Positions 1 to 64,000 of a stretch of DNA of 64,000 nucleotides are shown in pieces. This stretch comes from an uncultured Candidatus Actinomarina sp. Its GTDB lineage: Bacteria; Actinomycetota; Acidimicrobiia; Actinomarinales; Actinomarinaceae. A program made the position numbers and the translations under genes. The notes under the pieces are model-generated. The model searched no databases, was not told where the DNA came from, and saw only the letters and a program-made list of their open reading frames with translations. Position 1 is the first letter of the stretch. Each line of letters starts with the position of its first letter. The stretch is taken from positions 74,473-138,472 of the forward strand of contig CACNFT010000003.1 in assembly GCA_902619825.1 (NCBI GenBank), in the 5' to 3' direction.

Positions 1-242
1 TTGTGTTCTGCTGATAGTACATCTACACATTGAATACTTTGAAATATATTTAATTCATATATAAATTTTGTCCACTGCCCACCACCTGAACCAATTTCTA
101 ATAAATTATTTCCAACAAGGTTGTCTCTCAAGTAATCTTCTAACCTTTTCTGACCTCTTTTTTCACTGTAACCTGTCCTGTAGCCACCATTCCAGAGTTT
201 TTGAAAACTATTAATTTCTTCTCTTAATTTATTTTGATTCAT
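1..242 (-). CDS. class I SAM-dependent methyltransferase, partial (runs off window start)
   Basis: Reverse-strand frame from ATG at 242 reads MNQNKLREEINSFQKLWNGGYRTGYSEKRGQKRLEDYLRDNLVGNNLLEIGSGGGQWTKFIYELN; LEIGSGGG is SAM motif I. Not in the ORF track because truncated. Confidence 0.75.
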   Translation of the reverse strand, partial: MNQNKLREEINSFQKLWNGGYRTGYSEKRGQKRLEDYLRDNLVGNNLLEIGSGGGQWTKFIYELNIFQSIQCVDVLSAEH

Positions 243-308
243 ATTGTGTTTACTATTAAAAATAAATATTAACAAAATATATTTTTTAATGATGAAAAGT
301 CAAAATTT

Positions 309-1100
309 ATGAAAGATCAAAAAAATTTAGCTGTTTGTGTAGTTGTTGATGCAAAATTTTTGTTTAAGTATTTTAAAAATTTTATAAACTCTTTGGAACT
401 TAAAGGAAAGTATAAAGGTGATATTGTAGTTATTACTAGCTGGTTTACTCCAACTTTTTTAGTATTTAAAACGTTTAATAAAAATATAAAAATTTATAGA
501 TTTCGAAGGATTAAATTTACTAAAAAAACAGAAAATTATCTCAAATCAATCCCTTCATTGCCCGGAGCTCCGAATAGACATATAACTAAAAATTTTCAGT
601 GGCATAAATTACATTTATTTAATGAAAAACTTAAAAAGTGGAAATACATTTTTTATCTTGACGTAAATATGATTATTCACTCAGATATAAATCCGATACT
701 ACAGAAAAAAATGAAAGATTCTCTATTAGCAAGAGCTGATGCTTTTCCCAATTATGATAGAACATTAAATACTCAGTTTTATGAAGATTCACAATTTTTT
801 AATCAATTGAAGACAGAATACGATTTGAGTTCTAAAAGATACTTTCAAACAGGCTTAATGTTGTTTGATACAAATATTATTAAACCTGAAATGTTTAATG
901 ATTTAATTCAAATAGTAGAAAAATATCCTTGCTCTAAAACAAATGAGCAAGGAATTTTAAATTTATATTTTTTAAAAAAGCCAGGACTTTATGTTGAATT
1001 ACCAAGCCATATAGATGAAAATTTATTAACTTATTACTATTGGAGATTGGAAGATAAACTAATAATAATTACAAAACAAAATGTTGAACAATACAAATAG
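309..1100 (+). CDS. glycosyltransferase, GT8-like
   Basis: ORF 263 aa; WKYIFYLDVNMIIHSDINPIL DxD-like motif. Confidence 0.6.
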   Translation: MKDQKNLAVCVVVDAKFLFKYFKNFINSLELKGKYKGDIVVITSWFTPTFLVFKTFNKNIKIYRFRRIKFTKKTENYLKSIPSLPGAPNRHITKNFQWHKLHLFNEKLKKWKYIFYLDVNMIIHSDINPILQKKMKDSLLARADAFPNYDRTLNTQFYEDSQFFNQLKTEYDLSSKRYFQTGLMLFDTNIIKPEMFNDLIQIVEKYPCSKTNEQGILNLYFLKKPGLYVELPSHIDENLLTYYYWRLEDKLIIITKQNVEQYK

Positions 1101-1833
1101 TCCGCTAATAACTGTAGTTATTCCAAGCTACAACAGAATAAAATTTCTTGAACAAGCATTGCAAAGCGTCTTTAGCCAAACATTAGAAGATTATGAAGTG
1201 GTAGTAATTAATGATGGTTCATCTGATAGTGGTTACTTTAATCATGATTATATTGATAAAATACACCAGATAAATTTAGAAACGAATCAGAAGAATTTAC
1301 ATGGATTTGGACCTGGTGCTATTAGAAATTTTGGAAACATCAAATCAAATACAAAATATATCGCATTTTTAGATGATGATGATGTATGGATGCCACAAAA
1401 ATTAGAAAAGCAAATTGAGATTTTAGAAAATTCCGAACAAAAAATGACATGTTCTGATGCATATATTGGAAATGGTCTGTTCGATATTAATCAAAACTAT
1501 GAATCATTCTTAAATGATTTTTATTTTGATAAACATAAAAAAATTTATTTTAGAAATAAATTTATTTCCTATTTTAGAAATTTTAGTTACCCAGAGGTAT
1601 GGAATTTAGGTTTTCTTAATAGTTTTATGAATTTAGCAAATCCAATTATTACCTCGTCAGTAATCATTGAAAGAGAAATTTTAGATAAAATTGGTTGGTT
1701 TCGGAACCTTCCTTTTGCTGCAGATTATGACTGTTGGAGAGGAGTTATGCAATTTACTGATTGTTACTTCGTAAATGAAAAATTAATTTATTACGACAAT
1801 AGTCATGGTGATGGAAGGAACTACTTTAAATAA
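1081..1833 (+). CDS. GT2 family glycosyltransferase
   Basis: PLITVVIPSYNRIKFLEQALQSVFSQT...VVINDGSSD...FLDDDD. Confidence 0.9.
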   Translation: MLNNTNSPLITVVIPSYNRIKFLEQALQSVFSQTLEDYEVVVINDGSSDSGYFNHDYIDKIHQINLETNQKNLHGFGPGAIRNFGNIKSNTKYIAFLDDDDVWMPQKLEKQIEILENSEQKMTCSDAYIGNGLFDINQNYESFLNDFYFDKHKKIYFRNKFISYFRNFSYPEVWNLGFLNSFMNLANPIITSSVIIEREILDKIGWFRNLPFAADYDCWRGVMQFTDCYFVNEKLIYYDNSHGDGRNYFK

Positions 1834-2641
1834 TTCAATGAATAAAAAACAAATCCATTTTTATACTTATGGTGATTCTAAAAAATATAAAGTCTCAAAA
1901 AAGCATTTAATTCATCTAGCTAAACTATCCGGATTATTTGATAAGCTTTATTCGTTTTCGCTTAATGATGTACCAAAAATAGAAAAATATCCTTATAATT
2001 TAATTTTTAATAATGATCGTGGTGGTGGATATTGGGTCTGGAAGTATTTGATTTTGGAAAAACTAATAAAAAATACAAACGAAGGCGATATTATTGTTTA
2101 TTGTGACTCTGGAAGTTCTTTCAATTATCACGCAAAACATAGGTTTCTAGAATATATTGATATGTTAAATTTTTCTGAATTTGGTAATTTTAGAATGGAA
2201 TCAAAAAAACACCATATTGAAAAATTGTGGACAACAAAAGAGATTTTCCAATATTTTAATGTTGAAAAAGATACCAAAGTTACAGACACTACCCAACTAT
2301 TAGGAGGCTATTTACTATTTAAAAATTGTGACCACACAAAGAATTTGTTAAATATTTTTTTTGATTTACTGTCAAAAGATTGGGAACTGATTACAGATAA
2401 ATATAACAACAATCAAATTCCAAATTTTGTTGAAAATAGACATGATCAAAGTATTTGGAGTGTGCTTACCAAAAAATATGGGGGGGAGATAATTGAAAAT
2501 GAGAGCTACTTTAACGAAAATGTAGAAAAACAGTACCAATATCCTTTTTTAAGCGTAAGGAATTATGGTCATGGAAAAAAAGATACATTAAAGTATAATT
2601 TTAATTTTAAAAATGTGAAAACTACTCCAGTTTATTTCTAA
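1805..2641 (+). CDS. glycosyltransferase-like protein (start may be the Met at 1838)
   Basis: ORF 278 aa in glycosyltransferase cluster; GGGYWVWKYLIL...IVYCDSGS. Confidence 0.5.
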   Translation: MVMEGTTLNNSMNKKQIHFYTYGDSKKYKVSKKHLIHLAKLSGLFDKLYSFSLNDVPKIEKYPYNLIFNNDRGGGYWVWKYLILEKLIKNTNEGDIIVYCDSGSSFNYHAKHRFLEYIDMLNFSEFGNFRMESKKHHIEKLWTTKEIFQYFNVEKDTKVTDTTQLLGGYLLFKNCDHTKNLLNIFFDLLSKDWELITDKYNNNQIPNFVENRHDQSIWSVLTKKYGGEIIENESYFNENVEKQYQYPFLSVRNYGHGKKDTLKYNFNFKNVKTTPVYF

Positions 2642-4262
2642 TTTTATATAGGTTCAAACAGAGATATATTGCAAACACTAAATTCGTAAAAGGTATGCTT
2701 TGGAGATTAGCTTTTAAGCCAACAGAATTGTATTTATAAATAGAATCTTTTTTTTGTAAAGAATCTTTACAATTTTCAAAATTTAGTACATTATCGTACT
2801 CTATGAAAATTTGGTTGAGTTCACAAGTAAAAACAATACTGTTTTTGTAGTTTTTATAATCAATCATTTGTTCACTATATTTTGATGGGAAGCCTAGAAA
2901 AAATAAAAACATAAATATTAGGAATACTGAAATAACAGTACCTTTTCCTTTTAATCTTGTATTAATAATCACTAGTAAACAAGTTAATGAAAGGCAAAGA
3001 AAAAAAGCATAATAAAAAGTTTTTACAGAGTCCCCCGTCGTCGGATCAAAATTCTTTGTTGAGAAAAAACCAGCAGAAGAAAATGCAACAGCTGCAATTC
3101 CAATAATTGGTGATAACAAAGATAATCTTAAAGATTTGTAAAAGAAACTAATAGCAATTACAAGAAAATAAAAAAATAAAGTAACATTTAATGAAGTTCT
3201 CATTCTTATTTCATCTAATATATTCTCACCTTCATCTTCTGCAATATATCTAGAGTTAACATCGCCGACATATTTAAGTGTTCTGGTTTCTTTGCTAAAT
3301 TTGATTATCGGAATAGTATTTGTCTTTTTTCCAGGTTCTTTTTCTTCAAAAACTAAAAAATCTTTTCTATGAGAATTAAATTTTGAATGGTCTGCGTTCC
3401 AATATAATTCAAAATAGTCAGAAAAAGTATCAAGTAAAGTTATGGCTCTAAATGAATTATTGTGAAAATCTTTATGAGGATTGTCATTAATTTCTCTAGA
3501 GTTGTAATTTGTAAAAAATTCAAAACTAGCTGAATTGTTATATTTTTCATCATGTTGAACATCGAAAATTAATTTATCATTCAAAAAATAATTTTCACCA
3601 TGAAGTAAAAAAATAGCTGCAAGTAATAAGATAACTTTTTTGACTTTTAATTGTCTAAATTTACCTAAATTTTTAATTCCAAAATGAAAAAACATAAATA
3701 TTAAATACATTACAAATATTGATATTTTCAAAGTTGAAATAAAAATAGAAATTAATAAAAAATAATACAAAAATTCAATTTCTTTTTTCTGTTTAAATAA
3801 ATCTATCAAATATATACCCCAGACAATAGAGACAAATCCTAACAACTCTGGCTTAAATGTCATTCTGAGAATTAGTGATGGTGGGCTTATATTTAATACT
3901 ATTAAAGACAAATAAATTTTATTTAAATTAAATCCTTGGAAAAATAAATATTTCCTTAGACCTAAAGTTCCAAAATAATATAATATAAAATTTCCAAACA
4001 AGATAGAAATGTTTAAGGTATCAAAATTAGACAAACCTCCAGTTAAAGCTTGTATAAGTAGAGTAAAAATATAAAGAAAGTAATAATAAAAATTTCCTTG
4101 TTCTAGAGCAGTTGATTCTATCTCACCAGTGTAAAACAAAAAATAGTTAAAATATTTATCAAAGTCTGGCGAATAAACAATATCATAATTCAAATAAGTA
4201 ATAATAAATGAAATATAAAAACTTAGAAAATAAGAAAACTTTATAACATATTTTTTGATCAT
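2622..4262 (-). CDS. polytopic membrane protein, EpsG/Wzy-like candidate polysaccharide polymerase
   Basis: 546 aa, many hydrophobic segments, glycan-locus context. Confidence 0.5.
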   Translation of the reverse strand: MIKKYVIKFSYFLSFYISFIITYLNYDIVYSPDFDKYFNYFLFYTGEIESTALEQGNFYYYFLYIFTLLIQALTGGLSNFDTLNISILFGNFILYYFGTLGLRKYLFFQGFNLNKIYLSLIVLNISPPSLILRMTFKPELLGFVSIVWGIYLIDLFKQKKEIEFLYYFLLISIFISTLKISIFVMYLIFMFFHFGIKNLGKFRQLKVKKVILLLAAIFLLHGENYFLNDKLIFDVQHDEKYNNSASFEFFTNYNSREINDNPHKDFHNNSFRAITLLDTFSDYFELYWNADHSKFNSHRKDFLVFEEKEPGKKTNTIPIIKFSKETRTLKYVGDVNSRYIAEDEGENILDEIRMRTSLNVTLFFYFLVIAISFFYKSLRLSLLSPIIGIAAVAFSSAGFFSTKNFDPTTGDSVKTFYYAFFLCLSLTCLLVIINTRLKGKGTVISVFLIFMFLFFLGFPSKYSEQMIDYKNYKNSIVFTCELNQIFIEYDNVLNFENCKDSLQKKDSIYKYNSVGLKANLQSIPFTNLVFAIYLCLNLYKIRNKLE

Positions 4263-5008
4263 AGATTTTTAATTTGCTCCTTTATGACAAAAATTAGTTT
4301 TTTTCTGTTCTTGAAAAGGTTCAAAAATAAGTAAATTTTTGATAATGTAAATTTACTTTTTAAATGATAAATAAAAATCAATGGAGGGTATAAATCTTTT
4401 TTATTTATATATACTGCATCACCTGTTGGTTTATTGCTTACCCAACTTGTTTTTATTCTCAAGAATCCTTCATTGTTTAAATATTTATCTAAATCATAAA
4501 TTAATACGCCATTTTCGTAAATTTCTTTTCTTGAGATTTCTGTAATTACAAATTTAAAGTTTTTCAATTTATCTTCAAATCCTTTAATCACTTCAAGCTC
4601 ATATCCTTGAACATCAATTAAAAGAAAGTTTGCATATATATCAGGCACATCTGTATATTTTTTTATCTTTATAGATTCAACAGTTTCAAAATTAATTTCT
4701 GGAAAATATTTTTTGTGACCGGTTGGTTTGAGAACAGAAGAAGATGAACCAAAGTTAGATTGTGTTACATTAATGTTTATTTCTTGATTTTTATTTCCTA
4801 GTCCAAAATTATACAATTTAACATTTTGTAAGTTACCATATTTATCTTTAAGAATCTCAAATGCACTATCAAGTGGTTCAAACAAATAAATATTTGAGTT
4901 TGTTATTTCAAAATACATCGGTACCTCTTGTCCTACATTTGCTCCAACATGAATCAAACCATTAATATGCTTCTTATTTTTAAATAAAAATTTTCTTATT
5001 AAAGACAT
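4259..5008 (-). CDS. FkbM family methyltransferase
   Basis: INGLIHVGANVGQEVPMYFE...LFEPLDSAFEIL...LLIDVQGYELEVIKGFE. Confidence 0.85.
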   Translation of the reverse strand: MSLIRKFLFKNKKHINGLIHVGANVGQEVPMYFEITNSNIYLFEPLDSAFEILKDKYGNLQNVKLYNFGLGNKNQEININVTQSNFGSSSSVLKPTGHKKYFPEINFETVESIKIKKYTDVPDIYANFLLIDVQGYELEVIKGFEDKLKNFKFVITEISRKEIYENGVLIYDLDKYLNNEGFLRIKTSWVSNKPTGDAVYINKKDLYPPLIFIYHLKSKFTLSKIYLFLNLFKNRKKLIFVIKEQIKNL

Positions 5009-5010
5009 GT

Positions 5011-6030
5011 TTATTTGTCTCTATTTTTTACTGGAAAATGTAACTTTAGAAAGGATTTAAATCTCTGAGGATCTACGAAATAATCTGAACCATAATAATT
5101 GTTATTTTCTACTTTTGCTAAAAAATAATAATAATTCAAATCTAAAGCAGATGATAACGAATAAAAACAATTATTTTTATAATCTCCAGAACCTCGTATT
5201 TCGATAACATCTTTATTTTTATCAAGAAAAAGCATATTTGTTAGTCCAGCACCGTGAACACCCCCGAGGACTTTTGCAGAATTTACTAGTTGAATCTGCT
5301 CAATTAATTTTAGATTTTCAAATTCAATTATTTTGAAATCATAATCATCCAAGATATCAAATACTTCTTCAGTGTTCGATATCTTTCTTTTATCTGCAGA
5401 TTGTCTTGATATCCAAATCCTATCAATATAGTTTTTATTATTTTCTTCAAGATAAAGATTTTTTAATCTTTTGGAAATATTATTTATTAAATTACTGTCA
5501 AAATTACCTGAAACAGCAGCATGAGTGGTTATATCCAAATTTTCAACAAGATATGTTTTATTATCATCCAAAAAAATATAATTTAAATTAAGACCGTCGA
5601 GAATTTCAGTTACATACTCTTTATTTTCATAATTTTTAGAAAGTAAAATAAGCTCAGGATATTTTTTTTCAATTAAAAATTCAACCCTTTGAAGAGCATC
5701 CCCAAACCAGTGAAAATAATTGTGACTTTTTTCATTAGCAATCCAAGATGCATTTTTAATTATTTCAATTTTTGAATGGTTATTTTTAAGAAAAAGATTT
5801 TTAACTATTGTTTTTAATTTTCTTTTAAATTTATATTCATTCATATTCCAGTATTTACTTCCAAATAAAAATTTATCTCCTTTAAAAAATTGAAATTTGT
5901 TAATATAAATATTTTTTTTATTAATTAACTTTATTTTTTGGAATGTTCTTTCAAATTCATGTTCAAACATAAACAAATCCTCATTGTTTAGGTTTTCAGG
6001 TAATTTTCTCTTTATTTTGTATTTACTCAT
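5011..6030 (-). CDS. glycosyltransferase family 61 (DUF563)-like
   Basis: NYFHWFGDALQRVEFL...RIWISRQSADKRKISN...GGVHGAGLTNMLFL. Confidence 0.75.
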   Translation of the reverse strand: MSKYKIKRKLPENLNNEDLFMFEHEFERTFQKIKLINKKNIYINKFQFFKGDKFLFGSKYWNMNEYKFKRKLKTIVKNLFLKNNHSKIEIIKNASWIANEKSHNYFHWFGDALQRVEFLIEKKYPELILLSKNYENKEYVTEILDGLNLNYIFLDDNKTYLVENLDITTHAAVSGNFDSNLINNISKRLKNLYLEENNKNYIDRIWISRQSADKRKISNTEEVFDILDDYDFKIIEFENLKLIEQIQLVNSAKVLGGVHGAGLTNMLFLDKNKDVIEIRGSGDYKNNCFYSLSSALDLNYYYFLAKVENNNYYGSDYFVDPQRFKSFLKLHFPVKNRDK

Positions 6031-6041
6031 AAAATCAAAAT

Positions 6042-6779
6042 TTAGATCTTTCCTGAAGCTTTAAAAGTAATCTTTGATAAAAATTTGCTCATTGATATAA
6101 TTCTAAGAAAAATTTTAAGTCCATCATAAAATCTAATTTTTTTACCCTCAGAGTACAATCTTCCCTCATAAGAGATTGGTATCTCAATAATCTCATTTCC
6201 TGTTTTTAAAAACTTTGAGAGCAACTCAATTTCAATAGTAAAAGAGTTTGACTCAATACTTATTTCGTTTAAAAATTTTGTTGGCATCATCATGTAACAA
6301 GTTGATATATCTGAAACTTGGTAATTATTTAAAAAAGAAAATAATTTAGCTAAAAATACATTTACATATACTAAGTAGCTATATTTCTTTATTCTTTTAT
6401 TATCACCAATTACCCTAGAGCCTAGTATTAATGATTTTTGATTTTTGACCATTATCTTGTACATTTTTACAATATCTTTTGGAAAATATTCCAAGTCAGC
6501 ATCATGAATTATTGTGTAATCAGATTTTAAAATAGAGTTTACTTCTCTAATGCAACTACCCTTTCCTTGGTTTACCTGTTTTGAAACCAGTGTGATATTC
6601 TGATATTTATTGCTTAAATTTTGAGCAATATTTTTGCTATCATCTAATGAATTATCGTTTACTAAAAAGATTTCATAATTTATTGATGAGCTTTCTAATT
6701 CATTAACTAATCTGTTTACAGATTCTTCAAGGAAAACTTCTTCGTTATAAAATGGAACAATTACGCTAAGTAGTTTCAT
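6042..6779 (-). CDS. GT2 glycosyltransferase, dolichol-phosphate mannosyltransferase-like
   Basis: LSVIVPFYNEEVFLEESV...FLVNDNSLDDS...GKGSCIREVNS...IHDADLEYFPKDI. Confidence 0.88.
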   Translation of the reverse strand: MKLLSVIVPFYNEEVFLEESVNRLVNELESSSINYEIFLVNDNSLDDSKNIAQNLSNKYQNITLVSKQVNQGKGSCIREVNSILKSDYTIIHDADLEYFPKDIVKMYKIMVKNQKSLILGSRVIGDNKRIKKYSYLVYVNVFLAKLFSFLNNYQVSDISTCYMMMPTKFLNEISIESNSFTIEIELLSKFLKTGNEIIEIPISYEGRLYSEGKKIRFYDGLKIFLRIISMSKFLSKITFKASGKI

Positions 6780-6860
6780 ATTGTTATATTAATGATTTAA
6801 TAATGAATCTTAATAAAAATTAATCTATTTAAAACTTCGTGTATTACCATAAAATATTGA

Positions 6861-8489
6861 ATGAAAAATTTACAAGAAACTATTTCAAATATTTTGTATG
6901 TTTCAAAACTAACGAAAACAAATAGAAAAAAAATAATAATTGTTGCATCTGTAATTTTATCAAATATATCTGCTCTTATGGACATACTCCTAATACTTGC
7001 ATTCACGGGATTAATAACATCAAGTGATAATTATGAGGGATTTACTAAAACAATCATAGATCTTTTTATTGAATATCCTTTTCTACTACCGGTAATTGTT
7101 TTAGTAAGATTTGGCTGTATTTATTCTCAAACAATAATTGAAAAAGCCTTAATACTTAACGTTCAACAAAATCTAAAAGTACACGTACTCGATGAGGTTT
7201 TCGATAAAAGAAACTATTCGGTCGCTGATGCATATTTTTATATAAATGACATAACTGGACATATTTCTTTTTTTTACACTGCTCTTATTGGATTAATGAA
7301 CAGTCTGATTCAAACTTTTGGTTTTTTGGCATATTTAATTATTTCTGATGCAAGAACAATTATCACATTTGGGGTAGGGGCTTTAATACTTTTTTATCCA
7401 AGTAGATTTTTTGTTAATAAATCAAGAGAGTATATGGATAAAGCATACAAAATCCAAAAGAAAAGTAATTATGAGATTCAAAAAATTGTTGACAATATGT
7501 TTCTTATAAAGCTATTGAAAAAAGACAGGGAAGAAATTGCAAATTTTGAGAATGTTATAGCCAAACTAAATAATGCTCTTTTAAATAATCATAGATTTGG
7601 ATCTATAAATTCATTTTTACCAAGCTTTGTAACAATGTTTGTTTTTTCAGTTTTAATTGGATTTTTTAACTTTGCAAGAATACTTACATTAGATTTTATA
7701 GGTGTAACTTTAAGATTATTTCAATCTCTTGGTTTAATTACAAGTAGTATAAACAGACTTGTAAATTCACAAGTTCATATCAAATATTTTTATCTTATGG
7801 ATAAAAATAAAAATAAACTTAACAAGGAAAATTATATTACGAACAATAGCTCTTTAGATGAAATAGTTGTCAGTATAAGAGATTTAAGTTTCTCATATTT
7901 CAATAGTGAAGAAAAAATTTTTGAGAATCTAAATGCATCATTTTACAAAAATAAACACACTTTAATCACTGGGCCTAATGGTTCTGGTAAAAGTACGTTA
8001 CTTGGCTTGATGTCTGGTGTGCTCTATTCTCAGAAAGGAAATGTAAGTGTAAACTCTGGAAAAATTGGATATATTGGGGCGTCGCCATTAATTTTTTCAA
8101 ACTCATTGAGGTTCAATTTACAATATGGAAACGAAAAAGAATTAGATGATACTACTCTTCTTGACGAGCTAAAGCAGTTTAATTTTTTTCAAGATCCAAA
8201 AAAGTATGATTTAGATATGAAAATTGATAATAAAAGTCTTTCCTCGGGTCAAATGCAAAAATTATCATTTATAAGAGCATTATTATCGGAATCAAATATC
8301 TTACTTCTTGATGAATCAACAGCAAATCTTGATGATGATACAAAAGACAAGATATTTGAAATACTAGACACTAAAAAAATAACAATAATAAATTCTACAC
8401 ATGATCCAAAAAGATTCAATAATGCTGATTATCATTACAAAATTTCTTTTGATAATGACAAAAGGTTTCTTATAGAGGAAAAATACTAA
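6861..8489 (+). CDS. ABC transporter, fused transmembrane/ATP-binding half-transporter (candidate lipid-linked oligosaccharide flippase)
   Basis: Walker A GPNGSGKST, signature LSSGQMQKLS, Walker B NILLLDES, H-loop STHD; N-terminal TM helices. Confidence 0.85.
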   Translation: MKNLQETISNILYVSKLTKTNRKKIIIVASVILSNISALMDILLILAFTGLITSSDNYEGFTKTIIDLFIEYPFLLPVIVLVRFGCIYSQTIIEKALILNVQQNLKVHVLDEVFDKRNYSVADAYFYINDITGHISFFYTALIGLMNSLIQTFGFLAYLIISDARTIITFGVGALILFYPSRFFVNKSREYMDKAYKIQKKSNYEIQKIVDNMFLIKLLKKDREEIANFENVIAKLNNALLNNHRFGSINSFLPSFVTMFVFSVLIGFFNFARILTLDFIGVTLRLFQSLGLITSSINRLVNSQVHIKYFYLMDKNKNKLNKENYITNNSSLDEIVVSIRDLSFSYFNSEEKIFENLNASFYKNKHTLITGPNGSGKSTLLGLMSGVLYSQKGNVSVNSGKIGYIGASPLIFSNSLRFNLQYGNEKELDDTTLLDELKQFNFFQDPKKYDLDMKIDNKSLSSGQMQKLSFIRALLSESNILLLDESTANLDDDTKDKIFEILDTKKITIINSTHDPKRFNNADYHYKISFDNDKRFLIEEKY

Positions 8490-9511
8490 TAATTTATTTT
8501 CCTTAGAATTTTTCTAAAAAGTGTTTTTAGTTTTTTAATTCTTCTTTCTTTTTTTAATTTTAAATGATACTTTGATTTTGAATTTTCAAATTGTTTTTCA
8601 GACTCAGTTACTAAAATACTATCAATATCTGAGACAATCGTTTTAGACTTTATTTTTTGAATCCACCATTTAATATCAAAATACTCCAAATTAATGTCTG
8701 CTAATTGACTTTTATATTCATCAAGTTTTTCAATAGTTATCTTGTTGAGGTTATTTACAAAAATTATTGGAAAGATATTAAATGATTCTAATGCATAATT
8801 TTTATTTACTACAGGTATAGATCCAGCGTAAAGTGATTCCCATATCCGATGGGTATCAATGCCATTGCCTTCAGGAGAAATAATATATTGATACTTTTTT
8901 ATATTTGAAAGGTACTCTCTCAAAGATAACTTTTCTTTTTCAATAACCGCCCACGATTTGTTTTTAAGATTATTCTTTATTTTTTTTCTTCTTAGATAAT
9001 TAGTATTATCTTCAAAATTTATATAGACCTTATTTTGAATTTTTAGATTTTCATTATTCTCTAGAAAATGATCATAATTTAAATTTTTTGGATGATTGTT
9101 TGCAAGGCCTAAAGGAATTGGAATCAATTTATCATGTCTATAGCCAATATTTGGTGAGTACCAGGCTGAGACACAGTCAGGTTTTGTACTAAATAATTTT
9201 TTTGTAATTTTTTCGTCGCTTTGGCCGGTTATAATTTTAATATTTTTGAATTCAGTAACATTTTTTAACATTTCAAATAAAGATTCAATCATATATAAAT
9301 TTGAAAAGATTAAATCATTTTCTCTTAATTTAAAACTCTTTATCTTATAAAAACAAAATTCATTATCTTCATATATTACAAAAACATTATCACTGTTAAC
9401 TTCACAGTCTTTTTTCAATATTATTTCCGAATAAACTATATCGGAATATCTTGCAAAGTTACTACTGCTAAGAATTTCACTATTTTTAAAAAGATTTCTA
9501 GTTAGTACCAT
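8486..9511 (-). CDS. exostosin/RXYLT1-like glycosyltransferase (GT47-like); start placed at internal ATG 9511
   Basis: YQYIISPEGNGIDTHRIWESLYAGSIPVV motif. ORF track start is 9616, which overlaps the divergent ORF at 9545. Confidence 0.65.
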   Translation of the reverse strand: MVLTRNLFKNSEILSSSNFARYSDIVYSEIILKKDCEVNSDNVFVIYEDNEFCFYKIKSFKLRENDLIFSNLYMIESLFEMLKNVTEFKNIKIITGQSDEKITKKLFSTKPDCVSAWYSPNIGYRHDKLIPIPLGLANNHPKNLNYDHFLENNENLKIQNKVYINFEDNTNYLRRKKIKNNLKNKSWAVIEKEKLSLREYLSNIKKYQYIISPEGNGIDTHRIWESLYAGSIPVVNKNYALESFNIFPIIFVNNLNKITIEKLDEYKSQLADINLEYFDIKWWIQKIKSKTIVSDIDSILVTESEKQFENSKSKYHLKLKKERRIKKLKTLFRKILRKINY

Positions 9512-9544
9512 ATAGTTACAGTTTAAAATAGAATTAAAGGTTTT

Positions 9545-10531
9545 ATGATAAATATTTTTTACAAACTTGATTACATAAAAACGCAAAAGGTACTTATTAC
9601 AAAAAGCTTTAAGCATTCAATTTTTTACAATATTTATCTTGATTATTTAAATTTATTTAATCTCCCTATTAATGTAAATTTAATTTCTTCGGGGCCTCAT
9701 AAAAGAATGAATAATCTTGTAAAAACATTTAAGGGAAATAAAGAATACGCATTTAATAAAATTAAATTTAAAAATAACTATATTGTTCAGTTTGACGAAT
9801 TTGGTGAAAATATTTTAAATAAAATTATTTCAAAAAATTCAGAATCAAAAATTCTTGTTGGTCCTTTATATAATAAAGAATACGATAAGAAGTTAGTTGA
9901 TTACATAAATAAATACCCAAATGTAAAAAAAGTAGTTGCTTCAAAAATAGCATTTAAAAATGCTGTTTATGAGATGGGGCACAATATTGATCCAAAACGA
10001 GTTGTTACTTTCCCATCGGGAATTATTGACGAGGACACATTAAATAGGCATTTGAAATATAAAAATAGAAAAAATAAATGTCTTATATATTTCAAGAAAA
10101 GACCAATTGGTGATTTAGAGAAAGTAACAAATTTTTTAAATGATAAAAATATTGACTACGAAGTATTTCATTATGGGCAATATGCAAATAAGGACTTAAT
10201 TCGATCTGCTCTTAATTCAAAGTTTGGAATCTTTATGAGTAGGCCAGAAACTCAAGGTTTTGCAGCTCAAGAATTGTTATCTTGTAATATCCCATTGATT
10301 GTTTGGGACCAAAAAACAAATTACTATGAAGACCTAATTTTGAGTGGTACAACAATGTCTTATTGGAGTAACGACTGTGGTTTAATAGTTGATACTTTTG
10401 AAGAATTAAAATTTCAGTTCGATGTTTTTATTGAGAATTTACATAAATTTCAACCTATTAATCTAATTAAAGAACATTTAACATATGAAAAATTCAAAAA
10501 GAATTTAAAATATGAATTTGAACATTTTTAA
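9545..10531 (+). CDS. glycosyltransferase-like protein
   Basis: FGIFMSRPETQGFAAQELLSCNIPLIVWD; GT-B C-terminal-like. Confidence 0.6.
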   Translation: MINIFYKLDYIKTQKVLITKSFKHSIFYNIYLDYLNLFNLPINVNLISSGPHKRMNNLVKTFKGNKEYAFNKIKFKNNYIVQFDEFGENILNKIISKNSESKILVGPLYNKEYDKKLVDYINKYPNVKKVVASKIAFKNAVYEMGHNIDPKRVVTFPSGIIDEDTLNRHLKYKNRKNKCLIYFKKRPIGDLEKVTNFLNDKNIDYEVFHYGQYANKDLIRSALNSKFGIFMSRPETQGFAAQELLSCNIPLIVWDQKTNYYEDLILSGTTMSYWSNDCGLIVDTFEELKFQFDVFIENLHKFQPINLIKEHLTYEKFKKNLKYEFEHF

Positions 10532-10562
10532 AAATTAGTGATATTGAAAGATAGGTTTCAGA

Positions 10563-11678
10563 ATTAAAATATCTTATTTTTTTCAGGGTGGTCGCCTTAA
10601 AAGAATTGAGGAGAACAAGCCTTATGCAAAAGAAATGTTTTACGGCTTTCACCATTTCTTAAATAAATACAATAATGTATCTATTAACGAGTTCGATTTA
10701 AACCAATCAAGAATAAGAAGGCTGTTTTTTATTTACATTGAAAAAAATATGAGGTCATTACTAAAACTTCCGCTTTATTGGAGTTTTATAGTTACTAAAA
10801 AACATTTAACTGAATTAAAAGAATCTGATTATGCCATTTTTAGTTCTAATAGAATTGGTTGCTCAGTTCTTCCAATGGTGATTTACCTAAAATTAAAAAA
10901 GCAGAAAATAACTACTCTGTCGTTTGTTCTTGGATTATTTTCTAGAAAGCCTAAATTTAAAATTTTTATACCAATTCAGTCTTGGTATATTAAATCATTT
11001 TTCAAATATATTGATAAATTTATTTTCTTGAGCCAAGGTGAATACGAATATGCATTAAAACATTTTCCAAAGTATAAAAATAAATACTTTCTCTTACCTT
11101 TTGCAGTTGATTTGGAAATTTGGAGCAACAAAGAAAATTTTCAAAGAGAAAAAAACATCTTATTTGTTGGCAATGATGGTTTTCGTGATTATGAACTTGC
11201 AGAAGAATTGTCAAAGCTACTAGAAGATTTCAATTTTGTTTATGTTAGTGAAAATATCAACGAATCAAACTTAAACAATAAAAATTCCGACATAAAAAAT
11301 GGTAGTTGGGGTGAACCATATCTCACTGATATTGATTTAAGAGGTGAATACCAAAAAGCATTTTTAACAATAATTCCACTTAAGAATTCACTTCAGCCCT
11401 CAGGTCAGAGTGTAACACTCCAGTCAATTGCATGTGGAACTCCAGTATTAATTACAAAAACGGAAGGGTTTTGGGATAAAGAAAACTTTATCGACAACGA
11501 AAATATTCATTTTTTAAAAACAAATAATCCACTTTTATGGAAAGATAAAATCTTAAATATTTTTAATATGAGTGATCAAGATTATGAGAATATTTCAAAA
11601 AATGGAAGAAATTTAATTGTTAATAATTATTCATTAGATGAATTTAGTCAACAAATTGAAGAAATTTTGCTTTCATGA
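10563..11678 (+). CDS. GT4-like glycosyltransferase; probable non-canonical ATT start at 10563 (ORF track start is 10635)
   Basis: QPSGQSVTLQSIACGTPVLITKTEGFWD C-terminal motif; upstream in-frame codons read IKISYFFQGGRLKRIEENKPYAKE before the first ATG. Confidence 0.7.
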   Translation: MKISYFFQGGRLKRIEENKPYAKEMFYGFHHFLNKYNNVSINEFDLNQSRIRRLFFIYIEKNMRSLLKLPLYWSFIVTKKHLTELKESDYAIFSSNRIGCSVLPMVIYLKLKKQKITTLSFVLGLFSRKPKFKIFIPIQSWYIKSFFKYIDKFIFLSQGEYEYALKHFPKYKNKYFLLPFAVDLEIWSNKENFQREKNILFVGNDGFRDYELAEELSKLLEDFNFVYVSENINESNLNNKNSDIKNGSWGEPYLTDIDLRGEYQKAFLTIIPLKNSLQPSGQSVTLQSIACGTPVLITKTEGFWDKENFIDNENIHFLKTNNPLLWKDKILNIFNMSDQDYENISKNGRNLIVNNYSLDEFSQQIEEILLS

Positions 11679-12514
11679 AATTATCAATATTTACTACTTA
11701 CACAGATCCTGAAAAAAGAAATGATCCTTGGAAAGAAGCACTTAATTGTTTTAATGATATAGCGGATGAAGTAATAGTAACTGGATCAGATTGGCCTGAA
11801 GAGTTTACATGGTCTCAGATTGGTAAATATTTTCAACAAGGACTCAATGAAAGCACAGGTGACTGGAATATTCGTATGGATATTGATTACTTTTTTCATG
11901 AGAAAGATGTGAATAAATTATATGATTATCTCAGAAAATACAATGACTTTCCAGTATTGTGTTTTCCTCAATATCAATTCTTTACACTAAATAGATATCA
12001 ACTTAAGACAAGACTATGCGTAGCTATAAATAAAAAATTTAAAAATAGAATCAAACTTGATGGAGGCGGAGACTTATGTTTAGCAACTTTTGATGGAAAA
12101 CTCATCACACCAAAACAAATCCCCAATCTTCCTATTCCAATATATCAATATGATTCAACATTCAGAACAATGGAAATTATAAAAAATGATCGTGCAAGAT
12201 TTGCAAGAGCATGGAATAGAGAATTTGGAAGTTTTGGATCGAGAGGAAGTGAAAATCCAGATGATTGTTATGATGCTTGGTTTAGTGATATACAAAAAAA
12301 ATATCCCAAACACGTTCATAAGATAGATTTAAATGATCATCCAAAATATATAATGGAAAAATTAAACTCTTTGGATGAAAATCAGTTTGGTTATAGTGCT
12401 TTTGGATTAAAAAATGATTGGAGTTCAAATCTTAAAAATCGTATGCAGGGAATTAAAGCAAAATATTTAGATACTAAATTAAACAATAAATCTAAAAATT
12501 ATATATCTAGTTAA
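11675..12514 (+). CDS. GT2-like glycosyltransferase
   Basis: FNDIADEVIVTGSDW...STGDWNIRMDIDYFFHEKD. Confidence 0.6.
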   Translation: MKLSIFTTYTDPEKRNDPWKEALNCFNDIADEVIVTGSDWPEEFTWSQIGKYFQQGLNESTGDWNIRMDIDYFFHEKDVNKLYDYLRKYNDFPVLCFPQYQFFTLNRYQLKTRLCVAINKKFKNRIKLDGGGDLCLATFDGKLITPKQIPNLPIPIYQYDSTFRTMEIIKNDRARFARAWNREFGSFGSRGSENPDDCYDAWFSDIQKKYPKHVHKIDLNDHPKYIMEKLNSLDENQFGYSAFGLKNDWSSNLKNRMQGIKAKYLDTKLNNKSKNYISS

Positions 12515-13374
12515 AAGCTTTTATTCTTAAAAAGACCAATGTATCTTGTTTTAGAGCCATCTACCATTTCAAAATTATTTTCAAATAAAAAATTTGTAAC
12601 TTTTCCAATCGTTAATTCAGAATTTTGCCCTCTCTCAGGACCATAATCAACAGAAATATATTCTATTTTTGAAAGTGTTTTTTTTGAACCTTCTAAGATT
12701 TCAAATTCAAATCCCTCAGCTTCTAATTTTAACAGCTTTATTTTTTCAAAATTTAAAGAGTCTATCGTTGTACATTCAACTTTATCCTCTTTAAGACCAT
12801 CCTCAAATTTAATTAATGAACTATTTGCCCCATGAGTATCAATGTAAATAGTTTTTTCCAAATTATCGTTTGATAGCGCTTGGTTATAGGTTTTTGAATT
12901 TGTATTCTGTAAATTTTTATTTAAACACAAAAACACTTTATTATCTGGTTCAAATGCAATATATTGAATTTTTAAATTTTTATAATAAAATGAAAAAAAT
13001 AATTCCCCAACATTTGCTCCACAATCAACAACCAAATCATCTTTTTTAAAATCAATTTTATCTAGACAATAAGATATAAACAAAAAGTCAAAATTTCCTT
13101 TAGGATCTAAAATTACTCTATCAATCCTCTTATTTGGATAATAAATAGTGAAAATATCATCTATTTTTTTTCTATACAATCCATCATCAAACTCTATATT
13201 TGCGTTGGTGAACATTAAATTTATCAACCTAGTATATGTTTTACCATTTGCATGCTTGTTAATTAATCCAACAATCAACCCTTTTATAAAAAGAATAATT
13301 TTTTTTAATTTAGGTATTTTGTTTCTGTCAATTCTGTTGAACATAAAATCAGGTAAATCAATGATGTTTGCCAT
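12511..13374 (-). CDS. FkbM family methyltransferase
   Basis: DLVVDCGANVGELFFSFYYKN...YIAFEPDNKVFLCLNKNL...LKLEAEGFEFEILEGSK. Confidence 0.85.
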   Translation of the reverse strand: MANIIDLPDFMFNRIDRNKIPKLKKIILFIKGLIVGLINKHANGKTYTRLINLMFTNANIEFDDGLYRKKIDDIFTIYYPNKRIDRVILDPKGNFDFLFISYCLDKIDFKKDDLVVDCGANVGELFFSFYYKNLKIQYIAFEPDNKVFLCLNKNLQNTNSKTYNQALSNDNLEKTIYIDTHGANSSLIKFEDGLKEDKVECTTIDSLNFEKIKLLKLEAEGFEFEILEGSKKTLSKIEYISVDYGPERGQNSELTIGKVTNFLFENNFEMVDGSKTRYIGLFKNKSF

Positions 13375-13451
13375 GATTTTAATTTAACACATTTGGATTG
13401 ACTAAAATTAAATTATTTTATAAGTATCTCAATATAGTTATCATATGAATT

Positions 13452-14576
13452 GTGAATATATTAATAGTATTTACTTTTGGATACTCTTTAAAGATTTGGA
13501 AGAACTCAAATATTCTTGAAAGAGAGCTTTCAATATATAAAGACATCAACGAAAAATTTGGAACAAAATTTACTTTTTTGACTTTTGGTGATTCCTCAGA
13601 TGTTGAGTTAATTACTGAAAAAGAAAATTTTTCAGTAATTCCAATTTATGACTATTTAAAAAAACCAAAAACCAAGCTTCTCTCTTTTTTACAATCATTT
13701 ATTGTGCCTTTTAAACTTAAGAATCAATTTAAGGATGTATCTTTGATAAAGCAACATCAAATTTTAGGAGTTTGGATATCAATTATTTTGAAAATATTAC
13801 TCAAAAAACCATTAATTGTAAGAACAGGCTACGACATGCATGCATTCGCAAAACAAGAAAATAAAAAAAAGCATATCCAGTTATTGTATTTTTTGCTAAA
13901 TCAAATCGGCTTATTTTTCGCAGAAATTTTTACAGTCTCAAATACAAATGATTTACAAAACAAAAAAGAAAAGTACTTAGCGAATTCAAATATTGAGTTA
14001 AGAACAAATTGGATTTTTAAAAGTAGATATAACGATTTTGAAGAAAGACATGAAGATGCTGTAGTTTGTGTTGGAAGGTTAGAGTATCAAAAAAACTATT
14101 TTGAGTTGTTTGAAAATTTTAAAGATCTTGATATTGAAATACATATTTATGGTGTTGGATCTCTTGAACATGAGATAAATGAGTATATTAAAAAAAATAA
14201 TAAAAATATCAAATTAATGGGGACAATTAATAATAAAAACTTAAATAATGAACTTAGAAAATACCGATTTTTTGTAACATCATCTTTGTTTGAAGGTAAT
14301 CCAAAATCAGTCATGGAAGCTATGGCCGCAGGATGTGTAGTTTTTGCGTCTAACATTTCGAATCATCAAGATCTTATTACTCATAATAAAAATGGATTCT
14401 TATTTGAACTTGGGTCAGATAATTTAAATCAATTATTTAAAAAACATTTTAGATCACCGGATTATTTGTCAGAAATATCTAGAAATGCATATGAAATTGC
14501 AAATGAAAAGTTTGAATTAAATATTTTAAGTCAAATAGAATATGAAGATTATTTATCTGTTATCAAACCAGCTTAA
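13452..14576 (+). CDS. GT4 glycosyltransferase
   Basis: VVCVGRLEYQKNYFELFENF...VTSSLFEGNPKSVMEAMAAGCVVFAS; GTG start. Confidence 0.88.
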   Translation: MNILIVFTFGYSLKIWKNSNILERELSIYKDINEKFGTKFTFLTFGDSSDVELITEKENFSVIPIYDYLKKPKTKLLSFLQSFIVPFKLKNQFKDVSLIKQHQILGVWISIILKILLKKPLIVRTGYDMHAFAKQENKKKHIQLLYFLLNQIGLFFAEIFTVSNTNDLQNKKEKYLANSNIELRTNWIFKSRYNDFEERHEDAVVCVGRLEYQKNYFELFENFKDLDIEIHIYGVGSLEHEINEYIKKNNKNIKLMGTINNKNLNNELRKYRFFVTSSLFEGNPKSVMEAMAAGCVVFASNISNHQDLITHNKNGFLFELGSDNLNQLFKKHFRSPDYLSEISRNAYEIANEKFELNILSQIEYEDYLSVIKPA

Positions 14577-16361
14577 ATAAATAGCTAGAAAATATAATTT
14601 CCAAAGCCTTTGTGCATTTATTCTTGACTTAAACCTAAACAAATTTTGTATTCTTGAAAAATTTATGTCAAGATTTATTCCTCTAATAACATCTTTTACA
14701 TCATTTGAATTTTCATAAATCCATTTTTCTAGATTGAATACAAAACCCATTTTGTCCCTTGTCAAAAAATCTTGGTCAAAATCATACGATAAATACTTTT
14801 TGAGGATTGATTTATTATATATAGGTGAATTGTCATCAATTTTTGAACCTAAAACAAATTCAATTAATTTATGATCAACAAAAGGCGATCTAACTTCTAA
14901 AGAATTTGCCATTGATGTAGTATCTACCTTTAACATCATCATCTCACTAAGAAAGAACTTATATTCTGTAATCATTATTGATTTAAATTTGTCTGTATGC
15001 TTAGAGAAAAAAGATTTTTCAAATGTATGGTTTGAATTTAAATTCAGAATATCCAAAAAATTTTTATCACTAAAAAAAGAAGCGTACGCATTTATTTTTT
15101 CAGAATTATATTTTTTGAAATTATTTCCTGTACCAAGAAATTTTGGATACACTTTCTCAAGACTATTTGAAATATATTTTTTTGGTTTGTATCTTGACAT
15201 ATATTTTGATCTTTTGTAACCAAAAAGTAGTTCATCTCCTCCATCACCGGATATTGCGACTTTGTAATTTTGCGAAATTTCTTTTGAAATTAAATAGGAT
15301 GGTAAAGTTGAAGGATCAGAATAGGGCTCATCAAATGATTCTATTGACTCTTTTAATTTTCTGTCTAGATTTTTAAATTCAATAATAGAGTTTGTTTGGT
15401 TTGTTCCATATTTTTCTGAAACTTTTAAAAACCATTCGGATTCATCGTATTTTGGATCTGAGTAACCTACCGAGAACGTTGATAAATTTTTTTGAGTGTG
15501 GGATAAGTTTTTTATTATTGAAGACGAATCTATTCCTCCGGATGATAAAGTAGCAATTGGTACATCTGCTTCCAGTCTTTTTGAAACAGCATTAGAAAAT
15601 TTATCAAAAAAAATATCTTCTTTAAAGACTTCATTTTCAATATAATTTTCTATTTCCCAATATTTATATTTTCTTTCAAGTTTAATTTCGTTTGATATAT
15701 CAAACTGAATAATTTCTGCAGGTTGAACCTTATAAATATCCTTAAAAATTGTATTTGGTGAAGGGACAACACCATAATCAAGATAATCTACTAATGAGTT
15801 TTCATTTATATTGATTTGATTTTCTGACAAAGCTAATGGCCTAAGTCCTGATGAGAAGGAAAGATTATAAGAATTAAACTTATAAAAAAGTGGTTTTTGA
15901 CCTACTCTGTCTCTTATTAAATAAACTTTATTTTTGGTTGAATCTAAAAAAGTAATTGCAAATTGTCCTTCAATCTTGTTTATAAAATCTAGACCATAAA
16001 TTGATAACCCATTTAACAGTGTCTCAGTATCGCTATGGCTTGATTTAAATTTTATTCCATTAGACTCCATCTCTTTCCTTAATTGTCGATGGTTGTATAT
16101 CTCTCCATTAAATAAAATTAAATTTTTGTATTCATCTGAAACCATTGGCTGTGAAGCTTGATTGCTTAAATCAATAATCGAAAGTCTATTGAAAAAAGCC
16201 AATATGTTTTTATTATTCTTGCTGTCGGGAAAAATTTTATCAATTTTCTGAAATATGTGTTTTGTTTCATCTGGTCCCCTACATGAAATAACTTCATTGG
16301 ATTCTTTATAAATTTCAAAATTATCGATTTTATCAGATATTTTTCCAATAAATCCACACAT
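14553..16361 (-). CDS. asnB: asparagine synthase (glutamine-hydrolysing)/AsnB-like amidotransferase
   Basis: MCGFIGKI N-terminal Cys nucleophile; LSSGGIDSSSI ATP pyrophosphatase motif; SLEVRSPFVDHKL. Confidence 0.9.
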   Translation of the reverse strand: MCGFIGKISDKIDNFEIYKESNEVISCRGPDETKHIFQKIDKIFPDSKNNKNILAFFNRLSIIDLSNQASQPMVSDEYKNLILFNGEIYNHRQLRKEMESNGIKFKSSHSDTETLLNGLSIYGLDFINKIEGQFAITFLDSTKNKVYLIRDRVGQKPLFYKFNSYNLSFSSGLRPLALSENQININENSLVDYLDYGVVPSPNTIFKDIYKVQPAEIIQFDISNEIKLERKYKYWEIENYIENEVFKEDIFFDKFSNAVSKRLEADVPIATLSSGGIDSSSIIKNLSHTQKNLSTFSVGYSDPKYDESEWFLKVSEKYGTNQTNSIIEFKNLDRKLKESIESFDEPYSDPSTLPSYLISKEISQNYKVAISGDGGDELLFGYKRSKYMSRYKPKKYISNSLEKVYPKFLGTGNNFKKYNSEKINAYASFFSDKNFLDILNLNSNHTFEKSFFSKHTDKFKSIMITEYKFFLSEMMMLKVDTTSMANSLEVRSPFVDHKLIEFVLGSKIDDNSPIYNKSILKKYLSYDFDQDFLTRDKMGFVFNLEKWIYENSNDVKDVIRGINLDINFSRIQNLFRFKSRINAQRLWKLYFLAIYLSWFDNR

Positions 16362-16364
16362 CTT

Positions 16365-17339
16365 TTAAATATTCCTATTTTTATTAAAGATTAGTGTTTT
16401 AAAAAAAATTGAAGTAAAAGAAAGTGGATATTTTAATTCAGATAATTTTCCATCAATAAAAGCATGTTTAAAAGTTTTTAATGAATTTACCTTCCATTTA
16501 TGAATAAGGTGATACTTTTGTTTATATAGTTTTCTATAAATATCTTGATAGATTTCTGCTGTTTTAGACAATATTCCAACAGGGGTCCAAGGTTTATGAC
16601 TTCCTGCAAAATGTACAAAAACATTTTCTTTACAAATATTTTCTAAATCAAATTTTCTCTCTTCGTCACAGTTGTAAAAAAGATTTACAACATAATTGTA
16701 TGATTTTGGTAGTTTTAAATATTTACCATCAAAGAAAGAATTTAAAATATCTTGGTCCCAAAATTGGATATCTTCAGATAAATCGTCAATTAAATTTACT
16801 AATTTTTGATTTATTCCTTTTTCTAACCAATTTTTAAAATTTATTAACATTACTCCAGCGTTGAAATATTCATTATTTGACATATTTAATTTTTGAAATA
16901 ATTTTTCACTATCTGATTTTCTTAGAATTTCAGGATAAGCAGCAATATCAAAATCCTTGTTCTCCATTTCATTTATTAGTTGGTAAACGTATTTTATTGG
17001 ATTATTTGTACAAAAAACATCTGGATCAAGATAGAGTAAAAAGTCAATTTCCTTAGGTAGATATTCATTTATAAACAAGCGATAATACGTAGCCTCAGAA
17101 ACATGCGCTTTATTAAGTTTTGGAAAGTTTTCAATATTTTTAAAAAATTTAAAAACTGAAATCGTATCTATGTTTCGATGATACTTAATTTTTTCAGGTA
17201 AAAAATTAGAATTACTCTCACTTTTATGGATGATATAAATTGAGAGTTTTTCGTCTATATTCTCTAGAAGTGATAATAATGAAACACTTAGCTGATTATT
17301 ATAGTTTTCATCTAAACAATATAAAATATTTATCATCAC
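16365..17339 (-). CDS. GT8 family glycosyltransferase
   Basis: INILYCLDENYNNQLSVSLLSLLEN...LLYLDPDVFC...NAGVMLINFKNW...HFAGSHKPW. Confidence 0.88.
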   Translation of the reverse strand: MMINILYCLDENYNNQLSVSLLSLLENIDEKLSIYIIHKSESNSNFLPEKIKYHRNIDTISVFKFFKNIENFPKLNKAHVSEATYYRLFINEYLPKEIDFLLYLDPDVFCTNNPIKYVYQLINEMENKDFDIAAYPEILRKSDSEKLFQKLNMSNNEYFNAGVMLINFKNWLEKGINQKLVNLIDDLSEDIQFWDQDILNSFFDGKYLKLPKSYNYVVNLFYNCDEERKFDLENICKENVFVHFAGSHKPWTPVGILSKTAEIYQDIYRKLYKQKYHLIHKWKVNSLKTFKHAFIDGKLSELKYPLSFTSIFFKTLIFNKNRNI

Positions 17340-17392
17340 ATTAATGTTAATAAGTTACTTAATAAACTTTTGTTTATTAACATCTATACATA

Positions 17393-17707
17393 ATGGAAAA
17401 TGAAATTGTTATTAAGATTTGTGGTAGCTATCCAATTGATTTCGTAAAAGTAGATATAGAAAATAATCCAAATTTTGTTTTTCAAAATGATCAAGGATTT
17501 GAAACAATAAACGTATTTGATTCTGACGGAAACACTGCATCAGTTAATTCTTTTTTAGAGTGTGAGCATTATGTTTCTGGTGGGTGGGACGTTATTCCAA
17601 TTGAAAGAGCTGAAACTTTTTATTTTGATTTATTTTCAATATTTGCAGTTTTATCAGTAATTGTTGGTTTTATTTTTTCAAAAAAAATAAAGATTATTAA
17701 TGGTTAA
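17393..17707 (+). CDS. small protein, C-terminal TM anchor, unknown function
   Basis: 104 aa; overlaps the next gene by 8 bp (ATGGTTAA). Confidence 0.55.
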   Translation: MENEIVIKICGSYPIDFVKVDIENNPNFVFQNDQGFETINVFDSDGNTASVNSFLECEHYVSGGWDVIPIERAETFYFDLFSIFAVLSVIVGFIFSKKIKIING

Positions 17708-19643
17708 ATTAAAAAATAGATATTTGATTGCTATCAAAGTAGTTTTTCTATTGTTCATAATAATAATACCCTGGTCGATTTCAGATTATGGAGATAATGT
17801 TAGACCTGAGAAAATAACTTCCGATCTTAGATTTTATGAAAGAAACACATGTAGTATTTCGATTAACGAATTTCTTATTTCAAATCCTAATGTGATTTAT
17901 CAAGATCACTATAAAATAAGGTTCAATAACTATTCTTCAATTAAATGCTTTGGACAAATTACTGGTGTTGACCAAATCAATCACGACTTTTACATATCTG
18001 TAGGTTCTAATGTTTTGGTAGGTTTATTTTTACAGACTTCATTTTGGCTTTTGCTAATATCATTTATTAAGAAAGATGAAAATAAATTATCTTTAAAAAT
18101 AAAAGATTTTGTGCCAATATTTGTGATTCCCTTATTTTTAATTTTTGGATTATATTCAGAAATTAGGTTTTACTCAAAAAACCTTTACCTGATTGATCTT
18201 ACTAAATTTGATCATTATTTAAATCTTTATACATACTTCCTGTTTGTAACATTCTTTTCTTATCTGATTTTCCAGAATCGAAAAGAAAATCTGATTTATT
18301 CTGTTCCCTACCTATTTTTATTCATGATGTTGTTTAACGGTTTTAATTTATACCTTCCAGTTATTTTCTTTGCAACCTACGGTCTGAAAGAAATATTGTC
18401 TGGAAAATTATCAAAAATATTTTTAACTATTTTATCCTTATATTCACTTTTTTGGTTATATCAAGCAGCAGGTAACAATTATTATTTAAAACCAGATAAA
18501 GTCAGAGGACTTTCAAGTACTATTTACACTTTTCCTGGAACATTTTATTGGACAGTAATTACTTTTACACTTGTTGTTGGAATTTTCTATTATTTTTCTT
18601 CAAAAAAAGAAAAATTTGATTATAGTTTTCTGATTAAGCCTTTCTTGTTGTCTGGAATAGCAGTATTGATTGTTGGATATTTGAGCTCAGGCAATCCACT
18701 AATAAGATTTATGACATATTATTATTCCGGACTAACAAAGTATCCAACAGATAATCAAAATTTATTTTTGTTAAACGAGTGGGGAGAAAAAGTTGCATGG
18801 AGAGGTATGTTTCCAAGTGCTGAATCAATTGGAGAATTTTATGGACTAATATTGCTTTTGTTAATTTTAAAAATGTTTAGTCATAAACAAATCAGCTATC
18901 TAGAAGCTATTTTTTCCTTATTTTGTATTTTGGGTTTGTATGCATCAAATAATAAGACAGCCTTTTTGTTATTAGCGTTTTGCATTTTATACAAATATAC
19001 TCAACAACTTAAGCCCAATAGAGTCATAAAAATAACATTATCTGGACTATTTCTGTTTCTTCTTATATTTTTCATTAGGCTGGATAATTTGTTACTGGAT
19101 TTTAATTTTACGTCAAATAATATGGTCGGTTTGGGTTACGCATCAGGTTATGAAAATTTTAGATCTTCTTCAATTAATTACTTAAGTAACTTATCTAGTA
19201 ATAATGTTATAAAGTTATTAATTATGATTGTTGGGCAAGTTGGATTCCTTATTAACAGATCAGAGTTATGGGGCCTTTTCCTTGCAAGGTATAATCCTAG
19301 TTTTAGTGAATTCATGTTGGGAACAGGTCCTTACAATCTTGCGAAGCACTATGGAGAGGTTGATATTGTCAACACCAGAAGTTTTCTACTACCTCATTCA
19401 AGTTTTTTAAATCTAATTTTATTTTTTGGTTTTATATTTTTCATTTTTTTCATAGTTTTTGTTTTTAGAAAATTGATTAAATTGAAAAAAATAAACTTTG
19501 ATTTGTATTTAATTAATATTTATATTTTTATTAATTTAATAAAGAGTGATTCCATTTTGTATATATCAACATTAACGACATACCTAGCCATTTTTACTAT
19601 TTGTGTAGCAATAATACAAAAAAAATATTCAAAAGTAATATAG
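17700..19643 (+). CDS. O-antigen polymerase/ligase-like membrane protein
   Basis: 647 aa polytopic; AWRGMFPSAESIGEFYGLIL and periplasmic-loop architecture typical of Wzy/WaaL-like proteins. Confidence 0.6.
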   Translation: MVKLKNRYLIAIKVVFLLFIIIIPWSISDYGDNVRPEKITSDLRFYERNTCSISINEFLISNPNVIYQDHYKIRFNNYSSIKCFGQITGVDQINHDFYISVGSNVLVGLFLQTSFWLLLISFIKKDENKLSLKIKDFVPIFVIPLFLIFGLYSEIRFYSKNLYLIDLTKFDHYLNLYTYFLFVTFFSYLIFQNRKENLIYSVPYLFLFMMLFNGFNLYLPVIFFATYGLKEILSGKLSKIFLTILSLYSLFWLYQAAGNNYYLKPDKVRGLSSTIYTFPGTFYWTVITFTLVVGIFYYFSSKKEKFDYSFLIKPFLLSGIAVLIVGYLSSGNPLIRFMTYYYSGLTKYPTDNQNLFLLNEWGEKVAWRGMFPSAESIGEFYGLILLLLILKMFSHKQISYLEAIFSLFCILGLYASNNKTAFLLLAFCILYKYTQQLKPNRVIKITLSGLFLFLLIFFIRLDNLLLDFNFTSNNMVGLGYASGYENFRSSSINYLSNLSSNNVIKLLIMIVGQVGFLINRSELWGLFLARYNPSFSEFMLGTGPYNLAKHYGEVDIVNTRSFLLPHSSFLNLILFFGFIFFIFFIVFVFRKLIKLKKINFDLYLINIYIFINLIKSDSILYISTLTTYLAIFTICVAIIQKKYSKVI

Positions 19644-19659
19644 GTGTAGTTATTAAATT

Positions 19660-20574
19660 ATGAAAATTTTAGTTTTTGGAAGCAATGGGCTCGTTGGCAA
19701 CTCTCTAAAAAGAAATCTTTCTCAAAATGATAAATATGAATGTATATTTTCAACTAGAGCAGATACAGATTTGTTTTCATTTAAAAAGACCAAAGAAACA
19801 ATAAAAAATTTCATGCCAGATTTAATTATCAATGCAGCAGCCAAAGTAGGTGGAATTTATGCAAATGACACTCAAGGTACTCAATTTTTACTAGATAATT
19901 TAAAAATTAACATCAATATCTTAGAGTCATTAATTGAATATAAGACTATAAAATTAATAAATCTTGGTAGCAGCTGTATTTACCCTTTAAACGCAGAAAA
20001 TCCAATCAGTGAAAAGAGTTTTATGAATGGTACTTTAGAGCCAACTAATTCTCCTTATGCTATGGCAAAGCTAACTGGAATTGAACTTGGTAAAACTTTG
20101 AATAAGGATTTTGGTCATAAAATTATTAATTTAATGCCAACTAATCTTTATGGACCGAATGATAATTTTGATGGTTTAAATAGTCATGTAATTCCTGGTC
20201 TGATTTTTAGAATGAACAAGGCAAAAGAAAATGGAGATGATGAATTTTCGATCTGGGGTACTGGTAAACCATTAAGAGAATTTCTTTATGTAGATGATCT
20301 ATCAGAAGCAATAATATTTATACATGAAAATGACATAGAGGAAGACTTAATAAATGTAGGTAGTGGAATTGAGATTTCTATAAGTAGCTTGGCTAATCAA
20401 ATAAAAAATGTAATTGGATTTGATGGAAAACTTAATTTTGACTCAAATATGCCAGATGGGAATCCAAGAAAACTATTAGATAGTTCTTTAATTAATAATT
20501 TGGGTTGGAAAGCAAAAACAACTCTTGAAGATGGTTTAAATTTAACTTATAACTGGTTTAAAAAAAATATTTAA
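19660..20574 (+). CDS. fcl: GDP-L-fucose synthase
   Basis: VFGSNGLVGNSL...NLGSSCIYPLNAENPISE...SPYAMAKLTGIEL...GPNDNFDGLNSHVIPGLI...REFLYVDDLSEA. Confidence 0.93.
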   Translation: MKILVFGSNGLVGNSLKRNLSQNDKYECIFSTRADTDLFSFKKTKETIKNFMPDLIINAAAKVGGIYANDTQGTQFLLDNLKININILESLIEYKTIKLINLGSSCIYPLNAENPISEKSFMNGTLEPTNSPYAMAKLTGIELGKTLNKDFGHKIINLMPTNLYGPNDNFDGLNSHVIPGLIFRMNKAKENGDDEFSIWGTGKPLREFLYVDDLSEAIIFIHENDIEEDLINVGSGIEISISSLANQIKNVIGFDGKLNFDSNMPDGNPRKLLDSSLINNLGWKAKTTLEDGLNLTYNWFKKNI

Positions 20575-21596
20575 TCTTCCCAAGTTTTCGAGATAAGATT
20601 CTTTTCAAGTAAAACTTTTTCTTGTTCTGCTAATTTTAAATCTGACTCTACCATCATTACCGCTAAATCTTCAAAAGATACTTTTGGTTTCCAATCTAGC
20701 AAATTTTTAGCTTTATTAGGATTTCCTAGTAAATGATTAACTTCATTAGGTCTAATATATTTTTCATCAATCTTTACATAATCTTCCCATTTAAGACCAA
20801 CGTGATTAAATGAAATATCCAAAAATTCCTTTACACTGTGTGCTTCACCTGTTGCAATTACCCAATCATCTGCTTCTTTATATTGCATCATTAACCACAT
20901 GGCTTCAACATAGTCACCAGCAAAACCCCAGTCCCTTACAGCATCTAAATTTCCAAGAGAAATATTGTTTTGTATACCATGAACAATCCTTCCAATTCCT
21001 CTTGTAATTTTTCTTGTTACAAAAGTTTCTCCTCTTTCTGGTGATTCATGGTTAAACAAGATTCCGTTTACACAAAAAAGATTATAAGACTCCCTATATA
21101 TTTTTGTCATATGGTGTGCAAATACTTTCCCAGCAGCATATGGACTCTTTGGGTCAAATATAGAGTTTTCATCAAGGTAATCTGTGCTTACTCCTCCATA
21201 CATTTCTGAAGATGAGGCTTGGTAATATTTTATTTCTTTCCCAAGATTTTTTACACTCTCAAGAAGAGAAACCGGTCCATTAGTACTTGTACTTACGGAA
21301 AAATGTGGATTTTTAAATGAAACAGCAACATGTGATTGAGCAGCAAGATTGTAAACCTCATCGGGTTGAATATTTTGTAGTAGTGAGTTAAGAGATGATG
21401 GGTCTAATAGATCCGAGTAGTAAAGATTAAGAATTTTTTTCTCTGAATATTGTGATATGAGTTCATCAATACGTTTTGTGTTAAAGGTTGATGACCTTCT
21501 AATTGTTCCATGAACTTCGTATCCTTTATCAATTAAAAACTTTGATAGATAATAACCGTCTTGACCTGTTACACCAGTTATAAAAGCTTTTTTCAT
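20571..21596 (-). CDS. gmd: GDP-mannose 4,6-dehydratase
   Basis: AFITGVTGQDGYYLSKFL...NLAAQSHVAVSF...ASSSEMYG...SPYAAGKVFAHHMTKIYRESY...LFNHESPERGETFVTRKI. Confidence 0.95.
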   Translation of the reverse strand: MKKAFITGVTGQDGYYLSKFLIDKGYEVHGTIRRSSTFNTKRIDELISQYSEKKILNLYYSDLLDPSSLNSLLQNIQPDEVYNLAAQSHVAVSFKNPHFSVSTSTNGPVSLLESVKNLGKEIKYYQASSSEMYGGVSTDYLDENSIFDPKSPYAAGKVFAHHMTKIYRESYNLFCVNGILFNHESPERGETFVTRKITRGIGRIVHGIQNNISLGNLDAVRDWGFAGDYVEAMWLMMQYKEADDWVIATGEAHSVKEFLDISFNHVGLKWEDYVKIDEKYIRPNEVNHLLGNPNKAKNLLDWKPKVSFEDLAVMMVESDLKLAEQEKVLLEKNLISKTWED

Positions 21597-21629
21597 ATTG
21601 TTAAAATTCTACACATATGTATTTGATAA

Positions 21630-22982
21630 TTACGATTTTTTTAAATACTGATTGCCTACGAAAAAATAAAATAATAGTGGGAAGTGGGCATTTTCCATCG
21701 AACTATCAAAAAAAGATACAAACATTACTGATGTAGAAAATATAATCATTTCAAAAAGTTGGTTATTTTTTTTAGCAGATTGAAATAGGGAGTAGTAAAA
21801 AGTAAAAAATACTAATAACTGTAAAAAACCTCCTCTCAAGAAAATAGTCAAGAAGTAATTATGTACATGTTCATTGAGTCCATCCAGCCCTCTCCTATCA
21901 TTTCCATCCGCAACACCGATAGTATTTACTAAATTGTTTTCAATAAAAACATTGAATTTAGATTTATATCCTATCCCGTAAAACAATTTATTCTCTTGAT
22001 AATTATCCTCTATTGCATCTTGCCAAAGTTGTAACCTCCAATTTAAGTTTCCATCTCCTGAGAACAGTCTTTTTTCTGATATGTAAAACAGTGGATAGTC
22101 ATCTTTATATTTTGAAAATTTATACTCACCTAAAGTTTTAAATGCATCAGGTATTTGTTCGATTGTTTCCTCGGAAAACTCAACTACTACGTACCTTTGT
22201 GACAGAAAAGTTGAAACAATCAATAAGATTGATACAAATAAGAAAACTATTATTCTTCGAAAGTTAAACCTTAGTATTTCTTTTCTGTAAAGAAAAAGCT
22301 CATAAATTACAAAAATTAAAATTGAAATCAAAGCTGCTCTGCTTTTATATAAAAATAGTGGGAGAAATATGGATAAATTGACTAAAAATAATTCAAAACC
22401 ATATTGATTATGTTTATAAAATCTATTTAAAAAATAAATTAGAATAGCAAAGTTTATAACAATGTCAGAACCTTTATGGGGTTCATATTTATCAGAATAC
22501 GAATAAAAGAATTCAACTATATTTTCTGGAAAGTCATATATTGCGACAAGATATATTATTAATAAAGAAATTTGTAATAAGATTGAGTATGGCCTTCTGA
22601 GGGTTTTGAGCTTTGGTAAAGTTAGACCTAGAAACAAAAAACCTATACTCCAAATATAAGAGCTTGCCTTATAAGTGTAAACATTAAATAAATTGCTTCC
22701 TGTAAAAACTACCGTCATCCCAAAAGTTAATAAAACCAATACTGAAGTTAGAAAAATACTTTTGTATTTTTCCTCATAGATAGGTTTAAATATTATTAAT
22801 GTAATTAAAAAAATTAGGGCTGAGAACGCCATAACTAATTCACCAAGTCTAAACATCCAAATTTGGATTCCCAAAAATGATCTAGTAAAGATAATTGATA
22901 AAAATAAAAATGTTATAACTAAAGTATTTAAATAATTGTTTTTAACATAATATTTTTCAATATAATTTTTTAGTGTATTCAT
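21630..22982 (-). CDS. O-antigen ligase/polymerase-like membrane protein
   Basis: 450 aa polytopic; GLNEHVHNYFLTIFLRGGFLQLLV resembles the Wzy_C/O-antigen ligase H...L motif. Confidence 0.75.
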   Translation of the reverse strand: MNTLKNYIEKYYVKNNYLNTLVITFLFLSIIFTRSFLGIQIWMFRLGELVMAFSALIFLITLIIFKPIYEEKYKSIFLTSVLVLLTFGMTVVFTGSNLFNVYTYKASSYIWSIGFLFLGLTLPKLKTLRRPYSILLQISLLIIYLVAIYDFPENIVEFFYSYSDKYEPHKGSDIVINFAILIYFLNRFYKHNQYGFELFLVNLSIFLPLFLYKSRAALISILIFVIYELFLYRKEILRFNFRRIIVFLFVSILLIVSTFLSQRYVVVEFSEETIEQIPDAFKTLGEYKFSKYKDDYPLFYISEKRLFSGDGNLNWRLQLWQDAIEDNYQENKLFYGIGYKSKFNVFIENNLVNTIGVADGNDRRGLDGLNEHVHNYFLTIFLRGGFLQLLVFFTFYYSLFQSAKKNNQLFEMIIFSTSVMFVSFFDSSMENAHFPLLFYFFVGNQYLKKS

Positions 22983-22984
22983 TA

Positions 22985-24088
22985 TTAAGGTTTTATTAAT
23001 CTGTATTCATTTTCAATCTTTTCATTATTTCTGAGGACCATAATAAGGGCCCAAATACATAACAATGTTCCATGTAGGTCGGATTGATTTTCTCCATTTG
23101 TTATCTGTACGCCGTAATAATGTGTCTGAGATTTATCTTTATAGTAGGAAAATCCACCATCCGAAGAGTTATATAAAATATTTAATTCTTTAACTATCTC
23201 ATTCATTAGTTGGTTGACTTGCTTTTTTCTATAACTTGTTTGTTGTGAACATTTGTACAAAACATATATAAAATCAACAACATCACAGCCTTCCATTATT
23301 GGTTTGTTGTTAAGACAAAAATCTATTAATTTATCTGGATAATGTATTTCTTGATCAAGCCAGTCGAGTCCCGATATAACTTTCATTGCACCATTAATTA
23401 TTTCTCTTTCATGTTTAGGTTTTTGCATAAAATAAGAGCCCGTTTCTTTGTCTATAATTTTTTCTAAAAATAAAGATAATTCTTCCGAATAATCTTTATT
23501 TTGCGTTTTTGAAAAAACGCATATTGAAGAAAATTGAGCCCCTGCATTCCAAGGTTTTGACCAATCAAGTTTATTTAAATATTCAGTAATTGAATTTTCA
23601 TTAAGTTCTAATTCAAAATTTTTTTCATTTTTATATCCAATTTGATATAAGGTAGAAATCGCTTGCTTTGTATCTGCATTGATAGCATTTTGTAATTTTG
23701 TCTTTTTTGAATCATATTTAACATTTGTTAAAAGTGAAAGAATCGATTTGACTGTATATTTAAAGTCTTCTTTAAAAGGTAGATTTTTGTAATACTTTAA
23801 AAGTGCCTCATCTATAAATGAATTTTTCGGAAAATTTTTATTTTCTTTTTGATATGTATTTAAGTATTTGGCCCATTTATCAATTCTATTTTCATAGTCA
23901 ATCTCCAATTTTTTAGTCATATAAAGTATTTTTAATGCATAGGTACTAAATCCTAAATTGAGTTGGCCACCAGAATTTGTTAGTCCGCTTACCGATGGAA
24001 AAAATTCAAAATTATTTTCTTTTTTTAATGTATTTAAAAATAAGTAAGAACATTCAATTTTTTCTGTATATTCCGCATGACTTTTCAT
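22985..24088 (-). CDS. protein resembling alpha/alpha-toroid (prenyltransferase/terpene-cyclase-like) fold, unknown function
   Basis: Repeated helical segments with DGGFSYYKD...DLHGTLLCIWALIMVL; glycan-locus context. Confidence 0.45.
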   Translation of the reverse strand: MKSHAEYTEKIECSYLFLNTLKKENNFEFFPSVSGLTNSGGQLNLGFSTYALKILYMTKKLEIDYENRIDKWAKYLNTYQKENKNFPKNSFIDEALLKYYKNLPFKEDFKYTVKSILSLLTNVKYDSKKTKLQNAINADTKQAISTLYQIGYKNEKNFELELNENSITEYLNKLDWSKPWNAGAQFSSICVFSKTQNKDYSEELSLFLEKIIDKETGSYFMQKPKHEREIINGAMKVISGLDWLDQEIHYPDKLIDFCLNNKPIMEGCDVVDFIYVLYKCSQQTSYRKKQVNQLMNEIVKELNILYNSSDGGFSYYKDKSQTHYYGVQITNGENQSDLHGTLLCIWALIMVLRNNEKIENEYRLIKP

Positions 24089-25188
24089 CGTTTGAACACT
24101 CTATTTACAATGGTAGCTAATTGATTTCTCAAATTAAACGAGAAAATATTTCTAATCAATTTAAGAAATTTATTTCTAATCAAAAATAGACTTTTGAGAT
24201 ATTTATTTACAACAATATTTAATGAAGAATTTGATTTTTTATTGATTGTCTCTTCAAACAAGTCTAAAAATTCGTTACACATCTTTTCTGAATTAAATGG
24301 ATATCCTTTTAGTTTTTCTAAATATATGTCATAATCATCAAATATTACTTCTAATTGTGGAACAAAATTATCATTGAATGCCAAACCATAACCGTTGCAA
24401 TACTCGGGAATACCACCGCTATCTTTGTACAGGATAGGAAGACCACACTGAGCAGCTTCTATATGGTGATTTCCAGATGGTTCGTTAATTGAGCCAGTAA
24501 CATACACATTATGTTTTTTTAGTTCATTTGCTAATTCGATTCCAGCAAGAGGCTCTACAATTTTGGTATTTCTAAAACTGTACTCACTAGAAATATTACC
24601 AATGTATGTAAATTCAATTTTATCTTTCCAGTATTCATTATTTAATAAGTTATCGATATCTGAATAAATATCAAAACCCTTATTTTTATGTGAGCTCCAA
24701 TGATGGGTTACTAACTTTAGCTTATTTTTTTTATCCCAAGTTTGTAGATTTTGGTTATTAAAAATTTTATTATTAGCACCTGCAAGTATTACAGAAGTTT
24801 TTCCTTCAGGCATACCAATATTGAGATAAATATTTCTAAGCCATGAACTTACAAATATTACTTTATCTGCAACTTCACTTGCGTTTAAATAGAATTTGTT
24901 AATATTTTCTGTATTTTTACGCTCATCACATTCATTTACTCTTTGCACAACAGCAACATTAGGATTTACATATTTTTTATACTGTTTTATATCCTCGTGA
25001 TTAAAAGTTGATGAAGACTCACCACGACTTCTAGGGTCAGTTAAAAGAATTAAGTCAATATCTGGTTCACTTAAATCATAAATAACTTTGTGTCCTCTTT
25101 CATTCAAAAAGTTCGTTAAATTTATTGCAAATAAATTTCCACCGCCCCAAGGTCCTCTTACAATTTTGGAGCCAATACTAACTTTCAT
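24085..25188 (-). CDS. GT4-like glycosyltransferase
   Basis: VRGPWGGGNLFAINLTNFLNERGHKV...VTHHWSSHKNKGFDIY...SGNHHIEAAQCGLPILYKDSGGIPEYC. Confidence 0.85.
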   Translation of the reverse strand: MKVSIGSKIVRGPWGGGNLFAINLTNFLNERGHKVIYDLSEPDIDLILLTDPRSRGESSSTFNHEDIKQYKKYVNPNVAVVQRVNECDERKNTENINKFYLNASEVADKVIFVSSWLRNIYLNIGMPEGKTSVILAGANNKIFNNQNLQTWDKKNKLKLVTHHWSSHKNKGFDIYSDIDNLLNNEYWKDKIEFTYIGNISSEYSFRNTKIVEPLAGIELANELKKHNVYVTGSINEPSGNHHIEAAQCGLPILYKDSGGIPEYCNGYGLAFNDNFVPQLEVIFDDYDIYLEKLKGYPFNSEKMCNEFLDLFEETINKKSNSSLNIVVNKYLKSLFLIRNKFLKLIRNIFSFNLRNQLATIVNRVFKR

Positions 25189-26092
25189 AGCAATTAGACA
25201 GCATAGTTCTAAATTTTTCCATTCCTTTAGGTATTATAAAATCTTGACTCTTTAAATAAGCAAAATCTTCGTCTGGTTCAGCCCTTTCTATATGTTGAAT
25301 ATCGTAAATAGAAACTTTATTTAATATTTCTGAAGCCACACCAACATCAGTTGAAATAATTGGAGTCTTAGTTACAGCAGCTTCTAAAATTGCTTGTGGC
25401 CCTCCTTCTATTCTTGATGAAACAATGTACAAATCCAATACATTGTATAGTTTATTTAAAGTTTTTAAATTGACCATTTCAAAATATTTGTATTCTATTC
25501 CTCTTTTGTTCAGTTCATTAATCACATAATTTCTATTTTTACCTCCTAAAATTATTTTCACATTTTTATTTTTTGGTATAAGCTTTTCTACAGCTTCAAT
25601 AAATATATCGGGACCTTTTACAAGTTTTGGACTTTTAAGATCGGATGATTCAGTATCTCTTTGAAAACTTCCAATTAAGAAATCATTTTCATTTAAGCCA
25701 AAGTTTTTTCTCAGCTTTTTAACGTCGTTAATATGAAAAAATGTTTTTTGATTAATCCAAAAAGGTATTGAAGTTATTTTTTTATCTGTGAGTTGGATTA
25801 GTTGTTTTTTAGTATTTTCAGAAATAACATGATACTCTGCAACATACTTGTCTAATTCTTTAAAATTATCAAAGTCAAAATTATCAAAATCAAAATGATA
25901 ATATGAACAAATTACTTTCTTTTTTGATAATTGTTCTTCTGATATGGTTCTCCAAACCCAAGGAGACAGAATCCACAGAAGGTCTGATTTTTTTGCTGAT
26001 TTTGTTGAGATATCAGAATTGTTTTTGTACCACTCTTTTCGGATTCTATCAATTATCCAAGACTCATTTACATTATTGAGAAAAACTTTCAT
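25178..26092 (-). CDS. GT4 glycosyltransferase
   Basis: LYIVSSRIEGGPQAILEAAVTKTPIISTDVGVASEIL. Confidence 0.88.
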   Translation of the reverse strand: MKVFLNNVNESWIIDRIRKEWYKNNSDISTKSAKKSDLLWILSPWVWRTISEEQLSKKKVICSYYHFDFDNFDFDNFKELDKYVAEYHVISENTKKQLIQLTDKKITSIPFWINQKTFFHINDVKKLRKNFGLNENDFLIGSFQRDTESSDLKSPKLVKGPDIFIEAVEKLIPKNKNVKIILGGKNRNYVINELNKRGIEYKYFEMVNLKTLNKLYNVLDLYIVSSRIEGGPQAILEAAVTKTPIISTDVGVASEILNKVSIYDIQHIERAEPDEDFAYLKSQDFIIPKGMEKFRTMLSNCYES

Positions 26093-26128
26093 TAATTTAT
26101 TTAATAATAACTAACCTTATAGATATAA

Positions 26129-27106
26129 ATGCAAAATATTTTGATAACTGGAATCACTGGCCAAGATGGTATTTTTTTAGTCGATAGATTAATGAAATCG
26201 TATAGTGATATAAATATTCTTGGTGTTTCAAGAAACAGAGATCAAGAAAATTTTTCCAAAAAGCTTTCAACGTTAAATAAATATAATTTAAAGAATCTGA
26301 ACTTAAAAAATATTAACCTATTAGATCTAAAAGAAGTAGAAGAAAATATATTGAAGTTTAAACCTGATAAAATTTTCAATTTAAGTGGACCTAGTTCAGT
26401 GTATGAATCAATACTCTATCCTGAAAAAACAATGAATGAAATCTGTAAAATTTTTGAAAATATTACTCAAACTCTTATTAGTAATGATTTATTTGTTCCT
26501 TTTTTTCAAGCTTCTTCCTCCGAGATGTTTGGACAAAATGCTAATGAATGTTTGAATGAAACTATTCAATTTAATCCCAACTCACCATACGCAAAAGCAA
26601 AACTGATAAATCATGACAAAGTAATTGATTACTCAACAAAGTACAATTGGAATATTTACTCAGGAATTATGTTTAATCATGAGTCTGAATTTAGAAATCA
26701 TAAATACCTGTTTATGAAAGTAATAAATTCAGCTAATTTGATAAAAAATAAAAAAGTAAAAAAACTTACTATTGGTAGTCTCGATTATAAAAGAGACTGG
26801 TCTTTTGCTGCAGATGTTGTAGAAGGAATAATCAAAATAATGGAAAAGGGGAAGAATAGTTGTTATGTAATTGGATCCGGTGTTTCCTATTCTATTGAAA
26901 ATTTAGTTGAAACGGTATTTGAATACTATGGTCTTGATTGGAAAAAATATGTGGATGTAGATGAAAAATTGTTACGCCAGGGAGATCCAAAAGAAGTTTG
27001 CTCAGATCCAAAAATTCTTAAGGATGAGTTTGGTTGGAAGTGTAATTACAGCTTTTATGATTTGATTGATAGATGTATTAAGAAAAATTATTATAAATCG
27101 GAGTAA
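26129..27106 (+). CDS. GDP-mannose 4,6-dehydratase-like SDR (divergent paralogue)
   Basis: ILITGITGQDGIFLVDRL...ASSSEMFGQNANE...SPYAKAKLINHDK...MFNHESEFR...KRDWSFAADVVE. Confidence 0.8.
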   Translation: MQNILITGITGQDGIFLVDRLMKSYSDINILGVSRNRDQENFSKKLSTLNKYNLKNLNLKNINLLDLKEVEENILKFKPDKIFNLSGPSSVYESILYPEKTMNEICKIFENITQTLISNDLFVPFFQASSSEMFGQNANECLNETIQFNPNSPYAKAKLINHDKVIDYSTKYNWNIYSGIMFNHESEFRNHKYLFMKVINSANLIKNKKVKKLTIGSLDYKRDWSFAADVVEGIIKIMEKGKNSCYVIGSGVSYSIENLVETVFEYYGLDWKKYVDVDEKLLRQGDPKEVCSDPKILKDEFGWKCNYSFYDLIDRCIKKNYYKSE

Positions 27107-27767
27107 TACCTTTTTTTGCACAAGCAAAATAATATTCTTGCTCACTTTGAAATTTTGAAGATATATTATCTTTCATATTCAAATAATATAAAGGTTCTCT
27201 AAGACTTTTTACTTTGAAACCTTTCTTTATGATTTCTAAAAATAGCTTGTAGTCTTGTGCGAAATAGAAGTTTTCGTCATAATTTCCACATTCATTAAAC
27301 ACTGATTTCTTAATTAACAGAGTTCCGTGAATAAAAGGGTTTTTAAGTTTCAATATTATACTGTTAGGAATATAAAAACTATAGCCTGGGATTATCCTTC
27401 TCGTATCAATTTCTTTTGCCCTAGTAGTGCAAACGTCGAAATTTTCATTTATTAAATATTTTATTTGTTCTTTAAATCTATTTTTGTCCGAATAATCGTC
27501 GCAATCCTGTCGAGCAAAAAATTCGCCGCTTGCTTTAGTTGCCAGAATATTTAAAGATTTTGTAAGACCTAAATTTTCATTATTTTTAAAAACTTTTATT
27601 CGAGAGTCAGCGTTTTTATAATGATCAAGTATGTCAATTGTTCCATCATTAGAGCCATCATCCATTATTAAAAACTCAAAATCATCATAGGTTTGAACGA
27701 GAATACTTTTTAGTGATCTTTCTAATGTTTCTTCACCATTCAAAACTGACATTAAAACTGAGATCAT
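27078..27767 (-). CDS. GT2 glycosyltransferase
   Basis: MISVLMSVLNGEETLERSLKSILVQTYDDFEFLIMDDGSNDGT...RQDCDDYS. Confidence 0.92.
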   Translation of the reverse strand: MISVLMSVLNGEETLERSLKSILVQTYDDFEFLIMDDGSNDGTIDILDHYKNADSRIKVFKNNENLGLTKSLNILATKASGEFFARQDCDDYSDKNRFKEQIKYLINENFDVCTTRAKEIDTRRIIPGYSFYIPNSIILKLKNPFIHGTLLIKKSVFNECGNYDENFYFAQDYKLFLEIIKKGFKVKSLREPLYYLNMKDNISSKFQSEQEYYFACAKKGITPIYNNFS

Positions 27768-28918
27768 TATTTTATCAAATCGTTAAATTTTTTAAGTATT
27801 AGATCTATCTCAAAATTTTTTTTAAAGTAAGCTAATATTTTTTTTCTTTCACTTTCAACAAATTTATCGTCAAACAACAAATACATTTTTGTTATTAAGT
27901 CATCATAATTATATTGTGCAAAACTTAACTTATAATCATCAGGAAAATATTCCTTCATTCCACCAAAATATGGATAGATTGTAGGTATTCCCATTGATAA
28001 AGCTTCGCTTAGTAATCTTGGCTGCCCCTCATACATTCTGGTAGCTGTTACGACTGCTCTTGCTTTACTAATTATTTTTAAAGTCTCCGAGTTATTTAAT
28101 TCATCTAAAAATGTAACATTTTTTAGTTCAAAGCTCTCAAGCATTTTGGAATTTAAGCTCTTTTTTGCTCCTATGATGACTAATTCAAATTCTTTATTTT
28201 CAAACTTGTCCCAACTTTCGAACAAATCATATATTCCCTTTTCTGGAGTTAACTGACCAGCATAAACTAGTGTTTTACTGTCCTTTATATTGTTTAGCCT
28301 TATATTTTCATCAATTTTTATTGGATTATGCAAAACCTCAACATTATTTATTCCCAATTTATTTAGATAATCTTTGTGGAATTTGTTGAGTACAACAATT
28401 GTGTTTTTAGTTGATAACAAAAATTTAAAATACCTTTTACCATACAAAAGAATAAATACTGACTTTAAATAAGAGTTGGTAAAATACTTATTTAAAAATT
28501 GATACTTTTTTTTCTTAAAACCACATCGCGGACAAAAATCAAAATTTTCAATATGACTACTTGCCAAAAAACTCTTAGTGCAATCATATCTAAAGTTATG
28601 AATTTTTAAAATAGTTTGAATTTTGTTTTTTTCTAAAATTTCAAAAATTCCCAAGCTAGCTTTAAACCAGGTGTTGTGGACATATGCTACTTCTGGTTGA
28701 AATTCTTTAATAACTTTTTTAAGTTGTTTGTTTGATCTATAATTCTTCCCATTAAAAAAAGATATAAAGTCAAAAATATTTAAGATTTTCGTATTTTGAA
28801 ATTCTACGTATTTAACTTCATAATTGTTTTTTAATAAACTAACTTCTTCTTTAATATTGGCGTCTTCTCCACCAAAATTTGTATATTTTGTGTGTATTAC
28901 AATTACTTTTTTTTTCAA
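27767..28918 (-). CDS. GT4 glycosyltransferase
   Basis: VYAGQLTPEKGIYDLFESW...TATRMYEGQPRLLSEALSMGIPTIYPYFGGMKEYF. Confidence 0.88.
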   Translation of the reverse strand: MKKKVIVIHTKYTNFGGEDANIKEEVSLLKNNYEVKYVEFQNTKILNIFDFISFFNGKNYRSNKQLKKVIKEFQPEVAYVHNTWFKASLGIFEILEKNKIQTILKIHNFRYDCTKSFLASSHIENFDFCPRCGFKKKKYQFLNKYFTNSYLKSVFILLYGKRYFKFLLSTKNTIVVLNKFHKDYLNKLGINNVEVLHNPIKIDENIRLNNIKDSKTLVYAGQLTPEKGIYDLFESWDKFENKEFELVIIGAKKSLNSKMLESFELKNVTFLDELNNSETLKIISKARAVVTATRMYEGQPRLLSEALSMGIPTIYPYFGGMKEYFPDDYKLSFAQYNYDDLITKMYLLFDDKFVESERKKILAYFKKNFEIDLILKKFNDLIK

Positions 28919-28925
28919 ATTAATC

Positions 28926-29804
28926 CTATTTTATAAATAATTTTTGCTTAAAGTCATTCTTAATTGTTTTCATAAAATAGACTATTTTTTCTTTAAACGT
29001 TAGAGTGTGGAATCTTACATGTTCAGCTGGAGCTGGAATAACCCAATCACTCAAGATATCTAAGTTTTCAAAGTTGGAATTAAATAAAATATGTTCAGAA
29101 ACATGCTCTGGATTGCTTTTGTCAGTCATATACTCGATTTGTAAAAGTTTGTTGTTAATCAGTTTATACATTCCTGCTCCACCAAATGCACTTATTACAT
29201 TAAAGTTTTTAGATTTTATTTTTTTTTCTGTCAGCTGTTTTCTAAATATTAAAAAATAATTCAAAAAGAAACTTCCAAAAAATATTACTTTTTTTATTTT
29301 ATGAATAAGTAGTGATGAATTTAGATTGTGCCATCCCTTTGCTCTTAATGCAAAAATATCATAATAATTTGGTGAACTAATTGGAAAAATCGCATCATAT
29401 GTATTTTGATTTACAAAGGAAGTTAAAATTTTATGAAAGGATTCAATGTCTGTTAATTCAAAAAGATTTACGTCTAAATCAATTGGAATATAAATTAAGT
29501 TGTCATAATTTTTTAACTTTAATTCATCAAGACATAAATTTCTTGAAAGAGTTATCCTTTCAATTCTCGAATTATAATTTTTTTCTAAATCATCTAAATC
29601 CCTGTAAACAATAAATTCATTATCTTTTTCATATTTAGATATTATTTCTTTCGTGCCATCTGATGAGTCTGAATCAACAATAAAAAGACTAATGTTTACA
29701 TCTTTATAATTATTCCTCATTGAGAAAATTTGTTTTATGTTTTCCTCAATTGTATTTATACAATTTTTTGACAAACCACAAAAAGCTACATTTAAATTGG
29801 TCAT
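28926..29804 (-). CDS. glycosyltransferase (GT-A, Anp1/CAP59-like)
   Basis: VAFCGLSKNCINTIEENIKQI...SLFIVDSDSSDGT...RITLSRNLCLDEL...YIPIDLDVN. Confidence 0.65.
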   Translation of the reverse strand: MTNLNVAFCGLSKNCINTIEENIKQIFSMRNNYKDVNISLFIVDSDSSDGTKEIISKYEKDNEFIVYRDLDDLEKNYNSRIERITLSRNLCLDELKLKNYDNLIYIPIDLDVNLFELTDIESFHKILTSFVNQNTYDAIFPISSPNYYDIFALRAKGWHNLNSSLLIHKIKKVIFFGSFFLNYFLIFRKQLTEKKIKSKNFNVISAFGGAGMYKLINNKLLQIEYMTDKSNPEHVSEHILFNSNFENLDILSDWVIPAPAEHVRFHTLTFKEKIVYFMKTIKNDFKQKLFIK

Positions 29805-29883
29805 AACGTATCTCTTTGTAATTTTATTAATAGATAATTGTTAATGTTGGTGAAAAATTATTAAAAAAATAGTTAAATAAGAT

Positions 29884-31593
29884 TTATGGAATTGTTATCT
29901 CTATCAAATCACCTTGGCCAGTGGTCACAAGAGTCTTGTTAGGATCTTCTGGATGAACAATTAGGGCTGTAATGTATGAATCAAACTCCAAAGGTAAGGG
30001 AAATTGAAAAAGCTCATCATTTTTAAAGTCATATACAAACAATTCTTTGCTAAGATAGTCAGCAAAAATATAGTGTTCATAATATTTACCATTTGAATCA
30101 CTGACCACATCTCCACCAATTAATGCTGCCCTGTATACTTCGCTTCCATTATGGCTATAAAATACTTGTGGTTTAGATGAATTTAATGTTGCATACTCAT
30201 CAAGGTTAACGGGTGTTTCATTATCCCAAAAATATAATGGAAAGTAAGTAAATGATGTATTTTTTAGATCACCTTCATAAATAGGCCAACCAAAAAAACT
30301 TGGTCCTGATGATTGATCTAAATCTACAACATTTACCTCTTCTGTAGTATTGAATCCTATGTCAGGAACGAAAAGAAAGTTTTTATAGATAGAAGTTTTC
30401 CAGGGATTTCTCAATCCAAAAGCAACAATATTGTTAAGTGGAGCTGTTTTATTTGTATCACTTATCAATGGTATTTCACCATTTGTAAATGCTTTTTCAA
30501 GTAAAATTACTTTTCCTTTATAGGAAGTTGTATCATTTGAGTTAAATCCATTTCCCATATCGCCTATTGACAAAAGAAAGTCTTGAAAATAGTCTGACCA
30601 AATTATATTTCCAGAATAATGACAGCAGTCGTTGCTTGGAATGTTTAGAATTACTTCTGGTTCAAACTCGTCAGTAATTTTTGGATATTTTTCAACAACT
30701 AAGCTGTTATCAAGACCGCTATATGTTGTAAGAAAAAAATTTTCGTTGGGTTCGAATGCTATTCCAAATAATCCGCTTTCAAAATAATTTTCAGGATCGT
30801 AAAATACTTTTTCTTTTAAATCAAGAAATAGTTCTTTTTGATTTGTATCTAGATCAAGAGTGTAGATTTCACCCTCACTTTTTAAAATGTATAGTTTGCC
30901 ATCGTTAAAAAGTAAATTCGAAGTCCTTTCGCTAAAGTTTTGTAAAACACTAAAGCTTGAACCCTTTCTACATTCAACAAAATTTGGGCTTCCTAACCAA
31001 GAAGCACAATCATTTTCATCTTCATATAAAACACCAACTGGTAGGGAGGACTCTATTATATCGGTTTCTTCCTCGTTTACTACAACCTCAACTTCAGCAC
31101 TGTCTCCATTGCCAAAAAATAAAATACTTAAGCTTAAAGGTATCAAAAACAAAAATGCGTATCTTCCTATTGTTGAACTGGAGTCTCTTTTAAGTAAGAA
31201 CATAATTCCAGTAAATAAAAGCGGATACAATAAAATACTAAAAATTAGTATGGCTCTTGATAAGTTATATGCTCTAAATAAATATAAAAATCCAAATAGC
31301 ACTGTTGTATTTATAAAAAATAATTTTACAAAATTATTAATAATACTCTTGAATTCATTGCTGTTAAATGATTTTTCTACACTGATAAAAATTATAATTG
31401 AAGAGAATATTGCGACCGTAATTGAAATTATGTTATAAGTAATACTGAAACTGTATGGAAAACCAATTCTTTCAAAATCAGATAATATGTTATTAAAATT
31501 TTGTCTTGTTGCTTCAAAATTGCTTCGAGCGAAATAATCGGTTAAAAATTTGTAAAATGAAAAATTTGTTATAAAAAGTGTAATTAATTTCAT
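29884..31593 (-). CDS. N-terminal polytopic membrane domain fused to PQQ-dependent sugar dehydrogenase (GSDH/HHIP-like) beta-propeller
   Basis: C-terminal ESGLFGIAFEPNENFFLTTYSG...CCHYSGNIIWSDYFQDFLLSIGDMGNG...VAFGLRNPWKTSIYKNFLFVPDIGFNTTEEVNVV; four or five hydrophobic helices in the first ~180 aa. Confidence 0.85.
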   Translation of the reverse strand: MKLITLFITNFSFYKFLTDYFARSNFEATRQNFNNILSDFERIGFPYSFSITYNIISITVAIFSSIIIFISVEKSFNSNEFKSIINNFVKLFFINTTVLFGFLYLFRAYNLSRAILIFSILLYPLLFTGIMFLLKRDSSSTIGRYAFLFLIPLSLSILFFGNGDSAEVEVVVNEEETDIIESSLPVGVLYEDENDCASWLGSPNFVECRKGSSFSVLQNFSERTSNLLFNDGKLYILKSEGEIYTLDLDTNQKELFLDLKEKVFYDPENYFESGLFGIAFEPNENFFLTTYSGLDNSLVVEKYPKITDEFEPEVILNIPSNDCCHYSGNIIWSDYFQDFLLSIGDMGNGFNSNDTTSYKGKVILLEKAFTNGEIPLISDTNKTAPLNNIVAFGLRNPWKTSIYKNFLFVPDIGFNTTEEVNVVDLDQSSGPSFFGWPIYEGDLKNTSFTYFPLYFWDNETPVNLDEYATLNSSKPQVFYSHNGSEVYRAALIGGDVVSDSNGKYYEHYIFADYLSKELFVYDFKNDELFQFPLPLEFDSYITALIVHPEDPNKTLVTTGQGDLIEITIP

Positions 31594-31650
31594 ATTTAAT
31601 TATGATTTAAAATTGTTTTTATGTAAAAACTACAACACAAATTTTTTTAA

Positions 31651-32484
31651 TTACAATTCTAAAATTTTTTCCTCGATAGTCTTAAATGATTCTTCAGTAT
31701 TGTCTTTTTCTTGAAATGAAATGCTGTCTCGTCTTTTTCGATGAAAATGATAATGTTGTCTTCTTGTTTCTATATAATTGTTGTTTTTAAGCCATAAATA
31801 CGAAATTAAAAACTGATCAGCAGCAAAAAGTAATCTTTCAGAAAAAGAGAGGCCTTCTTTCATAGTTGATAAAAAATTGGGTTTATAGACAATAAAATTT
31901 CCGATATTTATAAGCCATCTAGAATTTTTTTGTTTCGTAATCTTTACTTCATTTAAAATTGACTTTTTAATAAGATCCTTATCAAATCTAAAATTTTTAT
32001 CTTGAAATATAACTCTATACTTTGTTCCATTATGGACTTTGCTTAAGGGAATGCTGAGATAAGGTTTTTGATAAAATTGATAAATTTTTGATGGTAAATA
32101 TAAACTATCTTCATTGAATAATTTTAAAAGATCATATTTGATAAACTTGTCTAAATTTCTCATTGGGATATTATCAGAATCAATTTGGTAAACTATTTCC
32201 TTTGAGCAATTTTCTATAGCAATATATTTATTTACAAAAGGACCACGTCTTTCCAAATTATTAACAAATTTTATTTTTTTATCTGGATATTTTTTTTGGA
32301 ATTTTTCAACTGTTTTCAGATATATTTCTTTTTCTTGAACGTTTGAGGCATCATCACTTATCACAACCTCAGTTACAATCTCATTTTTTAAGGAGCTTGA
32401 TAAAAGTTGTTCTAGGTATTTAGAAGAATTATAAGTTGGTATTGCGATACTTATATTTTGGCTTTCGAAAGTTTTTTTATTCAT
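31651..32484 (-). CDS. GT2 glycosyltransferase
   Basis: ISIAIPTYNSSKYLEQLLSSSL...VVISDDASN...YQIDSDNIPMRN. Confidence 0.85.
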   Translation of the reverse strand: MNKKTFESQNISIAIPTYNSSKYLEQLLSSSLKNEIVTEVVISDDASNVQEKEIYLKTVEKFQKKYPDKKIKFVNNLERRGPFVNKYIAIENCSKEIVYQIDSDNIPMRNLDKFIKYDLLKLFNEDSLYLPSKIYQFYQKPYLSIPLSKVHNGTKYRVIFQDKNFRFDKDLIKKSILNEVKITKQKNSRWLINIGNFIVYKPNFLSTMKEGLSFSERLLFAADQFLISYLWLKNNNYIETRRQHYHFHRKRRDSISFQEKDNTEESFKTIEEKILEL

Positions 32485-32649
32485 AGATTAATTTATTTAT
32501 CTTTTAAGTGTAATTATTATTTCATTCTTGTTAAACTTTTAAAAAAATTCATACTCAAGATTTTTAGTGCTTTGCAAATTTAAAGATTTCTTTATACCAT
32601 TCAAATAAATATTGTTGATTCAAATTTTAAGATAGGAAGAAAATCAATA

Positions 32650-33495
32650 ATGGAAAAAGCAATAGTTTATTTAAAGGGGGGCTTTGGAAACCAACTCTTT
32701 CAATTATCGTTCGCTAACTATTTGCGTAGTAATGGTGTGAATGTAAAAATAAACTTAGAATTTTTTAGAAACTTGGGAGATAATACTCCACGAGAATTAA
32801 TACTGCCTCTATCTTTTTTTGATTTTAAATCACAAAATTATTTTTCAAAAAAAATATTTGATGTAAACATTTTTTTGGCTAATAGTTCATTAATTAATAA
32901 GCTTCAACTTGACTCAATATTTGAGAACTTTAGATTTACTAAAGATGATGAAGGTTTAAGCAAAATTTCTTCAAAAACTGGATATTTTGATGGGTATTGG
33001 AAATCAATGAAATATATAGATTTTAGTAGTGAATTTATTTTTGATTCAATAAGTAAAAATGAAAATATAAATAAAGGGCTCAATGGGAGTTCTGAATTAG
33101 CCATGGTTCATGTCCGTAGAGGAGATTTTATAGACAATGGATGGGACTTGGATATTAATTATTATGAGAAAAGCTTAAATGGATTAGATAAGAAAATAAA
33201 ATTTGATATTTTTACAGATGACCCAAAGTGGGTCAAAAGTAAAAAAATATTTAAAAATGCAGAGAATATATATTCTAAGAATAACCAACTTGATAATGAA
33301 AAAATAGATACAATATTGACATTTTCCGAAATGCTAAAATATAAACATTTTATTGTAGGAAACAGTTCTTTTGCTTTTTGGGCAGCATATTTAAAAAGTG
33401 ACATAAATTCTTATGTTACTGTTCCAGACCCATGGTTTAAAAATCATAATCATCCGGTTTTACGAAAAACAAACTGGCATACAATTAAAAATTAA
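32650..33495 (+). CDS. alpha-1,2-fucosyltransferase (GT11)
   Basis: VYLKGGFGNQLFQLSFANYLRSNG...MVHVRRGDFID...HFIVGNSSFAFWAAYL. Confidence 0.9.
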   Translation: MEKAIVYLKGGFGNQLFQLSFANYLRSNGVNVKINLEFFRNLGDNTPRELILPLSFFDFKSQNYFSKKIFDVNIFLANSSLINKLQLDSIFENFRFTKDDEGLSKISSKTGYFDGYWKSMKYIDFSSEFIFDSISKNENINKGLNGSSELAMVHVRRGDFIDNGWDLDINYYEKSLNGLDKKIKFDIFTDDPKWVKSKKIFKNAENIYSKNNQLDNEKIDTILTFSEMLKYKHFIVGNSSFAFWAAYLKSDINSYVTVPDPWFKNHNHPVLRKTNWHTIKN

Positions 33496-34085
33496 TCAAT
33501 AGCTTTCCATAAATGAATTGATGCAATCGTTTTATAAGGAGACCATTTGTTTGCATAGCTATCATATTTATCCCAACTACTATTTTTTTTAATCATGCCA
33601 TATTTGTTCATAGCAAGTCTCAAACCGGCGTCTCTAGATGAAAAAATATCTAATTCTCCAATACAGAAAATTTCAAACATGTTGACTGACCATGGACCAA
33701 TACCAAAAACATTTAGTAAATTACTTCTAAGGTCGTTACCATCTAATGTTGTTAAATCACTAAAACTTTTACTGATAAAAAGTTCTGAAAGTTCCTTTAT
33801 TGTTTTTGCTTTGTTTGTACTTAAACCTAACGTTTTAATTTCACCGATACTGAGATTATCAAAATGTTTTTCATTTAAGTAAACGGTATTAAAACTTTCT
33901 TTAATTTGTTTAAAAATAGAATCTGCAGCTTTTGTAGATATAAATTGAGAAACCACTATTCCAACGAGAGAGTCAAATTGATTTTTTTTATTTGTCTTAA
34001 AAGGAATATGCCCATTTATATCAATTATTCTTTTTAATTTTTTATCCTTTTGTCTTAGATATTCTTCTTTTTTTGAAAATTTCAA
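33492..34085 (-). CDS. DNA-3-methyladenine glycosylase II (HhH-GPD family)
   Basis: NVFGIGPWSVNMFEIFCIGELDIFSSRDAGLRLAM (HhH-GPD with catalytic Asp region). Confidence 0.85.
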   Translation of the reverse strand: MKFSKKEEYLRQKDKKLKRIIDINGHIPFKTNKKNQFDSLVGIVVSQFISTKAADSIFKQIKESFNTVYLNEKHFDNLSIGEIKTLGLSTNKAKTIKELSELFISKSFSDLTTLDGNDLRSNLLNVFGIGPWSVNMFEIFCIGELDIFSSRDAGLRLAMNKYGMIKKNSSWDKYDSYANKWSPYKTIASIHLWKAID

Positions 34086-34098
34086 TTAAAAATAAAAT

Positions 34099-34323
34099 CT
34101 ATAGTATTTTTAAAAATTGTAAGATGCGAAAAATTATGTAAAGTATAATCCAAAATACGAAAATCGCTGCAACAACCATTAAAGGATCAGTGTCTTTAGG
34201 AATATACGTGATAACAGTAACTCCTACAAACAAACCAAAAGTAATAAATTGGATAAACATAGATTTTTTCCCTTTTCCAAATTTTTTACTGATAAATTCA
34301 GTTATAAAATTAAAAATGTGCAT
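34099..34323 (-). CDS. small membrane protein, unknown
   Basis: 74 aa, two hydrophobic segments. Confidence 0.5.
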   Translation of the reverse strand: MHIFNFITEFISKKFGKGKKSMFIQFITFGLFVGVTVITYIPKDTDPLMVVAAIFVFWIILYIIFRILQFLKIL

Positions 34324-34338
34324 TGTTTTTTAAATTCT

Positions 34339-34449
34339 TTATTTCTTAGGTCTAATTTTTAACATTATTTTTTCTTTCATAATAATTTCTTTATCAATAA
34401 ATTGATTCTGCATTTCGACAAACCATGTATTTCCAACTTTATTTATCAT
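34339..34449 (-). CDS. possible 36-aa microprotein MINKVGNTWFVEMQNQFIDKEIIMKEKIMLKIRPKK
   Basis: Complete ATG...TAA frame in an otherwise empty gap; too short for the ORF track. Confidence 0.25.
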   Translation of the reverse strand: MINKVGNTWFVEMQNQFIDKEIIMKEKIMLKIRPKK

Positions 34450-34463
34450 TAGTTAGGACCAAC

Positions 34464-35111
34464 TCAACATTTGAAATTTATAATAAGGATATTTTTTTCT
34501 ACACTCCAACTTAGATTATTTTTCTTTATCCAATATATTAATTCACGATGATCAGGATAATTTACTTTATTTGATTTTGGATAATTCTTATTAAATATTC
34601 TGAAATCATCAATTAAAATATTCACTCTTTTAAATTTGTAAAGATATTTCTCTATTATTTCTAATTCAAATAAAATCGGTGAGTGATGTTTGCCTTCAAA
34701 AGTATCCGCACCTGAGTAGTGACCATCAAGCCAAAAAGAAATTTTATCAATGTTAATTTTAGAAATGACTTTTTCAAGATTTTCCTCTGAAGTTCCATGA
34801 ATTAAAGTTATATTTTTTTCTTTAGAAAGTATTTCTTTGGCGGCATTGAAGTATTTTTTACTTGGCTCAATTGTGTAAACATGTTGAGCTATGTTTGAAA
34901 GATATTTGGAAGTTTCCCCTAAATATGTTCCAGTTTCTACCCAAGCCCCATTACTAAAATTATATGTTCGAAAAAGTTTTTCTTTAAAAACTCTTGAAGC
35001 AGATTTATTGTATCTTGAAAGCTTATCAAATGAATAAAGTCTCGAAATAAATAATATATAGATTTTTGAATTCAATAAATGCTGCATAAAATTTATTATT
35101 TTTTGTTTCAT
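34464..35111 (-). CDS. class I SAM-dependent methyltransferase-like
   Basis: GAWVETGTYLGETSKYLSNIAQHVYTIEPS...DKISFWLDGHYSG. Confidence 0.7.
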   Translation of the reverse strand: MKQKIINFMQHLLNSKIYILFISRLYSFDKLSRYNKSASRVFKEKLFRTYNFSNGAWVETGTYLGETSKYLSNIAQHVYTIEPSKKYFNAAKEILSKEKNITLIHGTSEENLEKVISKINIDKISFWLDGHYSGADTFEGKHHSPILFELEIIEKYLYKFKRVNILIDDFRIFNKNYPKSNKVNYPDHRELIYWIKKNNLSWSVEKNILIINFKC

Positions 35112-35121
35112 ATTTAATTCT

Positions 35122-36024
35122 TTAGTTCAGCTCAACAAATGATATATAGTTATAATTAAACATTCTATCTGGTGACTCCTTTTCAAATTTTTCAAACTCT
35201 GTTGAGAATTTAGAATCTTTTATTTCTGCAAACAATGGTTCAAGTGCTCGATATTTGCCATCCCATCCACTTACTCCCCATTTTTGATTTTTGTATAAAT
35301 ATATTGGCTGGATTTCATAATAATTTTTAACAATTTTTCTAAATAAAACTTTGTCGACTAAATTTGGTTTTCTTAATTTATTTTGCACATGGTGATAATG
35401 GGTTAGAAAATAAGGCCACGTTGTATTTGCTGTTGTTAACCTGTTTTGTAAGTTTTTTGGTAAGAATTTAAATTTTTCAAACTTATTTTTATATTTATAA
35501 CCTGGCACCATATCGGTAATAGGTTGTCCGTAGTCTGAAAGAATTTTTCTTATCGAGTAAGAATCACCATGTCCAGGAGGGTAATTATCTTCAAATATAG
35601 CATATCTAATACCCCAAGCATTCAAAAACTTGAGTCTATGCATAACATTTGTATGGTCATCAAAAAATACTATCGTTTTGTTGGTATCTAAATCCTCAAA
35701 AGAAATATCTTCTATATCGCCCTCTACATAGTTTGTATTTGAATTTTTGGAAATATATAATCTATTGCTTAAATCTAGATCTACAGAAATCAAATCAATA
35801 TCTGGAATCGAATTTTCAATCAACCAGGTACTGTGGCCTTGCGCTATTCCAGATTCAATAACATGCGAAATATTCAATTTCTTAAGTAAAGCATAGACTG
35901 CAAAAGAGTGATTTATACCCATACCCATTTTGTTATTTTTAATTGGCCTTAAGTTATATACCTCAATAAATTCCGGTAAATACTTTAACAATTCTTTATT
36001 AGAAAAAAATTTATTAAGTTCCAT
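35122..36024 (-). CDS. SAM-methyltransferase-like protein (start trimmed to ATG 36024)
   Basis: VIESGIAQGHSTWLIENSIPDIDLISVDLDL...IVFFDDHTNVMHRL. The ORF track start at 36078 only translates a tRNA fragment. Confidence 0.65.
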   Translation of the reverse strand: MELNKFFSNKELLKYLPEFIEVYNLRPIKNNKMGMGINHSFAVYALLKKLNISHVIESGIAQGHSTWLIENSIPDIDLISVDLDLSNRLYISKNSNTNYVEGDIEDISFEDLDTNKTIVFFDDHTNVMHRLKFLNAWGIRYAIFEDNYPPGHGDSYSIRKILSDYGQPITDMVPGYKYKNKFEKFKFLPKNLQNRLTTANTTWPYFLTHYHHVQNKLRKPNLVDKVLFRKIVKNYYEIQPIYLYKNQKWGVSGWDGKYRALEPLFAEIKDSKFSTEFEKFEKESPDRMFNYNYISFVELN

Positions 36025-36071
36025 TGTGGCCAGAAGCAGAATCGAACTGCCGACCCCTTGTTTTTCAGACA
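36024..36071 (-). pseudogene. truncated tRNA-Phe 3' half (att-like duplication)
   Basis: 48 bp TTGTGGCCAGAAGCAGAATCGAACTGCCGACCCCTTGTTTTTCAGACA matches 36690-36737 with one mismatch (36035). Confidence 0.9.
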
Positions 36072-36194
36072 GAGGCAAACCATTTGTCCTTTCATCATTT
36101 TAACTTATTCGTTGTGAATTATCGCTCATTTGTGAGAGGCTCTAAAACGCAATGAGCAGTAAATAACAGAGACTTCTTTTGTGAGTATGTGACA

Positions 36195-36211
36195 GTTTTG
36201 TGACAGTTTTT
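36195..36211. repeat. 17-bp direct repeat GTTTTGTGACAGTTTTT, copy 1
   Basis: Identical to 36641-36657; part of a GTGACAGTTTTGTGACAGTTTTT tandem. Confidence 0.85.
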
Positions 36212-36593
36212 ATTCTTTTTCAACTAACTTGTTAACCAGAATAAACAATGATCCACCTATAAGAGTCCATAGTATATCATTCCAATCAAAAACACCTCTT
36301 CCAGGTGTGTATTTTGCAATGAATTCGTTACCTATTAGGCCAACCATAGAAATCACTACTGACCACTTCAATCTATTTTTGTAAACTGATGAATTAGATT
36401 TAAATACCTCTGGAATGCTTACATAAAAAAAACTTGGTATGCCGATGCCTGGAAAGAAGTTAGGAGCTACTCCAAGAAAATAAATTACAAGATCGTTTCC
36501 ACCAACATAACTGGGTCTAATGTAGCTTTGAACCAAGCCAAATAAAAAAAATGAGATTCCAAATATTGTGTAGTACAGAAAGTGTTTCTTCAT
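36210..36593 (-). CDS. VanZ-like small membrane protein
   Basis: 127 aa; ...EFIAKYTPGRGVFDWNDILWTLIGGSLFILV. Confidence 0.55.
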   Translation of the reverse strand: MKKHFLYYTIFGISFFLFGLVQSYIRPSYVGGNDLVIYFLGVAPNFFPGIGIPSFFYVSIPEVFKSNSSVYKNRLKWSVVISMVGLIGNEFIAKYTPGRGVFDWNDILWTLIGGSLFILVNKLVEKE

Positions 36594-36640
36594 ATATTGA
36601 ATATATTACTTTATTGGCTATTACAAGTGTCTGTCGAGAA

Positions 36641-36657
36641 GTTTTGTGACAGTTTTT
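36641..36657. repeat. 17-bp direct repeat GTTTTGTGACAGTTTTT, copy 2
   Basis: Identical to 36195-36211; followed by a further GTGACA. Confidence 0.85.
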
Positions 36658-36691
36658 GTGACAAAAGTCTTTAATTTGTTTAAAAACCTTG

Positions 36692-36764
36692 TGGCCAGAG
36701 GCAGAATCGAACTGCCGACCCCTTGTTTTTCAGACAAGTGCTCTACCGACTGAGCTATCTGGCC
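36692..36764 (-). tRNA. tRNA-Phe (GAA)
   Basis: GGCCAGATAGCTCAGTCGGTAGAGCACTTGTCTGAAAAACAAGGGGTCGGCAGTTCGATTCTGCCTCTGGCCA cloverleaf, anticodon loop CTGAAAA. Confidence 0.95.
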
Positions 36765-36769
36765 TAATG

Positions 36770-36844
36770 CGGGGACGACGGGATTCGAACCCGCGACCTC
36801 CTGCGTGACAGGCAGGCGTAAACTCCAGACTTTACCACGCCCCC
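36770..36844 (-). tRNA. tRNA-Asp (GTC)
   Basis: GGGGGCG...CCTGC CTGTCAC GCAGG...GGGTTCGAATCCCGTCGTCCCCG. Confidence 0.93.
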
Positions 36845-36916
36845 GTGATAGATAAATAAATTATAATCTAAAAAAAATTTCTTCGTAATAGATTTTTTTT
36901 CAATACAATATAACTG

Positions 36917-38350
36917 ATGAAAATAAATAATCTTATTAAATATTTTTTTCGGTTCATATTGCTTCAAACAATTTTGACATCTTTGACAATTCTATATTTT
37001 GATAATTATTTAATTTCTAGCCAAGAATTTAAACAAAATATTTACGAAAATTTAGTAGAAGATACTGAAAGATTCTTTCCTTTTATTCCCTATGAATTGA
37101 TAACAGTTGATAGTTTTTTTACAATTATGATTTTCTTTTTTCTAATAATTCTTTATTCGACAAAGTTTTATACCTATGTAAATGAATTGTCATTTTCAAT
37201 AAACAAAAATTTGCTTGATGAGTATTTTCAAATTTATCTTCTCTGGACAAGCTACTTATTTGCTTGTTTTTATGTGTTTAGATTTGAGAATGTCTCTAGG
37301 GGTTATTTATTTCTTTTTTCTGTAATTGTTCCTTTGATTCTGCTCATATTTAGAAATCCAGAATTTTTATCCTCAATACTTGGTAGATCAGTAACGAATG
37401 AAAATTATCTAACTATAAATCTTGACAAGAATTCAAATTTCAGAAATTTGCGGATTATTACATTTAGAAAAGATTTAGGAAATTTTGATTTGGATATAAA
37501 TAATTCAAATAAAATTATCGAGAAAATTGATGAATTAAATAAAACTGAAAAAGTCAACTTAATAGTCATTAATTTAAACACGACAAGAAAAATGAATAAA
37601 CAATTAGAAGAGTATCTAATAGAAACAAATAAAAAAGTGCTTTTAATTTCTACAAATAAACCTGACTTTGATGCAAGCTTTATATATAGACAAGAAATTT
37701 TGGATCAAACTTTTTTTACTTATTTCAATAATGATATTCAATACGGAGCAAAGTACATAATTAAAAGATTCATGGATATAGTTTTAAGTATTTTTGGCAT
37801 TATTATATTTTTTCCGATAATACTTTTAGTTGCTTTTTACATAGTGTTCTTAGATGGATTTCCATTTTATATAAAACAAAACAGGGTTGGTTTGCACGGT
37901 CACATTTTTAGTATGTACAAGTTTAGAACAATGAGAATGAATTCACACGAATTACGTGATTCTTTAGATGAACTTAATCAGTCTGATGGTCCGCTATTTA
38001 AAATACAAAATGATCCTAGAATTATTGATCGACTGGAATTTGTAAGAAAATATAGTCTTGATGAATTATTACAATTTTTTAATGTATTGAAAGGTGAAAT
38101 GTCAATTGTTGGTCCAAGACCTTTATTTGACGATGATACTCAGCTTTTTAATACAAAATATATGAGAAGACTTAATGTATTACCAGGAATAACAGGTTTG
38201 TTACAAATCAATGATCGAAATACTTCAGAATTCGAGACGTGGTATAAATACGATATTGAATATATCGAAAATTGGAGTCTCTACTTGGATATGAAAATTA
38301 TTTTAAAAACTCCTTTTGCAATTTTTTCAAAAAAAATAAGAGGTCTGTAA
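36917..38350 (+). CDS. polyprenyl-phosphate glycosylphosphotransferase (sugar transferase, WcaJ/WbaP type)
   Basis: KRFMDIVLSIFGIIIFFPIIL...IKQNRVGLHGHIFSMYKFRTMR...VRKYSLDELLQFFNVLKGEMSIVGPRP. Confidence 0.95.
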   Translation: MKINNLIKYFFRFILLQTILTSLTILYFDNYLISSQEFKQNIYENLVEDTERFFPFIPYELITVDSFFTIMIFFFLIILYSTKFYTYVNELSFSINKNLLDEYFQIYLLWTSYLFACFYVFRFENVSRGYLFLFSVIVPLILLIFRNPEFLSSILGRSVTNENYLTINLDKNSNFRNLRIITFRKDLGNFDLDINNSNKIIEKIDELNKTEKVNLIVINLNTTRKMNKQLEEYLIETNKKVLLISTNKPDFDASFIYRQEILDQTFFTYFNNDIQYGAKYIIKRFMDIVLSIFGIIIFFPIILLVAFYIVFLDGFPFYIKQNRVGLHGHIFSMYKFRTMRMNSHELRDSLDELNQSDGPLFKIQNDPRIIDRLEFVRKYSLDELLQFFNVLKGEMSIVGPRPLFDDDTQLFNTKYMRRLNVLPGITGLLQINDRNTSEFETWYKYDIEYIENWSLYLDMKIILKTPFAIFSKKIRGL

Positions 38351-38355
38351 TAAAG

Positions 38356-38428
38356 TGGGTCGGGTGGGAATCGAACCCACGACCTTGAGCTTAAAAGGCT
38401 CCTGCTCTACCAATTGAGCTACCGACCC
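38356..38428 (-). tRNA. tRNA-Lys (TTT)
   Basis: GGGTCGGTAGCTCAATTGGTAGAGCAGGAGCCTTTTAAGCTCAAGGTCGTGGGTTCGATTCCCACCCGACCC, loop CTTTTAA. Confidence 0.93.
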
Positions 38429-38467
38429 TGATTAAATATATTACTGTAAATAAAAAGTAATCTTTAG

Positions 38468-38653
38468 TTATTCTTCTTCTTGACTTATCTTTTTTTTATA
38501 AGATTCAATTAATTCAATAATTTCATCAGTATCAACTGAATTTTTTTCTAAAGATTGTATTTTTTTTGTTAAAGAATCTAATACACTTTTTAAATTTTTG
38601 GAAAGTTGCTTAAATTCTTTATTTAAATCATCAAAGTCGTTATTTTTATCCAT
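38468..38653 (-). CDS. small coiled-coil-like protein, unknown
   Basis: 61 aa, charged heptad-like sequence between tRNA-Lys and the MpaB-family gene. Confidence 0.45.
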   Translation of the reverse strand: MDKNNDFDDLNKEFKQLSKNLKSVLDSLTKKIQSLEKNSVDTDEIIELIESYKKKISQEEE

Positions 38654-38663
38654 AGTTCTACAA

Positions 38664-39506
38664 TTATATTTTAGATTTATCAGAAAATTTTAAATCTGGA
38701 TATTTAGATAACCTCTGCCTTGCCCATCTGGCTGGAGGAATTAATCGAAAAAAAGGTGGCAAGAGTGGTCTTGTGCTTTTGAGCAAAAAAAGATTAAATC
38801 TCAATACCAGAGATTTAAATTTTGTAGTTTCTACACCATAAATTTTCTTAAATTCATCTGGTAAAGTATTAAATGCTGTAAAAGAGATAAATGGCCAAAT
38901 TGGTTTTATGTGTTTTGGGACTGGTCCCCCAGAAATAATATCTTGAACATCTTTTGCAACATCTGTTAATAGTAAATAATCATTGTCTTTGCTTTTATTT
39001 ATAACCCAGTTTTTTAATTCTTCATGAGTTTTAGGCATCTTCTCAACATCTACTAAAACTAATTTTGCAGACAACATATTTTCAATATGGTATTTATCCT
39101 TTTCTTCGTCAGAAAGTTTCTTTACTGTTTTTTCGTAGAAATAAATTGATGAAAGCTGTAAACATGCGTGTACCCAAAGAAGTTGTTCATGATCAAGTGC
39201 ATCGTAGTATCCACCAGTAACCTCGTCGTCTCCATTAATAACTTCATGAAGTTTATTTATTCTAGTTGCACTATCGTTAGCTTCTTCAATAGTTCCAAAA
39301 GTTACTGAATTTTGTAATGATAAGGTTCGTATTAATCTTTTCCATGGATCACGTTGGTAAAATGAAGTTTGTCTTGCACCTGCTGCAATTAAAGGATGGG
39401 CAGCATGCATAAGTAAAGCCCTTGCACCACCAAAAAGAACTGTAATCTCTTTATTGACTTTCCACATCATAGAGTCTGGGCCAAAATATCCAGGATCAGC
39501 ATTCAT
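38664..39506 (-). CDS. oxygenase MpaB family/DUF2236 protein
   Basis: ALLMHAAHPLIAAGARQTSFYQRDPWKRLIRT...LLWVHACLQLSSIYFYE. Confidence 0.85.
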   Translation of the reverse strand: MNADPGYFGPDSMMWKVNKEITVLFGGARALLMHAAHPLIAAGARQTSFYQRDPWKRLIRTLSLQNSVTFGTIEEANDSATRINKLHEVINGDDEVTGGYYDALDHEQLLWVHACLQLSSIYFYEKTVKKLSDEEKDKYHIENMLSAKLVLVDVEKMPKTHEELKNWVINKSKDNDYLLLTDVAKDVQDIISGGPVPKHIKPIWPFISFTAFNTLPDEFKKIYGVETTKFKSLVLRFNLFLLKSTRPLLPPFFRLIPPARWARQRLSKYPDLKFSDKSKI

Positions 39507-39583
39507 ACATAACTTTCTTACTTTTATAGTTCATAAAAAATTAATTTTATAACTACTTAGAAAATATATACTTATCGTGAGTA

Positions 39584-40687
39584 ATGAAATCAGAATTAAA
39601 TTATGTGACTTATCAGACATTTCCAGCGAAAACTGCAAATAGTCTTCAAACTATTACAAATATAAAATATTTAATTAGAAACGGTATAAAAGTCAATCTA
39701 TATTTTCCAATGAGAGAAAAAGAAAGCTCAGATAGTCTTTCTGAGATACAAAATTTTTACCAAATCAATGAATCTTTTGAAGTGTTTGGGTTAAAGCATA
39801 AACTTCCACACGGTAAGATCAAAATCTTTAAGAAATATGCTTTTCAATTTAGCCACTATATATGGTCAAGAAAAACAATTAAAAAATATTTTCACAATAA
39901 AACTGAAAATTATATTTTTACCAGATCTGATTGGATAGCCTACTTTGCTGCAAAGAAAGGAAATAAAGTAATTTTTGAATGCCATCAAAGGTCTAGGACA
40001 AGGGACTTCGTAATTAGCCGAATAGGTAATCTACAAAATGTTACAATCGTATTTTTAAATGAAAACTTGAGAGATTCCTATCCTTCTATCAACAATTCAT
40101 TAGTTTTGCACAATGGAGTTGATCATGAATTATTTGATACACAAAATTTAGAAAAAAGAAAATCTATAGTCTTTGTTGGGAGTTTAAGTAGGTTTAACAC
40201 ATCACGAGGTCTTCCTGATTTTATAAAAACGTACAATGAGGAAAAATTATATAAAAGTTATAATCTGGAGATAGTTGGTGGCAACCAAGAAGAAATTAAA
40301 GAATTAAAAATTTTAATAAATGATTTAAAAATTACAAACTACGTAACACTGCATGGCTATCTTCAGAGAAAAAGTGCAATAGGTATCATCTCAAAATGTT
40401 CTATAGGTTTATTAATTAATAGCGATGAGAACCAACACTCGACAAAATATACCTCACCTTTAAAGTATTTTGAATACTTATATGGGGGTCTTTTTGTGAT
40501 AGCTTCTGACTATCCCTCTCATAGAAGTTTACCTTTCAATAAAATGATTTCTTTTTTTAATCTAAAGGATAAAAATAGTCTTTCAAATGCACTTCAGAAC
40601 CTTCCAAACACTAATTTAGAAAAAAATTATTTGAAAGAAATTACTGTTGATAAAAGGGTAAAAAAAATTATAGAGTTATTTGACTAG
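39584..40687 (+). CDS. GT4-like glycosyltransferase
   Basis: VFVGSLSRFNTSRGLPDFIKTY...SPLKYFEYLYGGLFVIASDYPSHR. Confidence 0.85.
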   Translation: MKSELNYVTYQTFPAKTANSLQTITNIKYLIRNGIKVNLYFPMREKESSDSLSEIQNFYQINESFEVFGLKHKLPHGKIKIFKKYAFQFSHYIWSRKTIKKYFHNKTENYIFTRSDWIAYFAAKKGNKVIFECHQRSRTRDFVISRIGNLQNVTIVFLNENLRDSYPSINNSLVLHNGVDHELFDTQNLEKRKSIVFVGSLSRFNTSRGLPDFIKTYNEEKLYKSYNLEIVGGNQEEIKELKILINDLKITNYVTLHGYLQRKSAIGIISKCSIGLLINSDENQHSTKYTSPLKYFEYLYGGLFVIASDYPSHRSLPFNKMISFFNLKDKNSLSNALQNLPNTNLEKNYLKEITVDKRVKKIIELFD

Positions 40688-40761
40688 CACGCCTGGAGGG
40701 ACTCGAACCCCCAACCCTCTGATCCGAAGTCAGATGCTCTATCCAGTTAAGCTACAGGCGC
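40688..40761 (-). tRNA. tRNA-Arg (TCG)
   Basis: GCGCCTGTAGCTTAACTGGATAGAGCATCTGACTTCGGATCAGAGGGTTGGGGGTTCGAGTCCCTCCAGGCGTG, loop CTTCGGA. Confidence 0.92.
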
Positions 40762-40819
40762 GTAAATAGTTTTAAAAAATATATTTAAAGATATTTTTAT
40801 TTATATAATAGTTTCAATA

Positions 40820-41554
40820 ATGGATAGTGTTCGTATATTAAAAACTGAAATGTCAGTCACTAACATTGATGATGTTGCCGAAGATTTGATTTTCAAGAAT
40901 AAAATTTCAGTTGCTATATGTAATGCGAATACATTAGTCAGATGTTATAAAGATAAAGAACTCAACAACACAATCAATTCTTTTGATATTAGATGTCCAG
41001 ATGGATTTCCAGTAGCAAAAGCCTCAAAAATTATTTATAAAAATAATCAAATGAGAGTGGATGGATATAAATTATTTTTAGAAACAATTGAAAGAGGCTT
41101 AAGTAATAATGTTTCTCATTATTTTTTTGGAAATTCTGAAGAAATAGTTTTAAAAATGATTGAAAGTATTAAAACAAAATATGCTGATGTAAATATCAAA
41201 GGCTTTACCTGCCCGCCTAATTTAGGCTATGAAGAACTTTCTGACGAAAAGTATATAGATGATATAAATGCGAAAAATCCTGACATACTCTGGGTTTCAC
41301 TTGGTTTTCCAAAACAAGAAAAATTTATCAATTTAATAAAAAAAAATAATTCGATAGATACAAATATGGTTGGAGTTGGTGCGGTTTTTGAATGGGTAGC
41401 GGGAACAAAAATCAAAGCTCCAGAATGGTTAGCAAATATTGGTTTAGAGTGGTTAATTAGATTAATTCAGGAGCCAAAAAGATTGTTTAGACGTTATTTG
41501 GTTGATAATTTTCTATTTATAATTTATTTTATAAAACAATATATAAGAAATTAG
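40820..41554 (+). CDS. WecG/TagA/CpsF family glycosyltransferase (GT26)
   Basis: NANTLVRCYKDKELNNTINSFDIRCPDGFPVAKAS...ILWVSLGFPKQEKFI...GVGAVFEWVAGTKIKAPEWL. Confidence 0.93.
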   Translation: MDSVRILKTEMSVTNIDDVAEDLIFKNKISVAICNANTLVRCYKDKELNNTINSFDIRCPDGFPVAKASKIIYKNNQMRVDGYKLFLETIERGLSNNVSHYFFGNSEEIVLKMIESIKTKYADVNIKGFTCPPNLGYEELSDEKYIDDINAKNPDILWVSLGFPKQEKFINLIKKNNSIDTNMVGVGAVFEWVAGTKIKAPEWLANIGLEWLIRLIQEPKRLFRRYLVDNFLFIIYFIKQYIRN

Positions 41555-43198
41555 ATGTACCAACTTAGAAAATTAGAAAATAATTTAGAATCTGTATTGA
41601 AGGAGTTCAATGTCACTGAAACAATTGATATTAAATTAACAAAAAATGAATCTTTCGATCTACAAATTAATAATCTTGTAAAGCATAAAGATAATCCAAA
41701 TTTGAGTAAAATTATTGATAATTTTCAAAGAGAACTCGACAATGAACCATTTATTAAAAAATATGAAATAGGTGAAAAAAACTTTATAAACATTGAAATT
41801 AACTTAAACGAGTTTTTAAAAACTGTTGAGAATGTGCGTAACTTTATAAAAGTAACAAACCCGAAAAAGATTATTTTTGATTATGGTGGTCCAAATATTG
41901 GTAAACCGTTACATGTAGGCCATTTGAGATCATTAAATATTGGACGAAGTTTATATAATGTAAATAAATTAGCTGGTAATACAGTGCTAAGTGATATTCA
42001 TATGGGTGACTGGGGTATGCCTATTGCTCAAATAATCCAATATGGAGTTGAAAATAAAATTAATTTTAAAAAAATAACAATTCAAGAATTGGAAGAAATT
42101 TATCCAATTGCCTCAGATTTGTACTCAAAAAATAATGACTTTACTCAGCTAGCTCAAAATATAAATAAAAATTTAAACAACAATCAAAAAGATTTAATAA
42201 CTAAATGGAAAAGCATAAAGGACACCTCCCTTAAATCCCTTGAATCAACTTTACATCAACTTAACCACAAATTTGATTTATGGAGAGGTGAAAGCGATGT
42301 TAATGATTTAATTCCGGATATGATAGAGGATTTAAAAAGTAAAAATAAAATTTCATTAGATGATGGAGCATATGTATCAGATTTAAAAACGGATCCAAAA
42401 ATTTTAATAACAAAATCTGATGGTAGCTATCTTTATCTGACAACTGATTTAGCTACGGTTCTTGATAGATTAGATAATTTTGAGTTTGATAAAACCCTTT
42501 ATATTGTCGATAAAAGACAAAAATTGCACTTTGAACAATTATTTTCGTCTTTAGAGTACTTTGATTTCCCTACAAAAGAATATGAGCATGTATCATTCGG
42601 TACGGTCAATGATGCTGATGGAAACCCTTTCAAGACTAGAGAAGGTGGAACAAAAAAATTGACTGATCTTTATGATGAAACTTATCAATATATAAAGACA
42701 ATAAATAATGAGTTGGATGAGATTTCTCTAGGACTGCTAAGTAACACTGTACTTGCATATAGTGACCTAATTACAAATAGAAATACGGATTATAAGTTTG
42801 ATCTGGAAAAATTTACAAATGTAAATGGTAAAACAGGTGTTTATATTCAATATGCAAATGTAAGAGCACAGAAGTTAATCAATGATTCTTCACTAGAAGT
42901 TTCAGACTTTTCGATTTTGTCGGAGGAGTTAGACAATAATGATAAAAGTTTGCTTAGATCATTAATAAAATTTGAATTTTATTTTGAACAAACAATTAAA
43001 AATAATGAGCCACACCACTTGGCAGATTATCTATACGAAATATCTCAAAAATTTAATGGTATGTATCAAGGAATAAATATTCTTGAAAATGAAAATACTG
43101 TATTAAAAGAAAATAAGTTAAAAATTACAGATTTATTTCTTCAATACTCAAATTTGTTAATGGAATGCCTAGGTATCTTACCAGTCGAAAAGATGTAA
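41555..43198 (+). CDS. argS: arginine--tRNA ligase
   Basis: FDYGGPNIGKPLHVGHLRSLNIGRSLYN; C-terminal VYIQYANVRAQKLI. Confidence 0.95.
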   Translation: MYQLRKLENNLESVLKEFNVTETIDIKLTKNESFDLQINNLVKHKDNPNLSKIIDNFQRELDNEPFIKKYEIGEKNFINIEINLNEFLKTVENVRNFIKVTNPKKIIFDYGGPNIGKPLHVGHLRSLNIGRSLYNVNKLAGNTVLSDIHMGDWGMPIAQIIQYGVENKINFKKITIQELEEIYPIASDLYSKNNDFTQLAQNINKNLNNNQKDLITKWKSIKDTSLKSLESTLHQLNHKFDLWRGESDVNDLIPDMIEDLKSKNKISLDDGAYVSDLKTDPKILITKSDGSYLYLTTDLATVLDRLDNFEFDKTLYIVDKRQKLHFEQLFSSLEYFDFPTKEYEHVSFGTVNDADGNPFKTREGGTKKLTDLYDETYQYIKTINNELDEISLGLLSNTVLAYSDLITNRNTDYKFDLEKFTNVNGKTGVYIQYANVRAQKLINDSSLEVSDFSILSEELDNNDKSLLRSLIKFEFYFEQTIKNNEPHHLADYLYEISQKFNGMYQGINILENENTVLKENKLKITDLFLQYSNLLMECLGILPVEKM

Positions 43199-43201
43199 AA
43201 A

Positions 43202-43744
43202 TTACAGAAATAATTGAGAAGACATCACCCAAACAAAAAGAGTAAAACCATATGAGAATTTCTCAGAAAAATTAATCCTTCTTGTTAGGTTATGTACGAC
43301 AAACAATATCAGTGGTACGGTAATAAAACCAGAAAAAGAAACAGCTTTTCCAAGGTCAATAATATCGCTTATAATCTGATTTGAAGGACTTAAGAAAAAT
43401 TGAAAGATTACTAGAAAAGATAGTGAAGTAAAAATTACTAAAATTACATTAGTTAATAAATCCTTAAATGAAATATTGTAAATCTTAAAAGTATTTAAAA
43501 ACTCTACTGGAATAAATAGAATAAAAATCGCAACACAAAATAGAATTAAAAACCAAAATAGGCCTTGTGCATTCCATGTAATAATATTTTTTTCAACAAG
43601 ACCAGTGGATTCAAGAAGCAAATAAAATGAATAGCCAAGAACTAAAGAACCCAAGGAAAATAAATAGAGGCCAAATATACTGTAGAAATATTTTTTCTCA
43701 AATGAAAATTTTATTATAGGATTATTTAAATTTTCATAATTCAT
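43202..43744 (-). CDS. polytopic membrane protein, unknown
   Basis: 180 aa with hydrophobic helices. Confidence 0.5.
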   Translation of the reverse strand: MNYENLNNPIIKFSFEKKYFYSIFGLYLFSLGSLVLGYSFYLLLESTGLVEKNIITWNAQGLFWFLILFCVAIFILFIPVEFLNTFKIYNISFKDLLTNVILVIFTSLSFLVIFQFFLSPSNQIISDIIDLGKAVSFSGFITVPLILFVVHNLTRRINFSEKFSYGFTLFVWVMSSQLFL

Positions 43745-43788
43745 ACTGTCATATATTAATAAAATTTATATTAAAATTAACCTTAATT

Positions 43789-43992
43789 ATGGAATTAATT
43801 GATACACCGAACCCCAATGCAAAAAAAATAATGACTGATTTAGATGAAAGTCTTCTTTTGAATGATTTGAATAACATTAACGGTATATCATCTGTATTTT
43901 TTGGTCCTGGCTTCATTACAATATCTAAGTTGGAAGATGCAAAGTGGGAGATAATAACTCAAGAAATTAATAACTTATTTGATAAACTGTAG
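43789..43992 (+). CDS. stand-alone Nfu/NifU N-terminal-domain protein
   Basis: DTPNPNAKKIMTDL...ISSVFFGPGFITISK. Confidence 0.75.
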   Translation: MELIDTPNPNAKKIMTDLDESLLLNDLNNINGISSVFFGPGFITISKLEDAKWEIITQEINNLFDKL

Positions 43993-43994
43993 AC

Positions 43995-44603
43995 ATGGAA
44001 ACATTTAATGAAGATCCAAAACCAGGTAGACTCGTTCTTCCATTGGTGTTGATAGGTATGATTGCAACAACTTATACTTTTATTAATCGAGTCTCCACAA
44101 ACAACAACTTAGAAATTGAACCTGTTGTTGAAGATGTTGTTGAAGCTGTAGAAGATGAGCCAGAAGAAGAGACAACTACTACAACTACTACTACATTGCC
44201 TGACGAGGTAATTACATATTTAGAGGAAATTTCATCCGAAAAAATACAATCTATTGATCTTGCAACAAAAGTTCTTGAGGCAAACGATAGGTGGGATAAT
44301 GAGGAAGTTTCGTATCAAGAAGCAAAAGATGAATTTGCAAATTTTATTGAGGATGCAGAACAGTTTGTATCTACAGTCACTGAACCAGGACCGCCCACAA
44401 CATTTGCTGGATTAGTTAAAAGCCACGAGGAACTAAAAGCTTTGGTAGAACTTATTTATATTGACTCCCAAGAACTTTTAGAGGGTTTAACTTCGTCTGA
44501 CACTGGAGAGCGTAGAGCTGCAGCATTAGATTCTTTCAACAGTAATATAAACCAATTTCAAGAAAAAATTGAGGAAATAGTAGCTACTAATACCTCAGGC
44601 TAA
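43995..44603 (+). CDS. membrane-anchored/secreted protein with Thr-rich linker, unknown
   Basis: N-terminal TM LVLPLVLIGMIATTYTFI then EEETTTTTTTTLPDE. Confidence 0.5.
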   Translation: METFNEDPKPGRLVLPLVLIGMIATTYTFINRVSTNNNLEIEPVVEDVVEAVEDEPEEETTTTTTTTLPDEVITYLEEISSEKIQSIDLATKVLEANDRWDNEEVSYQEAKDEFANFIEDAEQFVSTVTEPGPPTTFAGLVKSHEELKALVELIYIDSQELLEGLTSSDTGERRAAALDSFNSNINQFQEKIEEIVATNTSG

Positions 44604-45632
44604 TTAGCTCGATGCTGCAGAACAGACAGTATCAATCATTACTGTTGCAATGACATAAGGATCTGCGTTTGCGTTTGGTCTTCTATCCTCTAAATAACCC
44701 TTTTTATCTACTTCAACTTGCCATGGAATCCTAATGGAAGCTCCTCTGTCACTTACACCATAAGAAAAAGTATCAAATCTTTGAGTCTCATGGTCTCCAG
44801 TGAGACGATCCTCTATACCTGCACCATAGTTTTGAACATGAAATTCAGCATTTTTACCCAAAGCCTCACATCCTGCAACTATTGCATCGTATCCACCGTC
44901 TTCACGCATTTGTTTTGTAGAGAAGTTTGTATGCATACCTGCACCATTCCAATCTCCTTTTACAGGCTTAGGAGTAAGAGTTGCAGAAATGTTATAGTCT
45001 TCAGCAATCCTATACAAAAGCCATCTTGCAATCCATATTTGATCACCAATGTCAGGTGCACCTACTGGACCAATTTGGAATTCCCATTGTCCTGGCATAA
45101 CTTCTGCATTTGTTCCAGATATATTTAACCCAGCTTCCATACAAGCAGTTGCATGATCTTCAGAAATTGAACGACCATAAACTTCATCTGCTCCAACACC
45201 ACAGTAATAACCGCCTTGGGGAGCTGGATAACCTGAAGGAGGGAATCCTAAAGGTTGTCCATATTTTAAGGAATCATATGATTGTTCATAAAATGTGTAT
45301 TCTTGTTCTAAGCCAAACATAGGTTCAAACTCAGAAAAGTTTTCGGCTGAAGCAACACACGCTGCTCTTGTGTTTGAAGCATGTGGTGTCATGTCAACAT
45401 TTAATACCTCACACATTACTAGTATGTTGTCTCCACCTCTTATGGGGTCTGGAAATTGTGATACAGGTTTCAAAACACAGTCAGATTGATCTCCAGTTGC
45501 TTGTTCGGTACTTGAACCATCAAATCCCCAAATTGGAGGTTCGGTCCCTTGGTCCATAATTTTGGTTTTACTTCTTAACTTTGCAGTCGGTGTTTTACCG
45601 TCTATCCATATGTATTCTGCTTTAATTTTCAT
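44604..45632 (-). CDS. glnII: glutamine synthetase, type II (eukaryote-like GSII)
   Basis: AEYIWIDGKTPTAKLRSKTKI...WGFDGSSTEQA...FGLEQEYTFY...GDWNGAGMHTNFSTKQMR...ASIRIP. Confidence 0.95.
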   Translation of the reverse strand: MKIKAEYIWIDGKTPTAKLRSKTKIMDQGTEPPIWGFDGSSTEQATGDQSDCVLKPVSQFPDPIRGGDNILVMCEVLNVDMTPHASNTRAACVASAENFSEFEPMFGLEQEYTFYEQSYDSLKYGQPLGFPPSGYPAPQGGYYCGVGADEVYGRSISEDHATACMEAGLNISGTNAEVMPGQWEFQIGPVGAPDIGDQIWIARWLLYRIAEDYNISATLTPKPVKGDWNGAGMHTNFSTKQMREDGGYDAIVAGCEALGKNAEFHVQNYGAGIEDRLTGDHETQRFDTFSYGVSDRGASIRIPWQVEVDKKGYLEDRRPNANADPYVIATVMIDTVCSAASS

Positions 45633-45726
45633 TGTTTTTAATACCTCTTTTAATATTCTCGTTAATAATGTAGTATTTATTTAAAATATTGGTTACTTGG
45701 AAATATTAAATATTTGTTTCAAGATT

Positions 45727-46356
45727 ATGGTAAAAGCGTATATAAATGTAGAGAAAGAGCATGAAAAGGTAATATCGTGCCTAGATTCTTATGATTTGAA
45801 TTCGGTTGATTTGACTAAAATAGCCACTCAAAATGAGGTTCACTTAGTGTGTACGTCTTTTTCTATGTATGGAAAAACCAAAAAAAACCTATCTGACATT
45901 GAAACAGCTTCAAAACCTATCCCTGAACTAATAATTGCTAATGAAGATGAATTTAAACAGAGTATCGATTTAATTAAAAATCCAAAAATTGAGGTAATAT
46001 CAGATGATTGTAAGGAAGAGGAAGTAATTGCAAGATTTCAATCTTTAATTGGAGATAGTTCATCAGAAAAAATTGAGTTTGACGATCTTGTAATTAATTT
46101 GAAAACTTACGAAGCTAAAGTCGACGATCAATTATTAGATTTAACCTTTATGGAATATGAATTGTTAAAGTTCTTCGTTGAGAATCAAGAAAATGTCTGG
46201 TCAAGAGAAGAGTTATTAGAAAAAGTATGGGGATATGATTATTTTGGAGGGGCTAGAACAGTAGACGTTCATGTTAGAAGACTTAGGTCAAAGTTAGGTG
46301 AAAAAAGATCTGATTGGATAAAAACAGTACATTCAGTTGGATATAAATTTAACTAA
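45727..46356 (+). CDS. OmpR-family orphan regulator, GlnR-like (start trimmed to ATG 45727)
   Basis: LDLTFMEYELLKFFVENQENVWSREELLEKVWGYDYFGGARTVDVHVRRLRSKLG; atypical N-terminal receiver. Confidence 0.8.
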   Translation: MVKAYINVEKEHEKVISCLDSYDLNSVDLTKIATQNEVHLVCTSFSMYGKTKKNLSDIETASKPIPELIIANEDEFKQSIDLIKNPKIEVISDDCKEEEVIARFQSLIGDSSSEKIEFDDLVINLKTYEAKVDDQLLDLTFMEYELLKFFVENQENVWSREELLEKVWGYDYFGGARTVDVHVRRLRSKLGEKRSDWIKTVHSVGYKFN

Positions 46357-46696
46357 AACTGTCTCCACATCCACAAGTTCTCGTTGCATTTGGGTTGTCG
46401 ATTGAAAATCCAGTCTCCATTAACCCTTCTTTATAATCTAAAGTTGATCCCTTGATGTGCTCAAGACTTTGTGAATCTATACCAATATCCACCCCTTCAT
46501 ATGACTCGAAAACATCATTTTGGAGTTTTTCTGTATCGAAGAACATTTCATAGGATAATCCAGAGCAGCCACCTGGCTTAACTCCCATTCTTAGAAAGCT
46601 ATCTTCATTAGATTCTTCAGCTTTGAGTTCAACTAGCTTTTTTACAGCACTATCTGTTGCTAGAACTGAGCGTGATGATTTGATTTGTATATCCAT
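46349..46696 (-). CDS. erpA: iron-sulfur cluster insertion protein (HesB/IscA/ErpA)
   Basis: FLRMGVKPGGCSGLSYEMFFD...NPNATRTCGCGDSF. Confidence 0.9.
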   Translation of the reverse strand: MDIQIKSSRSVLATDSAVKKLVELKAEESNEDSFLRMGVKPGGCSGLSYEMFFDTEKLQNDVFESYEGVDIGIDSQSLEHIKGSTLDYKEGLMETGFSIDNPNATRTCGCGDSFS

Positions 46697-46803
46697 AGTT
46701 TAATTATACCGTATATCAAATTATTCAAAAAATTTATTATTACATGAAATTTTTTCACTTTAAGATATAAACATGAGTTTTAAACCTATAAAAGCAGCAA
46801 TAT

Positions 46804-48099
46804 ATGGATAAAATATCTGTAAATAAGCTGGTCGAGGAAGTTGAATCTAATCTTCCTAGGGAAATAATAGTTTCAATAGCTCAAAGTTGTCTTAATGAAA
46901 AAAAGGACAGTCAGACAACTATTAAGAAATTTGAAAACGAAGTATATAAATATACATTAAAAGTTCAAAAAAAAGTTATCAACTGTACTGGGACATTGTT
47001 ACATACGAACCTTGGAAGAGCACAAACTGATATTAACTTTAATGGAGAAAGCACGAATGTGGAATACGATATTTTGAATAACAGAAGAGGTGTGAGAAAT
47101 GAATTTTTAAATGAATCTATGAACTTGCTTCTAGGTTCTGAAGATGTTTGCTTTGTCAACAATAATGCATCATCGCTTTATATAACACTAAAGACATTAA
47201 AAAATATTTATGGTAAAAAATCACTAATAATTTCCAGAGGAGAAATAATTGAAATCGGTGGATCTTACAGACTTCCGGAAATAATTCAAGAAACAGGCTT
47301 AAAAATGGTCGAGGTCGGAACAACAAATAAAACAAGAATAACTGACTACAAGAAAGCTCTAAAAGATAATAAAGATTCTTTAATTTTAAAAGTTCATAGG
47401 TCAAATTTTTCAATTGATGGTTTTGTAGAGGAAGTCAATTTGAAGGATTTAAAATCTTTGACCGAAAAAGAAAATAGTATTTTAATTCATGATCTTGGAA
47501 GTGGGCTAGTTGCAAGTAGAAAATTTCTAGAAAAAGAAAATATTGATATTTTTGATGACGAGCCAACAGTGCAGGAATCATTGATACAAGGTGCAGATTT
47601 AGTCATGTTTTCAGGCGATAAACTATTTGGATCTTTACAGTCTGGAGTAATAGCTGGAGATAAAAAAATTATTCAATCAATAAAGGAGTCTCCTTTATTC
47701 AGAACATACCGTTGTTCCCCGTTAACTCTTTTTGAACTTCAAGAAACTACAAATCGATATGTATCCAAAAAAGAAATAGAAATACCATTATGGAAAATGA
47801 TTGCAATGAAATATGAGGATTTAGAAAATAGAATCAAAAGTGTATCTGAAAATCTTGAAATAAAACATGAAGTTGTAAATGATAATTCTGTAATGGGTGG
47901 TGGAACTTTACCAAATAAGTCTATATCTACACCAGTAATACAAATAAGTGAACTAGAAAATCCAGACCTGATGAGAAAACTAATGGGCAATGAGGTCCCA
48001 ATAATTCCTAGAATTAATAAAAACAATATAATAATTGATCTAAGAAGCAGTTCAGAAAAAAACGACATATACATCAAAGATTTTTTTACTAAGTTATGA
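46804..48099 (+). CDS. selA: L-seryl-tRNA(Sec) selenium transferase
   Basis: VINCTGTLLHTNLGRAQT...ISRGEIIEIGGSYRLPEIIQETGLKMVEVGTTNKT...LKVHRSNFSIDGF. Confidence 0.95.
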   Translation: MDKISVNKLVEEVESNLPREIIVSIAQSCLNEKKDSQTTIKKFENEVYKYTLKVQKKVINCTGTLLHTNLGRAQTDINFNGESTNVEYDILNNRRGVRNEFLNESMNLLLGSEDVCFVNNNASSLYITLKTLKNIYGKKSLIISRGEIIEIGGSYRLPEIIQETGLKMVEVGTTNKTRITDYKKALKDNKDSLILKVHRSNFSIDGFVEEVNLKDLKSLTEKENSILIHDLGSGLVASRKFLEKENIDIFDDEPTVQESLIQGADLVMFSGDKLFGSLQSGVIAGDKKIIQSIKESPLFRTYRCSPLTLFELQETTNRYVSKKEIEIPLWKMIAMKYEDLENRIKSVSENLEIKHEVVNDNSVMGGGTLPNKSISTPVIQISELENPDLMRKLMGNEVPIIPRINKNNIIIDLRSSSEKNDIYIKDFFTKL

Positions 48100-49775
48100 C
48101 AGTCATTGCTACCGCTGGACATGTAGATCATGGAAAATCAACATTTGTAAATTTTTTAACACAACAAGAAACTGATAGGTTGCCCGAAGAAAAAAAAAGG
48201 GGCCTCACTATAAATTTAGGTTATACCTATTTTACAATTGAAGACAAGACATATTCAATAGTTGATGTTCCTGGTCATAAAGATTTTTATAAAAACACAA
48301 TATCTGGATTTGCTAATGCAGATGTAATTCTATTTATAATAGATTCAATTCAAAACTGGTCTGAGCAGTCTGAACAGCATTTTCAATCATTAACTTCACT
48401 TAACAAAAAGAATTTTATATTTGTATTTACGAAAATTGATCTACTTGAAGGTGAGGTGAAAAAAGAATTCTTAAATGAAAAACTAAATAATCATCAAGAT
48501 ATTAATTACCTCATTTTGGAGTTCAACAAAGAGACCTCAAACAGGAAAGTGTTTTGCGCGTCGATTCATAATTATATTAAAACCTGTAAATTTGAGGAAA
48601 AAACACCACGACTATGGATCGATAGAAGCTTCACAATTGATGGAACTGGAAAAGTTATTACCGGTACAGCAACTAAAGGACTTGATTATGAAAATATTAT
48701 TTACAATTTACATAATGAAAAGCTTCAAATAAAAGAAGTTCAAAGCAAAAATCAGAAGAATGATAAAAATGATCTAACAAAAAGGGTGGCATTGTCTTTA
48801 AAAAAAACAAACAAAAATATTCCCAGAAGAGGCGACCTACTTTCAAATGAAGAAATTACTTTTTCAAGCAATTTATTCATCAAATTAAATAATAAAGATG
48901 TGGATAGATCGATTTTAAAAGGAACGTTAAGAATTTTTTTTGGAACAAATAATGCACATATATCGAAGATAAAATTTATAAATTCTGAAAAAGAGACTTT
49001 CGCTATTTTAAGTCTAACCAAAGCGGTACCGATTCCAATTTTTGAGAACCTACTAATTGAAAATGTAGATAGAAATAAATATATCGGTGGAAAGTTCCTC
49101 CTATTTCCTGATAAAAACCAATTTTTAAAGTTGAACAATAAAATTAAGAACAAAGTCAAAATAAATAATTTATTAGATATTTTTGACTTTTTAGATATAA
49201 AATTCTTCGAAAATAATAAAGAATTCAAACAAATAGAAAATTTATTTGTCAATGAATCGGTTCTTGAGAAAATTTTTGAAGACTTACAAAATAATATAGA
49301 TTCAATAAATAAAACTGGTGTAAAAGATTTCTTTCAAAATAACTATCAAATATCGCCAGATATATTGGAACAACTAATTAAAGGTAAAGAGAATATAACA
49401 ATATCAAATAATCAAATAATTAAAAAAATACATAACTCTGAAGCTCTAGAAAATCAATATATAAAAATTAAAGAACTACTTGGTAAAGCATTGGATGTAA
49501 ATATTATCAACACAAAAGATTTTGATAGGAATAATTTAAGAGATCTTTTTTTATCAGAAAAAATTTACAGGGTTGATTCTAAAATCATTATCTCTGATGT
49601 ACATTTGAAACAATTAGTTAAAATTATCGAATTAATGCCTGATGAATTCTCTGTAAAAGAATTTAAAGATAAAACTAGTCTTTCTAGAAAGTATGCAATT
49701 CCTTATCTGGAGTTGCTTGACAAGATTGGCGTAACCCAAAAAATTGATAAGGTAGGATCAAGAAAAAAACTTTAG
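48096..49775 (+). CDS. selB: selenocysteine-specific elongation factor SelB
   Basis: VIATAGHVDHGKSTFVNFLT...EKKRGLTINLGY...VDVPGHKDFYKNTISG; C-terminal winged-helix-like FSVKEFKDKTSLSRKYAIPYLELLDKIGVT; ATGA overlap with selA. Confidence 0.95.
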   Translation: MTVIATAGHVDHGKSTFVNFLTQQETDRLPEEKKRGLTINLGYTYFTIEDKTYSIVDVPGHKDFYKNTISGFANADVILFIIDSIQNWSEQSEQHFQSLTSLNKKNFIFVFTKIDLLEGEVKKEFLNEKLNNHQDINYLILEFNKETSNRKVFCASIHNYIKTCKFEEKTPRLWIDRSFTIDGTGKVITGTATKGLDYENIIYNLHNEKLQIKEVQSKNQKNDKNDLTKRVALSLKKTNKNIPRRGDLLSNEEITFSSNLFIKLNNKDVDRSILKGTLRIFFGTNNAHISKIKFINSEKETFAILSLTKAVPIPIFENLLIENVDRNKYIGGKFLLFPDKNQFLKLNNKIKNKVKINNLLDIFDFLDIKFFENNKEFKQIENLFVNESVLEKIFEDLQNNIDSINKTGVKDFFQNNYQISPDILEQLIKGKENITISNNQIIKKIHNSEALENQYIKIKELLGKALDVNIINTKDFDRNNLRDLFLSEKIYRVDSKIIISDVHLKQLVKIIELMPDEFSVKEFKDKTSLSRKYAIPYLELLDKIGVTQKIDKVGSRKKL

Positions 49776-50026
49776 GAAAATATTAAGTTTCGTTTTCTTT
49801 CGACTTCGTTTAATCCTCCCCAGATTCCAAAAGGTTCTTCAATCTCTTTAGCTTCTTCTAAGCAATTGACTTTAACAGGGCAGCCATTACAAACAGCTTT
49901 TGCTTTTGCCTCTCTTTTTTCTCTATCTTCTTTTTTTTCAAAAGTGGCAGGAGGAAAGAATAAATTTGAACTATGTTGCCTACAGAGAGCATTGTATTGC
50001 CAGGTTGAAATTTTTATTTCTAACAT
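49772..50026 (-). CDS. WhiB-family Fe-S transcription factor
   Basis: ALCRQ...AVCNGCPVKVNCLEEA...PFGIWGGLNEVERK: four Cys plus GIWGG. Confidence 0.93.
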   Translation of the reverse strand: MLEIKISTWQYNALCRQHSSNLFFPPATFEKKEDREKREAKAKAVCNGCPVKVNCLEEAKEIEEPFGIWGGLNEVERKRNLIFS

Positions 50027-50090
50027 ATAGGAACGTTATTTCAAAAAAAATAAATGGCAAAAGGTTTTTTTCGCGAAGTTTTATGGTTAT

Positions 50091-51209
50091 TTAGATGTAA
50101 AGATTTCCATCTTTTTCCAAGAAGATATAATCTTGTTTTTCCTTATAAGACTTATCTAGTTCTAAATTAACCCTAAGCTTTGTATCTTTATATCGAACAA
50201 GGCCTATGTCAGATTCTAGAATTTCTATTAATTCACACTCTTTATCAACCAAAGAAGTTCCGCCACTTGTATCAGTGGTAAGCCTTGATCTTATAACAGT
50301 CGGTATTGCTACAAAATAAAATAATGCGAGAGCAACTGAGACTAAAAATAAAAGTAGGAAATTTACACTAATTTGATAATTTCTAAACATCACAAATGAA
50401 GAAATAAAAAGAACTAGGAATGCTACTACTCCAAGAATTGAAAAATAACCTCTTGATAAGATTTTTATATACATTAAAAATGAAATACCAAATATAAGAA
50501 TTCCATAATAATTTATTCCAAACTCTTGAAATGGCAAAGTAGAAGATATTACAAGTAGTGACCCTACAACTGCCATCAAACCTGGTCCTATAGCAAATAG
50601 TTCAAGACCAATTAATGCAAAGCCTAGAACAAAAAACATGTATGTGAATATTGGATTTGAAATAGCAATATAGAAGCGCTCAAACAATGAGGGTTTAAAA
50701 AATTCGATTGATTGATCGGATACAACAAAATCTATATTCTCAATAAATGATCCAAGTGTTCCAACAATTAAATAATTATCGTATATTCCTTCGTTTGAAG
50801 AAACAAAAATTTTTCTTTCTTCAAGATTACAAATATTAATCGTACAATATTTTTTTTCTACTGATTCATCAAAACTTACATTTTTAATTTCTAGTCCTGG
50901 AGAAAAGCCAATGTAATCAAAATTGTCGAGTTGTTTAAAATCTACAGATATTTTATATGGACCAAACCAAACTCCTATTGGAAAATCATATCCTGATAAT
51001 AAGCTATTTAATTCTGCAATACTCTCAGCACTTCCTTCTTTAGAGCTATATTGAAGAATTAATAAATCATTTTCTGTGTATTCATACTCCTCAATGTGGT
51101 CTTCAAGCGCGTTTATATGGGCATTGGAAAAAATGCCTTCTATTTCGAAAATATTTAATTGCGCAGTTCCAACCGCTGCAAAAATTAAGGTAGAAATTAA
51201 ATATGTCAT
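50091..51209 (-). CDS. NfeD-family membrane protein
   Basis: Four-TM block (IGLELFAIGPGLMAVVGSLLVI...) followed by C-terminal OB-fold-like domain with SLVDKECELIE...GLVRYKDTKLRV. Confidence 0.75.
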   Translation of the reverse strand: MTYLISTLIFAAVGTAQLNIFEIEGIFSNAHINALEDHIEEYEYTENDLLILQYSSKEGSAESIAELNSLLSGYDFPIGVWFGPYKISVDFKQLDNFDYIGFSPGLEIKNVSFDESVEKKYCTINICNLEERKIFVSSNEGIYDNYLIVGTLGSFIENIDFVVSDQSIEFFKPSLFERFYIAISNPIFTYMFFVLGFALIGLELFAIGPGLMAVVGSLLVISSTLPFQEFGINYYGILIFGISFLMYIKILSRGYFSILGVVAFLVLFISSFVMFRNYQISVNFLLLFLVSVALALFYFVAIPTVIRSRLTTDTSGGTSLVDKECELIEILESDIGLVRYKDTKLRVNLELDKSYKEKQDYIFLEKDGNLYI

Positions 51210-51247
51210 TATTATTTAAAATTACAGAATAGTATGCTTTTAAAACT

Positions 51248-51577
51248 GTGAAAATTTTAATTTATAGTGACAATCAATGGGTAATAGAATCTATTGAAAA
51301 ATATATTGATTTTGATTATGAATTACTCGAAAATATTGAATTAGAAAGTTTAAATCAACGCATAGACTATATATTTGTCGACATGCAAGTTAAAAATAAT
51401 GGTGGACCATCAATAATTAAAGAATTGAAAAGGCACAAAATTACTATGAACACACCCATAGCATTAATAGCAGACAGGGAAGCCGACGAATTTCAAGCAA
51501 AAAGAGTAGGTGCTGATTTTTTTGCAGTAAAACCAGTATCAAAAACTAAATTAAATAAATTCTTTAATTTAACTTAA
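51248..51577 (+). CDS. stand-alone response-regulator receiver-like domain
   Basis: YIFVDMQVKNNGG (phospho-Asp), ADFFAVKPVSK (Lys). Confidence 0.7.
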   Translation: MKILIYSDNQWVIESIEKYIDFDYELLENIELESLNQRIDYIFVDMQVKNNGGPSIIKELKRHKITMNTPIALIADREADEFQAKRVGADFFAVKPVSKTKLNKFFNLT

Positions 51578-51602
51578 AATCCTCTAGAATCATATATACA
51601 AA

Positions 51603-52859
51603 TTGAGTACTAACTTAGACATCGTCCTTTACCTCCTCATATTTATATGTTTAATATTTTCTGCTATGTTGTCTGGTTCAGAGACCGCAATAACAACCCT
51701 CCCAAGAGAAAAAATTCATCAACTAGATGATTCAAAGAAAAATAAAAGAATTAAAAATGCAAAAGATGATATTGAAAAAACAATTGGTGGCATTCTTGTA
51801 GCGAATAACTTTGTAAACATTCTTATGGCATCTCTTGCAACCATTATATTTGTAAGACAGTTTGGAGAAAGAACTGGTGGAGTAATTGCAACATTATTTA
51901 TTACATTTCTTGTTTTAATTTTTGGTGAAGTAACGCCTAAAACTATTGCTACAAGAAAACCTGTTGAGTTCATGTCAAAAACTTCTTTATTGATAACTTA
52001 TTTATCAAGAATATTTGCCCCATTTACAAATCTTATAACAAATTCAATAAATAAATACGGGACTGGTCGGACTGGTGACATGGATGGTGATAATGAAATT
52101 ACAGAAGCAGACATTCAAGCATTGACGGCCTTAGGAGAACAAGAAGGTCAAATTCTTCCAGCAGAGCGAGAGATTATCGACTCTCTACTGGAGTTTTCAG
52201 ATAGACCTATCAAAGAAATTATGACTCCTAGGGTTGATGTATTATTTTTATCTGTTCCTCTTACGATAAGTGACGTTACAAAAATTGTCGATGAAAAAAG
52301 AATTTCAAGATTACCTATATCAAAATCAGAGTCACTAGATGACACCTATGGCGTCGTTTACGTTAAAGATTTATTAAATTTAAAACAAGACTCAGAGAGT
52401 GTTGAGATAGAGAATTTAATAAAAGATGTAATTTATTTACCTGAGTATACAACTTCTCTTTCGGCTTTAAACATACTTAGAGAGAATAAAGCAAGTTTTG
52501 CGTGTGTAATTGATGAAAATGGTGGCATCGAAGGAGTAATAACAATAAAGGATGTTTTATCAGAATTTGTAGGAGATTTACCTGATGAACATGATCAGAG
52601 ATTTAGTGGAATAAAAAGACTTGGACCCGGTCAATGGACAATTGAAGGCAAAACAGATATAGATGATTTTGAAGAATTTTTTGGATTAGAGCCAAACGAA
52701 AAAGATGTTGCTACTGTTGGAGGTTTGTTTTTAAGTCATTCGGAACAATTACCGTCTAATGGAGAAAAAATAACTATTGATGGACTTGAGATAACTGTTG
52801 CAGAAATAGACAACAGAAGAATTGAGTCAGTCATAGTTAAAAAAATAGCTAAAAAATAA
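51603..52859 (+). CDS. CNNM/CBS-domain hemolysin-CorC family transporter
   Basis: LSGSETAITTLPREK...FGEVTPKTIATRKP...IMTPRVDVLFL; TTG start. Confidence 0.92.
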   Translation: MSTNLDIVLYLLIFICLIFSAMLSGSETAITTLPREKIHQLDDSKKNKRIKNAKDDIEKTIGGILVANNFVNILMASLATIIFVRQFGERTGGVIATLFITFLVLIFGEVTPKTIATRKPVEFMSKTSLLITYLSRIFAPFTNLITNSINKYGTGRTGDMDGDNEITEADIQALTALGEQEGQILPAEREIIDSLLEFSDRPIKEIMTPRVDVLFLSVPLTISDVTKIVDEKRISRLPISKSESLDDTYGVVYVKDLLNLKQDSESVEIENLIKDVIYLPEYTTSLSALNILRENKASFACVIDENGGIEGVITIKDVLSEFVGDLPDEHDQRFSGIKRLGPGQWTIEGKTDIDDFEEFFGLEPNEKDVATVGGLFLSHSEQLPSNGEKITIDGLEITVAEIDNRRIESVIVKKIAKK

Positions 52860-52887
52860 GTTAATAAAAATATAGTAGAATTAATTT

Positions 52888-53157
52888 ATGGGTATTGTTT
52901 GGCGTGTAGTCTCTTTTATCTCTGTATGGCTACTTTACGGTTTAATTGCATCATTGTTTGTCAAAAATGTGAATAGAAGGGATTATAGATTATTAATTCT
53001 TTCAGGATTACTTGGTGGTTTAATTGGTGGTGCATTAGGTAACGCTATGGATGTTCCCCAAAATATTTGGTGGTTGAGAGAATTTATGAAACTAGGTGTA
53101 ACTATTCTATCTATGTACACTATTCAAAATATATTCAAGTGGAATTTAGCTAGATAA
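52888..53157 (+). CDS. small membrane protein, unknown
   Basis: 89 aa; glycine-rich TM LLGGLIGGALGNAM. Confidence 0.55.
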   Translation: MGIVWRVVSFISVWLLYGLIASLFVKNVNRRDYRLLILSGLLGGLIGGALGNAMDVPQNIWWLREFMKLGVTILSMYTIQNIFKWNLAR

Positions 53158-53158
53158 T

Positions 53159-53437
53159 TTATATTTTTGGAACTCTTGGAGCTTTTAAAAGTCCACCATT
53201 CTCATCAATTAAACCACATCTTTTAGATATAAGTTTTGTATTAAATGCAAATAGGTTCTTGCGCCATGTCGCTATATATCCGTAACCTTTTACCTCCTCA
53301 AGTTTCTCAAGTCCAGATTCTAGATCTTTGACATCTAATACAAATACAACTGGAAGATCTTCATACGTTGCATCCCAACTTGTATCCAAACTAATTTTTT
53401 CTGATTTCGAAAGTAACTCTTTAAATTTATCAGTCAT
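53159..53437 (-). CDS. conserved-looking 92-aa protein coupled to HPr, unknown
   Basis: Overlaps the 3' end of the HPr gene by 8 bp. Confidence 0.6.
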   Translation of the reverse strand: MTDKFKELLSKSEKISLDTSWDATYEDLPVVFVLDVKDLESGLEKLEEVKGYGYIATWRKNLFAFNTKLISKRCGLIDENGGLLKAPRVPKI

Positions 53438-53690
53438 TTTTACTTACTAATAATTCAAACTTTTTCATAAATTCATTCTCATTTTCACCATCTAATGTGA
53501 GTTCAAATTTTGTTCCCTGTTTAACAGCAAGCTTTAATATTCCAATCATACTTTTACCATCAGCCTCTTTTTCTCCATATTTGAGAGTAACTTTACCATT
53601 AAATTCTTGAGCTAGCTTTACAAATTCTGCAGCAGGACGAGCATGTAAACCTACACCAGCATTGACAATTAGTTCACTACTTGTAGACAC
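53430..53690 (-). CDS. ptsH: phosphocarrier protein HPr
   Basis: AGVGLHARPAAEFVKLAQEF (His site), DGKSMIGILKLAVKQG (regulatory-Ser region). Confidence 0.95.
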   Translation of the reverse strand: MSTSSELIVNAGVGLHARPAAEFVKLAQEFNGKVTLKYGEKEADGKSMIGILKLAVKQGTKFELTLDGENENEFMKKFELLVSKND

Positions 53691-54764
53691 TTAAGTTAAC
53701 CTTTCTAAATATTTATTAATGTTTCTATCATCTAACCCCCAGAAATTTTGTAGAAAATTAGGAAGTCCATTTTTGAAATTATAATGAAAATCGTTGAATC
53801 CATCAATATAGGAATAATCAATTTTTTGAAGCAGATCAATAATTCGTTTAAAAGATTCAACAGGTTGATCATTTTGAATTAGAATATCCAATGGTTTTGC
53901 AAATCTTTCATTTTCTGCAAATTTTATATTTGGATTTCGTGCAATTCTTAATAGTTCATCATTTATTGTATCTGATGAAAATCTATCATTAATATTTAAA
54001 GAAAATTCTTCAATGTCATCATATTTTTTCGCAAATAAAGAAAATGCATTCATCAATTCTGAAGATGCTTTAATTGCAAATTCTTTACCTTCATCACTTT
54101 TGTAAATTTCGTGTATGTATTTATATCCTTTTGATATTCCAAAATATGCTAATTGAAGATGTAGACCATTTAATAACCATAACTTTTTAATAAATTCTTC
54201 TTCATAATGTCCATACTTAACAATATCGGATATCACTAATGGTTTGGTTTTAGACTCATCAAGAATAATTGAACCATAATTTTCAACAATTACGTCTAAT
54301 GAATCTTTCTTTTGGGGTGGAATAATTTTGTCAACAACTGCATCTATTACAGTTAAGTATGGATTTGAAGCTTCACTATTTTTTTGAACTGTTGATGAAG
54401 CTCTATACATATTCTCGAATGCAATAAAAGTTACTTCGTTTTTAAATTGTACTTTATTAATTACATCAAAAACATCTTGAACAAATTTTGGTCCAACTGA
54501 TGACGATATTAAGGTTACTTCATTCAAAATATCGGATATTGCAGAAAAATTGTTTAAACTCACCGCACTTACATTCTGAACATTTATTGAGTTATCTTTT
54601 GTATTTCCAAGTTTAAAAACCTGATATTCTTTAGAAGTATTAAGTTTGTCAATTAATCTCTCATCAACGTCAACAAATATAACTTCATAATTATTGTCTT
54701 GTAAAACTGGACCTATAAATCCTCTACCAATATTTCCAGCACCAAAATGTATTGCTTTTTTCAT
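53691..54764 (-). CDS. mtlD: mannitol-1-phosphate 5-dehydrogenase
   Basis: AIHFGAGNIGRGFIGPVLQDNNYEVIFVDVDE...KLWLLNGLHLQLAYFG. Confidence 0.93.
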   Translation of the reverse strand: MKKAIHFGAGNIGRGFIGPVLQDNNYEVIFVDVDERLIDKLNTSKEYQVFKLGNTKDNSINVQNVSAVSLNNFSAISDILNEVTLISSSVGPKFVQDVFDVINKVQFKNEVTFIAFENMYRASSTVQKNSEASNPYLTVIDAVVDKIIPPQKKDSLDVIVENYGSIILDESKTKPLVISDIVKYGHYEEEFIKKLWLLNGLHLQLAYFGISKGYKYIHEIYKSDEGKEFAIKASSELMNAFSLFAKKYDDIEEFSLNINDRFSSDTINDELLRIARNPNIKFAENERFAKPLDILIQNDQPVESFKRIIDLLQKIDYSYIDGFNDFHYNFKNGLPNFLQNFWGLDDRNINKYLERLT

Positions 54765-54769
54765 ACTGA

Positions 54770-55198
54770 CTAAATTTTAAATTTTTCGTATATTAATTCA
54801 ATATCTTCTATGTTCCATAGTTGTTTTGCATCATCTGGATCTTCAATTAATTCAGCTAAAATTGCAAGAACATCTAAATGTTCATCATTTTTTGCGGCTA
54901 TTCCAACAATTATATATGCAGTTTCACCATTCCACTCAACACCTTGTGGACATTGTATATAAGATATGCCAGTTTTTTTTATAAATTGTTTTCCACTTTC
55001 CATACCATGAGGTATAGCAACACCATTACCTATGTAAGTCGCAAATCCCTCTTTTTCAAGTTTTTCTAACATAGAATCAATATATTCTTTGGTTACATAC
55101 TCACCTTCAACTAGTAATTTACCTGCAAGAATAGTTGCTTCCTCTTTACTATTTAGATTTGTTGATGTAGATATAGATGATTTTTTTAATATATCCAC
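54770..55198 (-). CDS. PTS mannitol/fructose-type EIIA
   Basis: NGVAIPHGMESGKQFIKKTGISYIQCPQGVEWNG. Confidence 0.93.
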   Translation of the reverse strand: MDILKKSSISTSTNLNSKEEATILAGKLLVEGEYVTKEYIDSMLEKLEKEGFATYIGNGVAIPHGMESGKQFIKKTGISYIQCPQGVEWNGETAYIIVGIAAKNDEHLDVLAILAELIEDPDDAKQLWNIEDIELIYEKFKI

Positions 55199-55201
55199 AA
55201 C

Positions 55202-55525
55202 TTAAGAACTCTTAATTTCATTTCCTTCTGATAAATCTGTAATTAGCTTTGAAATTGCTGGATCGTTCATAAACATATTGAATGAGATCACTACTGAATT
55301 TACTGCAACTTCTCTTGCTCTCCCTGCTAATCCTGCATGAGCTACTACAACGTCAGCATCTTGAGGTATCAAATTCACTGGAGAATGGTCAATTGAAACA
55401 TCTAAACCAGCCTTTTTTGCCTTTTTTATTAAACTATTTTTCACCATTACGCTTGAACCCATACCTGCTTCACAGGCAAGGATTATTTTTTTTACTTCGC
55501 TTGCATTTATCGAACTTTTGCTCAT
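55202..55525 (-). CDS. PTS mannitol-type EIIB (start trimmed to ATG 55525)
   Basis: IILACEAGMGSSVMVKNSLIKKAKKAGL; TAAGGAG ribosome-binding site just upstream of 55525. Confidence 0.92.
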   Translation of the reverse strand: MSKSSINASEVKKIILACEAGMGSSVMVKNSLIKKAKKAGLDVSIDHSPVNLIPQDADVVVAHAGLAGRAREVAVNSVVISFNMFMNDPAISKLITDLSEGNEIKSS

Positions 55526-55539
55526 TTTACTCCTTAAAA

Positions 55540-55566
55540 ATTTGGGGAGGTAAAACCTCCCCAAAT
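55540..55566 (-). terminator. 12-bp perfect hairpin followed by a short U-run, between EIIC and EIIB (terminator/attenuator-like)
   Basis: Minus strand ATTTGGGGAGGT TTT ACCTCCCCAAAT then TTTTAAGGAG. Confidence 0.8.
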
Positions 55567-55589
55567 CTAATTCTTAATTAGTAAGAAAT

Positions 55590-56654
55590 CTAGACACCAG
55601 GAACATTGTCCACAGTGATTGTGTCTTCTACACCAGCGTCTGTTTCTTTAACTGGTCTTGCTCTAAGTACTATAACACCTACTACTGCAGATACTATTGC
55701 ACCGATTGCAATTCCTCCTAGTACACCAACTGCTCCACCTCTAGGTATTAATGGCAGATAAGCCAAAATACTTCCTGGAGACGCTGCTGCTACTAGTCCA
55801 GCATCAGTTATTTGGAACCAAAGAGCTTGTGACATTCCACCAGCCCACATGGCAAGTATCATAATTGGATGTCCCAATATATATGGGAAATACACTTCAT
55901 GAATACCTCCAAAGAAATGAATTATTATTGTTCCTGGAGCGGATTGTTTCCACATTCCTGATCCAGCAACCCAATATGCTATCAACATACCAAGGCCTGG
56001 GCCTGGGCTTGATTCAAGCATAAACCATACTGATTGTCCTGTTTCGGCTGCTTCAGCAACTCCTAACGGACCAAACAAACCGTGGTTGATTGCATTATTA
56101 AGGAACAATACTTTAGCAACTTCGATTGGCAAGTCTACCAATGGAAGTAACCCAGCATCAACGATACCCTCGGAAATACCACCAAGAACATCTAAGACAC
56201 CTTGCATTATTGGTCCAATTATTTGTTTTGCAACAATTGCAAGAACTGTTGCAAGGATACCTAATGAAAAGTTATCAATTAACATTTCAAAACCCTCCGG
56301 TGAGGCGGGTTGAAGAACTGCATCAACTTTCTTAGCTGTCCAAGCACTAAGTGGTCCAAAGACCATAGCACCAAAGAATTGTGGGTCAGATGCACCAACT
56401 GCAATTGCAGTTGTAACTACAGCACCAATCACACCACCTCTATGACCATGAACCATTTTTCCACCTGTATACCCAATTAATATTGGAAGTAGATAAACGA
56501 TCATTGGTCCTACCATTTCAGATAGGTTCTCATTTGGAGCCCATCCTGTATCGATAAATAGAGCTGTTATTAAACCCCAAGCAATGAAAGCGCCAATGTT
56601 AGGAATAACCATTCCTGCAGCAGCACCACCAAAGCGTTGTATGGATTCTCTCAT
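55590..56654 (-). CDS. mtlA: PTS mannitol EIIC (start trimmed to ATG 56654)
   Basis: MRESIQRFGGAAAGMVIPNIGAFIAWGLITAL...FFGGIHEVYFPYILGHP. Confidence 0.95.
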   Translation of the reverse strand: MRESIQRFGGAAAGMVIPNIGAFIAWGLITALFIDTGWAPNENLSEMVGPMIVYLLPILIGYTGGKMVHGHRGGVIGAVVTTAIAVGASDPQFFGAMVFGPLSAWTAKKVDAVLQPASPEGFEMLIDNFSLGILATVLAIVAKQIIGPIMQGVLDVLGGISEGIVDAGLLPLVDLPIEVAKVLFLNNAINHGLFGPLGVAEAAETGQSVWFMLESSPGPGLGMLIAYWVAGSGMWKQSAPGTIIIHFFGGIHEVYFPYILGHPIMILAMWAGGMSQALWFQITDAGLVAAASPGSILAYLPLIPRGGAVGVLGGIAIGAIVSAVVGVIVLRARPVKETDAGVEDTITVDNVPGV

Positions 56655-56785
56655 ATTTTTCCAATCCCCCTTTAGATTGATCAATCTGTCACATTTTGTA
56701 ACAAACATGTAATACTTGTAATATCACATAAGTTAATTATAAAAAATAAAACACTGCGTTTCATTCGTCTTTAAAAAATTTTTAC

Positions 56786-56809
56786 TTATTACTTGTAACT
56801 TCGTAATAA
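56786..56809. promoter_or_regulatory. inverted repeat TTATTAC-N10-GTAATAA, candidate operator in mtlA-IIC/thioredoxin-like intergenic region
   Basis: Perfect 7-bp arms; TACTTGTAA inside it is repeated directly at 56713-56721 and 56790-56798. Confidence 0.4.
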
Positions 56810-56867
56810 CCTGACAGTCATATAATCCTAATTTTTGCTTATAATGCAATAAAATAGGAGGTATTTT

Positions 56868-57461
56868 ATGGATGTAGAATCAACAATGTTACCGTTAGGA
56901 ACAAAAATGCCAAATTTTAATTTACTTGGTATTGATGGGGATATGTATACCAATGAAATGTTTGATGATAAAAGAGGTTCTCTCATCATGTTTATATGCA
57001 ATCATTGTCCTTTTGTTAAACATGTCAATGATGAAATAGTAAATTTAACTAATGAAATAATACAAGATGGAATCGGTGTCATAGGAATAAATTCAAATGA
57101 CAGCTCTCAAGAAAAATATGCTGAAGATAGCATTGATAAAATGCGAGAATACGCAGATATCTTAGGATATAGTTTTCCGTATGTAGTTGATGAAGATCAA
57201 TCCGTCGCAAAGAAATTTACAGCGCAATGTACCCCAGACTTTTTTCTCTTTGATGAAAATAAAAATCTTATATATAGAGGACAATTGGATGGATCTAGGC
57301 CTGGTAATGACGTGCCGACTAATGGTGAAAGTCTGAGAAGTGCTATTCAAGCGTTAGTAAATAATGATGAGCCAATCTCTGAACAACTACCAAGCATGGG
57401 ATGTAATATAAAATGGAAAATAGGAGAAGAGCCTGATTACTTTTTAAATGTAAAAGGTTAA
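56868..57461 (+). CDS. thioredoxin-like/AhpC-TSA family protein
   Basis: SLIMFICNHCPFVKHVNDE...VIGINSNDS; AGGAGGT ribosome-binding site. Confidence 0.9.
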   Translation: MDVESTMLPLGTKMPNFNLLGIDGDMYTNEMFDDKRGSLIMFICNHCPFVKHVNDEIVNLTNEIIQDGIGVIGINSNDSSQEKYAEDSIDKMREYADILGYSFPYVVDEDQSVAKKFTAQCTPDFFLFDENKNLIYRGQLDGSRPGNDVPTNGESLRSAIQALVNNDEPISEQLPSMGCNIKWKIGEEPDYFLNVKG

Positions 57462-57982
57462 TTTAAATCTTGTATTTGGACAAAAAGTCTTCTTGAACGT
57501 CCGCAATCTAATTCTACGAAAAAAAGACGTTGCCATCTTCCTAAAATAATTTCTGAGTCAACTATGGGTAAAGATACTGAAGTAGACCCAATGATAGAAC
57601 CTCTAACATGGGATCGTCCATTTACATTTTCGTCTTCTTGCATGTTTTCAGTTCTTAAATCCCAATCATCATGCTCATAATATGAATCTGTTGGAACAAG
57701 TTCTTCAAGTTTTCTCTTGAAGTCGTTTATGTACCCTGTTTCAGATTCGTTAATAATTATTGCAGTGGTGGTATGTGGAGTTGATATAATTACTGAACCA
57801 TGTGCAACATTTGAAGATGAAACCAAGTTTTGAATTTTTTCGGTAAAATCACAGAATTGATTTGTATCCTCAGTATCAAAATGCAATGCATAGGTAGCTG
57901 ATTTATTTGAAGATGATTGATGCAATTCTACTAAATCAGTTTTGACAATATCTGCACCGATTCTTTGATTAGGTTTTTTCAT
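57458..57982 (-). CDS. YjbQ/UPF0047 family protein
   Basis: HGSVIISTPHTTTAIIINESETG...RSHVRGSIIGSTSVSLPIVDSEIILGRWQRLFFVELD. Confidence 0.9.
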   Translation of the reverse strand: MKKPNQRIGADIVKTDLVELHQSSSNKSATYALHFDTEDTNQFCDFTEKIQNLVSSSNVAHGSVIISTPHTTTAIIINESETGYINDFKRKLEELVPTDSYYEHDDWDLRTENMQEDENVNGRSHVRGSIIGSTSVSLPIVDSEIILGRWQRLFFVELDCGRSRRLFVQIQDLN

Positions 57983-58032
57983 AATAAGCTCAAAATTTAT
58001 AATAACAATTTGATATTTTATTCAATATTTAT

Positions 58033-59241
58033 TCAACTATTTTGTGATAACCAATACTTATAAAGTTGATTATCAATTATGTCAATGTTCTTGATCTCGA
58101 TTGGATCACCTTTTTTAACATCGGAATTCAAAATATTATTTTCGGATAATCCTAATGGTGCAAGATTTTTTGAATTTTCAACTCTCATTGCTTTGCCATA
58201 AATATTTTCTCCACCAATTGAACCAAGATTTGTACCTGCTTTGAGATCTTTTTTTGAATGTGCAACCACTTCAACATTCCATTTTTTTGCACTTAATTGT
58301 GTTTCTTTATCAACCATTAATTTCATAATCGTTCTTGGAATCTCCAAACTAGTTAAGTGATATGGTCTGTAAAGAGTCCAGTATGGGCCTTTTCCCATTT
58401 TTAAGTATTCCATTTCGTAATTTACATAGTCATCTTCTGAATAGACTATTGCAAAGACTCCAGGCGCTACTCCAAAGGCAAAATCAACAATATTTGTTTT
58501 TTCAAGAATACCCCCAGATGATTTAGGTATAAATATTGAATTTAACTCATCATATGTAGAGTTAGGTCCGTGCATACCATCAGTATCAATGTTGAAATCA
58601 AGATAATTTGCTAATGCCGCCATTTCAATCATCGTTTTACTGCCATCAACAAAGCTTGTTAGCATATAAGGATTCATGTTCTTTTTTAAAGCTTCTTTTT
58701 CAAGATCTTTAGGGGTTTTAAACACATCAAAAGGATTATTTTTTCCTTTACCAATTGCAATTACATCAAGAGAAATTTCCTTTGCAAAATTGAATAATTC
58801 AACTGCTGCAACTGGTTCATCTCCATCTCCAACGGTGACAATAGTATTATTTTTCTCTGCCTCTTTATTTAAAGCTAGACCTATCGTTGCTTCTGTCTCA
58901 ACATTCAATAGAATCAAATTAATGTTTCTATTTAAAACCTTGAATGCAACGTCAGCCCCTGAAGAGGGTGTTCCTGTTGCCTCTATGACTACATCTAAAT
59001 CCTTATCATCAAGTGAATCAAGATGGGATGAAATTGTAATGTCTTTATCTGTATCGTATTTGCTTCGTGCCATATCTAGTTTGTCCTGGTTTTTATCAAC
59101 GATTAAAACAAGATCTGTATCTTCCATTTTGTTGATTTGAGTAACAATACCCTGACCCATTTGTCCGGCTCCAACTAAAGCAACTTTTGTTTTCTTACCT
59201 CTTTCTTTAACGACGTTTGAATACCTATTTAATAAACTCAT
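58033..59241 (-). CDS. NAD(P)-dependent oxidoreductase, homoserine-dehydrogenase-like with C-terminal SAF-like domain
   Basis: KVALVGAGQMGQGIVTQIN...DVVIEATGTPSSGADVAFK; C-terminal KKDLKAGTNLGSIGGENIYGKAM. Confidence 0.8.
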   Translation of the reverse strand: MSLLNRYSNVVKERGKKTKVALVGAGQMGQGIVTQINKMEDTDLVLIVDKNQDKLDMARSKYDTDKDITISSHLDSLDDKDLDVVIEATGTPSSGADVAFKVLNRNINLILLNVETEATIGLALNKEAEKNNTIVTVGDGDEPVAAVELFNFAKEISLDVIAIGKGKNNPFDVFKTPKDLEKEALKKNMNPYMLTSFVDGSKTMIEMAALANYLDFNIDTDGMHGPNSTYDELNSIFIPKSSGGILEKTNIVDFAFGVAPGVFAIVYSEDDYVNYEMEYLKMGKGPYWTLYRPYHLTSLEIPRTIMKLMVDKETQLSAKKWNVEVVAHSKKDLKAGTNLGSIGGENIYGKAMRVENSKNLAPLGLSENNILNSDVKKGDPIEIKNIDIIDNQLYKYWLSQNS

Positions 59242-59918
59242 TTATTACCATACTCTTCTAGTTTTAATTTTATAGTTTCTAGGTCTTCTTTATATGTTAT
59301 TTTAAGATTGAGTTCGGAACCTAAAATAACTTTTGATTCAATATTCAATTTTTTTGAAACTTGTTCCGTTGTGTCATGAGAGATCATTTGTTCTTCATCT
59401 TGATCAATATAGGCATTTTGTAAAATTTTATATTCAAATATTTGGGGAGTTTGAATTTCTACAAGATTATCAGTTAAAAGCTCCTGTGATAATTTACTAT
59501 AAAGGCTTGTCTCTACGTATGGAGAACAAGAACCATGTGTTTTTGCTTCTGTAATAAGTTCCTTTAATAAGCCTTCAGGGAGAAAAGATCTTGCACAATC
59601 ATGAATTGCAACTAAATCGTTACTGTCTATGTTCATTAATTTTAAAGTATTAAGACCAAAAATCTCACTTTCATGTCTTGTTTTGCCACCTAAAATCAAT
59701 TCAAATTTTTTATCAATTAAATATGAATTTAAAATTTCTCTAATTTTTTCAATATTGGTTTCATTACAAACAATAACTAATGAGTGAATATCGTCACAAT
59801 TTAAAAAAGTTTCGAGTGGATATCTGATAAGCTCTTTATCTTTGAATGTAGCAAATAGTTTATCTGATTCAAATCTCTCACTCAAACCAGCTGCAAGCAG
59901 TATTCCAAAAACTTTCAA
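59238..59918 (-). CDS. IspD-like sugar/polyol-phosphate cytidylyltransferase
   Basis: GILLAAGLSERFESDKLF...ILGGKTRHESEIFGL...AIHDCARSFLPE...QTPQIFEY...LKITYKEDL. Confidence 0.8.
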   Translation of the reverse strand: MKVFGILLAAGLSERFESDKLFATFKDKELIRYPLETFLNCDDIHSLVIVCNETNIEKIREILNSYLIDKKFELILGGKTRHESEIFGLNTLKLMNIDSNDLVAIHDCARSFLPEGLLKELITEAKTHGSCSPYVETSLYSKLSQELLTDNLVEIQTPQIFEYKILQNAYIDQDEEQMISHDTTEQVSKKLNIESKVILGSELNLKITYKEDLETIKLKLEEYGNK

Positions 59919-59925
59919 TATATTT

Positions 59926-61539
59926 TTATGATATGAGTTTTCTTAAACTTTGAGAATCTGAAGAAGAAAGAATTTCTTGTTTCTTTATATGTGATAAATT
60001 CTCCTTTGCATGAATTAGTGAATTGATTATATTTGGTCCTTGAGATGGAGCAATGCTGAAAACTCTAAGTCCCAGTAAGTATAAAATAATTGATGCCTCT
60101 TGATCCGAAGCCATGTCTCCACATACAGAGACTTCTATATCATTCATTAACCCAGTATCAATTACATTAGTAATTAATCTTAGAACAGATACGTCAAGGG
60201 GATCTTGATATTTGTTTAATGACGAAAGACCCCTGTCAGCTGCATAAGTATATTGAATCAAGTCATTAGTTCCAATTGAAAAGAAATCAACATGTTGAAT
60301 GTACTGATCAGCATTTAATGCAACAGAAGGTGTTTCAACCATTATCCCTAAAGGAGGAGGGGTAACATTTAATTTATTTGATTCATCTATAACTATTTTC
60401 TTTGCATCTAAAAAATCATCAAGAATAGAAACCATTGGAAACATTATTTTTACTTTTTCTTTCAAGTCTGAACTAAGAATTGAAATTATTTGTTCTCTGA
60501 AAAGATCTTCTTCGTCTAGAGAATATCTTATTCCTCTTATCCCAAGAAATGGATTTTCTTCTTTGGGTAAATTCAAATATGGAACTTGTTTGTCACCACC
60601 TATATCTAAGGTTCTAAAAACAATAGTGTTAGAAAATTTTGTATTTAATTCATTATTTATTTCTATTTGTTCTTTTAACGTAGGTTTTGAGGATCTGTCA
60701 ATATAGACAAATTCAGATCTAAATAGACCAACTGATTTAATACGATCATCATCAAAAGCATCTATTTCTTCACTGCTCCCTATATTCGCTCTTAATTCAA
60801 TATCTAAGTATTTAATTGATTCATGATTATAAGATTCTTTTAATTTATCTATTTTATTCATTCCTTCTTGAACTTTTTTTAGAACGTCAGCTGTTGGATC
60901 AAAGAATATATCTCCAGTGTCCCCATCTAATACAACACTTTTATCGAAGTTCGTATCGATTTTTTTGATATCAAAATTTATCACACAAGGTATTCCTAAA
61001 TTTTTAGCAACGATTACCGCATGGGATGTAGGTCCAGCATTAGATACAACAAAACCTTTTACTTTTGTTAGATCTATGGATGAAGTATCATTTGGTGTTA
61101 ATTCTTTTGCAAAAATTATTACGTCCTCAGTAAAATTTTTATCAATAACAATATCCTGCATTGTAAAAATAATTTCTTTACCAATAGAAATTATGTCTTC
61201 GGCTCTTTGTTTAAAATAATCATCTTCAATACTGAGCATTTGATCTGAAGTGTCTTTAAAAGCTTGAAAAATCTCTTGGAGATTTTGGCCGTCATCAACC
61301 ATTTCAATTATCTCTGGATCATTAACAATAAGACGATATGCATCTAAAACTTCAGATTCATCTTGTCTGTTTTCTTTTTCTAATTCACTAATAAGTTGTT
61401 TGTATCTCTTATCTAATTTTTTTTGGCTTTCTTTAAAACTCAGCTTTTTAGGTATTGAAAAATCAATTTCATTGTTAATAACGTAAAATTTACCAAGACC
61501 AATACCGGGAGAAACTCCTGATCCTTTGTAAGTGTCCAT
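59926..61539 (-). CDS. ptsI: phosphoenolpyruvate--protein phosphotransferase (PTS Enzyme I)
   Basis: YKGSGVSPGIGLGKFYV...GPTSHAVIVAKNLGIPCV...LFRSEFVYIDR...FSIGTNDLIQYTYAADR. Confidence 0.96.
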   Translation of the reverse strand: MDTYKGSGVSPGIGLGKFYVINNEIDFSIPKKLSFKESQKKLDKRYKQLISELEKENRQDESEVLDAYRLIVNDPEIIEMVDDGQNLQEIFQAFKDTSDQMLSIEDDYFKQRAEDIISIGKEIIFTMQDIVIDKNFTEDVIIFAKELTPNDTSSIDLTKVKGFVVSNAGPTSHAVIVAKNLGIPCVINFDIKKIDTNFDKSVVLDGDTGDIFFDPTADVLKKVQEGMNKIDKLKESYNHESIKYLDIELRANIGSSEEIDAFDDDRIKSVGLFRSEFVYIDRSSKPTLKEQIEINNELNTKFSNTIVFRTLDIGGDKQVPYLNLPKEENPFLGIRGIRYSLDEEDLFREQIISILSSDLKEKVKIMFPMVSILDDFLDAKKIVIDESNKLNVTPPPLGIMVETPSVALNADQYIQHVDFFSIGTNDLIQYTYAADRGLSSLNKYQDPLDVSVLRLITNVIDTGLMNDIEVSVCGDMASDQEASIILYLLGLRVFSIAPSQGPNIINSLIHAKENLSHIKKQEILSSSDSQSLRKLIS

Positions 61540-61609
61540 AGAGTAAAGTTAGTGAAATATTTTTATATTGCAATACTTCTTAGTTGTTAAAGATTGTATC
61601 TTTGTATTA

Positions 61610-61975
61610 ATGGAAATATTAGAAATTATTATTGATAGAGAACTGTTTTCATCTAAAGATATTGAAGAGCTTGGAATAGTTGAAAATCAATACTTAAAGC
61701 TTGTTAACTATAAAAATAGTAGTGACTTAAAAGTTGATAATGAAGTTCTTAGAAATTTTGACTGTGTCGTAACTGCAAATGAATTAGGCAGTGCAATTAA
61801 AAAAATTTCAGATGGAAAAATTGTTGAACATCTGAATAGAGAAAACTATAAAAAACTTACCTATCCGTTGTTTCTAAAAAGTGAGACTTTTTTACAGTTC
61901 TTGAAGGAAAATAATTCAGAATGGAATCTAATTAAATTCTTAGAAAATCATACTTTCATGATTAATCAGATTTAA
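61610..61975 (+). CDS. hypothetical protein (start trimmed to ATG 61610)
   Basis: Intact ORF between ptsI and an EamA gene. Confidence 0.45.
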   Translation: MEILEIIIDRELFSSKDIEELGIVENQYLKLVNYKNSSDLKVDNEVLRNFDCVVTANELGSAIKKISDGKIVEHLNRENYKKLTYPLFLKSETFLQFLKENNSEWNLIKFLENHTFMINQI

Positions 61976-62804
61976 TCCTTGAATCATAAATCACTTGGGA
62001 TATTCCAACAAAAATAATAAGAACAAAGCCTATTAACTGGCTTAGAGATATTATTTCATCTAATAAAATAATTCCTAAAATAACTCCAGAAGTTGGCTCT
62101 AAATAAGTAATGGTACTTACGGATAAAGGTTTAATAATTTTTACTACATACCAATATGTTGTTAAACCTATAGCTGTTAAAAAAATTCCAAGAAAAAGAC
62201 TTATGCCTATATTCTCTATCATCCATCCAAAGCCTTGAGTAGTAAAATAAAGCATCACGAATCCTGCAGAAATCAATTGTGCAAATGCAATATTTAAACC
62301 GCCAAATTCAGATGTATAATATTCACCAATTGTTATTAAAAAAGATAAACTTATTGCACTTAAAATCCCAAAAATTAATCCACTTATCGAATTGATAGAT
62401 CTAACCTCTAGCAAAATTATCAAGCCACTAAATCCAATTAAAATAATTAAAATTTGAATTATTGTTAATTTCTTTCCACGAATTCTTTCAATAATTAGAA
62501 CAAAAATAGGATAAGAAAAAACTAAACCTATTCCAACGGCTACGCTATTTCTATCTATAGATTCAAACATTGTTGCCCAGTGGATCGCTAACAAAGGTCC
62601 TAAAATTAATCCTGGCTTAATTAAAGCTTTAAAATTTACTTTTTTGTTGATAAAGAATAATGAAAGAAAAATAGAACCGATAAATGTTCTTATTCCCACG
62701 AGACTTAATGGACTTATATCAGTGGTTTTGATAATTATGGGTATGGTTCCCCATGAAATAGCTAAAACTGTTATTGCAGCGTAAGCTCCAAAAGTTTTAT
62801 TCAC
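61962..62804 (-). CDS. EamA/DMT-family transporter
   Basis: AISWGTIPIIIKTTDISPLSLVGIRTFIGSIFL...ITYLEPTSGVILGIILLDE; GTG start. Confidence 0.92.
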   Translation of the reverse strand: MNKTFGAYAAITVLAISWGTIPIIIKTTDISPLSLVGIRTFIGSIFLSLFFINKKVNFKALIKPGLILGPLLAIHWATMFESIDRNSVAVGIGLVFSYPIFVLIIERIRGKKLTIIQILIILIGFSGLIILLEVRSINSISGLIFGILSAISLSFLITIGEYYTSEFGGLNIAFAQLISAGFVMLYFTTQGFGWMIENIGISLFLGIFLTAIGLTTYWYVVKIIKPLSVSTITYLEPTSGVILGIILLDEIISLSQLIGFVLIIFVGISQVIYDSRIKSD

Positions 62805-64000
62805 TAATCTTGTTGTCTTGAATAATTAGAAAACTGTGTATATTCCTTGCTAAAGTAAAGATCTACTTTTCCTGTTGATCCAGATCTATGCTTTACAATA
62901 TTAACTTCGGCAACACCTGGGGTTTCTGTAGCTGGATTGTAATAATCATCTCTATAAAGCATCATCACAATATCAGCATCTTGTTCAATAGCTCCTGATT
63001 CTCGAAGATCACCTAATCGTGGTCTTTTATCTTCTCTTGCTTCCGCTGCACGATTTAACTGTGATAGAGCAATGATTGGAACTTTTAACTCACGGGCTAG
63101 ATTCTTTAAGTTTCTACTTATTTCCGCAATTTCTTGCTGTCTATTGTCTCCAGACATGCCCTGCATTAATTGAAGATAATCTACAACAATAAGATCAAGA
63201 CCTTTTGAGGATTTAAGCCTTCTAGATTTTGCTCTAATATCTGTGACTGTGATTACAGAAGCATCATCGAAATATAGAGGCATATTGTTTACTTTTGATG
63301 CTGCTTCAACAACACGAGACCACTTTTCAGGACCAAGTTGACCTTTTCTTGCATCTCCTGAAGTAACCTTTGCTTCAGAAAATAATACTCTTTGAACTAA
63401 TTCTTCTTTTGTCATTTCAAGTGAAAAGAAAGCTGTGACTTTGTCTTCTTTTGAAACATTTGTCGCAATATTTAATGCAAGCGATGATTTACCCATACTA
63501 GGTCTTGCAGCGATTACAACAAGATTTCCTTCTTGAAGCCCAGCAAGTACTGAGTCAAGATCTGCAAAATTTGTTGCTAAACCTGAAAGACCAGTACCCC
63601 TATTTTCAATTTCTTCAATTCTCTCAATTGCATCATTTAATACATCTGATACCCCAATAAGTCCCTCTCCAATAGCATCATCTGAGGCAGTAAATATTGA
63701 CTGCTCAGCTTCATCCATAACATTCGATATATCTTTATCAAGGGCATAAGCTAAAAGCTCGATCCTTCCACTAGCTTTGAGTAGTTTTCTTCTGTTTGAA
63801 TGTTCGAGAACAATTTCAATATATCTCTCAAAGTTTGCTGAACTAGGTACATTTTCTATCAATCTTGCGATAGATGAGGTTTTTAAACTTGTAGTATTTT
63901 TATTATCTTTAAAGACAGTCTCTGAAACAGTAACGCTATCAATTGGTTTTCCTGAATCAAACAAGTCTTTCATAGCCTCAAAAATTGTTTGATTTGTAGG
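62804..64000 (-). CDS. dnaB: replicative DNA helicase DnaB, 5' end beyond window
   Basis: LVVIAARPSMGKSSLALNIATNV...DLIVVDYLQLMQG...IPIIALSQLNRAAEAR; frame stays open to base 64000 (PTNQTIFEAMKDL). Confidence 0.96.
   Translation of the reverse strand, partial: PTNQTIFEAMKDLFDSGKPIDSVTVSETVFKDNKNTTSLKTSSIARLIENVPSSANFERYIEIVLEHSNRRKLLKASGRIELLAYALDKDISNVMDEAEQSIFTASDDAIGEGLIGVSDVLNDAIERIEEIENRGTGLSGLATNFADLDSVLAGLQEGNLVVIAARPSMGKSSLALNIATNVSKEDKVTAFFSLEMTKEELVQRVLFSEAKVTSGDARKGQLGPEKWSRVVEAASKVNNMPLYFDDASVITVTDIRAKSRRLKSSKGLDLIVVDYLQLMQGMSGDNRQQEIAEISRNLKNLARELKVPIIALSQLNRAAEAREDKRPRLGDLRESGAIEQDADIVMMLYRDDYYNPATETPGVAEVNIVKHRSGSTGKVDLYFSKEYTQFSNYSRQQD

Follow-up and report, generated by a model that had tools for sequence, protein, structure and literature searches.

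A phosphoglycosyltransferase-type membrane bundle joined to an HHIP-type propeller in a glycan island of Candidatus Actinomarina

The protein encoded at 29884..31593 (minus strand) of the window, i.e. the whole stretch of 64,000 nucleotides of Candidatus Actinomarina DNA that was analyzed, combines the four-helix membrane bundle of a phosphoglycosyltransferase (Lg-PGT) with a sugar-dehydrogenase-like propeller. This join is real and, to our knowledge, new; no published precedent for a bundle-propeller fusion was found. With a probability of roughly 55%, we read the protein as a cell-surface, membrane-tethered aldose-dehydrogenase-like (HHIP-type) propeller, which is held by the PGT bundle near the emerging glycan and serves the glycan of its island.

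Results

Architecture and occurrence of the fused gene

The open reading frame starts with ATG and its translation has 569 aa, comprising, according to Pfam and AF2, a PGT-type four-helix bundle, an extra TM helix and a GSDH/HHIP-type six-bladed propeller. Residues 1–145 (31159..31593, minus strand, as are all following parts of this gene) constitute the bundle, which carries an N-x-x-x-D in an outside loop (residues 35–39, N35...D39; 31477..31491) and the FR...SR hallmark at the TM3/TM4 turn (residues 106–113, FRAYNLSR; 31255..31278). Outside the PGT-type bundle, TM helix 5 (residues 143–161; 31111..31167) is indicated by an AF2 helix at 141–159, by hydropathy and by the flanking charges. It is followed by an acidic linker with the pair Cys196-Cys208 (30970..31110) and by the propeller (residues 209–569; 29887..30969). 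The AF2 model, calculated from a 39-row alignment (mean pLDDT 72.6), contains five membrane-length N-terminal helices (2–24, 49–73, 79–108, 111–136 and 141–159) and an additional helix within the first outside loop. Behind them come a disordered, acidic linker and the propeller, the latter with pLDDT mostly 80–95. Residues 1–165 modeled alone reached a pLDDT of 56, and Foldseek returned no meaningful match for them in the PDB.

Fused genes are present in three of 42 Actinomarina genomes, once each in the genome of the window (G000; 1.08 Mb) and in G063 and twice in G006, and their products are 32–42% identical to each other. Four intact genes in three genomes at this degree of divergence argue for a real gene, and a chimeric assembly was accordingly rejected. 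The two G006 genes are adjacent and divergent (L170, 9359-12882), share ~35–42% identity with the window protein and go back to an old duplication within a single glycan island. A scan of the genome contigs yielded 80 GSDH loci and no further fused protein, while hydropathy analysis of 71 GSDH ORFs from other loci revealed a multi-helix N-terminus in one only, which is a fused protein. Viral contigs held distant GSDHs only and no PGT bundle. A match in G008 (L053), at first sight a further fused protein, was rejected, as the locus holds NADH-dehydrogenase-type membrane proteins.

The N-terminal module is homologous to the bundle of the Lg-PGT

The window also encodes an initiating sugar transferase of the Lg-PGT type (36917..38350, plus strand; 477 aa; PF02397 E 1.7e-58, TIGR03025 E 6.2e-78), whose bundle occupies 36917-37396 (plus strand). 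The N-terminal ~145 aa of the fused protein are almost certainly homologous to this four-helix bundle. BLASTP aligned both proteins over residues 30–144 (E 2e-6), a span which takes in both the FR..xxSR and the SS-I-GR motifs, and hhalign of the family profiles, fused bundle versus PGT, gave P 7.3e-7. The observed profile score of 42.6 lies 11 standard deviations above column shuffles keeping the hydrophobic/polar pattern (n = 300; 13.7 +/- 2.5, maximum 24.2), and the reversed-profile control scored 14.4. The likeness of the two N-termini, which the initial annotation had proposed and for which it had named a profile-profile comparison as the test, is hence significant and beyond chance.

When the 546 ORFs encoded at this locus and at related ones were searched with an HMM of the PGT bundle, PGTs came first, then only fused propellers (window protein, E 3.5e-4) and then decoys, the first at E 1.6. 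In the reciprocal search, several distinct PGTs scored E 1.5e-5 to 1.9e-4 and the first decoy 0.019. Against whole genomes, the PGT N-terminus found the fused propellers next after PGTs in G000 and G006 (E 0.027 and 0.10), and the fused N-terminus found PGTs of G000, G028, G011 and G015 at E 0.2–2.3, which is weak alone. Moreover, the fused bundles by themselves, with no PGT included, were compared with 18,950 NCBIfam models, and a PGT family, TIGR03025 or TIGR03023, was the best match for all four (E 0.009–0.066). These matches are in register, with window protein residues 50–136 corresponding to profile positions 27–113, and the bundle of a genuine PGT scored E 0.041 as a control. Finally, a fused-bundle profile was searched through the genus and then through 296 Acidimicrobiia genomes. 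Apart from the four fused proteins, its matches at E<=0.01 were limited to four PGTs of Actinomarina and one or two short, weak frames, a single one of 89 aa in the case of the 296 genomes.

Individual residues are shared as well. N35 and D39 line up with N46 and D50 of the PGT; they are invariant in the four fused proteins, and the PGT counterpart reads N(L)xxD with an invariant D50. Both Arg residues of FR...SR are likewise invariant, in the four fused proteins (R107, R113) as well as in the PGTs (R123, R129). The homology stops at the S-x-I-G-R which closes the PGT bundle just ahead of the DUF, and this closing motif, as S-x-I-G-R/K, is present in the window protein and in one G006 copy. 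Beyond it, the PGT continues into the cytoplasmic DUF, whereas the fused proteins enter a fifth helix instead. Neither this DUF nor the catalytic Bac_transf domain (PF02397), which Pfam detects in the 36917-38350 protein, is present in the fused protein, in which TM5 and the propeller follow the bundle. The reuse of a PGT membrane anchor suggested at the outset thus holds for the four-helix bundle, which tethers the propeller. DUF and catalytic domain are not shared, and the fused protein has a fifth helix that places the propeller outside.

Since the loop ahead of TM5 has three K/R and the linker past TM5 is strongly acidic in all four fused proteins, the propeller should be outside; we regard it as very likely that it is membrane-tethered and located outside the cell. 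The two Cys residues, 12 positions apart (196, 208), probably form a disulfide; all four fused proteins have them, as do three sister proteins that carry lipoprotein signals, but more distant relatives do not.

Relatives and origin of the bundle

The sister proteins, encoded in G003, G007 and G062, are the nearest relatives and form one clade with the fused proteins (support 99/98). The tree gives no firm order inside this clade, so that either the bundle or the lipoprotein anchor may be older. A profile of the fused module finds its best Lg-PGT matches in one Actinomarina subclade (G000, G008, G011, G013, G028 and G063). A PglF-like dehydratase (bundle, DUF and PF02719) was considered as bundle donor and dropped, since no candidate occurs among the PF02719 matches listed in the genus, the longest open frame of which has 407 aa. 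The nearness to one PGT subclade, together with the lack of a PglF-like donor among the matches listed, makes an Lg-PGT of the genus itself the most likely donor, as judged from sequence comparison, and the protein identity of ~30% to the PGT indicates that the fusion is old. The window-type PGT bundle had no match in G031, G032 and G033; G031 has a different Lg-PGT of 455 aa, encoded on the same contig as a GSDH lipoprotein.

The propeller and its putative active site

Pfam assigns residues 230–440 to GSDH (PF07995; E 4.2e-6) with 26.7 bits at a gathering score of 25. The propeller of the window protein is divergent, its score being barely over the cut-off, and the relatives from G063 and G007 fall short of PF07995 on their own. 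Foldseek comparison of the AF2 propeller with the PDB retrieved sGDH, the Asd proteins of Pyrobaculum and E. coli, and HHIP. In a PDB search with the 39-row family profile, HHIPs were the best-scoring solved relatives; searches with the fused propeller alone or with a four-row profile returned nothing. The HHIP-like sugar-dehydrogenase propeller recognized in the initial annotation is thus borne out by the Pfam score and by the fold.

His325, Arg395 and Asn396 are invariant across 39 sequences, and every fused protein and sister lipoprotein keeps them together with Asp345. In the 39-row profile alignment, HHIP chains carry a non-RNPW sequence where the fused propellers have the Arg-Asn motif. 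His325 corresponds to the catalytic His144 of sGDH, and Arg395-Asn396 to its PQQ-contacting Arg228-Asn229. At the level of the motif, an R-x-R near the C-terminus, looked for as a possible counterpart of the PQQ-carboxylate contacts Lys377, Arg406 and Arg408 of sGDH, was seen neither in the fused proteins nor in HHIP-like outgroups (sGDH His144, Lys377 and Arg408 numbered according to PMC6881789). The pqqC model TIGR02111 found no gene in the 42 Actinomarina genomes, many of which are incomplete; as a control, it exceeded its cut-off in four genomes when 150 others from the phylum were searched. PQQ would consequently need to be scavenged, or else the propeller only binds. The PQQ dependence assumed earlier stays putative, with the catalytic His and Arg-Asn retained but no pqqC found in the 42 genomes. 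A second type of Actinomarina GSDH lipoprotein, encoded in G032 (L066, 1210-2886, minus strand), has Ala aligned to the catalytic His, and RNPY; its sequence suggests a non-enzymatic propeller in the genus.

Genomic surroundings

The fused gene lies 57 bp downstream of a GT2 glycosyltransferase gene (31651..32484, minus strand; PF00535) and is followed by three glycosyltransferase-type genes according to Pfam (27078..29804, minus strand), i.e. a weak GT2/CAP59-like gene (28926-29804), a GT4 gene (27767-28918) and a GT2 gene (27078-27767), all on the minus strand. A Wzy/O-antigen-ligase-type polymerase is encoded in the same glycan island (21630..22982, minus strand; PF04932 E 2.2e-13), and a GDP-mannose-dehydratase-type gene and further GT genes are nearby. 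With GT2, GT4 and Wzy-type genes around the fused gene, fused gene and PGT gene indeed share one glycan locus, as had been noted initially. Two further island proteins (22985-24088, 367 aa; 35122-36078, 318 aa) have no Pfam match. tRNA genes stand on both sides of the PGT gene, an arrangement that fits the conserved edge of a tRNA-based glycan island: tRNA-Phe and tRNA-Asp are beside it (36691..36844, minus strand), tRNA-Lys is 5 bp past it (38355-38428) and tRNA-Arg is at 40687-40761. In Ca. Actinomarinales, the flexible island fGI1 varies within species, concerns sugar decoration of the envelope and has tRNAs as hot spots, and an outer membrane has been argued against (PMC7771536). The island of the window matches fGI1.

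Elsewhere, the setting is similar. In G063, the fused gene is packed, with gaps of ~10 bp, between a GT61 gene and an exostosin-like gene, and the G006 pair adjoins an FkbM methyltransferase gene and a GT2-like gene. Hence, the architecture of a TM module plus GSDH lacking PF02397, which had been suggested as a search target in glycan loci, recurs in four genes of three genomes, and these as well as the G003 lipoprotein gene all sit in envelope-glycan clusters. The fused gene is variable island cargo, since G028 has the same PGT (bundle 83% identical) and the same HhH-GPD-type neighbor, but no fused gene. The lipoprotein relatives of G007 and G062 have a DoxX-like gene on one side and a GH1-like glycosidase gene on the other (L173, 9820-12388; L175, 8294-10987; assigned by eye). 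Genes resembling those for glycerol kinase and glycine cleavage are also near by eye, and there is no glycan island. This is a different, conserved context for the same propeller.

Discussion

Homology, boundary, helix count and charge pattern support a join followed by a flip of the chain. The four-helix bundle, most likely that of an Lg-PGT of the genus itself, was attached where it ends to a propeller of Actinomarina, and an additional helix flips the chain such that the propeller emerges outside the membrane. The bundle most likely acts as it does in Lg-PGTs, i.e. as a stable platform at glycan-assembly sites that may associate with itself or with the PGT, a role which we infer from the WbaP dimer structure; it would thereby keep the propeller beside the emerging surface glycan. 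There, the propeller most likely binds the glycan encoded by the island at its aldose ends or branches, or sugars released from this glycan, and could possibly oxidize these aldoses with scavenged PQQ. On balance, we favor a role directed at the glycan of the island. The propeller might edit lipid-linked glycan by redox chemistry or check its quality, as envisaged initially.

A plain exchange of anchors is the most serious competitor, although we consider it clearly less probable. The bundle would be a convenient signal-anchor in place of a lipoprotein anchor, with neither docking nor any special link to glycan assembly. That the G003, G007 and G062 sisters combine the same propeller and Cys pair with lipoprotein signals speaks for this idea, as any anchor would serve, and the location of the G007 and G062 genes outside glycan clusters implies that the chemistry of the propeller need not concern envelope glycan. 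However, every fused gene lies in a glycan cluster, as does the gene of the G003 lipoprotein, and a mere anchor would not require N35, D39, R107 and R113 to stay invariant over 32–42% identity, three of which (D39, R107 and R113) coincide with invariant PGT positions.

It is rather doubtful that the propeller is a non-enzymatic, HHIP-like surface receptor for glycan or protein which has lost the use of PQQ. HHIPs being the closest solved relatives by profile score, the failure to find pqqC in 42 genomes and the G032 paralogue devoid of the catalytic His would fit a binder, but neither the fused proteins nor their sister lipoproteins vary at the His, Asp and Arg-Asn residues, whereas HHIP chains are non-RNPW at this site.

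A more far-reaching version, which we deem unlikely, holds that the Lg-PGT bundle is a self-standing docking module, through which a redox or sensing propeller associates with the initiating PGT, for example as a mixed dimer, or with Wzx/Wzy and modifies the lipid-linked glycan, or checks it, as it emerges outside. As the DUF, which provides the main contact of the WbaP dimer, is missing here, a mixed complex of PGT and propeller is conceivable, yet speculative.

Improbable as well is a membrane quinoprotein dehydrogenase akin to Gcd of E. coli, which would oxidize environmental aldoses with scavenged PQQ and pass the electrons to quinone via its membrane part. The layout of five helices and an outside propeller and the conserved His325, Asp345 and Arg395-Asn396 are compatible with such an enzyme. 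Nevertheless, the four fused N-termini select PGT families and no Gcd-type or other membrane PQQ dehydrogenase domain among the 18,950 NCBIfam models at E<=10, pqqC was not found in the 42 genomes of the genus, and a gene carried as variable island cargo by three of these genomes is no core respiratory gene. Chance likeness of two unrelated, Phe/Ile/Leu-heavy membrane segments in an AT-rich genome is negligible in spite of the weak single-sequence E-values genome-wide (0.03–0.2), given shuffles never above 24.2 versus 42.6, decoy ORFs far lower, four independent NCBIfam matches in register and specificity over 296 genomes.

Our preferred reading, a surface propeller tethered by a PGT bundle, can be set against several known systems. 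Gcd of E. coli has five TM helices and an outside PQQ propeller, which is eight-bladed; the fused protein resembles it in layout, but propeller and membrane domain are both unrelated to those of Gcd. With the GSDH family, including Asd (YliI) and sGDH (PF07995), the fused proteins share the six-bladed propeller, the catalytic His and the GD and RN motifs; however, the members known so far occur in soluble or secreted form or as lipoproteins, whereas the fused proteins possess a multi-helix N-terminus. HHIP, the closest solved relative by profile score, is an animal binding protein that has neither the RNPW motif nor a PGT-type bundle.

Lg-PGTs such as WbaP and WcaJ (TIGR03025/TIGR03023, PF02397) have in common with the fused protein the four-helix bundle, the FR..SR turn, the Asp of the outside loop and the closing S-x-I/L-G-R. 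In contrast to them, the fused protein lacks the PF13727-type DUF, the re-entrant helix and PF02397 and has a fifth helix and an outside propeller. In the WbaP dimer, the bundles form a central stalk and most contact is made via the DUF; PglF/CapD-like NDP-sugar dehydratases, a precedent for reusing the N-terminus of Lg-PGTs, combine the Lg-PGT bundle with another C-terminal enzyme, and both the reason for the conservation of the bundle and its sharing by these unrelated dehydratases have been called unclear and puzzling (PMC10942596). PglF/CapD-like proteins keep the DUF and a dehydratase domain, whereas the fused protein keeps the bundle alone and carries its cargo outside the membrane. Nature has here parted the bundle from the DUF and the catalytic domain and placed it on an outside propeller, always in glycan clusters. 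This natural deletion experiment argues that the bundle is an independent unit, and with the fused protein one can test directly whether docking of proteins to sites of glycan assembly is a function of this bundle.
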